Part shown: positions 1 to 35,209 of the stretch, in pieces | Position numbering within the stretch: the stretch's first letter is position 1 | Layout: each line of letters opens with the position of its first letter | DNA from: Halobacteriovoraceae bacterium | GTDB taxonomy: Bacteria > Bdellovibrionota > Bacteriovoracia > Bacteriovoracales > Bacteriovoracaceae | Direction of reading: 5' to 3' | DNA: 35,209 nucleotides | Assembly: GCA_002715375.1 (NCBI GenBank) | Contig: PAZA01000068.1 | Location: 1-35,209, forward strand | Translations under genes and position numbers: made by a program | The notes under the pieces: generated by a model | Database searches by the model: none | Told to the model about the DNA's origin: nothing | Seen by the model: the letters and a program-made list of their open reading frames with translations, nothing else

Positions 1-17
1 AAGAGAGGTTTGATTAA

Positions 18-113
18 ATGCCAGAAGATGTAACAGTGGTTGATCTTGCTAAAGAAGCAGGTATCGAGAAGGCAGATGCAAAAGAAATTTGGAAGCTCTT
101 ACGCTCATATTAA
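18..113 (+). CDS. Possible 31-residue small protein, unknown
   Basis: A short ATG ORF encoding a 31-residue, charged, probably helical peptide that ends in LLRSY. An AGAGAGG ribosome-binding-like sequence lies at 3-8, about 8-10 nt before the ATG, and an in-frame TAA at 15-17 sits directly upstream, so the ORF is not the tail of a longer protein in that frame. A strong bidirectional terminator follows at 163-195. I do not recognise the peptide. It could be a real small protein at the end of an operon that enters from the left, or a chance ORF next to the end of another gene. Nothing else can be said because the upstream gene lies outside the window. Confidence 0.35.
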   Translation: MPEDVTVVDLAKEAGIEKADAKEIWKLLRSY

Positions 114-162
114 AGGTCTTAAAAAGTAAATTTCTGACTGATATATTCTTTTTTAGAAAGAT

Positions 163-195
163 AAAAAAATCCCTTTTCAAGAAGGGATTTTTTTT
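163..195. terminator. Bidirectional intrinsic terminator overlapping the 3' end of the Rsm22-like gene
   Basis: A 13-bp perfect stem (AAAAAAATCCCTT at 163-175 with its complement at 182-194) has a 6-nt loop, TTCAAG. It carries runs of T on the plus side (188-195) and A on the left arm, so it can work on both strands. For the minus-strand methyltransferase gene the left arm encodes its last residues and the stop codon (177-179) lies in the loop. It would also end any plus-strand transcript coming from the left edge. Confidence 0.88.
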
Positions 196-1304
196 ATCCA
201 ATTTTTAAAATCTACAATTTCTACTTGCCAGTTCTGAGCTGAAACTTCCTTAACCTTATTCAAAAAAACCACCTCACCGACACTAACCTTCTTTAGTATT
301 TTTTGATCTTTTTTCGAATAATATTTTTTTAAAACATCTACATTTATTAAAGAATGGTTTAAATTTCTTTTAATCCCTTCATCAAGGTTTAAACAAATTT
401 GCCATTGAAAGGAAAACTTCGTTTCTTTCAAAACTCTAACTAAAGTCCCTTTTTGGACACCTTCAGGTACGACGCTCTTTTGATTTGCCTTACTATAAAT
501 ATGTCCAATCATTGGCATGACCCTTCTATTTTTACTCACAAGCTGACATAACCTTTCTACCCATGGATCATGAGTAACCTTTAAAACTTGATGACACCAA
601 TCCTTAGTCCCATCCATTGGACACCCTAAATCCAAAGAAGAACATGGATAAAGAACTTTATATCCCTTTTCTTTCATGATCTTCCTCATAGCAAGGATGG
701 ATTTAAATGTTTCCGGGGTACCTGGCTCAATAAATGAAACAAAATGTGGGTCACAGTCATCTACCCATTTATCTGCTTCAGAAACACCCATTTCATTTAG
801 ACTATGTCCGAAAAAAAGCATTTTTTTCTTTTTTTCATCACCTAATTCAGAAGATAATTCCTTGCGGTTTTTTTGAAACCTTATTGATTTTTTAAGGTCG
901 GGAAATAGGCCATTTGTAATTTTCTCGGCCTGTTCAAGCATCAAACTAGATTGATCAACTCCAAAAACTCTTTGACCAAGACTTAATTTTTCTTCAACAA
1001 AATCAAGAAAAGATAATAAATAGGTACCAGGCCCGGTTCCAACATCTATAAAGTCACAGGTCTTAATTGTTTCTCTCACTTCAATCGGAAGCTGATTCAT
1101 TAAAAAGAAAAGCTTAGGATAATTTGTTGGTATATAAAATAAGGCGTATGCAGAAACCATCTGAGAAGAAAGGACATACTTTTCAATTTTTTCACGATGA
1201 CTTGTAAAATTAGAGCTGATCGTTAGTAAGAGCTTTTTAAACTCAGACTCACTGAGATTGGGGTTAAGCAGGTATTCTTGTAAAGACTCAAAATTGGAAC
1301 GCAT
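177..1304 (-). CDS. Rsm22-family (METTL17-like) methyltransferase-like protein
   Basis: This 375-residue protein has a class I SAM-binding fold. Motif I is DVGTGPGTYL at about residues 87-96, followed by the acidic strand end in VFGVD at about 113-117. Downstream, around residues 222-240, there is a cysteine-containing stretch with PCSS, GCPMDG and DWCH. Together with the later GHIYSKA segment this matches the Rsm22/METTL17 family, whose mitochondrial members act in small-ribosomal-subunit assembly and bind an iron-sulfur cluster through such cysteines. The family assignment rests on these motifs; a methyl-transfer substrate cannot be read from sequence. The gene lies 53 nt downstream of gltA on the same strand, behind a hairpin at 1320-1345. 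No strong Shine-Dalgarno precedes the ATG. The 3' end overlaps a terminator. Confidence 0.72.
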   Translation of the reverse strand: MRSNFESLQEYLLNPNLSESEFKKLLLTISSNFTSHREKIEKYVLSSQMVSAYALFYIPTNYPKLFFLMNQLPIEVRETIKTCDFIDVGTGPGTYLLSFLDFVEEKLSLGQRVFGVDQSSLMLEQAEKITNGLFPDLKKSIRFQKNRKELSSELGDEKKKKMLFFGHSLNEMGVSEADKWVDDCDPHFVSFIEPGTPETFKSILAMRKIMKEKGYKVLYPCSSLDLGCPMDGTKDWCHQVLKVTHDPWVERLCQLVSKNRRVMPMIGHIYSKANQKSVVPEGVQKGTLVRVLKETKFSFQWQICLNLDEGIKRNLNHSLINVDVLKKYYSKKDQKILKKVSVGEVVFLNKVKEVSAQNWQVEIVDFKNWIKKIPS

Positions 1305-1319
1305 AATTAACTTATTCGA

Positions 1320-1345
1320 AAGAGGCTTCCTCCAAGAAGCCTCTT
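1320..1345 (-). terminator. Hairpin between gltA and the Rsm22-like gene
   Basis: A 10-bp perfect stem (AAGAGGCTTC / GAAGCCTCTT) with a 6-nt loop sits between the two minus-strand genes. The tail on the minus strand is only TTT followed by mixed bases, so it may be a weak terminator, an attenuator or an mRNA 3'-end stabiliser for gltA. A GGAGG lies within the loop and the start of the second arm, but it is about 25 nt from the next ATG, too far to act as its ribosome binding site. Confidence 0.55.
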
Positions 1346-1357
1346 ATTAGATAAGAC

Positions 1358-2638
1358 TTAACGGTCTTTTAAATCAACATAATTTCTCTCATTATGACCG
1401 GTATAAATTTGTCTTGGCCTTGCGATTTTTATTCCTTTCGTTTCTGTCATCTCTCTCCATTGAGCAAGCCAACCAGGCAATCTTCCTAAAACAAACATGA
1501 CAGTAAACATATTTGTAGGAATACCAAGTGCTCGGTAGATGATTCCAGAATAAAAATCCACATTTGGATAAAGCTTTCTATCCACAAAATAAGAGTCCTT
1601 AAGAGCTTCTTCCTCTAAGCCTTTAGCTATATCAAGAAGTGGATCCTTAACACCTAGTTTTGTAAGAACAGTATCACAAGCCTTTTTGATAATCGTGGCC
1701 CTTGGGTCGAAGTTTTTATAAACTCGGTGACCAAAACCCATCAACCTGAAGGGATCATTTTTATCCTTCGCTTTCTCCAAATATCTTTTATGGTCTCCGC
1801 CATCATTTTGAATTGCCTCAAGCATTTCTAAAACAGCTTGATTGGCTCCACCGTGAAGAGGACCCCAAAGAGCACTGATCCCAGCACTTATCGATGCAAA
1901 AACATTTGCTTGTGAAGACCCCACAACTCTTACTGTAGAGGCTGAACAGTTCTGTTCATGATCAGCGTGAAGGATAAGTAGGACATCAAGCGCCCTTGCA
2001 ACATCCTCGTCAACTTTAAAACCATCTCCAGAGAACATCATTTGCAAAAAGTCAGAGGAATAGTCGACAGATGAATCAGGGTCAACTGGGCTCTTCCCTA
2101 CAGACCTTCTAAAGAAATGACTTGCCATGGCCTTAGCTTGGCCCAATAGCTGGGCAAAGAGATGATCTTTCATTTCATCATTACATTCACCCAGAGACTC
2201 CGGATAAAAACCGCTTAAAGCAGCCATTGCTCCAGCCATAACCCCCATAGGATGAGCATCTTTTGGGAATTGGTCGATAATATTTTTTATTCCATCTGGT
2301 AAAGAAGCCTTTTCCTTTACGCTGCTTATAAATTTATTAAGTTGATCACTATTAGGTAGCTCACCGTAATTGAGAAGATACGAAACCTCTAAAAAATTTG
2401 AATTATCAGCGAGTTGCTCAATAGGGTAACCTCGATACCTCAAAATTCCTTTCTCGCCATTCAAAAATGTTATTGCTGACTGGCAAGACCCGGTATTCAT
2501 AAAGCCATTATCTAAAGTGATGGCCTTTGTGTTTGCACGTAAAGTCGTTATATCGATTCCAGTTTCGCCTTCACTGCCCTTAACCATAGGGAGTTCATAT
2601 TCTGTTCCATCAATATTGAGCTTCGCTTTTCCCGACAT
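1358..2638 (-). CDS. gltA: Citrate synthase
   Basis: Condenses acetyl-CoA and oxaloacetate to citrate, the entry step of the TCA cycle, in the cytoplasm. The 426-residue length matches the bacterial GltA (type II hexameric) size of about 427. Conserved segments seen are HADHEQNCSAST with a catalytic-region His, GPLHGGANQAV with the second catalytic His, and FGHRVYKNFDPRA, which carries substrate-binding residues. The tail FVLGRLPGWLAQWREM and RPRQIYTG is typical of the family. An AGGAGG ribosome binding site lies 6 nt upstream of the ATG. A sigma70-like promoter is predicted at 2749-2777. The stop codon sits in the loop of a small 5-bp hairpin, and a larger hairpin follows at 1320-1345. No missing residues or truncation were noticed. 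Confidence 0.97.
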   Translation of the reverse strand: MSGKAKLNIDGTEYELPMVKGSEGETGIDITTLRANTKAITLDNGFMNTGSCQSAITFLNGEKGILRYRGYPIEQLADNSNFLEVSYLLNYGELPNSDQLNKFISSVKEKASLPDGIKNIIDQFPKDAHPMGVMAGAMAALSGFYPESLGECNDEMKDHLFAQLLGQAKAMASHFFRRSVGKSPVDPDSSVDYSSDFLQMMFSGDGFKVDEDVARALDVLLILHADHEQNCSASTVRVVGSSQANVFASISAGISALWGPLHGGANQAVLEMLEAIQNDGGDHKRYLEKAKDKNDPFRLMGFGHRVYKNFDPRATIIKKACDTVLTKLGVKDPLLDIAKGLEEEALKDSYFVDRKLYPNVDFYSGIIYRALGIPTNMFTVMFVLGRLPGWLAQWREMTETKGIKIARPRQIYTGHNERNYVDLKDR

Positions 2639-2748
2639 CCAGCCTCCTCATTCTCATTAATAACTGTGAAATTCAAAAAACTTTTTCAAATGGTTTCTTT
2701 AAAAAAGCCCTGTTAATCAAGCTTAGATCTTTTAAGTACTGCGGGCAT

Positions 2749-2777
2749 AACATACAGCGATTCTAAGCCTTTTTCAA
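2749..2777 (-). promoter_or_regulatory. Predicted sigma70-like promoter of gltA
   Basis: On the minus strand TTGAAA (2772-2777) is followed by a 17-nt spacer and TATGTT (2749-2754). This predicts a start near 2742 and a leader of about 100 nt before gltA. The rest of the 179-nt gap between gltA and pyrE holds nothing else recognisable. Confidence 0.5.
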
Positions 2778-2817
2778 ACAAACCCTTACACTTTTTTGTT
2801 TATGGTGGCTGGTAACT

Positions 2818-3438
2818 TTAAACTAAGTCACTATGCCACTTTGCTAAATTCTGACATTCTTGATCGGTTAGGTAAGAAATTTCTTTAGCCGTTTCTACCA
2901 ATTCGTAAAAGTTCGTGAGGGAGAAAAAAGGAATTTTATTTTCCTCAAAAACTTTTTTTGCTGGCTGCATTTGGTAGTCAACAATTGAAAAACACGCTAT
3001 TGGAAATAAGCCCTGTTCTTTTGACGCCTCAATACCCTTCTGCACACTACTTCCCTGATTAACCAAATCTTCAATGAGAATTATTTTTTGACCACTAGAG
3101 TATTCACCTTCAATAAGGTTCTTTTGGCCATGCCCTTTAGGTTTAGACCGGATATAGATCAAAGGTTTTTCTAGATGATCTGCCAAAATTGAAGCGTAGG
3201 GAACACCTGCTGTAGCAAGTCCAGCAATGACATCATACTCAATGCCTGAGCTTAAAATTAAGTCCTTCAATGCTTCAATAAGACTCGCTCTTTCTTTAGG
3301 GTGGGACAAAACCTTTCTGTTGTCACAATAGATAGGCCCTTTCAGCCCAGAAGCGTATGTAAAAAAATCGTTAGGGGATAATTGAACGCATTTCAAGTCC
3401 AACAGATGCCTTGCAACATTCTTTCTAATTGATTGCAT
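2818..3438 (-). CDS. pyrE: Orotate phosphoribosyltransferase
   Basis: Converts orotate and PRPP to OMP in de novo pyrimidine synthesis. The 206-residue protein carries the PRPP-binding motif ILIEDLVNQGSS (about residues 119-130), the usual position for OPRT, and the upstream segments TYASGLKGPIYCDNR and VIAGLATAGVPYA, typical of PyrE. A Lys-rich loop (RSKPKGHGQKN) matches the mobile catalytic loop of the family. It stands alone, divergent from sfsA, with its own predicted promoter at 3476-3504 and an AAGAAGG-type ribosome binding site. No other pyrimidine genes are in the window. Confidence 0.95.
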   Translation of the reverse strand: MQSIRKNVARHLLDLKCVQLSPNDFFTYASGLKGPIYCDNRKVLSHPKERASLIEALKDLILSSGIEYDVIAGLATAGVPYASILADHLEKPLIYIRSKPKGHGQKNLIEGEYSSGQKIILIEDLVNQGSSVQKGIEASKEQGLFPIACFSIVDYQMQPAKKVFEENKIPFFSLTNFYELVETAKEISYLTDQECQNLAKWHSDLV

Positions 3439-3475
3439 TTATTCGCCTTCTTGTTTATAAGGACAGCTTTCAATC

Positions 3476-3504
3476 CTTATATATTTATCAAAGTGTCTCT
3501 GCAA
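3476..3504 (-). promoter_or_regulatory. Predicted sigma70-like promoter of pyrE
   Basis: On the minus strand TTGCAG (3499-3504), a 17-nt spacer and TATAAG (3476-3481) predict a transcription start about 30 nt before the pyrE ATG. The short leader contains a small possible hairpin (AAGGA / TCCTT). Confidence 0.45.
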
Positions 3505-3604
3505 CATAAAAGGAGAGCTTCAAATAAGGTTATCCAAACTATTTTGTTATTATGATCACTCTCTTTTTCAAGTTTAAAATAATTAAAAAATGCTGAGGTA
3601 TCGA

Positions 3605-4333
3605 ATGAAGTTTTTAGCACCTATTACTGAAGGAATTATCCTCAAAAGATATAAGAGATTTTTAGCAGATATCCAATTACCCAATGGCGAGGTTGTTACG
3701 GCCCATACAGCAAACACAGGCAGTATGAAGACTTGTTGGGAGCCAGGCTGGAAAGCTCTCATTAGCTTTCATGACAACCCTAAAAGAAAGCTGAAATATT
3801 CTCTTGAAATGACTTTTAATGGTCATACATGGATAGGAATAAATACATCTTTACCAAATAAATTGGCCCAAGAAGCTATTGAAAATGGTTTGATTAAGGA
3901 GTTAAAGGGGTACCCTTTCATCAAACCTGAGGTTAAAACTGGAAATAGTCGAATAGACCTTCTTCTTTCAAAAGAAAAAGAAGCTGAATCTAAAAAAGAT
4001 CAATTTTTTGTGGAAATTAAAAATGTAACACTAAAGGGAGAAAATCATCAAAAAAAAGCGGCTCTTTTCCCCGATGCTGTTTCAGTTAGGGGTCAAAAGC
4101 ACATTCAAGAGCTAATAAAACTACATAAAGAAGGGTACAACGCGGCACTCCTATTTATCGTCCAAAGAGAGGACGTGGAATACTTTACACCAGCTCATGA
4201 AATAGACCCCCTTTATTCGAAGCTTCTTAAAGAAGCCGCTGCCGAAGGTGTTCTCATTCTAGCCTATCAGTGCACAATGTCAAAAAAAGAGATTGTGGTC
4301 AATAGAAGCATTCCTGTAAAACTAAATAATTAA
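3605..4333 (+). CDS. sfsA: SfsA-family protein (sugar fermentation stimulation protein homologue)
   Basis: A member of the SfsA family, a widespread nucleic-acid-binding and putative nuclease family with a restriction-endonuclease-like fold. The diagnostic start MKFLAPITEG followed by LKRYKRFLADI is present, as are TGSMK, the acidic/basic centre SRIDLLL (about residues 120-126), FVEIKNVTL, FPDAVSVRGQKH and the C-terminal segment AALLFIVQRED. I use the ATG at 3605 because GAGG at 3595-3598 is 6 nt upstream and family members begin at MKF. A longer reading from 3590 adds five residues and has no ribosome binding site. Product is 242 residues, close to the usual 230-245. It is divergent from pyrE. 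The physiological role is unsettled for the family. Confidence 0.93.
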   Translation: MKFLAPITEGIILKRYKRFLADIQLPNGEVVTAHTANTGSMKTCWEPGWKALISFHDNPKRKLKYSLEMTFNGHTWIGINTSLPNKLAQEAIENGLIKELKGYPFIKPEVKTGNSRIDLLLSKEKEAESKKDQFFVEIKNVTLKGENHQKKAALFPDAVSVRGQKHIQELIKLHKEGYNAALLFIVQREDVEYFTPAHEIDPLYSKLLKEAAAEGVLILAYQCTMSKKEIVVNRSIPVKLNN

Positions 4334-4462
4334 AATTTTGACGCAACAAAAACCTCTTCATGGCTTATATATCTGAACTAAAGCCTAGCCTTCTTATGGA
4401 GCTAATGATAAGAATTTCTAATCAAACTTCATAAGAAAAACTAATAACTGGGTAGAGCTTGT

Positions 4463-5266
4463 ATGCGTTTAAAAGCCTTTTTCCTCTTTTTAACTCTCAT
4501 TAGTTTAACTTCATGTGGACCGCAAAAAGAACACTTAGCAAATCTGTCACTACAATCCTCAAAGGTCATAGTTGGTGACGAACTCCCTGATTGGGATATT
4601 GTTGATAAAGAAACGGAGCTAAATTTAAACTATACCCGTCCTGTGGGAAAGCTAATTATTGGAAACCATAGATGTACAGGCTTTCTGATAGGCCCTAAAA
4701 CTGTCATGACTAATCATCACTGTATTTCTAATGAAACTGAAGCAAAAACAGCTATTTTTACCCTTCAAAAATGGGCCGTTGATTATGATGGACGCCCCTA
4801 TTTAAGGAAAAGCTCATACTCGTGCCCCAAGTTTATATTGGCAAATAAGAAACTGGATTTTGCGATTGTTGAATGTATGGAAAATTTAGGTGAGAAATAT
4901 GGTCATCTTGAACTATCAAGTGGAGAAAATACTGAGTATATGGATGTTCATGTTATTCATCACAATTGCAATTACCTTGTAGGAAGAAACTGCTCGCCTC
5001 AAAAATTAATATCAGAAGGCGAGGTCCTTCCAAATATCGAATATAATAAGTTTTACCACACTGGTGACACTCTATCAGGTTCCTCTGGTGCTCCAGTTAT
5101 TTCAGTCTTAACAGGAAAGGTCATAGGTCTCCACAATTCAGGTCTTTCAACAATGAACGAATCAAGACCTGGAATGGGAATGTATAATGGTGCGATTAAA
5201 ATCAACAAAATTATAGAGTACATTAATTTCGAGAAACCTCTTTACAAATGGAGCTCAAGACAATAA
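4463..5266 (+). CDS. Secreted trypsin-like serine protease, lipoprotein
   Basis: A 267-residue exported protease of the PA clan (S1/V8-like). Residues 1-17 are a signal peptide ending in the lipobox LTSC with Cys18, so the mature protein should be lipid-anchored. The catalytic triad can be placed: His86 in TNHHC, Asp132 in LDFAIVEC and Ser208 in GSSGAP. Cys71 and Cys87 flank the His region as in the trypsin Cys42-Cys58 disulfide. A short linker separates the lipid anchor from the protease domain. The gene stands alone between sfsA and the dpp cassette. Bdellovibrio-like predators encode many such secreted proteases, but a role in predation is inference. The 129-nt gap upstream contains no clear promoter. 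Confidence 0.87.
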   Translation: MRLKAFFLFLTLISLTSCGPQKEHLANLSLQSSKVIVGDELPDWDIVDKETELNLNYTRPVGKLIIGNHRCTGFLIGPKTVMTNHHCISNETEAKTAIFTLQKWAVDYDGRPYLRKSSYSCPKFILANKKLDFAIVECMENLGEKYGHLELSSGENTEYMDVHVIHHNCNYLVGRNCSPQKLISEGEVLPNIEYNKFYHTGDTLSGSSGAPVISVLTGKVIGLHNSGLSTMNESRPGMGMYNGAIKINKIIEYINFEKPLYKWSSRQ

Positions 5267-5307
5267 TCCTTGGGCCCTTAAAACCACTTTTTTTTACCTA
5301 ATGTACC

Positions 5308-5336
5308 TTGTCAATTCCCATAAAATTAAACAGAAT
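5308..5336 (+). promoter_or_regulatory. Predicted promoter of the dipeptide ABC transporter cassette
   Basis: TTGTCA (5308-5313), a 17-nt spacer and CAGAAT (5331-5336, 4 of 6 matches) give a start about 35 nt before the binding-protein ATG, which has a TAGGAG ribosome binding site. Confidence 0.4.
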
Positions 5337-5377
5337 TTCTTAGATCCCCATCCTTTAAAACCTCTAGGAGCTTTCTT

Positions 5378-6979
5378 ATGTATTCAAAGTTGAAAAAAAA
5401 ATTTCCACAAATGTTGGCACTTTTCTTTTTTCTCTCACAGTCGGCTTTTGCCGCTAAGAGTTTTATTTATTGCTCAGAAGGAAGTCCAAGCGCTTTCAAC
5501 CCACAAATAACGACAGATGGAACATCAAATAACGCCTCTTCGCATACAATATACAACAGGCTTATTGAATTTAAATATGGCTCCACAGAGCTTATTCCGG
5601 CTTTGGCTACATCTTGGACAGTTTCAAAAGATAAGAAGGTTTTTACTTTTAAACTAAGGAAAGGTGTAAAATTTCACAAAACTAAATACTTCACTCCTTC
5701 CAGAAACTTTAATGCTGACGATGTTCTTTTTTCTTACAACAGACAAAGACTTAAAGACCATCCCTTCCATAAGATTAATGGAGGCCTTTACGAATATTGG
5801 CAATATATGGAAATGGGCAAGCTCATAAAAGACATAAAAAAGATTAATGACTATGAAATCCAAATAACTCTTACTAAACCTGAAGCTCCATTTTTATCAA
5901 ACATGGCCATGAGTTTTATGAGTATTCTTTCAAAAGAATATGGTGACCAACTTATAAAACAAGGGAAAAAAGATAGAATAGACATGTACCCTATTGGTAC
6001 AGGTCCTTTTAAATTTAGAAAATATCTTAAAGATTCCCTTATTAGGTACAAAGCCCATAAAGAGTTTTTTCTTGGAAGGGCAAAAATTGATAATTTAATT
6101 TTTTCAATTACAAAAGACTCTAACACAAGGTACCAAAAGTTGAAAACTGGCGAATGCCATCTTATAAACGAGCCTGCACCTTCTGACCTTGCTTCCATGC
6201 AGTCTAACCAAAAGTTAAAAGTACTAAAGGGGCCTGGCTTTAATGTTGGGTACCTTGCAATGAATGTAAAAAAAGGCCCCTTTAAAAAGCTCCTTGTAAG
6301 AAAAGCTATTAATTTGGCCCTTAATAAAAACTCTTATATAAAAGCGATCTATATGGGTAATGCAATTCCTGCAAAAAACCCTCTTCCCCCATCTTTATGG
6401 TCCTATAATGAAAAAACAAACCCGTATCATTACAACTTGAAAAAAGCGAAAGAGCTTCTTAAAAAAGCTGGTTATCCAAATGGATTTGAGACAGAAATTT
6501 GGACCCTCCCTGTATCGAGGCCTTATAACCCAAATGGAAAAAAGATGGGCGAAATGATGCAACAGGATCTTGCTAAAATTGGAATAAAAGCGAAGTTAAT
6601 CACTTATGACTGGCCTACATATCTTGCAAAGTCTCGAAAGGGCGAACATCAAATGATTCAAATGGGTTGGACAGGAGATAACGGAGATCCAGATAACTTT
6701 TTAGGGGTTCTTTTAGGTTGTGCTTCTATAGCTTCTGGAGGCAACTTAGCCAATTGGTGCCACAAAAACTTTAATGACATCATTTTAAAAGCTAAAAGAA
6801 CATTAGATCCTAAAAAACGGGAATACCTTTACAGAAAAGCACAACAGATTTTCAACAATGAACTTCCATGGGTACCTCTAGCACACTCAGTTGTTTTTAG
6901 AGCAATGGATAATAGAGTTAAAGGATATAAAATAGACCCTCTTGGTGGAGATATTTTTAGAGAAATCGACCTCCTATAG
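5378..6979 (+). CDS. dppA: Peptide ABC transporter, periplasmic substrate-binding protein (DppA family)
   Basis: A 533-residue periplasmic solute-binding protein of SBP family 5. A Lys-rich N-terminus, hydrophobic core and AFA-A cleavage site (about residue 25) form a signal peptide. The body has the family start KSFIYCSEGSPSAFNPQ, VFTFKLRKGVKFH, FNADDVLFSYNRQ, and the dipeptide-type segment GDNGDPDNFLGVLLGC followed by GGNLANWCHKNFND, closely like E. coli DppA/SapA. It would capture di- or oligopeptides and pass them to the permeases encoded directly downstream (9-nt gap to dppB). Substrate is inferred from family resemblance; a haem or cationic-peptide role, as known for DppA/SapA relatives, cannot be excluded. 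Confidence 0.9.
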   Translation: MYSKLKKKFPQMLALFFFLSQSAFAAKSFIYCSEGSPSAFNPQITTDGTSNNASSHTIYNRLIEFKYGSTELIPALATSWTVSKDKKVFTFKLRKGVKFHKTKYFTPSRNFNADDVLFSYNRQRLKDHPFHKINGGLYEYWQYMEMGKLIKDIKKINDYEIQITLTKPEAPFLSNMAMSFMSILSKEYGDQLIKQGKKDRIDMYPIGTGPFKFRKYLKDSLIRYKAHKEFFLGRAKIDNLIFSITKDSNTRYQKLKTGECHLINEPAPSDLASMQSNQKLKVLKGPGFNVGYLAMNVKKGPFKKLLVRKAINLALNKNSYIKAIYMGNAIPAKNPLPPSLWSYNEKTNPYHYNLKKAKELLKKAGYPNGFETEIWTLPVSRPYNPNGKKMGEMMQQDLAKIGIKAKLITYDWPTYLAKSRKGEHQMIQMGWTGDNGDPDNFLGVLLGCASIASGGNLANWCHKNFNDIILKAKRTLDPKKREYLYRKAQQIFNNELPWVPLAHSVVFRAMDNRVKGYKIDPLGGDIFREIDLL

Positions 6980-6988
6980 GAAAAATAA

Positions 6989-8005
6989 ATGAGTAAAAAG
7001 CTTTTTATAAAATTTCTCGACGTCATTCCAACAGCTATCGGGATAAGCCTGATAGCTTTTCTTCTTATAAGACTTATCCCAGGAGACCCAGTTATGCTCC
7101 TCCTGGGAGAAAGGGGCTCTGATCCTATCGTTTATGAAAAGATGAAAGTATCTTTAGGGTTGGACCTCCCATGGTACGAACAGTACTGGAGTTTTATCAC
7201 AAAAGCTTTTTCAGGAGACTTTGGTACATCAATCATTTCTAAAAATAGTGTTTGGGAAGAATTTAAAACACTTTTTCCTGCAACTTTAGAGCTCGGTATT
7301 GTAGCCTTGTTTTTTGCTTTAACAATAGGCATCCCACTAGGCATAGTTGCAGCGATAAAAAGAAATTCTTTTTTAGACTATTTATTTATGACAGGATCTC
7401 TTGTCGGTTATTCAATGCCTATTTTTTGGTGGGGATTAATTTTGATTATTGTTTTCTCAGTAAACCTTGGGTTAACTCCCGTTTCTGGAAGAATAAGCGT
7501 CCTATATGACATCGAACCACTTACGGGCTTCATGCTAATTGATAGTCTTCAAAAAGAAGTCATTGAAGAAGAAGGGTTTAGTGCATTTATTAGCGCCCTA
7601 AAGCACCTTATTCTGCCTTCAATTGCAATGGGAACTATTCCACTCGCAGTTATAGCAAGAATGACACGTTCAAGTCTTTTAGAGGTCTTAAAAGAAGATT
7701 ACATAAGAACTGCCAAATCTAAAGGTCTCTCTCCCTTTTACGTCATTTGTAAACACGCCTTAAGGAACGCTTTGGTTCCTATAACAACAGTCATAGGCTT
7801 AATGTTTGGAAGTATTATTACAGGTGCAATTTTAACTGAGACAATTTTTAGTTGGCCTGGAATTGGAAAATGGATTCTCGATGCTGTTAATGGAAGAGAC
7901 TATCCTGTCATACAGGGGGGAGTTCTATTCATAGGCTTTATCGTGGTCACTATCAACTTAACTGTCGACATCCTTTACTCAATTATTAATCCAAAAATGA
8001 GGTAA
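6989..8005 (+). CDS. dppB: Dipeptide ABC transporter permease (DppB family)
   Basis: An inner-membrane permease of 338 residues. It has the N-terminal family pattern IPTAIGISLIAFLLIRLIPGDPV, several hydrophobic membrane segments and the EAA-like loop EDYIRTAKSKGLSPFYVICKH (about residues 248-268) that docks the ATPase. The tail TETIFSWPGIGKW followed by DYPVIQG is typical of DppB/OppB. It pairs with the permease encoded 49 nt downstream. An AGGAAAAATAA sequence precedes the ATG. Confidence 0.93.
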   Translation: MSKKLFIKFLDVIPTAIGISLIAFLLIRLIPGDPVMLLLGERGSDPIVYEKMKVSLGLDLPWYEQYWSFITKAFSGDFGTSIISKNSVWEEFKTLFPATLELGIVALFFALTIGIPLGIVAAIKRNSFLDYLFMTGSLVGYSMPIFWWGLILIIVFSVNLGLTPVSGRISVLYDIEPLTGFMLIDSLQKEVIEEEGFSAFISALKHLILPSIAMGTIPLAVIARMTRSSLLEVLKEDYIRTAKSKGLSPFYVICKHALRNALVPITTVIGLMFGSIITGAILTETIFSWPGIGKWILDAVNGRDYPVIQGGVLFIGFIVVTINLTVDILYSIINPKMR

Positions 8006-8054
8006 CTCTTCCTACAATAAAAAAGTAAGAGAAAAATAAAGGTTGAGAGAAAAA

Positions 8055-8945
8055 ATGAAAACTAATCAGTCAGAAGAAGTTACTATAGACAATTATAAAC
8101 CTTCATTTCTAAAAAAAGTTACTCAGCATAAAGGGGCTTCAATAGGCCTTTTTATCATTTTATTTTTTTTGATAACTGCTTTATTTGCTCCCTTTTTTGT
8201 GAATCACGATCCTGGAACCATATACGAGAATTCTCTTAAAGTTCCACCTGTATGGGCTGCTGAAGGGCAAACATCCTTTTTTCTAGGCACTGATGATTTG
8301 GGAAGAGATATTTTAAGCCGCCTTATTTACGGTTCAAGAATCTCTATCTTTATTGGTTTTTTCGTTGTTATTCTTTCTCTTACTCTAGGCACCCTTTTAG
8401 GCCTTATCTCAGGTTATTTTGGTGGAACAATCGACAGAGTCATTATGAGAGTCATAGATATAATTATGTCCTTCCCGAGCATCCTGCTTGCAATTGTAGT
8501 TGTAACCCTATTAGGCCCAGGCATTAAGAATGCCGTATTTGCTGTTAGTATTGTATCCATACCCGGTTTTACTAGAATTGTGAGATCAACGGTCCTAGTT
8601 GAAAAAGAAAAAGAGTACAAAGCCGCATCTGAAGCTTTTGGTGCATCTCCATTCAGAACATTATTTCTGGAAATTTTTCCTAATTGCCTGGCACCTCTTA
8701 TTGTTCAAGGGAGCCTAAGCTTCAGTGATGCTATCTTAAACGCTGCAGCCTTAAGCTTTTTAGGTTTAGGTGCTCAACCTCCGATAGCTGAATGGGGAAT
8801 CATGCTTTCCGATGCCAAGCCATTTATTGAAAGTGCCCCCTGGATGGCCACTTCTCCAGGAGTTTGTATTTTACTTCTTGTACTAGGTTTTAATTTATTT
8901 GGAGATGGACTGAGAGATATTCTAGACCCAAAACTAGAACGATAA
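8055..8945 (+). CDS. dppC: Dipeptide ABC transporter permease (DppC family)
   Basis: The second inner-membrane permease, 296 residues. The N-terminal OppC-type segment has one membrane span followed by FFLGTDDLGRDILSRLIYGSR, a hallmark of DppC/OppC. The EAA loop KEYKAASEAFGASPFRTLFL docks the ATPase, and the tail reads FNLFGDGLRDILDPKLER. I chose the ATG at 8055, with GAGAG 5 nt upstream, over a TTG at 8043. The cassette ends here: no DppD/DppF ATPase genes follow, so the ATP-driving subunits must be encoded elsewhere or shared with another transporter. Confidence 0.93.
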   Translation: MKTNQSEEVTIDNYKPSFLKKVTQHKGASIGLFIILFFLITALFAPFFVNHDPGTIYENSLKVPPVWAAEGQTSFFLGTDDLGRDILSRLIYGSRISIFIGFFVVILSLTLGTLLGLISGYFGGTIDRVIMRVIDIIMSFPSILLAIVVVTLLGPGIKNAVFAVSIVSIPGFTRIVRSTVLVEKEKEYKAASEAFGASPFRTLFLEIFPNCLAPLIVQGSLSFSDAILNAAALSFLGLGAQPPIAEWGIMLSDAKPFIESAPWMATSPGVCILLLVLGFNLFGDGLRDILDPKLER

Positions 8946-9005
8946 TTGCATTCCATTTCTACCGGTCCTACTTTTTTTTAAATTTCCTCGTAAAATGAAA
9001 GGTGT

Positions 9006-10019
9006 ATGATTTGGTATGATACAATCGAACAAAATAATCTGACTCTCCATCTAAAGCCTATCTCAATACGAGATCTTTTCTATTTCCAATACTCTCCAGC
9101 AACGATTTTTTATGTCAATAAAGAAAAGGTCTTCCAAGAAGTATATAAAAAAAATTCTCCCATAAATAGAGAGGCCCTTAGCTTTATTATTAAAAAGACT
9201 GATGGAAATATTTTTATCGACTCTTCTGATTATGAAGAAGTTATAAACCTTCAGCAAGGAAACCTTAGAAAAACGATACGATCCATTTCAATGAGTAAAA
9301 GCTTAAAAAATATAAAAAAATTGATTAATCTACTTTCTTTAAATTTAAAATACCTGTATCAAAACCCTCAGTCTGACAATCAACTAAATTTACAATACCA
9401 GAGTATTATTAGCACTTTTAATTTAATTATAGAAAATGAAGATGTTATACCGTTTTTATTTCAGGAAATTTATAAACAAAAACATTATTATATTATTACT
9501 CAACCATTTATTTCGTCTTTAAACCTACTAAGTTTTTTATTAAAACAAAAATTTTACAATAAAAAGGAAATGGAAAATCTATTTGTTACAAGCTACTTTA
9601 AAGACATTGGTATGTCTTCCATTCCTTTTGAGAATTATGAGGGATTAATTCAAACAGAGAGAGAAAAAAAATTATTCTCTAATCACCCAAACGTTTCAGT
9701 AAAATATCTTTTTGGTCGTCTACCTCTAAATCTAAACAACCTAAATATAATTAAACACCACCACTCATACCATAGTCTTGTTAATAAAGATTTAAGAGAA
9801 ATAAAAAATCAAAATAATGAAAGTATTATACTTGGTTTTGAAACATTACTTGTATCTGTAATGGATATAATCGCTGGAATGACTAGTAATAGACCATTTC
9901 GTGAAACAAAAAGCCTTTTTGAGTCCCTTATTGTTATTAAGAAAGTTATGATAAAAGATTACCCAAAAGAATTTACTATTTTAGTTAACTTTTTTAAAAG
10001 ATTCTTTGCTAAAAAATAA
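9006..10019 (+). CDS. Degenerate HD-GYP-like protein
   Basis: A 337-residue protein, very rich in Asn, Lys and Ile, with AT-richer codon use than its neighbours. The first 140 residues match nothing I recognise. The C-terminal half follows the layout of an HD-GYP cyclic-di-GMP phosphodiesterase: YFKDIGMSSIP (197-207) in place of LHDIGKIxIP, HP at 227-228, HHH at 251-253 and DIIAGMTSNRPFRE (287-300) in place of DxxDALTSxRPYR. The HD histidine is Lys199 and the GYP motif is absent, so catalytic activity is doubtful. It could be a c-di-GMP receptor or a pseudo-enzyme. Unconventional HD-GYP proteins are known from Bdellovibrio. It follows dppC by 60 nt with AAAGG before its ATG; a functional link to peptide uptake is not shown. 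Confidence 0.6.
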   Translation: MIWYDTIEQNNLTLHLKPISIRDLFYFQYSPATIFYVNKEKVFQEVYKKNSPINREALSFIIKKTDGNIFIDSSDYEEVINLQQGNLRKTIRSISMSKSLKNIKKLINLLSLNLKYLYQNPQSDNQLNLQYQSIISTFNLIIENEDVIPFLFQEIYKQKHYYIITQPFISSLNLLSFLLKQKFYNKKEMENLFVTSYFKDIGMSSIPFENYEGLIQTEREKKLFSNHPNVSVKYLFGRLPLNLNNLNIIKHHHSYHSLVNKDLREIKNQNNESIILGFETLLVSVMDIIAGMTSNRPFRETKSLFESLIVIKKVMIKDYPKEFTILVNFFKRFFAKK

Positions 10020-10053
10020 AACAAAATTTTTCACAATTTAAGGCCTCCAACTT

Positions 10054-10071
10054 AAAAGAATTAATTCTTTT
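10054..10071. terminator. AT-rich palindrome after the HD-GYP-like gene
   Basis: A perfect 18-bp inverted repeat, AAAAGAATTAATTCTTTT, 34 nt after the stop codon. It forms a 7-bp stem with a 4-nt loop. It lacks GC pairs, so terminator function is weakly supported; it might instead be an operator. Confidence 0.3.
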
Positions 10072-10147
10072 CATTTCACATTTCTTGAATAAAAATAATT
10101 ATTAGAGAGCAAAGGATTGCTATTAAATAAGTTCTAAGGAGGGAATG

Positions 10148-10366
10148 ATGGCGCAAGAAAATCAAAGTCCACTCACAGGCATTCTTGAAGAAGACAGGGT
10201 TTTTATTGACTTTGGCGAACATGAAGGAAAATCTGTCCTAGAGGTAGCTGACACTCTCCCTGATTTTTACGACTACTTAATTGACAAGAAAACAAGTGGA
10301 AGCTGCACAATTCGAAGAACAAAAGATAAATTGTATAAGCTTTATCTTACACCAACAAAGTTATAG
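10148..10366 (+). CDS. Small protein resembling the ExoX C-terminal / DUF3820 fold
   Basis: A 72-residue protein whose centre, FIDFGEHEGKSVLEVAD, resembles the FGKYKGxxLxEV pattern of the exodeoxyribonuclease X C-terminal domain and DUF3820-like proteins. It has no nuclease domain of its own. Two ATGs stand in tandem at 10145 and 10148. The strong AGGAGGG ribosome binding site at 10138-10144 suits the second (about 5 nt spacing), so that start is used. The next gene converges from the right, with stop codons 7 nt apart. Function is unknown; nucleic-acid binding is only a guess from the resemblance. Confidence 0.6.
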   Translation: MAQENQSPLTGILEEDRVFIDFGEHEGKSVLEVADTLPDFYDYLIDKKTSGSCTIRRTKDKLYKLYLTPTKL

Positions 10367-10373
10367 TTCTATT

Positions 10374-11516
10374 TTACAAAAGCTCTTGATAAATAGATCT
10401 CAGGATTTTAGATGTATTCCTAAAGTGGAATTTTTTCACAAATTCTAAACTATCTCTAGAAATTTTGCTTCTTAATAATTCATCGCTTAAGAGCAAAGAC
10501 ATTGCTTTTGAAAGATCTTCTATTGATGAGGGGTCTACATAGAGGCTGTGAGGCCCTCCTGCTTCTTTAAAGCAGCCATCTTTAGAAGTAATTACTGGTG
10601 TACCAGAGAACATAGATTCGATAATCGGAATACCAAAGCCTTCATAGAATGATGGAAAAATTAAAGATAAAGCACCTTGATAAAGATAAGGCAAAGAATC
10701 ACTAGGTAAAGAATTTTTAAAAATCACTTTTTCTTCTAACTTATTATCACTAATAGTTTTTAAAACTTTTTCCTTGTACAGTTTATTTCCACCACCTGAA
10801 ACAACAACAAGGTATGTATCGGGAAAATCTTTTTGTATCTTAGAAAAAGACTTAATCGTTAAAAGAAGATTTTTATTTTCTTCGATTGAACCAATTTGTA
10901 AAAAATATTTTTTTGGAATTTTTAACTTTTTTAAAAACGTCTTAAGGTCATTTTTTGGAATTAATTTTTCAAATGAAGGATGACAGCTTTGATAAGCAAT
11001 CCGAACTTTCTTTTCATCAACTCCTAAGAATTCAATAATATCTTTTTTGGTATTTTCACAAATTGCTAAAATAATATCCGCTCTATCGCAAGCACTCTTA
11101 TACTTTGCCTTATAAACCAACCGGTCGACTTTAGGAAAAAAGTGAGGAAACCTCATAAAAATTAAATCATGAATAGTTACTAAACATCCCTTTGCATTCT
11201 GACCTATACTAGGAGGAAGCTCATGACTTAAGCCATGGAAAATATCTAACTTATCACTCTTAACAACGTTAGATAAAAAAAGACTCCGCCAAAAAGAAGA
11301 GCAATGCTGAGATAAAAAACTTTTAGGCCAAACAAGCTTTGCTTGGGTTAAAGAGTTTCCCCAATTTACAAAATTTTTATTACGACTAACTGGAGAATAA
11401 AGAAACAAATTTAGATCATCGAAAGATTGATCTAAACCATCAATCAAATTTCTACTATAGTTTCCTAGACCCCGAAAATTGTGGAAAGCCCTTTTCGCAT
11501 CAAAGCCAATTCTCAT
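10374..11516 (-). CDS. GT4-family glycosyltransferase
   Basis: A retaining GT-B glycosyltransferase of 380 residues. The N-terminus MRIGFDAKRAFHNFRGLGNYSR contains the acceptor-domain glycine loop, and the C-terminal donor domain carries the E-x7-E motif in FYEGFGIPIIESMFSG with the following TPVITS. This is the pattern of GT4 mannosyl- or glucosyl-transferases used for LPS, capsule or glycolipid assembly. I begin at the ATG at 11516, the usual start of the family; a longer frame from 11528 adds four residues. It lies just downstream (21 nt) of the lytic transglycosylase gene on the same strand and probably shares its transcript. The sugar and acceptor cannot be predicted. Confidence 0.85.
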   Translation of the reverse strand: MRIGFDAKRAFHNFRGLGNYSRNLIDGLDQSFDDLNLFLYSPVSRNKNFVNWGNSLTQAKLVWPKSFLSQHCSSFWRSLFLSNVVKSDKLDIFHGLSHELPPSIGQNAKGCLVTIHDLIFMRFPHFFPKVDRLVYKAKYKSACDRADIILAICENTKKDIIEFLGVDEKKVRIAYQSCHPSFEKLIPKNDLKTFLKKLKIPKKYFLQIGSIEENKNLLLTIKSFSKIQKDFPDTYLVVVSGGGNKLYKEKVLKTISDNKLEEKVIFKNSLPSDSLPYLYQGALSLIFPSFYEGFGIPIIESMFSGTPVITSKDGCFKEAGGPHSLYVDPSSIEDLSKAMSLLLSDELLRSKISRDSLEFVKKFHFRNTSKILRSIYQELL

Positions 11517-11537
11517 AATATGCCCCATTTTGTCGGG

Positions 11538-13013
11538 TTATATCGGAATATGGATCTTCTGGCGAGGAAAAATTTTTTTCGTCTTTAGAGAGTTAAAGCG
11601 GACAATTTTTCTTACAGATGTTTTTAACTTTCTCGCAATAATTGTAAGGTTATCCCCCTCTCTTACTGTGTATTGCTTAAGCTTTTTTACTTTAAGAACC
11701 TGGCCTTTAAAAATCCGACTCCTCTTCAATCGATTCCAGGCCTTTAAACTACTTAAGCGAACTCGATATCTTTTTGCTATTTTCAATAAGTTATCACCTG
11801 ACTTAACTTTATATTTTTCATAAACAACTTTAACTCGAATCCTTTTACGACTCGCCACGTCTTTTTGATGTGTTCTTTTAAAACGAGGAGTCGTAAAGCG
11901 TTTAAAATAGCTCAAAGAAGCCTCAAAAGTCCCACTATCCAGATAGAACGCGAAAGGCCTCCTTGAATCTACCCTTACCCTACTTCTCCTTAAGTCAGGA
12001 TTATACTTTCTTAATGATTTTATGCTCGCCTTGGTATTCTTAACAAAGTCAAAAAGAGAAAAAGACCTTTTAAAGTATACTTTACCCACATTCTCTAAAT
12101 CTTTTCTCCCTTGCCCTACAAGGCTTTTTCCCCTCTTCGTTTTATAAAAGAGGCTTCCTATTTCTTTCGCAGCAGCAAACTTTGGAACGTAGTAGATCGT
12201 TTCTTTAGGAAGTAACTTCTTTTTAACTAATACTTTGTAACTTCTTGAGTTACCCCTCCTAATTGCATTAATAACCCTGAATTCGCCTGCATTATAAGCA
12301 CATAAAGCGAGCTCCCAACTCCCAAATATATTGTATAAATCCTTAAAATATCGCGCAGCAGCTTCTGTCGCCTTAAATATACTCTTTCTTTCATCGACGT
12401 AACTATTAACTTTCAAGCCGTGCATTTTGGCGGTTCCCTTAATAAATTGCCAGGGACCAACCGCATTAGCCTTGCTTCTGGCCGATAAATGAAAACCACT
12501 TTCAATCAAACCGACGTAATAAAGGTCTTCTGGTAAATTATGGCGGTTAAAAACATCTCTTATAAGTGAAAAATAGCGAGACCCCCGGACAAGCTGACGC
12601 ATAAATCTTTCTTTATTTTTTCCTTTGTAGTACTTCATCCAATGGTTATAAATTCTCACTGGGTATTTTAATTTCATTTCTTTCTTTTTACTCCCGTCAG
12701 AAACAAAAGCTTTTTTCGGAGGAGTAGTGTGGTTATTAAATTTTAATTTTAACTTTTCTTCACCACTTTTTTTTCTATTAATTGATAGTATTTTCTTTTT
12801 GGGTTTTTCTATAAATGAGGTGGTCTTATTTTTTTTTACTTTAACGACGCTACTTCTTCTTACAGGCTCATTATAATCATGAAGAATCTTTACAGGTCTA
12901 ATAAAAGTGACACTTTTTTCTTTTAGTTCAGGTTGTTTATTTTTAATCTTTAAGTTTCCACAAGAAGATAAAAAAAGAGATAAGATTAACAATTTACTAT
13001 TGAAGTAGTTCAT
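11538..13013 (-). CDS. mltD: Membrane-bound lytic murein transglycosylase with two LysM domains (MltD-like lipoprotein)
   Basis: A 491-residue lipoprotein (lipobox LSSC, Cys18) that should cleave peptidoglycan glycan strands to 1,6-anhydro products. After a long Lys-rich linker (about 20-115), the SLT domain has the catalytic Glu171 in LIESGFHLSARS, then NAVGPWQFI and ALCAYNAGEF (about 183-245). Two C-terminal LysM repeats begin KVKSGDNLLKIA and TVREGDNLTIIA and bind peptidoglycan. The overall order matches MltD. It sits between a dipeptide epimerase gene upstream and a GT4 gene downstream, on one strand, which fits a murein turnover group. The lipid anchor places it in the outer or inner membrane facing the periplasm. 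Confidence 0.92.
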   Translation of the reverse strand: MNYFNSKLLILSLFLSSCGNLKIKNKQPELKEKSVTFIRPVKILHDYNEPVRRSSVVKVKKNKTTSFIEKPKKKILSINRKKSGEEKLKLKFNNHTTPPKKAFVSDGSKKKEMKLKYPVRIYNHWMKYYKGKNKERFMRQLVRGSRYFSLIRDVFNRHNLPEDLYYVGLIESGFHLSARSKANAVGPWQFIKGTAKMHGLKVNSYVDERKSIFKATEAAARYFKDLYNIFGSWELALCAYNAGEFRVINAIRRGNSRSYKVLVKKKLLPKETIYYVPKFAAAKEIGSLFYKTKRGKSLVGQGRKDLENVGKVYFKRSFSLFDFVKNTKASIKSLRKYNPDLRRSRVRVDSRRPFAFYLDSGTFEASLSYFKRFTTPRFKRTHQKDVASRKRIRVKVVYEKYKVKSGDNLLKIAKRYRVRLSSLKAWNRLKRSRIFKGQVLKVKKLKQYTVREGDNLTIIARKLKTSVRKIVRFNSLKTKKIFPRQKIHIPI

Positions 13014-13092
13014 TCAAAATTCCTGATCAAGTAATAAACTTCTTCAATATTATACTATTTTTTTTTACTTTTTTAGGTCTTGATTTTTTATT

Positions 13093-14151
13093 TCATTGTA
13101 AACCAGCTTTAATTAACCTACCATTTTCCTCACCTAAAAAAGAAAAGGGGTCTTCTTTAATTAATAGACACCCATCTAAATCGATATAATCAGCTCCCTT
13201 AGCAATAACCATTGCTGCTGAAATAGAAAGGCTTGTTTCAATCATACATCCGACCATTACTTTTAAGCCTAACTTTTTTGAGTCATTAATTTGTTTAATT
13301 GCCTTTAGGTAACCTCCCGACTTCATCAACTTTACATTTATTCCATCAAATCTATTTTTATAATAATCTGTAATCTCTTGGTCGGTTAGTGATTCATCAG
13401 CGATTATTTCTAAATTCAAATTTTTCTTCAAATAAAGAGCATCATCATGTAGATGAGCAGGCAACGGTTGTTCAATAAATTGGATTCTATCTATTTCATC
13501 AATACTTTCGACAAACTTAATTACCTCATCTGGGTTATTAAATGATTCATTTGCATCTAAACGAATTTGCCCCTCAAAGTTACGCATCAATTCTTTAATT
13601 TTTTCTTCAGATTCTTCTTCACCAATTTTTAATTTTAAAAATTTAAATCGGTTTAATTGGTATTTTTTTACAAATTTACTTATTTCCTCTACCTTCATTA
13701 TTGGAATAGAAAAAGATGTCGGTAAAGTTCTAATTGAGTTAATGCCCAAAAGTTCAAAAACATTCTTGCCTGAAACACGTGAAATGTAATCATAGAAGGC
13801 TGACTCGATACCAAACCTTAAAGAAGATGGTATCTCTAAATTATCAAGACAATGATATAATTTTTTTACAGAATCAATTTCGCTAGGCTTACTTTTTAAG
13901 AACGCTTCAAAGCCGACCTGAATCTTATCTTCACTCTCATCATATCTTTTATTAAAAGCGACTTCTCCTTTTCCTTTAAACTTTTCATCCCCTAACTCGA
14001 CAATAAAATTTGTCTTTTCACTACATTCACCCCTTGCTATTTTCCAAGGGAACTTCAAATCAAGCTTTAACTTATTAATTTTCCAAATCAATGAAAAGCC
14101 ATTAAAACCGTCATCTAAAAACATATTTTTTTGATTATTTATCGAACTCAA
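13093..14151 (-). CDS. Dipeptide epimerase (enolase superfamily; L-Ala-D/L-Glu epimerase type)
   Basis: A 352-residue enolase-superfamily enzyme of the muconate-lactonizing subgroup. Key residues are visible: the KxK pair in FLKLKIG, metal ligands in RLDANE (Asp), FIEQPLP (Glu) and IADES (Asp), and the second catalytic Lys in NVKLMKSGG. The GCMIETSLSISAA segment is typical of Ala-Glu dipeptide epimerases (YcjG/YkfB), which recycle murein peptides. The adjacent lytic transglycosylase gene supports that role. No ATG has a ribosome binding site. A TTG at 14151 has AAGGG at a 6-nt spacing and is used here; a TTG at 14157 is too close to it, and the ATG at 14124 lacks one. Exact dipeptide specificity is uncertain. 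Confidence 0.85.
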   Translation of the reverse strand: MSSINNQKNMFLDDGFNGFSLIWKINKLKLDLKFPWKIARGECSEKTNFIVELGDEKFKGKGEVAFNKRYDESEDKIQVGFEAFLKSKPSEIDSVKKLYHCLDNLEIPSSLRFGIESAFYDYISRVSGKNVFELLGINSIRTLPTSFSIPIMKVEEISKFVKKYQLNRFKFLKLKIGEEESEEKIKELMRNFEGQIRLDANESFNNPDEVIKFVESIDEIDRIQFIEQPLPAHLHDDALYLKKNLNLEIIADESLTDQEITDYYKNRFDGINVKLMKSGGYLKAIKQINDSKKLGLKVMVGCMIETSLSISAAMVIAKGADYIDLDGCLLIKEDPFSFLGEENGRLIKAGLQ

Positions 14152-14276
14152 AGCCAACCCTTTTTTATTAGGAAAAAGATACTATGTTATTTATCGACTA
14201 AATAAAAAAAAATGTAATTGAAGAGTGTATAAAAAAATTAAAGGAAAAAAAGGTCAACAGAAATAAATTCTTTCCT

Positions 14277-15293
14277 CTACATAAAAGAGCTAACTAATTC
14301 TGGAGTTATTTTAATCATACAGTTTTGGTAAACATCCTGAGAGCATTTACCTCTTCCATCCTTAGAACAAGGTTGGCATGGCAAATCAGATTTAATTGAC
14401 TTTACCCACTCACCACTTGGATCCCCAAATGCTGTAGGCCCCAAAAGAGCTATTGCTTTCTTCCCCAAATGATCTGCTACATGAAGAAGCCCTGTATCAG
14501 CTGAGACAAGAAGCTCTCCCTTGAAAACAGCAAAACAACTTTCAACTAAGCTAAATTTACCTGCAAGGTTCTTTACTCTATCAGGGTAAAGCTCTTCAAA
14601 CTTTTTACAAAAATCGTCTTTTGGCCCACCCAAGATCACAAACTTTTTATTTGGATTAATTTCAATTAATTTTTTCCAATATTCTATAGGCCACCTTTTC
14701 ATTTCCCATGCAGCAGATGGGGCAAGACAAACAAAAGGCTCATCTTTATAAAGTAAACTGTCGACTTTCTCTTTTACTTTAGAGGAGAACTTCCAAGTAT
14801 TTTTATTAAGAAATAACTTTTCTTCTTCATTTTTCCTCAGAGGTTTTAGGTAAGAAAGAGCTCCTTTAAAAGGTTTATCAAAAAAGTTTATTCTTAATTT
14901 GAATAGAAAAAACCTCTTCAATCTACTCTTGCTTCTAGAGTACCATTTTAATCTTTTTGGAAACAAAATACTTAGTATAGAAAATGGATTTAAGACGTAG
15001 GAAATTAAAAGAGACCTTAGATTTTTATGAGCATCATAAATTATAGTAAACCTTTCTTTTCTTAACATATTGGCCAGACGATATAGATTTGAAAAGCTTG
15101 ACCTTTTGTCTAAAACCCAAACTTTGTCTATCTCGGGATGCAAATCAAGAAGAGGTGCAAACTCCTGTTTTGTAACCCAATGAATTTCACTATTGGGGTG
15201 ATTTTTTCTCAAATACGAAACCGCTGCCATACACTGTACGATGTCGCCAAAACTCGAAAATCGAATTATAAGAATTTTTTCTTTAGAACTCAT
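14277..15293 (-). CDS. GT9-family glycosyltransferase (ADP-heptose:LPS heptosyltransferase type)
   Basis: A 338-residue inverting GT-B enzyme. It begins with the family signature ILIIRFSSFGDIVQ and has the donor-binding segments CLAPSAAWEMKRWP, KFVILGGPKDD and SADTGLLHVADHLGKKAIALLGPT, all typical of WaaC/WaaF/WaaQ-like heptosyltransferases. A Cys-rich stretch near the end (PCQPC..GKC..NC) is common in this group. It should add a heptose to the LPS inner core at the cytoplasmic face of the inner membrane. It leads the envelope block on the minus strand; the 119-nt gap to the epimerase gene suggests the two may be transcribed separately. Which heptose position is modified cannot be told. Confidence 0.88.
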   Translation of the reverse strand: MSSKEKILIIRFSSFGDIVQCMAAVSYLRKNHPNSEIHWVTKQEFAPLLDLHPEIDKVWVLDKRSSFSNLYRLANMLRKERFTIIYDAHKNLRSLLISYVLNPFSILSILFPKRLKWYSRSKSRLKRFFLFKLRINFFDKPFKGALSYLKPLRKNEEEKLFLNKNTWKFSSKVKEKVDSLLYKDEPFVCLAPSAAWEMKRWPIEYWKKLIEINPNKKFVILGGPKDDFCKKFEELYPDRVKNLAGKFSLVESCFAVFKGELLVSADTGLLHVADHLGKKAIALLGPTAFGDPSGEWVKSIKSDLPCQPCSKDGRGKCSQDVYQNCMIKITPELVSSFM

Positions 15294-15362
15294 CAGGGAT
15301 CCATTTTTTACAAATTATGCCTCTGGAAGTCATCGATACTAAAAAAAACCTTAGAATGCATC

Positions 15363-15380
15363 AGCATAAGCATAAGCATA
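15363..15380. repeat. Three tandem copies of a 6-bp unit upstream of the GT9 gene
   Basis: AGCATA is repeated three times (on the minus strand TATGCT, three copies) about 70-90 nt before the start of the GT9 gene. The units resemble weak -10 elements. It is too short to argue for phase variation. Confidence 0.6.
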
Positions 15381-15409
15381 AAAAGATCGAAGAAACTCAA
15401 CCATTGATA

Positions 15410-15640
15410 TCAAATTTCTTCAATCTTTTTAACTATACTATCGACATCTTTTTTAGCATCCAAACATAGTTTTTCCCAGTCAGAGTGAGAAAGGTTTGGG
15501 TCCTTATTAGTAATAAGTTGTCCTAAAACTTTTGTTTTATCATTAAACTCTTTCAAAAGAGAGACTGCTAATTGTTCATCTTCAATTAATTCAAGTTTTT
15601 CCATTATCTTATCAAGTTCAACATTCTCAATTTTAACCAT
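15410..15640 (-). CDS. Small helical protein translationally coupled to the Prc protease
   Basis: A 76-residue, acidic protein predicted to be mostly helical. It is rich in Glu, Lys, Leu and Asp and has no signal peptide, Cys pattern or membrane segment. I recognise no family. Its ATG shares one base with the TAA stop of the Prc gene (TAATG), so the two are on one transcript and probably translated by reinitiation. Such coupling suggests a joint role or a fixed stoichiometry with the protease, although Prc is exported and this protein has no export signal. Confidence 0.7.
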   Translation of the reverse strand: MVKIENVELDKIMEKLELIEDEQLAVSLLKEFNDKTKVLGQLITNKDPNLSHSDWEKLCLDAKKDVDSIVKKIEEI

Positions 15641-17844
15641 TACTTTACCACCGAAGCCATCTTATTTTCAGATAAATGATCCATTACTATATGCATAGTC
15701 TCTTCAATTCCTGGATCTAACCTTAACCTTTTAATCCACTCATTTTTTCTTTGCTTAAAATCTTCATCCCACTTTTCTTTGTCGGATGCTTTTATACTCT
15801 CAGAATCTTTAAGTGATTGCTCAAAATTAGATACCATAATCGCATCATTTTCTGATGTAATTTTCAATCTCTTTGTTATCTCTTCATTTTCTTTTTCTTG
15901 TCTCATTGTTTCCTTTAAATTTAAAGAAATCTTTGTATCTTCTCTCCTCTCCTTAAGGTAGTTGATACTCTCAATGATCTTTTTAAACCTATCATTTTTT
16001 AAAACTCTCTCCCCACTTTTTTTCTTTAGCAAATCATACTTGTAATTAAAAGCATTCCAAATATTATATTTTTGTGGAGAGATCTCGTCCCATGGCAGAG
16101 AGTGGTCTAGGTCTTGCTCTCTATTTTTACCGTAATCAAATGGATCAGGTATAACAATATCTGACTTAATTCCCTTAAACTGGGTAGAGGTTCCAGTAAT
16201 CCTATAAAACTTTTGTATAGTTACTTTCAAAGCTCCAAATGTCTCTCCAAAAAGGCTTAAAAAAGGTCCATTATTTAAATTGTATACTGCCTGAACAGTT
16301 CCCTTACCATGAGAGTGCTCCCCACCAACTATAATGGCCCTTTTATAATCTTGCATAGCCCCTGCTAAAATCTCTGAAGCTGAAGCACTAAAGCGGTTGA
16401 TCATGACAAATAAGGGGCCTCCGTAAATGATATCTGGGTCATCATCAGACATTACCTCTATCTTTCCAGGTCTATCCCTCACTTGAACCACAGGTCCATT
16501 TTTTATAAATAATCCAGCCATTTTCTTGGCATCTACTAAAGCCCCTCCACCATTATTCCTCAGGTCTAAAATAACCGCATCGATATTTGATGACTTTAAC
16601 CTTAGGAGTTCTCGCCTTACATCAGAACTTGCATTCCTACCCTTCCCATCAAAGTCACGATAGAACTTGGGTAACTGAATATAACCAATACGAGCTTTCT
16701 GATCTTTAAAACTTAATACAGAAGATTTAGCATAAGAGGCACCTATTTGAACGACATCTCTTTCAATTTTTATTAATTTCCTTGTTCCATCGACCTTTCT
16801 TACCGTTAACTTTACAATAGAACCTTTAGGCCCTCTTATATACCTAACTGCATCTTCGACTCTCATATCAACGAGGTCCACAGGATCTCCTGTTTCTTGA
16901 GCAACCATTAAGATAACATCGTCTACTTCTAAGTCTTTTTGCCTCCAAGCTGCACCACCAGGCACGATTTTAACAACTTTAATAAAGGATCCATCTTCTT
17001 GAAGAACAGCTCCAATACCCTCAAGGGATCCGGAAATATCGATATCGAAATCCTCTTTTTTCTTTGGCGGAAGGTATGAGGTATGGGGATCAAAAATATT
17101 CGAAATGGAGTTAAAAAACTTTTCTAGGTAATCATCATGAGTTTCTTTTAAGATTCTTGAAAATAAATTCTTATACTTTTTTGAAATTGACTTCTTCGCC
17201 TTATTCCTTAAGTCAGTATCACTCATTTTAAGAATTTTTTCGTCTATTTTTAACTGAGCTTTTTTATTTTCGCTTAATTTTTTTCCTTTACGATTCTCTT
17301 CTCTGTCTTTTTTATCTTTTTCCAAACTTTTCTTTTCTTCAAGTAACGATAGATATCGGTTTAAAACAGATTGCTTGAAAATTTTTCTCCAATGCTCACG
17401 AAAATCTTTTTCTGATGAAACAAATTCTTTCTTATCTGGATCTAATTCTAATTCCTCATTTAAATCAAAATTAAATCTTTTTTCAAACATTAGCTTCCTG
17501 AAATCTTGTGCTTCCTTCACACGAGTCATCATGATATTTCTTGCTTCAATAACCAAATAATGATTTCCATTAACCATTTGGTCATCCATGAGTGATTTAT
17601 ATTTTCTTAATTTTTTAACATCGCTTGCGTAAAAAAACTGTTTCGAGCCATCGACCTTTTTAATGAATTCTATAAAAGCCTTGCTTGATAAATCATCATT
17701 CACACTCTGTGGACGGTAGTGCTGAGTTTCAAGATAGTTTTTTAAAACATTCCCAACCAAAAGAGACTTTCTTTCCTTTAAGAGAGCAATAGATTCACTA
17801 ATTTGAAGAGATAAGACTAAGACGAAAAGGATCACTATTCTCAT
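15640..17844 (-). CDS. prc: Carboxy-terminal (tail-specific) processing protease, S41
   Basis: A 734-residue periplasmic protease of the Tsp/Prc type that degrades or trims proteins from their C-terminus. A signal peptide covers about the first 20 residues. A long helical N-terminal region follows, then a PDZ domain (GSLEGIGAVLQEDGSFIKVV, about 262-345) and the S41 core. The catalytic dyad is visible: Ser in NRFSASASEILAGAMQDY and Lys in HGKGTVQ (about residues 483-515). The tail (WDEISPQKYN and beyond) matches the Prc C-terminal extension. E. coli Prc is 682 residues; the extra length is in charged helical segments. In other bacteria Prc controls murein hydrolases, which would fit the neighbouring transglycosylase gene. 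That link is inference. Confidence 0.95.
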   Translation of the reverse strand: MRIVILFVLVLSLQISESIALLKERKSLLVGNVLKNYLETQHYRPQSVNDDLSSKAFIEFIKKVDGSKQFFYASDVKKLRKYKSLMDDQMVNGNHYLVIEARNIMMTRVKEAQDFRKLMFEKRFNFDLNEELELDPDKKEFVSSEKDFREHWRKIFKQSVLNRYLSLLEEKKSLEKDKKDREENRKGKKLSENKKAQLKIDEKILKMSDTDLRNKAKKSISKKYKNLFSRILKETHDDYLEKFFNSISNIFDPHTSYLPPKKKEDFDIDISGSLEGIGAVLQEDGSFIKVVKIVPGGAAWRQKDLEVDDVILMVAQETGDPVDLVDMRVEDAVRYIRGPKGSIVKLTVRKVDGTRKLIKIERDVVQIGASYAKSSVLSFKDQKARIGYIQLPKFYRDFDGKGRNASSDVRRELLRLKSSNIDAVILDLRNNGGGALVDAKKMAGLFIKNGPVVQVRDRPGKIEVMSDDDPDIIYGGPLFVMINRFSASASEILAGAMQDYKRAIIVGGEHSHGKGTVQAVYNLNNGPFLSLFGETFGALKVTIQKFYRITGTSTQFKGIKSDIVIPDPFDYGKNREQDLDHSLPWDEISPQKYNIWNAFNYKYDLLKKKSGERVLKNDRFKKIIESINYLKERREDTKISLNLKETMRQEKENEEITKRLKITSENDAIMVSNFEQSLKDSESIKASDKEKWDEDFKQRKNEWIKRLRLDPGIEETMHIVMDHLSENKMASVVK

Positions 17845-17932
17845 TAATACTCCCTATATAAAGTAAGACCTATTACCTATTTTACAGAAATTAGCTAACA
17901 ACTCAAAGCGCAATTTTTCCTCGATAAAAGAG

Positions 17933-19156
17933 TTAATCTGTCACACTCTCTACTTCACCAAGAATAGAGATATTGTATATTTCAGCCTTACTTAAACATT
18001 CCTCTAAATCATCCTTAAAACTATTATCACGATCAAAATCACTCCAATATTTTTTATCAGGCCTTATAATTGGGAACTTAGGAGCAAATAAGCTACAAGC
18101 ATCATCGTGAGGGACCTCAGATAATTTATAAATATTTATATTTTTTGCAATTGACAAGGTTTCAGATTTGTTAAACCCCAAAAGAGGACGAAAAATACTC
18201 ATTTCACAAGTCGAATCAATAACTGAAATATTTCCCATGGTCTGGCTTGATACTTGAGCTAAAGAGTCTCCAGTACACAAGGCTTCTCCATTTATTTTTT
18301 TTGCTAATAGAGCGGAGCACTCTATCATATACTTCCTAAAGAGAAGTGTTCTATATTCATTCCTACAAGTTTGAGATATTTTCTTTTGAACATCCCCAAA
18401 TGGCACAATATATAATCTTGTTTCTCTTTGAAACTTCCCCAAAGCCGAAGCAATGTTTATGATTTTTTCTTTAACCTCGTTCCCTACAAATGGATAAGCA
18501 TAAAAGAAAACGAATGTCTGATGACAACCTCGTTTGGCCATCAAATAGCTCGCTACTGGAGAATCAAAACCACCTGAGAGTAAGGTAACCAAGTGCCCTG
18601 TAGTTCCGTAAGGTTGACCTCCCATCCCAAAGTGTTTATCAACAGAAACAAAAATGTTTTCCTCAGTAATGTTAATTTGGATTAATAGCTCAGGATTAAC
18701 CATTTTGGCCTTCAAGCTAGAAAAGTCATTAAGGACCTTTCCTCCAATCTCTCTTGAAATCTCCTGACTATCCTTTGGAAACCTTTTAAAAGACCTAACA
18801 GTTTTTACTTTAAAAGTATTTGGAAGACTTTCTTTTGCAGAAAGCAAAGCCTTAACAGCAGGGTATATTAAAGAATCATCAACAGCGACTACTTTTGCGT
18901 AAAAAAACGAATGTATCCCAGCAACCCGCTTTAGTGCTTGATAAACACGCTCGTTAAAGACTCCTTTTGTAGTTACCAAAATTCTGTTTCCCTCCTTATT
19001 ACAACTGAAATCTGGTCCATGATAATGCCAAAAGGTTTCACGAACATGCTTAATAAGGGCCTTAAAGTACACATTTCTATTCTTCCCTTTCAACCATAGT
19101 TCATCAACATTAACTACGATCCCCTCATTCAACTCTTTTTTATCCTCTACATTCAT
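17933..19156 (-). CDS. thiI: tRNA 4-thiouridine synthetase ThiI, short form without rhodanese domain
   Basis: A 407-residue enzyme that activates U8 of tRNA by adenylation for sulfur insertion. An N-terminal ferredoxin-like/THUMP region (about 60-170) precedes the PP-loop SGGFDSPVASYL (194-205). Further family segments are GEALCTGDSLAQVSSQT and the distal DDACSLFAPKFPI. The C-terminal rhodanese domain found in E. coli ThiI (482 residues) is missing, as in Bacillus and archaea, where a dedicated cysteine desulfurase supplies sulfur. The desulfurase gene lies 20 nt upstream on the same strand, which fits that arrangement. A part in thiazole synthesis is less likely without the rhodanese domain. 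Confidence 0.95.
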   Translation of the reverse strand: MNVEDKKELNEGIVVNVDELWLKGKNRNVYFKALIKHVRETFWHYHGPDFSCNKEGNRILVTTKGVFNERVYQALKRVAGIHSFFYAKVVAVDDSLIYPAVKALLSAKESLPNTFKVKTVRSFKRFPKDSQEISREIGGKVLNDFSSLKAKMVNPELLIQINITEENIFVSVDKHFGMGGQPYGTTGHLVTLLSGGFDSPVASYLMAKRGCHQTFVFFYAYPFVGNEVKEKIINIASALGKFQRETRLYIVPFGDVQKKISQTCRNEYRTLLFRKYMIECSALLAKKINGEALCTGDSLAQVSSQTMGNISVIDSTCEMSIFRPLLGFNKSETLSIAKNINIYKLSEVPHDDACSLFAPKFPIIRPDKKYWSDFDRDNSFKDDLEECLSKAEIYNISILGEVESVTD

Positions 19157-19176
19157 ATTCGTTTTTCCTTAAAAAT

Positions 19177-20337
19177 TTATTTTTTCTTAGGCATAAGAAA
19201 ACTCATTTCATCAATACAATTTTTTAACTTTTCACAAAATATTTTTCCTTCTTCCCACGTTGTTTCATTAGAAAAAGATATTCTCAGAACATTTTTGTGA
19301 TACTTGTTATCTATTCCTAAACCTTTAAATACAGTATTTTCGCCTTTTACTTTGGAGGAGCAAGCAGAGGTACTTGATAAATAAATTTCTTCTTGCTCCA
19401 TATGCCGGAGAATAATATCACTTGAAATATTTGGCACGACAAATGTTAATATATATGGGCTTACTTTACATTTATCGGAACTTGAAAATGGGAAAAGAAC
19501 CTCTGGGATGTTTTCCTTTAGGGTTGTTCTAATTTTTTTATAAATATTATCAACTCTGTTGTACTCACCTTCTAACGAGTCCATCCCCTCCTTTACAGCC
19601 CGAGTAAAACTAGAAATTAAAGGAAAAGACTGCGTAGAAGATCTTAAATTTTTTTCCTGGCCACCACCATAGAGAAGAGGTTTGATTGAAACTCCCTTTT
19701 TCACATAAATTCCTGCTATCCCTTTAGGCCCTCCTAATTTATGACTTGAAACAGTCATATAATCTATATATTGATCAAATAAACTTATACTTAGTTTGGA
19801 GAAGCTCTGGGTAGCATCAACATGAATTTTTGTTTCTTCCTTTATTTTTTTTAACCTTTGAGAAAACTCTTCAACTGGTTGGATGACGCCTGATTGATTA
19901 TTTACATGGCTTAAAGCAACTAAAATAACTTTAGAGTCTAAATTTTGAAAAAAAGTTTCTTGATCTAAAATACCACTTTCATCTAAAGGAAGTTCTTTGA
20001 TTACTAGCCCTCTTTTTTCACACTCCTTTAAAGGTCCAATAAGACTTGGATGTTCAGAACTAGAAATATAAGCGACATCACCTTCTTTAAAGTCAAAACT
20101 TAAAAGGGCCATATTATTGGATTCAGTAGCAGATGAAGTAAAAACAAAGTCGTATAAATCTTTGCCTTTAACAGTCTTGGTGAAATAGTTTCGATGATCC
20201 TCAATTTTTTTTAAGAGTGACTGACCAAATTTATGCTTTGCCGATGGGTTCGCAAAACAGTTTTTTAAACCTTTATTAAGAGTTTCTAGTGCTTCTTTTC
20301 TAATTTTTTGTGAAGCTGCATTATCGAAATAAATCAT
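19177..20337 (-). CDS. Cysteine desulfurase (NifS/IscS family), partner of ThiI
   Basis: A PLP enzyme of 386 residues that takes sulfur from cysteine as a persulfide. Visible residues: the start MIYFDNAASQ, TSSATESNN (68-76), His96, Asp174 in HVDATQSF, the PLP lysine Lys200 in SSHKLGGPKG and the persulfide Cys326 in STSACSS. The frame stays open 219 nt further upstream, but that extra stretch is low-complexity and unlike the family. The ATG at 20337, with a nearby AGG-rich ribosome binding region, gives the normal N-terminus. It is cotranscribed with thiI, so it probably serves tRNA thiolation rather than general Fe-S assembly, as no isc/suf genes are here. Confidence 0.93.
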   Translation of the reverse strand: MIYFDNAASQKIRKEALETLNKGLKNCFANPSAKHKFGQSLLKKIEDHRNYFTKTVKGKDLYDFVFTSSATESNNMALLSFDFKEGDVAYISSSEHPSLIGPLKECEKRGLVIKELPLDESGILDQETFFQNLDSKVILVALSHVNNQSGVIQPVEEFSQRLKKIKEETKIHVDATQSFSKLSISLFDQYIDYMTVSSHKLGGPKGIAGIYVKKGVSIKPLLYGGGQEKNLRSSTQSFPLISSFTRAVKEGMDSLEGEYNRVDNIYKKIRTTLKENIPEVLFPFSSSDKCKVSPYILTFVVPNISSDIILRHMEQEEIYLSSTSACSSKVKGENTVFKGLGIDNKYHKNVLRISFSNETTWEEGKIFCEKLKNCIDEMSFLMPKKK

Positions 20338-20477
20338 TTGTAAGCCTACCCTAGTGCATAAGGTTGAAATGCCGAATTTTCGCTCTACTTCATACCTCTG
20401 TCCACCCTTTTTATCCAGTTTTAGGTCCAAATTGTTTAGTTTAAAAAAATTTATAAAAATAAACTTGATGAAAAGGG

Positions 20478-20505
20478 TTGATTTTTTTTTAAAATGGACG
20501 ATAAT
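20478..20505 (+). promoter_or_regulatory. Predicted promoter for the first structured leader
   Basis: TTGATT (20478-20483), a 16-nt spacer and GATAAT (20500-20505) predict a start near 20512, just before the first helix of the leader at 20524. It lies in the 273-nt gap between the divergent desulfurase and lipoprotein genes. Confidence 0.5.
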
Positions 20506-20511
20506 CACATT

Positions 20512-20610
20512 ACTCACCGCAACAAGGCTCTCGCTGTACGTCTGTAGAAGCCGCACGTCCGAAGGGTCGGAGCCTTACCAGAGAGATGAAGTCTCTTTGG
20601 GGATTCTGAA
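20512..20610 (+). promoter_or_regulatory. Structured 5' leader, copy A (candidate cis-regulatory RNA)
   Basis: This stretch is visibly GC-richer than the flanking DNA. Helix P1 pairs AAGGCTC (20524-20530) with GAGCCTT (20570-20576) and can extend inward by CG/CG after one bulged base. The enclosed loop contains GCTGTACGT (20533-20541) and ACGT (20555-20558). Hairpin P2 (20578-20600, 9 bp including a GT pair, loop TGAAG) overlaps the GGGGA ribosome binding site at 20599-20603, 7 nt before the ATG at 20611. P1 and P2 lie side by side, and AAGCC (20548-20552) could compete for the 5' arm of P1. A second copy with matching blocks and compensatory changes is at 21515-21600. Ligand or trigger is unknown. 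Confidence 0.5.
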
Positions 20611-21504
20611 ATGAAAATTCAAATTAACTCTAAAAGATATTTGCTTTTATCTCTTTTAGCTTTTTCCCTAATATCCTGTAAGCCTTTGGACTTTCTTTAT
20701 AAGGAAATTAAGTCCTTGGGGTACATAACCTACACAACACCCTTAAAAGATGCAGGACCAGGAACTCTCCTTGGAGGTAATCCAAAAGGACTAAAACTGG
20801 TTGCACCTCCAGAGGCATGTTTTCCAAAAGAAGTCCAAGAAGATAAGCTCCTAAGGGTCGATTCAACAACAATTGCCCAAAAAGAAAAAATGATTACAAC
20901 TAGTGGTAAAGCTAATATTAAATTATTTAATATGCTTTCAATGGGAAATGCTAGCATTGGAGCAGGAGCTTCCTTTAATAAAGTCCAGACTGTTGTTCTT
21001 ACAATGAAAGGAGTTCACATAGAATATTTTGATTCTGTACAACTATCCTACTACTATCAAGAAGAAATGAGCGAAACTTGTAAAGACTTTCTCGATAGAT
21101 TTGGCTTTATAATACAAGCAATTAAGGTCGAAGAACTTGTTTTTCAATTTTATGATAAATCTGGTGTTGCAATTAAGCTTAACCTTGATAAATTGGAAAA
21201 AATTTTGGAGCTCGATACTTCATTAGATTTTTCTATTGAAAATAAATTAAGTCTCGTTATTAAAACTCCCAAGTACATTGGTTATCAACTAGGTAGACTT
21301 ATCCGTCAGGATAATGGTTTATCTATATATAGAGCATCTAAAACTCGGTTTGGAAAATTTTATTTTGAGTCCCTAGATTTATTTTCTGAAGATAGAGAAC
21401 AATTTTTTGACCAGAAAAGAGGTCATCAATTTATGACAAATCAATTTAAAAACTTAGAAATTGAGGATGAAATAGAAGAAAATTCAGTACTCATAAATTT
21501 ATAA
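20611..21504 (+). CDS. Lipoprotein of unknown function
   Basis: A 297-residue exported protein. A Lys/Arg-containing N-terminus, a hydrophobic core and the lipobox LISC (Cys23) make it a lipoprotein. The mature part starts with a proline- and glycine-rich segment (TPLKDAGPGTLLGG, about 43-56) and one APPEACFP motif with a second Cys (about 65-72). Alternating strand-like and helical stretches follow, with no membrane span or repeats. I recognise no family. It is controlled by a structured leader that masks its ribosome binding site and is followed by a second lipoprotein gene with a related leader, so the two probably respond to the same signal. Confidence 0.8.
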   Translation: MKIQINSKRYLLLSLLAFSLISCKPLDFLYKEIKSLGYITYTTPLKDAGPGTLLGGNPKGLKLVAPPEACFPKEVQEDKLLRVDSTTIAQKEKMITTSGKANIKLFNMLSMGNASIGAGASFNKVQTVVLTMKGVHIEYFDSVQLSYYYQEEMSETCKDFLDRFGFIIQAIKVEELVFQFYDKSGVAIKLNLDKLEKILELDTSLDFSIENKLSLVIKTPKYIGYQLGRLIRQDNGLSIYRASKTRFGKFYFESLDLFSEDREQFFDQKRGHQFMTNQFKNLEIEDEIEENSVLINL

Positions 21505-21514
21505 GGATTAATAA

Positions 21515-21600
21515 ATTAGGGTTGTTGCTGTCCGTAAGTTGCTTTGGAACGTTTTTATCAAAACAAGCCTAATTCCTAAAGAAACGAAGTTTCTTAGGAG
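21515..21600 (+). promoter_or_regulatory. Structured 5' leader, copy B (candidate cis-regulatory RNA)
   Basis: Begins 10 nt after the stop of the preceding lipoprotein gene. Helix P1 pairs ATTAGGGTTG (21515-21524) with CAAGCCTAAT (21564-21573), with one G-G mismatch, and extends by two T-A pairs. The loop carries GCTGTCCGT (21527-21535) and ACGT (21549-21552) at the same spacing as copy A. Hairpin P2 (21575-21598: CCTAA, a bulged A, GAAAC, loop GAA, then GTTTC and TTAGG) buries part of the ribosome binding site TTAGGAG (21594-21600), 6 nt before the ATG at 21607. No separate promoter is obvious; it may lie inside the first gene's end or the two genes may share a transcript. Confidence 0.5.
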
Positions 21601-21606
21601 AAAAGT

Positions 21607-22476
21607 ATGAACCATTTGTTTAAAGGAAAAGAAAATCTAAGAAAAATTTTTACGCTAATCCTTCTCATCTCTACTCTTTTTTTAGTCTCTTGTGGTAAGT
21701 CTCCTGAAAATCAAATTGTGAAAGACGTTAATATCAATTCTTCTTTAGAAGATGGTGATGTTTACGTATCTTTTTCTTCAGTATTCAAAATTGGTGCTGT
21801 ATCAATGACTTCAATTCAACTGCCAATTGTTGACCCTAGAGACTCCTCAATTAAATACGGAGAAATTAGTTTTAAGCCAACCTTAGAACCTGGTCATAAT
21901 GAAATTGGTTTTAAATTTAACCTTACAGCTTCCTCAGAAGTTCAGGGTGGTTATGGAACACTACCAAATGGTGAAGACCTTCCAATTAGTGGCTTTGGGA
22001 CAACAGACATCATAGAGTTAAAAATTGATAAAATTAACTCTAAACTTTATCTTGCCTTTGGAAAAAATCATACCCTTTTAGGTTTTGCAGTTGTCATTAA
22101 AGAGTTTGATGTAGTGGGAGATGCAATACCTGGAGCGAATATCTTTCTTGGCTTTGATATCAAAGGCGTTCAGGGAATGGCCGGACTGTTTTCATCTCAA
22201 GAAGAAATGCAAAGTGGTTTAGGTTTTTTCCTTGATTTAAGCAGTGTTGTATCTAACGATATCATAAACGATATCATAGATAAAAAACCAATTACTCCTG
22301 AAGCATTTGCTCAAATGCAAGAAAACGTAGCAATGGAAAGTATTACTAGAATGACCGTAGGGGAACAAGAACCTCTCTTTAATGATGTTAATGCTAGCAA
22401 AAGGAACCTAAAGAAACTCAATAAAGCCTTTAAAAAGCTTGGTAAAAGAAAAGTGAATTACGCAAGAAGAGACTAA
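21607..22476 (+). CDS. Lipoprotein of unknown function
   Basis: A 289-residue exported protein with a basic N-terminus, a hydrophobic stretch and the lipobox LVSC (Cys29). The mature part looks beta-rich up to about residue 180, with segments such as YVSFSSVFKIGAVS and GYGTLPNGEDLPISGFG, and ends in a basic, helical tail (KRNLKKLNKAFKKLGKRK). No conserved motif is recognised. It is not an obvious paralogue of the lipoprotein encoded upstream, although both leaders are related. The gene ends about 20 nt before a perfect 11-bp inverted repeat (22495-22519), with the Sel1-like gene converging from the right. Confidence 0.8.
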   Translation: MNHLFKGKENLRKIFTLILLISTLFLVSCGKSPENQIVKDVNINSSLEDGDVYVSFSSVFKIGAVSMTSIQLPIVDPRDSSIKYGEISFKPTLEPGHNEIGFKFNLTASSEVQGGYGTLPNGEDLPISGFGTTDIIELKIDKINSKLYLAFGKNHTLLGFAVVIKEFDVVGDAIPGANIFLGFDIKGVQGMAGLFSSQEEMQSGLGFFLDLSSVVSNDIINDIIDKKPITPEAFAQMQENVAMESITRMTVGEQEPLFNDVNASKRNLKKLNKAFKKLGKRKVNYARRD

Positions 22477-22489
22477 GACGACCCATTTA

Positions 22490-22858
22490 TTATTGAGGTT
22501 CCTCCTTTGGAGGAACCTCTTCTCCGATACAAAACTTTTTATCTCCTAGCCTGCAAGCCTCATTGAAATATAGTCTCGAAATTTTTTTTCGCCCTATTTT
22601 TTCTGCTCTTTTTCCACTCTCAATACACCCTAAAGAATAACCAAGCTCACACGATTTCTGTAGATAATGATCGGCTAAATCTTGATCTCCTCTGTCTTTA
22701 TAGTTCAACCCGGCAACCATACAGGCAGCTTTATTTTCTTCATTATTACAAAACCATTTATAAATATCTACTTCATAAATCCTGTGAAGAAAGTATAAGC
22801 TAAGCATTGCTAAAAAAAAGAATAGATACCTTTTCAAATAATTTTTATTACTTCTCAA
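22490..22858 (-). CDS. Small membrane-anchored Sel1-like repeat protein
   Basis: A 122-residue protein with one N-terminal hydrophobic segment (about 11-24) and then two or three short helical repeats with the pattern A-x-x-x-C-x-L-G-x-x-x-G/F-C, seen in YLQKSCELGYSLGCI and YFNEACRLGDKKFCI. These resemble Cys-containing Sel1/TPR-like repeats, which mediate protein contacts in the periplasm and may form intra-repeat disulfides. Start is a TTG with AGGAAA at a proper distance; no ATG fits. The last ten codons form a perfect hairpin. Its upstream region contains a Fur-box-like palindrome, so iron control is possible. Function is unknown. Confidence 0.7.
   Translation of the reverse strand: MRSNKNYLKRYLFFFLAMLSLYFLHRIYEVDIYKWFCNNEENKAACMVAGLNYKDRGDQDLADHYLQKSCELGYSLGCIESGKRAEKIGRKKISRLYFNEACRLGDKKFCIGEEVPPKEEPQ
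22495..22519. terminator. Perfect 11-bp hairpin between convergent genes
   Basis: GAGGTTCCTCC (22495-22505) and its exact complement (22509-22519) flank a TTT loop. The whole hairpin lies inside the last codons of the minus-strand Sel1-like gene. It would also stop plus-strand transcripts of the lipoprotein gene, although neither side has a long T tract, so Rho or another factor may be needed. Confidence 0.6.
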
Positions 22859-22922
22859 AGTATTTCCTATATTTAATTTATTTAGATTATAAAACAGTTT
22901 ATAAAATCATCTATTTTTATTC

Positions 22923-22935
22923 AATGATTATCATT
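22923..22935. promoter_or_regulatory. Fur-box-like palindrome
   Basis: AATGATTATCATT is a 6-1-6 inverted repeat. On the minus strand it reads AATGATAATCATT, identical to the 13-bp centre of the classic E. coli Fur consensus. It lies between the divergent Sel1-like gene (start 22858) and the histidine kinase gene (start 23041). A minus-strand TTGAAT, possibly the -35 of the Sel1-like gene, overlaps its edge with TAAACT 17 nt further on, which fits repression by Fur. Confidence 0.55.
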
Positions 22936-22944
22936 TTTTAATAG

Positions 22945-22973
22945 TGGACTTAAATACACTCTATTTTTTATAT
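22945..22973 (+). promoter_or_regulatory. Possible promoter of the hybrid histidine kinase
   Basis: TGGACT (22945-22950), a 17-nt spacer and TTATAT (22968-22973) lie just downstream of the Fur-like box and about 60 nt before the kinase start. Match to the sigma70 consensus is moderate. Confidence 0.3.
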
Positions 22974-23040
22974 TTTCTAAAGAAAAAAATCCCAAAAGTC
23001 GATTAATTAATGACAGTTTAGTATTGTTCAGGGTCAGTAT

Positions 23041-24963
23041 TTGGAAAATATAAACATACTTGTCGTTGACGACGAAGAAATAAATTTAGAACTTATTGAA
23101 GAAATCATTAGAGATGATGATATTAAAGTATTTAAGGCATTAAATGGCGTAGAGGCCATAAAGGCTTCCACGAAAAGAGAATATGCAGTCATCATCATCG
23201 ATGTGAATATGCCTTTAATGGATGGCTATGAACTCGCCAAACTTATCAAAAAAGAAACCAGAACAAAAGACATTCCAATAATATTTATAACTGCTCTGCA
23301 AACAAAGACAAATACCTATAAAGCATATAAAACTGGAGCGATCGATTTTATTACAAAGCCACTAGATCCAATTGTTATAAAAAGTAAAGTCGATATTTTC
23401 GTTGATGTATTCAAAAACAAAAAGTACCTTGAACAAATCTCAAAATCCAAAACTAATTTTTTGGCCAATATGAGTCATGAAATCAGAACACCCTTAAATT
23501 CAATCCTGGGTATGACTCAAGTTATGTCGGAAGGAGATTTAACATCCGATCAAGAGAAATACATCAGTATAATTCAAAGAGCAGGTAAAGACCTTCTTAG
23601 TTTAATTAACAATATTTTGGACCTATCGAAAATAGAATCCGGAGAACTTAAGTTAGACAAGGAAGAGTTTTTTATCGATGATATTTTTAACAATTCCATT
23701 GATCTTCTTTTGATGAGTGCGAGGAAAAAAGGAATTGAGGTTTATTGTGATATAAAAAGAAGTGTTCCTGACTTCTTTTATGGCGACCCCACAAGACTCA
23801 AGCAAATATTAATTAACTTAATTACCAATGCGATTAAATATACAGAAGAGGGAAATGTTAAAGTTTCTGGTGAGCTAATTGAAGATTCCAACCTAGGCCC
23901 AAATACTTTAGTCATATCTATAGCTGACACTGGACGAGGAATTCCTGAAGAGAAAAAAGAGTCTCTTTTTAAAAGTTTTTTCCAAGTAAATCCTCTAATG
24001 GACAAGAAAAAGGGATTTGGTCTTGGTTTGGCCATAACAAAAAACCTTGTTCACTTAATGAAAGGACAACTTGATATTGAAAGTGAAGTCAATAAAGGAA
24101 GCAAATTTATAGTAAAATTACCAACTCAAATTTCTAACAAAACTGTCTTCAAAAAAGAAATATTACAAGATAAAGAGGTTTTACTAGTAAATTTTGAAAA
24201 GCCATTTTCTGATATTGCGATTCCAATATTAGACGATATGTCAGCAAAAGTATCTTCTTTAAGTGATCTTGAAAAAGCGAAGAAAGAAATAAAAGAAAAC
24301 TCTAAAAAGTATAATATGATACTTTTCTTTTGGAATTTTAAAGAGAGCGATCATTTTACTTTGGAAGATATATATGAAGATAACAAAACACTTATCAATA
24401 AAACGGTCTTTCTAGTCCATAGTTCAATTAATTTTAAAAAACCCCCCAACGGAAGGTTTATTTATACACCTTTGAAAAGATCTGAACTGAAAAGACACAC
24501 AAGCCAACTTATGTTTTTACAAAGTCATCCCGAAGGAAAACAAATTAAGACTAGCCATGTTGAAGAAGATCCAAAAGAAATATCTGGAAATATTTTGCTT
24601 GTAGACGACAGCGAGGACTCAAGACTTTTAATAAAAATATTTCTGAAAAAAACTAATATTAATGTGGATACTGCGGTCAACGGTTTAGACGGGCTTGATA
24701 AATATAAGAAAAAAAACTACGACCTCATTCTTATGGACGTTCAGATGCCTGAAATGGATGGGCTTACCTGCACTGAAGAAATCAGAAAATATGAAGCAAA
24801 AAACCCAAATAAAGGCAAAGTTCCGATCCTAGCAATGACAGCCTATGCATTCAATGAAGATATCCAAAAGACCAAAGATGCAGGTTGTGATGAGCATATT
24901 TCAAAGCCAATCAATAAAGGAAAACTTGTTAAATCCATCAATAAGCTCTTGGACTCAAAATAA
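23041..24963 (+). CDS. Cytoplasmic hybrid histidine kinase: REC-HisKA-HATPase-pseudoREC-REC
   Basis: A 640-residue phosphorelay protein without membrane or sensor domains. Order: receiver domain (about 4-120, phospho-acceptor Asp54 in IIIDVNMPLMDG), dimerisation domain with His146 in NMSHEIRTPLNSILG, ATPase domain (NLITNAIKYTEEG, ADTGRGIPEE and GFGLGLAITKNL), a degenerate receiver-like region (about 378-500) lacking an acidic pocket and phospho-Asp, and a final receiver with Asp566 in LILMDVQMPEMDG. The N-terminal receiver implies input from another kinase. Start is a TTG preceded by AGGG at 8 nt, since the only nearby ATG runs into a stop. No partner regulator is adjacent. The gene converges with the DNA polymerase gene, stop codons 3 nt apart, with no hairpin seen between. 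Confidence 0.93.
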   Translation: MENINILVVDDEEINLELIEEIIRDDDIKVFKALNGVEAIKASTKREYAVIIIDVNMPLMDGYELAKLIKKETRTKDIPIIFITALQTKTNTYKAYKTGAIDFITKPLDPIVIKSKVDIFVDVFKNKKYLEQISKSKTNFLANMSHEIRTPLNSILGMTQVMSEGDLTSDQEKYISIIQRAGKDLLSLINNILDLSKIESGELKLDKEEFFIDDIFNNSIDLLLMSARKKGIEVYCDIKRSVPDFFYGDPTRLKQILINLITNAIKYTEEGNVKVSGELIEDSNLGPNTLVISIADTGRGIPEEKKESLFKSFFQVNPLMDKKKGFGLGLAITKNLVHLMKGQLDIESEVNKGSKFIVKLPTQISNKTVFKKEILQDKEVLLVNFEKPFSDIAIPILDDMSAKVSSLSDLEKAKKEIKENSKKYNMILFFWNFKESDHFTLEDIYEDNKTLINKTVFLVHSSINFKKPPNGRFIYTPLKRSELKRHTSQLMFLQSHPEGKQIKTSHVEEDPKEISGNILLVDDSEDSRLLIKIFLKKTNINVDTAVNGLDGLDKYKKKNYDLILMDVQMPEMDGLTCTEEIRKYEAKNPNKGKVPILAMTAYAFNEDIQKTKDAGCDEHISKPINKGKLVKSINKLLDSK

Positions 24964-24966
24964 ATC

Positions 24967-27291
24967 CTAAAAAAGGGCCAACTGATCCCCTCCCATTAAA
25001 TCGTCAAAGTTTGAACCGCTAATCGCTAAAATATCTTCAGCAAGAGGTTTAACTTGTCTCTGAATATAGTGTTCATAATCTAAATCCGAATGGTCATTCA
25101 CCAAAGGGACAGGTCCTCTAGATGTTATTACATACTCTACTGACTTTAGATTTTTTCTTTTAGATTCATTTATTTGAAGTGCTGCCTTTACATGGGGAGG
25201 AATATTGCTTGTGTACTCTTCTGGTCTTTTGGTGAGTCTTTTTTTGTAAACCAAATCAGAGTCATATTGATGATTTTTAACTTGGTCAACAAATGACTTT
25301 ACCCATTGTTCTACATTTTCATCATTAAAAAACCTTTGGAATAACTCAAATTGAAAATTCCTCGCTAACTTTGTCCAATCAGATCTAACGTATTCCATCC
25401 CTACAAAATTTATTTCTTCCTTTCCATCCTTCATTAAAAGACCAGCATAACGCTTTTTAGCGCCCTCACCTCCACCATTACGAGCTTTAGGTAAATAAAA
25501 CTTCCTATAGTATTTTTCAAATTGTAAATCCAAAAGAGAATCGACTTTAAATTCCCTTTTTATTTTTTTCATTAAATGAGTATTTGTCTTTTCAACCAAT
25601 TGATTTCCCAATTGATTGATATTCCCCCAAAGTCCTGCATTTAAAGAGACAAACACTGAGTCAGTATCTCCATAAATAACTTCATAGCCCTGAGTTTTTA
25701 TAAAGGTTATAGCTTCTTCTAATACCCATCTGCCTATACCTGAAATTGCTTGAGGTAAGTCTGCATGATAAAACCTTGAATTCGTAGACCCCATTACTCC
25801 GTAAAAACTATTCATTAATATTTTTATGGCCTTAGATAAGGGCTCATCCCCTTCCAATTTCGCTTCTTCTCTCCTGTTCATAAGCTCCTCCAGTCTCTTG
25901 GGCAAAACGTGATTAGAGGAGGAAAAGGCAATTCCTGCAGGAGTCTTAATAGGGTCTTCTTTGGCCAACAACCTTGAAAGAGGGTCAATTTTAAAAGTCC
26001 TCATTATTGATGGGTAAAGACTTTTGAAATCAAAAACTAGAACATGCTCATGAAGACCAGCTTGTGGTTGTAAAACAGTTCCACCTTGATTGGGCGACTC
26101 TCTGTTAATATCTAAAATATTTGAAGCGACAAAACCTTTCCTATGAATTTTAGGTAACATAAAAAAATCGAACGCTGCTGTTGAAACACCGATTCTATCA
26201 AGCATTAGCCCAGATAAAATAGACTGGTTTTGCACCAATTCAATCAACTTAGTTTTTTCAAATATATCTAAAACAAGAGTACAATCTAATAAATTATACA
26301 AAGCAAGGGCATTTTTATCTTCTCTAAAACGCCTCTCTATCTCTCCCACTTTATCAGCAGAGTTCTCAGAGCTAATATCCTTTCCTTCACCAAGCAATTC
26401 ATGAGCAACAGTATCTAACTTAAAGTTTTCAAACTGAAACCCTGCTCCCCTCATCGTTGGTGGGCCATCAACGATTATCCTTCCATCCATTTTGGCAAAA
26501 TATCCGGCACCTTTCTTCTCTTGAATAATAAGCTTTGAGTGACCCCGTCCTAAATTAAAGGGTATCTTGTATTTTCTACATTTATTTTCTAAAAAAGAGA
26601 GGTCAAACCCAATGACATGCCAACCAATAATTATGTCTGGATCAATTTTGTGAAAAAAAGAAAGAAAGGACCTTAAAACTAACTCTTCACTATCTAATAG
26701 ACTTAAATGATGTTCAGGCCTATTTTCATTTTTTTCACCCACCATAAAAACTTTCTTTATATCTTCCGAAGCCGATTTTTGATGGACAGCGATTGAGTAT
26801 AACTCACCCTTCATACCCGTTTCAATATCAAGAGATAAAACCTTAAATCGAGGGTTATATTTGGCACTTTTTATTTCAGGGTTTTTAAATACCCATAGAC
26901 CATCAATATTTTCGCCCTTACCAGTTACCTCCACCTGGCCAAAAATGAACCTTTCCATTAGATACCGCTCTGTCGACCTAACATCTGCTTCATAAGTCCT
27001 TATACCTGCTTGCGAGAGAGCATCTTTAGCTTTAAAAAGGTCTTTTTGAGTCTTGAAGTAAAGAGCATCAACATCTTGGCCACCAAAGTTTTTCAACTTT
27101 AAAGGATTTCGCTTAAAAGCTGGCATTCCATCTGGAAAAGCCGCATTCCTTTCCACAAAGAAAAGAGGAAGAAAATTATTGATAAGGATTTCAAAAGGCC
27201 CCTTTTCACCAACACCATAGAATTTTATTATATGCTGTTGGTCATTATCTTCCCAATTTCCAGTAAGAATAAAACCCTTTTGAATTTCCAC
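24967..27291 (-). CDS. polB: Family B DNA polymerase (DNA polymerase II type)
   Basis: A 774-residue polymerase close to the E. coli Pol II size (783). The 3'-5' exonuclease motifs are seen: Exo I in VLSLDIETG, Exo II in IIGWHVIGFDLSFLENK and Exo III in YNLLDCTLVLDIF. Polymerase motifs follow: A in VFDFKSLYPSIMRTFKID, B in KILMNSFYGVMGSTNSRFY and C in VIYGDTDSVFVSL. All catalytic acidic residues appear intact. In other bacteria Pol II helps restart and repair synthesis, often under LexA. No LexA-type box was recognised in the 173-nt upstream region, which holds a run of T and AT-rich DNA only. The gene is monocistronic, divergent from pip. Confidence 0.95.
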   Translation of the reverse strand: MEIQKGFILTGNWEDNDQQHIIKFYGVGEKGPFEILINNFLPLFFVERNAAFPDGMPAFKRNPLKLKNFGGQDVDALYFKTQKDLFKAKDALSQAGIRTYEADVRSTERYLMERFIFGQVEVTGKGENIDGLWVFKNPEIKSAKYNPRFKVLSLDIETGMKGELYSIAVHQKSASEDIKKVFMVGEKNENRPEHHLSLLDSEELVLRSFLSFFHKIDPDIIIGWHVIGFDLSFLENKCRKYKIPFNLGRGHSKLIIQEKKGAGYFAKMDGRIIVDGPPTMRGAGFQFENFKLDTVAHELLGEGKDISSENSADKVGEIERRFREDKNALALYNLLDCTLVLDIFEKTKLIELVQNQSILSGLMLDRIGVSTAAFDFFMLPKIHRKGFVASNILDINRESPNQGGTVLQPQAGLHEHVLVFDFKSLYPSIMRTFKIDPLSRLLAKEDPIKTPAGIAFSSSNHVLPKRLEELMNRREEAKLEGDEPLSKAIKILMNSFYGVMGSTNSRFYHADLPQAISGIGRWVLEEAITFIKTQGYEVIYGDTDSVFVSLNAGLWGNINQLGNQLVEKTNTHLMKKIKREFKVDSLLDLQFEKYYRKFYLPKARNGGGEGAKKRYAGLLMKDGKEEINFVGMEYVRSDWTKLARNFQFELFQRFFNDENVEQWVKSFVDQVKNHQYDSDLVYKKRLTKRPEEYTSNIPPHVKAALQINESKRKNLKSVEYVITSRGPVPLVNDHSDLDYEHYIQRQVKPLAEDILAISGSNFDDLMGGDQLALF

Positions 27292-27476
27292 TTTCCTTCC
27301 TTCTTTAAACTTTTAAGACTTGTACTTACTACACATACACAAAACTCAAAACACATAATTTTTTTTTTCGAAGCCAAAAGATGACGCAAAATAATTTTTT
27401 ATCCTTTTAAACCTTTTGCCATTACTCTATATTTTATCTTTTATATATTATTTTTCTTTTTTTAGTGGAGCAGCAA

Positions 27477-28448
27477 ATGCCAAAAGACCTTTTTCCGGCA
27501 ATAGAACCTTTCAATACTGGATTTTTAAAAGTTTCAGATATTCACAATATATACTTTGAAGAAGCCGGGAACCCTCAGGGAAAACCAGTTGTTTTTATAC
27601 ACGGTGGTCCTGGAGGAGGCATAACCCCTGATTATAGGAGGTTTTTTAATCCTTCAAAATGGCGTGTCATTTTATTTGATCAAAGAGGGTGCGGAAAAAG
27701 TGAACCTTTTGCAGAATTAAGAGAAAATACGACCTGGGATTTAGTTGAAGATATTGAAAAAATTAGAACTCATCTAGATATCAAAAGTTGGTCAGTCTTT
27801 GGAGGAAGCTGGGGTTCCACTTTAGCCTTAGCCTATGGGCAGAAGCACCCAAACTCAGTTGATTCATTCTTTTTAAGAGGAATCTTTATGCTAAGGCCAA
27901 AAGAGCTTCGATGGTTTTATCAAGAAGGTGCAAGCTATATCTTTCCTGATGAATGGGAAAAATATGAAGAAGCCATTCCTCATGATGAAAGGCATGACTT
28001 CATATCTGCATACTATAAGAGGCTAACTTCTGAGAAAAAAGAGGAACGGTCAACCTGTGCAAAAGCCTGGTCTCAATGGGAAGGCTCCACAAGCAAATTA
28101 TTTCAAGACCATGACACTATTGACTCTTATGGGGAAGACCAATTTGCTGAAGCTTTTGCCAGAATTGAGTGCCATTACTTCTACCATAAAGGTTTTTTCG
28201 AAAGTGAAAACCAACTTCTAGATAACGTAGACCGTATCCGACATATACCTGCAGTGATAATCCAAGGGCGTTACGATGTCGTTTGCCCAACTAAAACAGC
28301 TTGGGAACTTCATAAGAAATGGCCTGAAGCTAAGTTTCACATTATTAAAGATGCTGGACACTCTGTATCTGAGCCCGGAATTACTTCTAAACTTATAGAG
28401 TATACAGAAAAGTTTTACGACCTCTTGAAAAGCAAGAAACCAAAGTAG
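27477..28448 (+). CDS. pip: Proline iminopeptidase (alpha/beta hydrolase)
   Basis: A 323-residue cytoplasmic S33 peptidase that removes N-terminal proline. The oxyanion segment FIHGGPGGG, the DQRGCGKS motif, the nucleophile elbow GGSWGS, the acid in GRYDVVCP and the His in DAGHSVSEPG are all present. The start MPKDLFPAIEPFNTG matches known Pip proteins. I chose the ATG at 27477, with GGAG 6 nt upstream; a GTG at 27465 would add four residues. The stop codon lies at the loop of a 10-bp hairpin. Next to peptide import and murein genes, it fits growth on peptides, though this link is general. Confidence 0.95.
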   Translation: MPKDLFPAIEPFNTGFLKVSDIHNIYFEEAGNPQGKPVVFIHGGPGGGITPDYRRFFNPSKWRVILFDQRGCGKSEPFAELRENTTWDLVEDIEKIRTHLDIKSWSVFGGSWGSTLALAYGQKHPNSVDSFFLRGIFMLRPKELRWFYQEGASYIFPDEWEKYEEAIPHDERHDFISAYYKRLTSEKKEERSTCAKAWSQWEGSTSKLFQDHDTIDSYGEDQFAEAFARIECHYFYHKGFFESENQLLDNVDRIRHIPAVIIQGRYDVVCPTKTAWELHKKWPEAKFHIIKDAGHSVSEPGITSKLIEYTEKFYDLLKSKKPK

Positions 28449-28457
28449 TTTCTTGCT
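28431..28457. terminator. Hairpin spanning the pip stop codon
   Basis: AGCAAGAAAC (28431-28440) pairs perfectly with GTTTCTTGCT (28448-28457), loop CAAAGTA. The pip stop codon TAG (28446-28448) sits at the loop end. On the minus strand four T follow, so it could also terminate the convergent zinc-ribbon gene. Confidence 0.6.
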
Positions 28458-28474
28458 GTAAAAGTAAGCTCAAA

Positions 28475-28843
28475 TTAAAGCTCTTCGTATATCTGATTGT
28501 TTTTTTCGATCAAAGACTGATCTATTTTTTTATGATCCGTTTTGAAAAGAAAATTATTGGCCAAGTAGATACTTAAAATAAGCCCTACAAAAATAAAAAG
28601 ATAACGCTTCTTATTTATTTTCAAATTAAATAAACTTTGTTTAACTCTATCCATCAATAATTTTTGTTGGTTTCCGGAAAAGATTTTACTTTTAAAAGAA
28701 ACATCAAACATGCAAAGACAACTTGGGCATGTAACTCTCAAAGTTTTTCCTGGCCTTATTGGAAAACGTATCTTCCTATGACACGAAGGACAACGCATTA
28801 CCCTTTTCGTAAACTTTCCAAAAAATGATTCTAGATATTTCAT
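28475..28843 (-). CDS. Small membrane protein with N-terminal zinc ribbon
   Basis: A 122-residue protein. Residues about 14-35 contain two CxxC pairs (MRCPSCHRK and VTCPSCLCMF), a zinc-ribbon like the MJ0042 type. A hydrophobic stretch, YLFIFVGLILSIYLANNF (about 82-99), is a single membrane span, after which a short acidic tail follows. Such proteins place a cytoplasmic zinc finger at the membrane; function unknown. The ATG at 28843 is used. A TTG at 28855 would add four residues and is preceded directly by AGG, too near to serve. No partner is adjacent on the strand. Confidence 0.7.
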   Translation of the reverse strand: MKYLESFFGKFTKRVMRCPSCHRKIRFPIRPGKTLRVTCPSCLCMFDVSFKSKIFSGNQQKLLMDRVKQSLFNLKINKKRYLFIFVGLILSIYLANNFLFKTDHKKIDQSLIEKNNQIYEEL

Positions 28844-28874
28844 ATGAACTTTCAACCTATACTCTTTTTAAGTC

Positions 28875-28903
28875 TTCTCAAGACGCTCTGAATCCTTTAT
28901 ATA
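28875..28903 (+). promoter_or_regulatory. Predicted promoter of the DAHP synthase gene
   Basis: TTCTCA (28875-28880), a 17-nt spacer and TATATA (28898-28903) lie about 30 nt before the GTG start, which has an AAGGA ribosome binding site. No aromatic leader peptide or attenuator was seen. Confidence 0.45.
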
Positions 28904-28933
28904 TAAACGCGACTAGTTGAAGGAAATTAACGC

Positions 28934-30004
28934 GTGAAAATTACACCAATTAACCAATGGCTACCATTTAAAGATTATCTTGTCATCGCTGGGCCCTGTA
29001 GTGCTGAAACTGAATCACAAGTTTTATCCACGGCTCACTCTGTAAAAAAAATTGATAGGGTAAAAATCTTTAGAGCTGGTGTTTGGAAACCAAGAACCCG
29101 CCCAAATACTTTTGAAGGAATTGGCTTGAAAGGTCTTAAGTGGCTTCAGAAGGTAAAAAAGGAAACTGGGCTTCTTACCTGTACTGAGGTGGCCAACCCA
29201 GAGCATATAAAAGCCTGTATCGATCATGACATAGACATTCTATGGGTAGGGGCACGAACAACAGTAAACCCTTTCCTCATCCAAAATATTGCTGACTCCC
29301 TCGAAGGAAAAGATATTCCTGTTATGATAAAAAACCCCATAAATGCAGATATTTCCTTATGGGTTGGAGCGATTGAAAGATTCTTAAACAAAGGTATTAC
29401 TAAATTAGTTGGGATTCATAGAGGCTTTTCAACAGCCCGTCCATCTCCATACAGAAATGAACCTTGTTGGAAGATTCCCATAGAAATTAGACAAAAAGTC
29501 CCAGGGCTTCCCTTAATTTGCGATCCAAGTCATATTGCAGGAAGTAGAGAGAAAATTTTTGAGGTTAGTCAAAAAGCTTTTGATATTGCAATGGAAGGCT
29601 TAATGATCGAAACTCACCCTGACCCTGATAAGGCTTTAAGTGATCGAAAGCAACAAGTGACGCCAAATCAATTGGAAGAAATCCTCAAAGGTCTTCAGCA
29701 TAGAAAAGAGTTCTGCTCCGATGAGCTTTTTGATGATAAGTTAAGCTCCCTAAGATCTAAAATTGACGCTTTAGACAAAGAACTCTTAGATATCCTTAAA
29801 GTTCGAATGAATATAGTCCATGAAATAGGCCAAGAAAAAATTAAAAAAAATATCGCCGCCCTTCAAAAAAATAGGCTAGATCAGTTAATTGACCAGAGAG
29901 TAATCTGGGGAAATAAACTTAACCTTCCTGAAGATTACGTTGATGAGGTTTTCCAAATTATTCATGCTGCATCGGTAAAAACACAAACCCAACTGATGGA
30001 ATAA
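28934..30004 (+). CDS. Bifunctional DAHP synthase / chorismate mutase
   Basis: A 356-residue fusion. Residues about 1-260 form a type I-beta (KDO8P-synthase-like) DAHP synthase, with VIAGPCSAE, FRAGVWKPRTRP, GIHRGFS, ICDPSHIAGSRE and MIETHPDPDKALSD, condensing PEP and erythrose-4-phosphate at the start of the shikimate pathway. Residues about 270-350 are an AroQ-class helical chorismate mutase (LRSKIDALDKELLDILKVRM), leading towards Phe/Tyr. In fusions of this order the mutase domain can mediate feedback control by prephenate or chorismate. Start is GTG. It is a single gene; other aromatic genes are not in the window. The 187 nt that follow up to the PhaR-domain gene hold only AT-rich DNA with a possible TTGACC and no clear hairpin. 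Confidence 0.94.
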   Translation: MKITPINQWLPFKDYLVIAGPCSAETESQVLSTAHSVKKIDRVKIFRAGVWKPRTRPNTFEGIGLKGLKWLQKVKKETGLLTCTEVANPEHIKACIDHDIDILWVGARTTVNPFLIQNIADSLEGKDIPVMIKNPINADISLWVGAIERFLNKGITKLVGIHRGFSTARPSPYRNEPCWKIPIEIRQKVPGLPLICDPSHIAGSREKIFEVSQKAFDIAMEGLMIETHPDPDKALSDRKQQVTPNQLEEILKGLQHRKEFCSDELFDDKLSSLRSKIDALDKELLDILKVRMNIVHEIGQEKIKKNIAALQKNRLDQLIDQRVIWGNKLNLPEDYVDEVFQIIHAASVKTQTQLME

Positions 30005-30191
30005 AAATCTCTTCATTTTTTCAATAGCTGACTTTAGCCGCATAACTCAATTAATCTTGCAAAATATTAAAAAGAAAGAAAAAACAAATATAAAGGCAGT
30101 ATTCTTGACCTTTACTCTTGCATTACTCAATCCAATTATGTCATTAATACCTCTAGAAAAATTACAAATCTTTTAAGGGGAAGTGAGACAT

Positions 30192-30566
30192 ATGGACACT
30201 CAAAGCACTCAGACTAGAATCATTAAAAGGTACTCTAACAGGAAACTTTATGACACTCAGGGTAGTTGTTATGTTACACTTCACGAACTAGCTCAAATCA
30301 TCAAAGAGGGTTCTGATGTAGAGGTTATTGAAAAGAAGACTAATACTGAAATTACATACAAAACTCTTATGCAAGTTCTTCACGAAAAAGAAAAGAAAGC
30401 TGGCGCTGAAGGTGATACAGCATTCTTAAACAAAATTATTAGATCCAAAGAAGGTACTTTCACAGGCTATATTAAGGAGCTTGAAGGAACAACTGATTCT
30501 GACGAATTGGGTGAAACAAATTACCTTTCTTCTCAGTCTCAATCAGAAGCACCACTCGTTCAATAA
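30192..30566 (+). CDS. PhaR-domain (PHB/PHA accumulation regulator) DNA-binding protein, short
   Basis: A 124-residue protein whose first 60 residues, with RIIKRYSNRKLYDTQGSCYVT followed by LHELAQIIKEGSDVEVI, match the PHB/PHA accumulation regulator DNA-binding domain of PhaR. The second PHB-accumulation domain is absent; the tail is acidic and polar, ending in a Ser/Gln-rich stretch. In PHA producers PhaR represses phasin genes. No PHA synthase, phasin or depolymerase gene is nearby, so the regulon is unknown. The ATG at 30192 is taken; a GTG at 30183 stands only 2 nt after AAGGGG and would add three residues. A strong GC-rich hairpin follows at 30591-30611. Confidence 0.85.
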   Translation: MDTQSTQTRIIKRYSNRKLYDTQGSCYVTLHELAQIIKEGSDVEVIEKKTNTEITYKTLMQVLHEKEKKAGAEGDTAFLNKIIRSKEGTFTGYIKELEGTTDSDELGETNYLSSQSQSEAPLVQ

Positions 30567-30590
30567 ATTTAGAAATATATTTCACTTTGG

Positions 30591-30611
30591 GAAGGCCAGC
30601 CCCTGGCCTTC
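30591..30611 (+). terminator. GC-rich hairpin downstream of the PhaR-domain gene
   Basis: GAAGGCCAG and CTGGCCTTC form a 9-bp perfect stem with loop CCC, 24 nt after the stop codon. The following bases are AT-rich but not a T run, so it may end transcription together with the hairpin at 30642-30659 or protect the mRNA end. Confidence 0.6.
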
Positions 30612-30641
30612 ATAATTAAAAAATATTTTAAAAGACATTAG

Positions 30642-30660
30642 AAAAGCTCTAGAGCTTTTT
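30642..30660. terminator. Bidirectional terminator between the PhaR-domain and WYL genes
   Basis: AAAAGCT-CTAG-AGCTTTT forms a 7-bp stem with 4-nt loop, with T on both outward sides (five on the plus strand). It directly follows the WYL gene's stop codon on the minus strand. Confidence 0.6.
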
Positions 30661-31621
30661 AACCTGCTTTTTTGATTGCTTTCGACCTATGATTTTTATA
30701 ATCATCGAGTTCTTTTCTTAAAAAGAATGGATCAATAATTTCTACCTGATTGTCATTTTTCAGTAACCATTCAAACAAATCATTCCCCAACTCCAACGAT
30801 GCAGACCAAATCAAACTTCCGTCTGATGAATAAGTTACATAGGGTTGGTCATAAAAGTTAATTGGAGGAGTTAAATTAACATCGTTAGTGTAAAACTTAA
30901 GAACAACTCTCAATTCTTTTCCGCCCATATGCCTGAGTGAATTTATAAAATCATTAACCTCCTTCAGCGAAAAGTTCTTTTTATAATCTTCTCCACACAT
31001 TAAATTTACTGATTGAATTTCCTTTGTGTTTACGTAAACCAAACACCTATCTTTTTTCTCTTCTCCAATAAAATGGAGTTTCCCATCAACATAGCTCAAA
31101 CTTCTTGGATAAATTTCTTCCTTCTTTGAATTAGAGAGCTCAATAATCATTATAGAGCCATCTCTAAGAGCTTTTTCAATAGAGCTAATGATTTCGTAGT
31201 GTTTATTACTGTCAGACCTGATTTTACTGATCAATTTTTCTTTCTTTTTTTCAAACGCAAGAATTTCAAAGAAGTTCTTTTGGATATTTTTATGAGTTCC
31301 ATTACCACTATTTACTGTAAAACCTGAACTTTCACATCCATCTTTAGGAAGGTAGTTTTCAAGTGATAGCCACTCAGTCAAAGAAAGAGATACAGACATA
31401 TTTATTTGACTTGGAAATGGGTAAACAACCGTTCTTGACCCTCTTTTTTCACATTTATACTCAATATTGAACCTTTCAAAGAATTGAATCCCTCTAAAAA
31501 TAAGGTCTTTTTCAACCCCTAAAAGAATCGCTAAATCTTCAACCGTAATTTCTTCCTCAAGGTTATCCAAGTAAGTTAAAACTTTCCAAAAAGACTTTTC
31601 ATATGAGAAATTTTCTAGCAT
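30659..31621 (-). CDS. WYL-domain transcriptional regulator
   Basis: A 320-residue protein with the layout of PafB/C-type regulators. The N-terminal region (about 1-60) is helical and reads like a winged HTH (TVEDLAILLGVEKDLIFRGIQFF). The WYL-like domain follows at about 140-215, with EIYPRSLSYVDGKLHFIGEE and CLVYVNTKEIQSV; its Trp-Tyr-Leu signature is changed to LHF. The end (LRVVLKFY... and LGNDLFEWLLKNDNQVEIIDP) matches the C-terminal WCX extension. WYL regulators often sense nucleic acids or nucleotides and act in DNA-damage or defence control. No defence cassette is adjacent. The ATG at 31621 with TAAGG at 5 nt is chosen; a TTG at 31639 adds six residues. Target genes are unknown. Confidence 0.78.
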   Translation of the reverse strand: MLENFSYEKSFWKVLTYLDNLEEEITVEDLAILLGVEKDLIFRGIQFFERFNIEYKCEKRGSRTVVYPFPSQINMSVSLSLTEWLSLENYLPKDGCESSGFTVNSGNGTHKNIQKNFFEILAFEKKKEKLISKIRSDSNKHYEIISSIEKALRDGSIMIIELSNSKKEEIYPRSLSYVDGKLHFIGEEKKDRCLVYVNTKEIQSVNLMCGEDYKKNFSLKEVNDFINSLRHMGGKELRVVLKFYTNDVNLTPPINFYDQPYVTYSSDGSLIWSASLELGNDLFEWLLKNDNQVEIIDPFFLRKELDDYKNHRSKAIKKAG

Positions 31622-31721
31622 TTGGACCTTACCTTTCAAAGAGACACCCTGACTAAAACTGTCGGCTATTTTTTTTCCTTACTTTAGTGATTTTTCTTTG
31701 GTGACCTGCCATAATAAATCT

Positions 31722-32216
31722 ATGTTTATAAACAAGTTAATTAAGAAACCAATTTTACCTATAGCTTTTCTCCTCACATATCTTCTAATCCATCAATTAG
31801 AGGAAAAAAAAATAATAGATTTATCTGAAAGGGCTGAAATTCTAAAGGCAACTTCTTGCAGGGCCGTTCTTGTAAACCTAAAACGTCGAGTTCCAAAAAA
31901 CTGGTCTACAACTTGTGAAAATAATATCCTGACAATTGAAATGGAGAAATCCCTTAAAAATGTAAAAAATAAAAAAAATTTCCAGGCATACCTTTATAGA
32001 GAACTTGCTAATGATATTATCTTTACAGCAAAAAGCTCCCCAGTAGATACCTTGGAAAATGTAACTTTAGCTCGCTTTATCGTAAATTCAGACAAGATTA
32101 TTATCAAAGCAGCTATTTTCGGTGACGATTTGGTAAAATTCACAACACTTAAGAGCAAAAGGTTAATCCTTAATCACTTCAAAAAAACTGTCAAGGTTAA
32201 AGAATTTTTCAAATAA
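31722..32216 (+). CDS. Small protein with N-terminal membrane segment, unknown
   Basis: A 164-residue protein beginning MFINKLIKKPILPIAFLLTY, a basic end and one hydrophobic segment (residues about 10-22) that is either a signal anchor or an uncleaved signal peptide. The rest is soluble-looking, basic, with two Cys (in ATSCRAVLV and STTCENN) that could pair in the periplasm. No family recognised. The ATG at 31722 is preferred to a TTG at 31698; neither has a strong ribosome binding site. Its last 54 nt overlap, head-on, the end of the RluA-family gene on the minus strand, so both reading frames are constrained there. Confidence 0.65.
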   Translation: MFINKLIKKPILPIAFLLTYLLIHQLEEKKIIDLSERAEILKATSCRAVLVNLKRRVPKNWSTTCENNILTIEMEKSLKNVKNKKNFQAYLYRELANDIIFTAKSSPVDTLENVTLARFIVNSDKIIIKAAIFGDDLVKFTTLKSKRLILNHFKKTVKVKEFFK

Positions 32217-32897
32217 GTAAGCATTCATAGCTTTTCCCTTTATAGTCATTCCTTCTAAAGGAACTTCATAGTAAAGAGCATGCAAAAAAATTCTTAGTGA
32301 CGGCCCCCCCCCATACAATTCGTCTCCTAAAATAGGAAAACCTAAATGAGATAGTTGAGCCCTTATTTGATGCCTAAGACCTGTCTTTAATTTTATCATT
32401 AGAAGTGAAACTTTTTTTTCAGAATTATAATGAACTTTCTTAATTAATATTTTACCTTCTCTGGTTTCTTTCAAGAATTTTTTTTCTCTATGATCGGAAA
32501 CAACCATTTTCTTTCCATGCTTTAAAGATGGACGAAGAAAAGAGGTATACTCACCATCGCTTTCAAAATGCCCCTCAACAATAGTTAAATAACATTTTTC
32601 TTTAACCAAATTATTAAAATCTTCTCTTATATTTAAATAATCTTTTTCATCTTTAACAAGAACTAAAACTCCTGAAGTTCCATAATCAAGACGATACAGC
32701 AACCCTCGATCCATATTATTTTTATTAACTTTTAAAGCCTCGAAATAATTATTATTTCTTAAAAAACTTAAACAGTTATCTTTTTCATTATACTTCAAAG
32801 GATGAGAGTGAATTCCCGAAGACTTATTTAAGATAATACACTTAGCATCCTCATGAAGAACTTCTATTTCAGGTCCTTCATAAACAGGATAAATCAT
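32163..32897 (-). CDS. RluA-family pseudouridine synthase, catalytic part (gene split by a frameshift)
   Basis: The 244-residue frame from MIYPVYEGPEIEVL contains the full RluA-type catalytic domain: ILNKSSGIHSHP, the catalytic Asp in YRLDYGTSGVLVL (Tyr in place of the usual His before RLD), and KTGLRHQIRAQLSHLGFPILGDELYGG. It would isomerise uridines in rRNA or tRNA. It is not the complete gene. The frame remains open upstream of the ATG, and the missing S4-like N-terminus is found in the adjacent frame at 32927-33085, the two joining by a -1 shift at ten A (32948-32957, T on the plus strand). The joined protein would be 307 residues, a normal RluA-family size. The ATG at 32897 has a poor ribosome binding site (AAAAAG). 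The 3' end overlaps the convergent gene by 54 nt. Confidence 0.85.
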   Translation of the reverse strand: MIYPVYEGPEIEVLHEDAKCIILNKSSGIHSHPLKYNEKDNCLSFLRNNNYFEALKVNKNNMDRGLLYRLDYGTSGVLVLVKDEKDYLNIREDFNNLVKEKCYLTIVEGHFESDGEYTSFLRPSLKHGKKMVVSDHREKKFLKETREGKILIKKVHYNSEKKVSLLMIKLKTGLRHQIRAQLSHLGFPILGDELYGGGPSLRIFLHALYYEVPLEGMTIKGKAMNAYLFEKFFNLDSFFEVIKD

Positions 32898-32926
32898 CTT
32901 TTTATTGATTATATCGATTGGTATAC

Positions 32927-33085
32927 TTATTTCCGTTTTAGAAATGATTTTTTTTTTAGAATTTTCTTATTTAAGACAAATTTCTTAATTTCTCTTTTAG
33001 AGGCTCCAAATAGAGTTATCAATAAGTCTTCAAAAGTCTCATATGATTGCAATATAGATAATTTTATTTCTTTTTCTATTATCAT
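32927..33085 (-). CDS. N-terminal S4-like part of the split RluA-family gene
   Basis: A 52-residue frame starting MIIEKEIKLSILQSY and containing FEDLLITLFGASKREIKKFV, which reads like the S4 RNA-binding region at the start of RluA proteins. It ends early, in FLKRK, after a run of ten A (plus-strand T run 32948-32957). If one nucleotide is re-read there, the frame continues through KTEISIPIDIINKK straight into MIYPVYEGPE of the catalytic part, without a stop. GGA at 6 nt precedes the ATG, and AGGAG is a little further up. It starts 26 nt after the motB stop on the same strand. It may be a disrupted gene, a sequencing error in a homopolymer, or a slippage-expressed gene. Confidence 0.7.
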   Translation of the reverse strand: MIIEKEIKLSILQSYETFEDLLITLFGASKREIKKFVLNKKILKKKSFLKRK

Positions 33086-33111
33086 ATTCTTCCAAATATC
33101 AAATAAAACTC

Positions 33112-33978
33112 CTATTGTGAATCAACCTTTTTTCCTGGAGTCCTCAAATCTGTCTTTCTTAATAAAAACTCTACTCTTCTACTTTGAACTTCATCTGGAC
33201 TCCCTCCTTCATTATAACGGAAGGGCCTAGTATCTCCATAAAAGACTGTGCTTATTTTTGAGGGTCTTACACCTCTTTTAATGAGTGCTCTTGTTACACC
33301 ATCAGCTCGATAAGCAGAAAGGTTGAATGCATCTAATTTTCCGTCTAAGGAAGTCTCCCCAAGGCTAGCATGACCCTCAACAAATACATTCCAATCTTTT
33401 GCCCTTAGAAGCTGTATTAGCCTATCAAAAACTTCTATCGAAATTTCTTGAATTTTTACAGAGCCCTTCTTAAATAAGATACGGTCTTTAATTCTTACTT
33501 TAATTCCCTCAGGCAACTCATAAATGTCTACGTTATCTGTAAGAGAATATTCTCTTAAATCCTGCTTCATCACATTCAAGACTTCATCAGATTCTCTATT
33601 AACTTCATGTTTATTTAGTAACCCTTCCATTGTTAAGAAATCGATAGGAAAAGGTTTGACTGGCTGTTCAGCTTCAATCATTGTCGGTGCATTGTCGGCA
33701 GACTTACCACGATGGATAATTTCACCATGTTTTAAAACATTCCCGCCAAAGGTATTTCTTAAAGATCCCAAGGCAGCTTCAAATTTAGCTGATTCAGTCT
33801 TCGCAAATGAAAGAAGGAGGACAAAAAATGTCAAAAGAAGTGTCACTAGATCTGAAAATGTGGCCATCCACCCGGGAAGACCAGGAACACATATCTCACA
33901 TTCCGGACACTCTTGCTCCTCAGCGCCTCCACCGTCTCCGCCGCCTGCACCTTCTTCTCCTTCAGCCTCTTCTGCCAT
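33112..33978 (-). CDS. motB: Flagellar stator protein MotB (PomB-like)
   Basis: A 288-residue inner-membrane protein that anchors the stator to peptidoglycan and carries the ion-binding Asp. The single membrane span with Asp43 (WMATFSDLVTLLLTFFVLLLSF, about 37-58) is followed by a linker with the plug region, and an OmpA-like domain (about 170-280: FVEGHASLGETS, NLSAYRADGVTRALIKRGV and RRVEFLLRK). The segment GLPGWMATFSD and the Cys residues before it resemble Vibrio PomB, suggesting possible Na+ coupling. Residues 4-23 are an unusual Glu/Gly/Ala-rich stretch, followed by CPECEIC (24-30). The gene lies 16 nt after motA and probably shares its transcript. Confidence 0.94.
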   Translation of the reverse strand: MAEEAEGEEGAGGGDGGGAEEQECPECEICVPGLPGWMATFSDLVTLLLTFFVLLLSFAKTESAKFEAALGSLRNTFGGNVLKHGEIIHRGKSADNAPTMIEAEQPVKPFPIDFLTMEGLLNKHEVNRESDEVLNVMKQDLREYSLTDNVDIYELPEGIKVRIKDRILFKKGSVKIQEISIEVFDRLIQLLRAKDWNVFVEGHASLGETSLDGKLDAFNLSAYRADGVTRALIKRGVRPSKISTVFYGDTRPFRYNEGGSPDEVQSRRVEFLLRKTDLRTPGKKVDSQ

Positions 33979-33994
33979 ACTTTAAATCCTTAAC

Positions 33995-34759
33995 TTATTC
34001 TCCAGCGTCCTCAACTTCTCTCTGAGCTGGAGGAAGAAACGAACTAAGTTTTTCTTTAATAAGTCTTGGGTTTTCACCCGCTACAATACCTAAGGTTCCG
34101 GCAATTATAATGGACATTTTAGTTGCCTCTTGCTTTGACCTAAAGGCGAGCTTCGCCTTGACGGGGTTACCTGCAATGTTTGCAATCAATGAACCATAAA
34201 ATGTAGTCAAAAGTGCAATGGCCATAGCAGGTCCAATAGCTGACTGATCCTGTAAGTTACCAAGCATGATAACCAACCCAATAAGTGTTCCAATCATTCC
34301 AAAAGCTGGGCCATCTTCAGCTACTCCGGCAAAGAGGTCAGATCCCATCTTATGTCTTTCAACCATGGCATCAATTTCGAGCTGTAAAATTGCACTGATG
34401 ACTTCAGGAGGACGGTTATCTGCAGCTAGAGTCATAGCTTTTTTTAAGAAAGGATCATCTATAGGAACCTTTTCAAGGGCAAATATAGACTCTCTCCTGG
34501 CAGTCTCTGCTAAATTTCCAATCTCATCAATCGTAGATTTTGGATCGGCTGGAGAGAAGAAGATTGCCTTTAAGAAATAGGTAGGAATTGATAGAACGGT
34601 TTCCAAAGGCCACTTAATAAATGTCGCTCCAACCATACCGAAAATAACTGTGAACATACTAGGTGGGTCAATAAAAGCACCAAGGCCTGAAGCCATAAGA
34701 ATTGTAGCTAAAACGGCACCTATACAAACAACAAAACCAATAACTGTGGATATATCCAT
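33995..34759 (-). CDS. motA: Flagellar stator protein MotA (PomA-like)
   Basis: A 254-residue membrane protein, the length of PomA, with four hydrophobic segments. GLGAFIDPPSMFTVIFGMVGAT is near the N-terminus; the cytoplasmic loop carries the charged stretch NLAETARRESIFALE that contacts FliG. GSDLFAGVAEDGPAFGMIGTLIGLVIMLGNL and the last span precede a positively charged C-terminus. These segments match PomA/MotA; the Na+ or H+ type cannot be proven from sequence. A GAGGAAC ribosome binding site precedes the ATG. A candidate flagellar-sigma promoter is at 34791-34817. Confidence 0.95.
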   Translation of the reverse strand: MDISTVIGFVVCIGAVLATILMASGLGAFIDPPSMFTVIFGMVGATFIKWPLETVLSIPTYFLKAIFFSPADPKSTIDEIGNLAETARRESIFALEKVPIDDPFLKKAMTLAADNRPPEVISAILQLEIDAMVERHKMGSDLFAGVAEDGPAFGMIGTLIGLVIMLGNLQDQSAIGPAMAIALLTTFYGSLIANIAGNPVKAKLAFRSKQEATKMSIIIAGTLGIVAGENPRLIKEKLSSFLPPAQREVEDAGE

Positions 34760-34790
34760 ACTAGTTCCTCTAAATTAGTTCCTTTCCCTC

Positions 34791-34817
34791 TAATCGGAAC
34801 CAATGAGAAACAATTAA
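34791..34817 (-). promoter_or_regulatory. Candidate sigma28 (FliA)-like promoter of motAB
   Basis: On the minus strand TTAATTGT (34810-34817), an 11-nt spacer and TCCGATTA (34791-34798) match TAAAGTTT-N11-GCCGATAA at 11 of 16 positions. The predicted start lies about 25 nt before the motA ATG. The rest of the 137-nt gap contains only a short GGCA-type hairpin. Confidence 0.35.
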
Positions 34818-34896
34818 TTTTTTTTATAGAACATTAAGAAAGGCATTTTTTGCCTATATAAAATGAAAGCAAGTATTGCGGGTGTTAGTTTTTAAT

Positions 34897-35148
34897 TTAT
34901 TGATTTTCCGTATCAATTTCGGAGATTGATCCTTCAAAATTAGAGTTTAAAAAGACCATCATATGCTCTCTTAATTGTTCAAGAGTCACTTCCTCTTCAT
35001 CTAGTACTAATTCTTTTTTTATGTAATCAACAGGAAAGCCAGTCAGGCTTGAAAGAGAACTCATTTGGATTTTTTCTTGGCGGTCATCAATTTTTAAAGC
35101 GCAATTTCCATTTAAGGAACTTTTTATGTCCTTACTTGGGATATCCAT
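34897..35148 (-). CDS. Small acidic protein upstream of motAB, unknown
   Basis: An 83-residue protein with no signal peptide or membrane segment. The middle part (MSSLSSLTGFPVDYIKKELV) and the following VTLEQLREHMMVFLNSNFEG look like two or three helices, possibly a small HTH or adaptor; the tail is acidic. I recognise no family. The ATG at 35148 has GGAG at a 6-nt spacing; a GTG at 35154 is too close to it. It lies 137 nt upstream of motA on the same strand, so a link to motility is possible, but a separate promoter for motA is predicted. The last 50 nt of the window beyond it hold nothing recognisable. Confidence 0.65.
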   Translation of the reverse strand: MDIPSKDIKSSLNGNCALKIDDRQEKIQMSSLSSLTGFPVDYIKKELVLDEEEVTLEQLREHMMVFLNSNFEGSISEIDTENQ

Positions 35149-35209
35149 ATACACTCCTTTGTAATCTTACAACCAATTCCTAGGTTTCTTACTTTCACCA
35201 AGCGTCAAG

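Follow-up and report, generated by a model that had tools for sequence, protein, structure and literature searches.

RNA polymerase errors in A/T runs are mostly insertions, and these become exponentially more frequent as the run lengthens (PMC5574713). In the AT-rich endosymbionts Buchnera and Blochmannia, genes frameshifted at long A runs are corrected by poly(A) slippage, the frame being restored in 12–50% of transcripts (PMC5009743). The tssM gene of C. rodentium carries an A11 run just before its first-frame stop and gives rise to transcripts with 10–15 A; an extra A leads to the long product without stimulators, and both products as well as their ratio have been proven necessary (PMC4256274). 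In dnaX, where runs of A9 (Thermus) and A10 (Chlorobi) are active across species and two useful products are made, A10 runs with –1 breaks have been credited to transcriptional slippage (PMC3711429).

The rluA-like gene described here lies on the reverse strand of a 35,209-nt stretch of DNA from a Halobacteriovoraceae bacterium (hereafter, the window) and is split at a comparable run. The sequence and its list of ORFs revealed an N-terminal frame of 52 aa (32927–33085, –; ATG at 33085, TAA at 32927) and a catalytic frame, offset by –1, that is open from 32966 to its stop at 32163. The two overlap by 37 nt (32930–32966, –), the sole doubly open stretch, and inside it sits the A10 run (32948–32957, –; also found in our census of A runs) at which the frame changes. 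The span from 33085 to 32163 measures 923 nt, 1 short of 308 codons. An earlier note on this DNA had claimed just such an arrangement, an RluA-family gene encoding one protein in two frames with a –1 offset, and its coordinates proved exact. It had also set the catalytic domain at 32163–32897: the ORF is right (244 aa from its first ATG, 32895–32897, –), but 32897 is merely the first ATG, and conserved codons of the catalytic frame reach upstream to the end of the run (32163–32948, –). We refer to the codons lying 5′ of this first internal start, IISKTEISIPIDIINKK (32898–32948, –), as the spacer.

We consider it likely that this is a functional gene, expressed via recoding at its poly(A) run by RNA polymerase slippage, and that the break arose once, in the genus ancestor, from an unsplit gene. 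The polymerase would slip on the A9 or A10 run and lengthen some of the transcripts by one A. Slipped mRNA would then encode a full-length, S4-plus-catalytic RluA-family pseudouridine synthase of ~307 aa and unslipped mRNA the 52-aa N-terminal fragment, and the break would have been tolerated or kept since slippage rescues the frame. We infer the transcriptional nature of the slippage, as well as how efficient it is and what the product does. So read, the locus resembles the endosymbiont genes in its AT-rich lineage, its break at a long A run and the presumed restoration of the frame in some transcripts, but it resides in a multi-megabase Bacteriovoracaceae genome of 34% GC, and its break is kept across species. 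With tssM, a different gene, it would share the run just before the first-frame stop, the long product obtained from an extra A and the lack of stimulators; proof that both products and their ratio are necessary exists for tssM. Run length, –1 class and cross-species conservation are as in dnaX, whereas the usefulness of the 52-aa fragment, in contrast to the two dnaX products, is doubtful.

The catalytic part matched PF00849 (PseudoU_synth_2) with 63.6 bits against a cut-off of 26.8 and, partially, the RluA subfamily model TIGR00005. It contains the motif RLDYGTSG, corresponding to RLDxxTSG with the catalytic Asp (codon 32687–32685, –), and the invariant columns among 33 orthologs include R132, D134, T137, S138 and G139. 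As scores against the RluA, RluC, RluD and TruC equivalogs were low (43.9–51.7 bits vs. cut-offs of 286–378), the assignment stays at the RluA family level, short of a specific RNA target. The gene thus has the catalytic fold and motif of the RluD/RluA-family 23S rRNA and tRNA pseudouridine synthases, but differs from them in being split and in scoring under these cut-offs. No Pfam match was obtained for the 52-aa N-terminal piece. The model of an unsplit ortholog (pLDDT 93) shows a small helical N-domain, and its best structural match was full-length RluD, with which it aligned over 314 columns; by this model, rather than by any family match, the detached piece probably represents an S4-like RNA-binding domain.

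In the window's genome (a 2.64-Mb draft, 72% complete, 103 contigs), the gene follows a motA-like gene (33995–34759, –; PF01618) and motB (33112–33978, –; PF13677 and PF00691), its upstream neighbor. This synteny is kept in relatives, most orthologs in the family being preceded by a motB tail, and 119 of 129 family genomes encode an rluA-like homolog (E ≤ 1e-30). A convergent ORF of 172 aa (31698–32216, +) without a match in Pfam or NCBIfam shares 54 nt with the rluA-like gene at the 3′ end of the latter; in L009 (G023), the ortholog likewise faces a convergent frame with a similar product.

Three genomes of the genus are known (the window's, UBA7317 and G002), each an incomplete draft assembly, and the split is present in all three, at the same place and in the same –1 class. 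Comparison of the A run between relatives, as the earlier note had proposed, revealed A10 in the window and UBA7317 and A9 in G002, so that a homopolymer of at least nine A sits at each break; it starts 128 nt from the ATG in every case. The gene lengths of 923 nt (window), 926 nt (UBA7317, L006/L035) and 920 nt (G002, L007) are all 2 mod 3, with the catalytic frames of UBA7317 and G002 being 81% and 54% identical to that of the window at the amino-acid level. This shared arrangement argues that the window's split is not due to chance and, given that the tree groups the split genes in a single clade (support 99/96), one origin of the break suffices.

Outside the genus, a set of 48 orthologs and 13 more, picked because their open frames were short or their scores low, were all single-frame, with in-frame N-termini homologous to the detached piece; one further ortholog locus was interrupted by a contig end. 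A conserved short form with the N-terminal frame absent, raised earlier as a counter-indication, was hence not encountered in this set. On a profile built from the 48 unsplit orthologs (295 positions), the N-halves of the split genes matched positions 2–40 and the C-halves positions 45–294, i.e. adjoining parts, which bears out the joined reading as one protein. The N-halves scored 19–22 bits (window: 20 bits, positions 3–38), compared to ~0 bits for shuffled or reversed controls. Orthologs of genus g60, considered as possibly split, have frames of 274–283 aa that turned out to be simply short. Six unsplit orthologs contain an in-frame A9 or A10 run in their N-terminal region (L023 with A10; L016, L033, L034, L039 and L041), suggesting a site prone to become slippery.

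Between the window species and UBA7317, separated by ~1 synonymous substitution per site, pN/pS was 0.28 in the N-half (42 codons), 0.23 in the spacer (17 codons) and 0.17 in the catalytic part, the first two being rough values from short segments and that of the N-half lying somewhat above that of the catalytic part. G002 is more distant, with synonymous differences near saturation, yet both halves are still open and homologous. In the compared pair, the other two frames of the N-half contain 4–7 stops, and no further stops or frame breaks were found in either half across the three species. By this measure, both halves and the spacer codons are shown to evolve under purifying selection. Among these results, spacer conservation would appear to matter most: as the spacer is conserved in the catalytic frame and no start of that frame exists upstream, ribosomes should arrive from the N-terminal frame.

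A census of A runs in the window's genome and its relatives, built from short stretches around the runs, uncovered a second split gene with an A12 run on contig C97 (G000:C97:4960–about 6900; loci L098, L104 and L192). Its ortholog in UBA7317 (L105/L193) has A14 in the same –1 class, and pN/pS between these orthologs was 0.21 for one half and 0.20 for the other. The N-half comprises one membrane helix, an AxA-Q-like site and, by eye, a GYF-like domain that had no Pfam match; the C-domain measures ~400 aa, and a TsaC/YrdC-like gene is located nearby in several relatives. N-halves of this type occur in 121 of 129 family genomes. Including C97 and UBA7317, a –1 break at an A run, with the N frame stopping shortly past it, was observed at 25 distinct loci from 15 genera of Bacteriovoracaceae (A9, n = 5; A10, n = 14; A11, n = 2; A12, n = 3; A14, n = 1). 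While the discovery of this case was conditioned on an A run in the window's genome, its conservation in other genera was not.

Past the run, the –1 frame at these loci stays open for 149–454 aa (in some cases bounded by the stretch examined), as opposed to <10 aa for the +1 frame, and the C-domains encoded past the break have homologs in the C-domains of the unbroken relatives (E down to 1e-71). Although ribosomal slippage on A_AAA_AAA needs just seven A, the breaks show A9–A14; none of the 25 loci had A7 or A8, with A8 as the search minimum, such that A7 sites would score as having no run, a category into which three of the loci read fell. Downstream folding was at chance level (mean z –0.26). 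Exceptions to the general arrangement exist: three unbroken loci have no run (L217, L201, L215), the C-domain is lost in L226, L248 and L250, and in G010, G028 and G112 the N frame stops before the membrane helix, G028 having no long run and a break at only A6. In four unbroken relatives, A9 or A10 lies in frame near the equivalent place, where slippage would give the short form instead. Judged from sequence conservation, the gene is a strong candidate for conserved programmed slippage and appears both stronger and more surprising as a case than the rluA-like gene. Being independent, it renders productive slippage in Bacteriovoracaceae more credible.

Programmed –1 ribosomal frameshifting on A_AAA_AAA, which would join the halves of the rluA-like gene at translation and leave the mRNA at A10, strikes us as rather unlikely. 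The zero-frame codons CTA AAA AAA do hold this heptamer of the X_XXY_YYZ type, which PMC3711429 lists among those used in recoding, and the direction in rluA is uniformly –1, which leans towards the ribosome by the rule of that paper; both observations count against polymerase slippage. However, no evident Shine-Dalgarno-like stimulator was seen upstream of the rluA break and no RNA structure downstream of it in the three species (z –1.3 to +0.5, folding without pseudoknots), although a stem-loop or pseudoknot is a usual, if non-obligatory, stimulator of –1 frameshifting. Moreover, the membrane-protein gene, with A9 or longer at 25/25 loci and with runs in registers 0, 1 and 2 relative to the zero frame, follows the pattern of polymerase slippage. 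As errors in A/T runs are mainly insertions, their direction fits that needed at the rluA A10 run. The earlier preference for slippage or frameshifting over decay is thus supported by the comparison with relatives, and within it the choice of a transcriptional event is one that we infer.

Explanations without recoding fare worse. RluA-type synthases are often dispensable, the break concerns a single base and the genome holds three other PF00849 genes, all of which would suit a recent or ongoing pseudogene with an unrescued split and decaying halves; yet additional lesions are missing and pN/pS is low in both halves over ~1 synonymous substitution per site, making this very improbable. We give still less credence to internal initiation, whereby translation from ATG 32897 would give an S4-less short synthase, with a separate small protein encoded by the N frame. 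The 244-aa ORF indeed begins with ATG, and RluA and TruC of E. coli have no S4 domain, but the internal start is TTG in G002 (L007), a Shine-Dalgarno sequence is absent before it in all three species, the 17 codons 5′ of ATG 32897 are conserved in the catalytic frame, and orthologs of all other genera inspected have the fused form. Equally slight is the probability that the run was misread in sequencing or assembly, or that its length varies in the population and phase variation was caught in an off state. Long homopolymers are error-prone and mutable and the assemblies are drafts, but three independently assembled species agree on the frame class, and their genomes together hold at least 17 A-sense runs, 10 or more long and within coding sequence, that read in frame; with most coding A10 runs in frame, a systematic undercount of run length is not indicated. 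Assembly error, which the earlier note had named as a possible refutation, thus seems very unlikely on the evidence of these assemblies, and phase variation is unlikely at the rluA run, as all three species would have to share a single off state out of two, improbable by chance.

If RNA polymerase slippage does operate at these loci, its use may extend beyond single genes. Whether Bacteriovoracaceae employ it at A9–A14 runs as a standing device that sets the short-to-long ratio of several genes, including the rluA-like and GYF-like ones, appears to us an evenly balanced question. Were this so, the synthase case would span one genus and the membrane-protein case the whole family, and either genomic phase of the run in the latter gene would yield both products. 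To our knowledge, conserved poly(A)-run recoding is documented for few bacterial genes, and a literature search for recoding in Bacteriovorax, Halobacteriovorax, Bdellovibrio or Bacteriovoracaceae, or for RluA frameshifts, returned nothing relevant; the mechanism is known, the genes are new. Throughout one genus an rluA-like gene is kept out of frame, and the same signature recurs in a second gene in 15 genera. Gene callers split such genes or label them pseudogenes. Transcript length at one site would provide a direct and cheap test of this lineage's reliance on slippage.

Other runs were inspected as well. Within the catalytic frame of the rluA-like gene, a nine-G run (32304–32312, –; LYGGGP) is in frame and absent from UBA7317 and G002, whose residues differ. 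Two apparent frame changes at long runs in UBA7317 (L139 and L163) proved to be gene starts, not splits. Lastly, a sulfotransferase-like gene near a contig end of the window's genome (G000:C6:1–1010, L059) is split at A11 in the opposite class (+1); with no clear ortholog in other genus members, it may be a pseudogene or another case of slippage.
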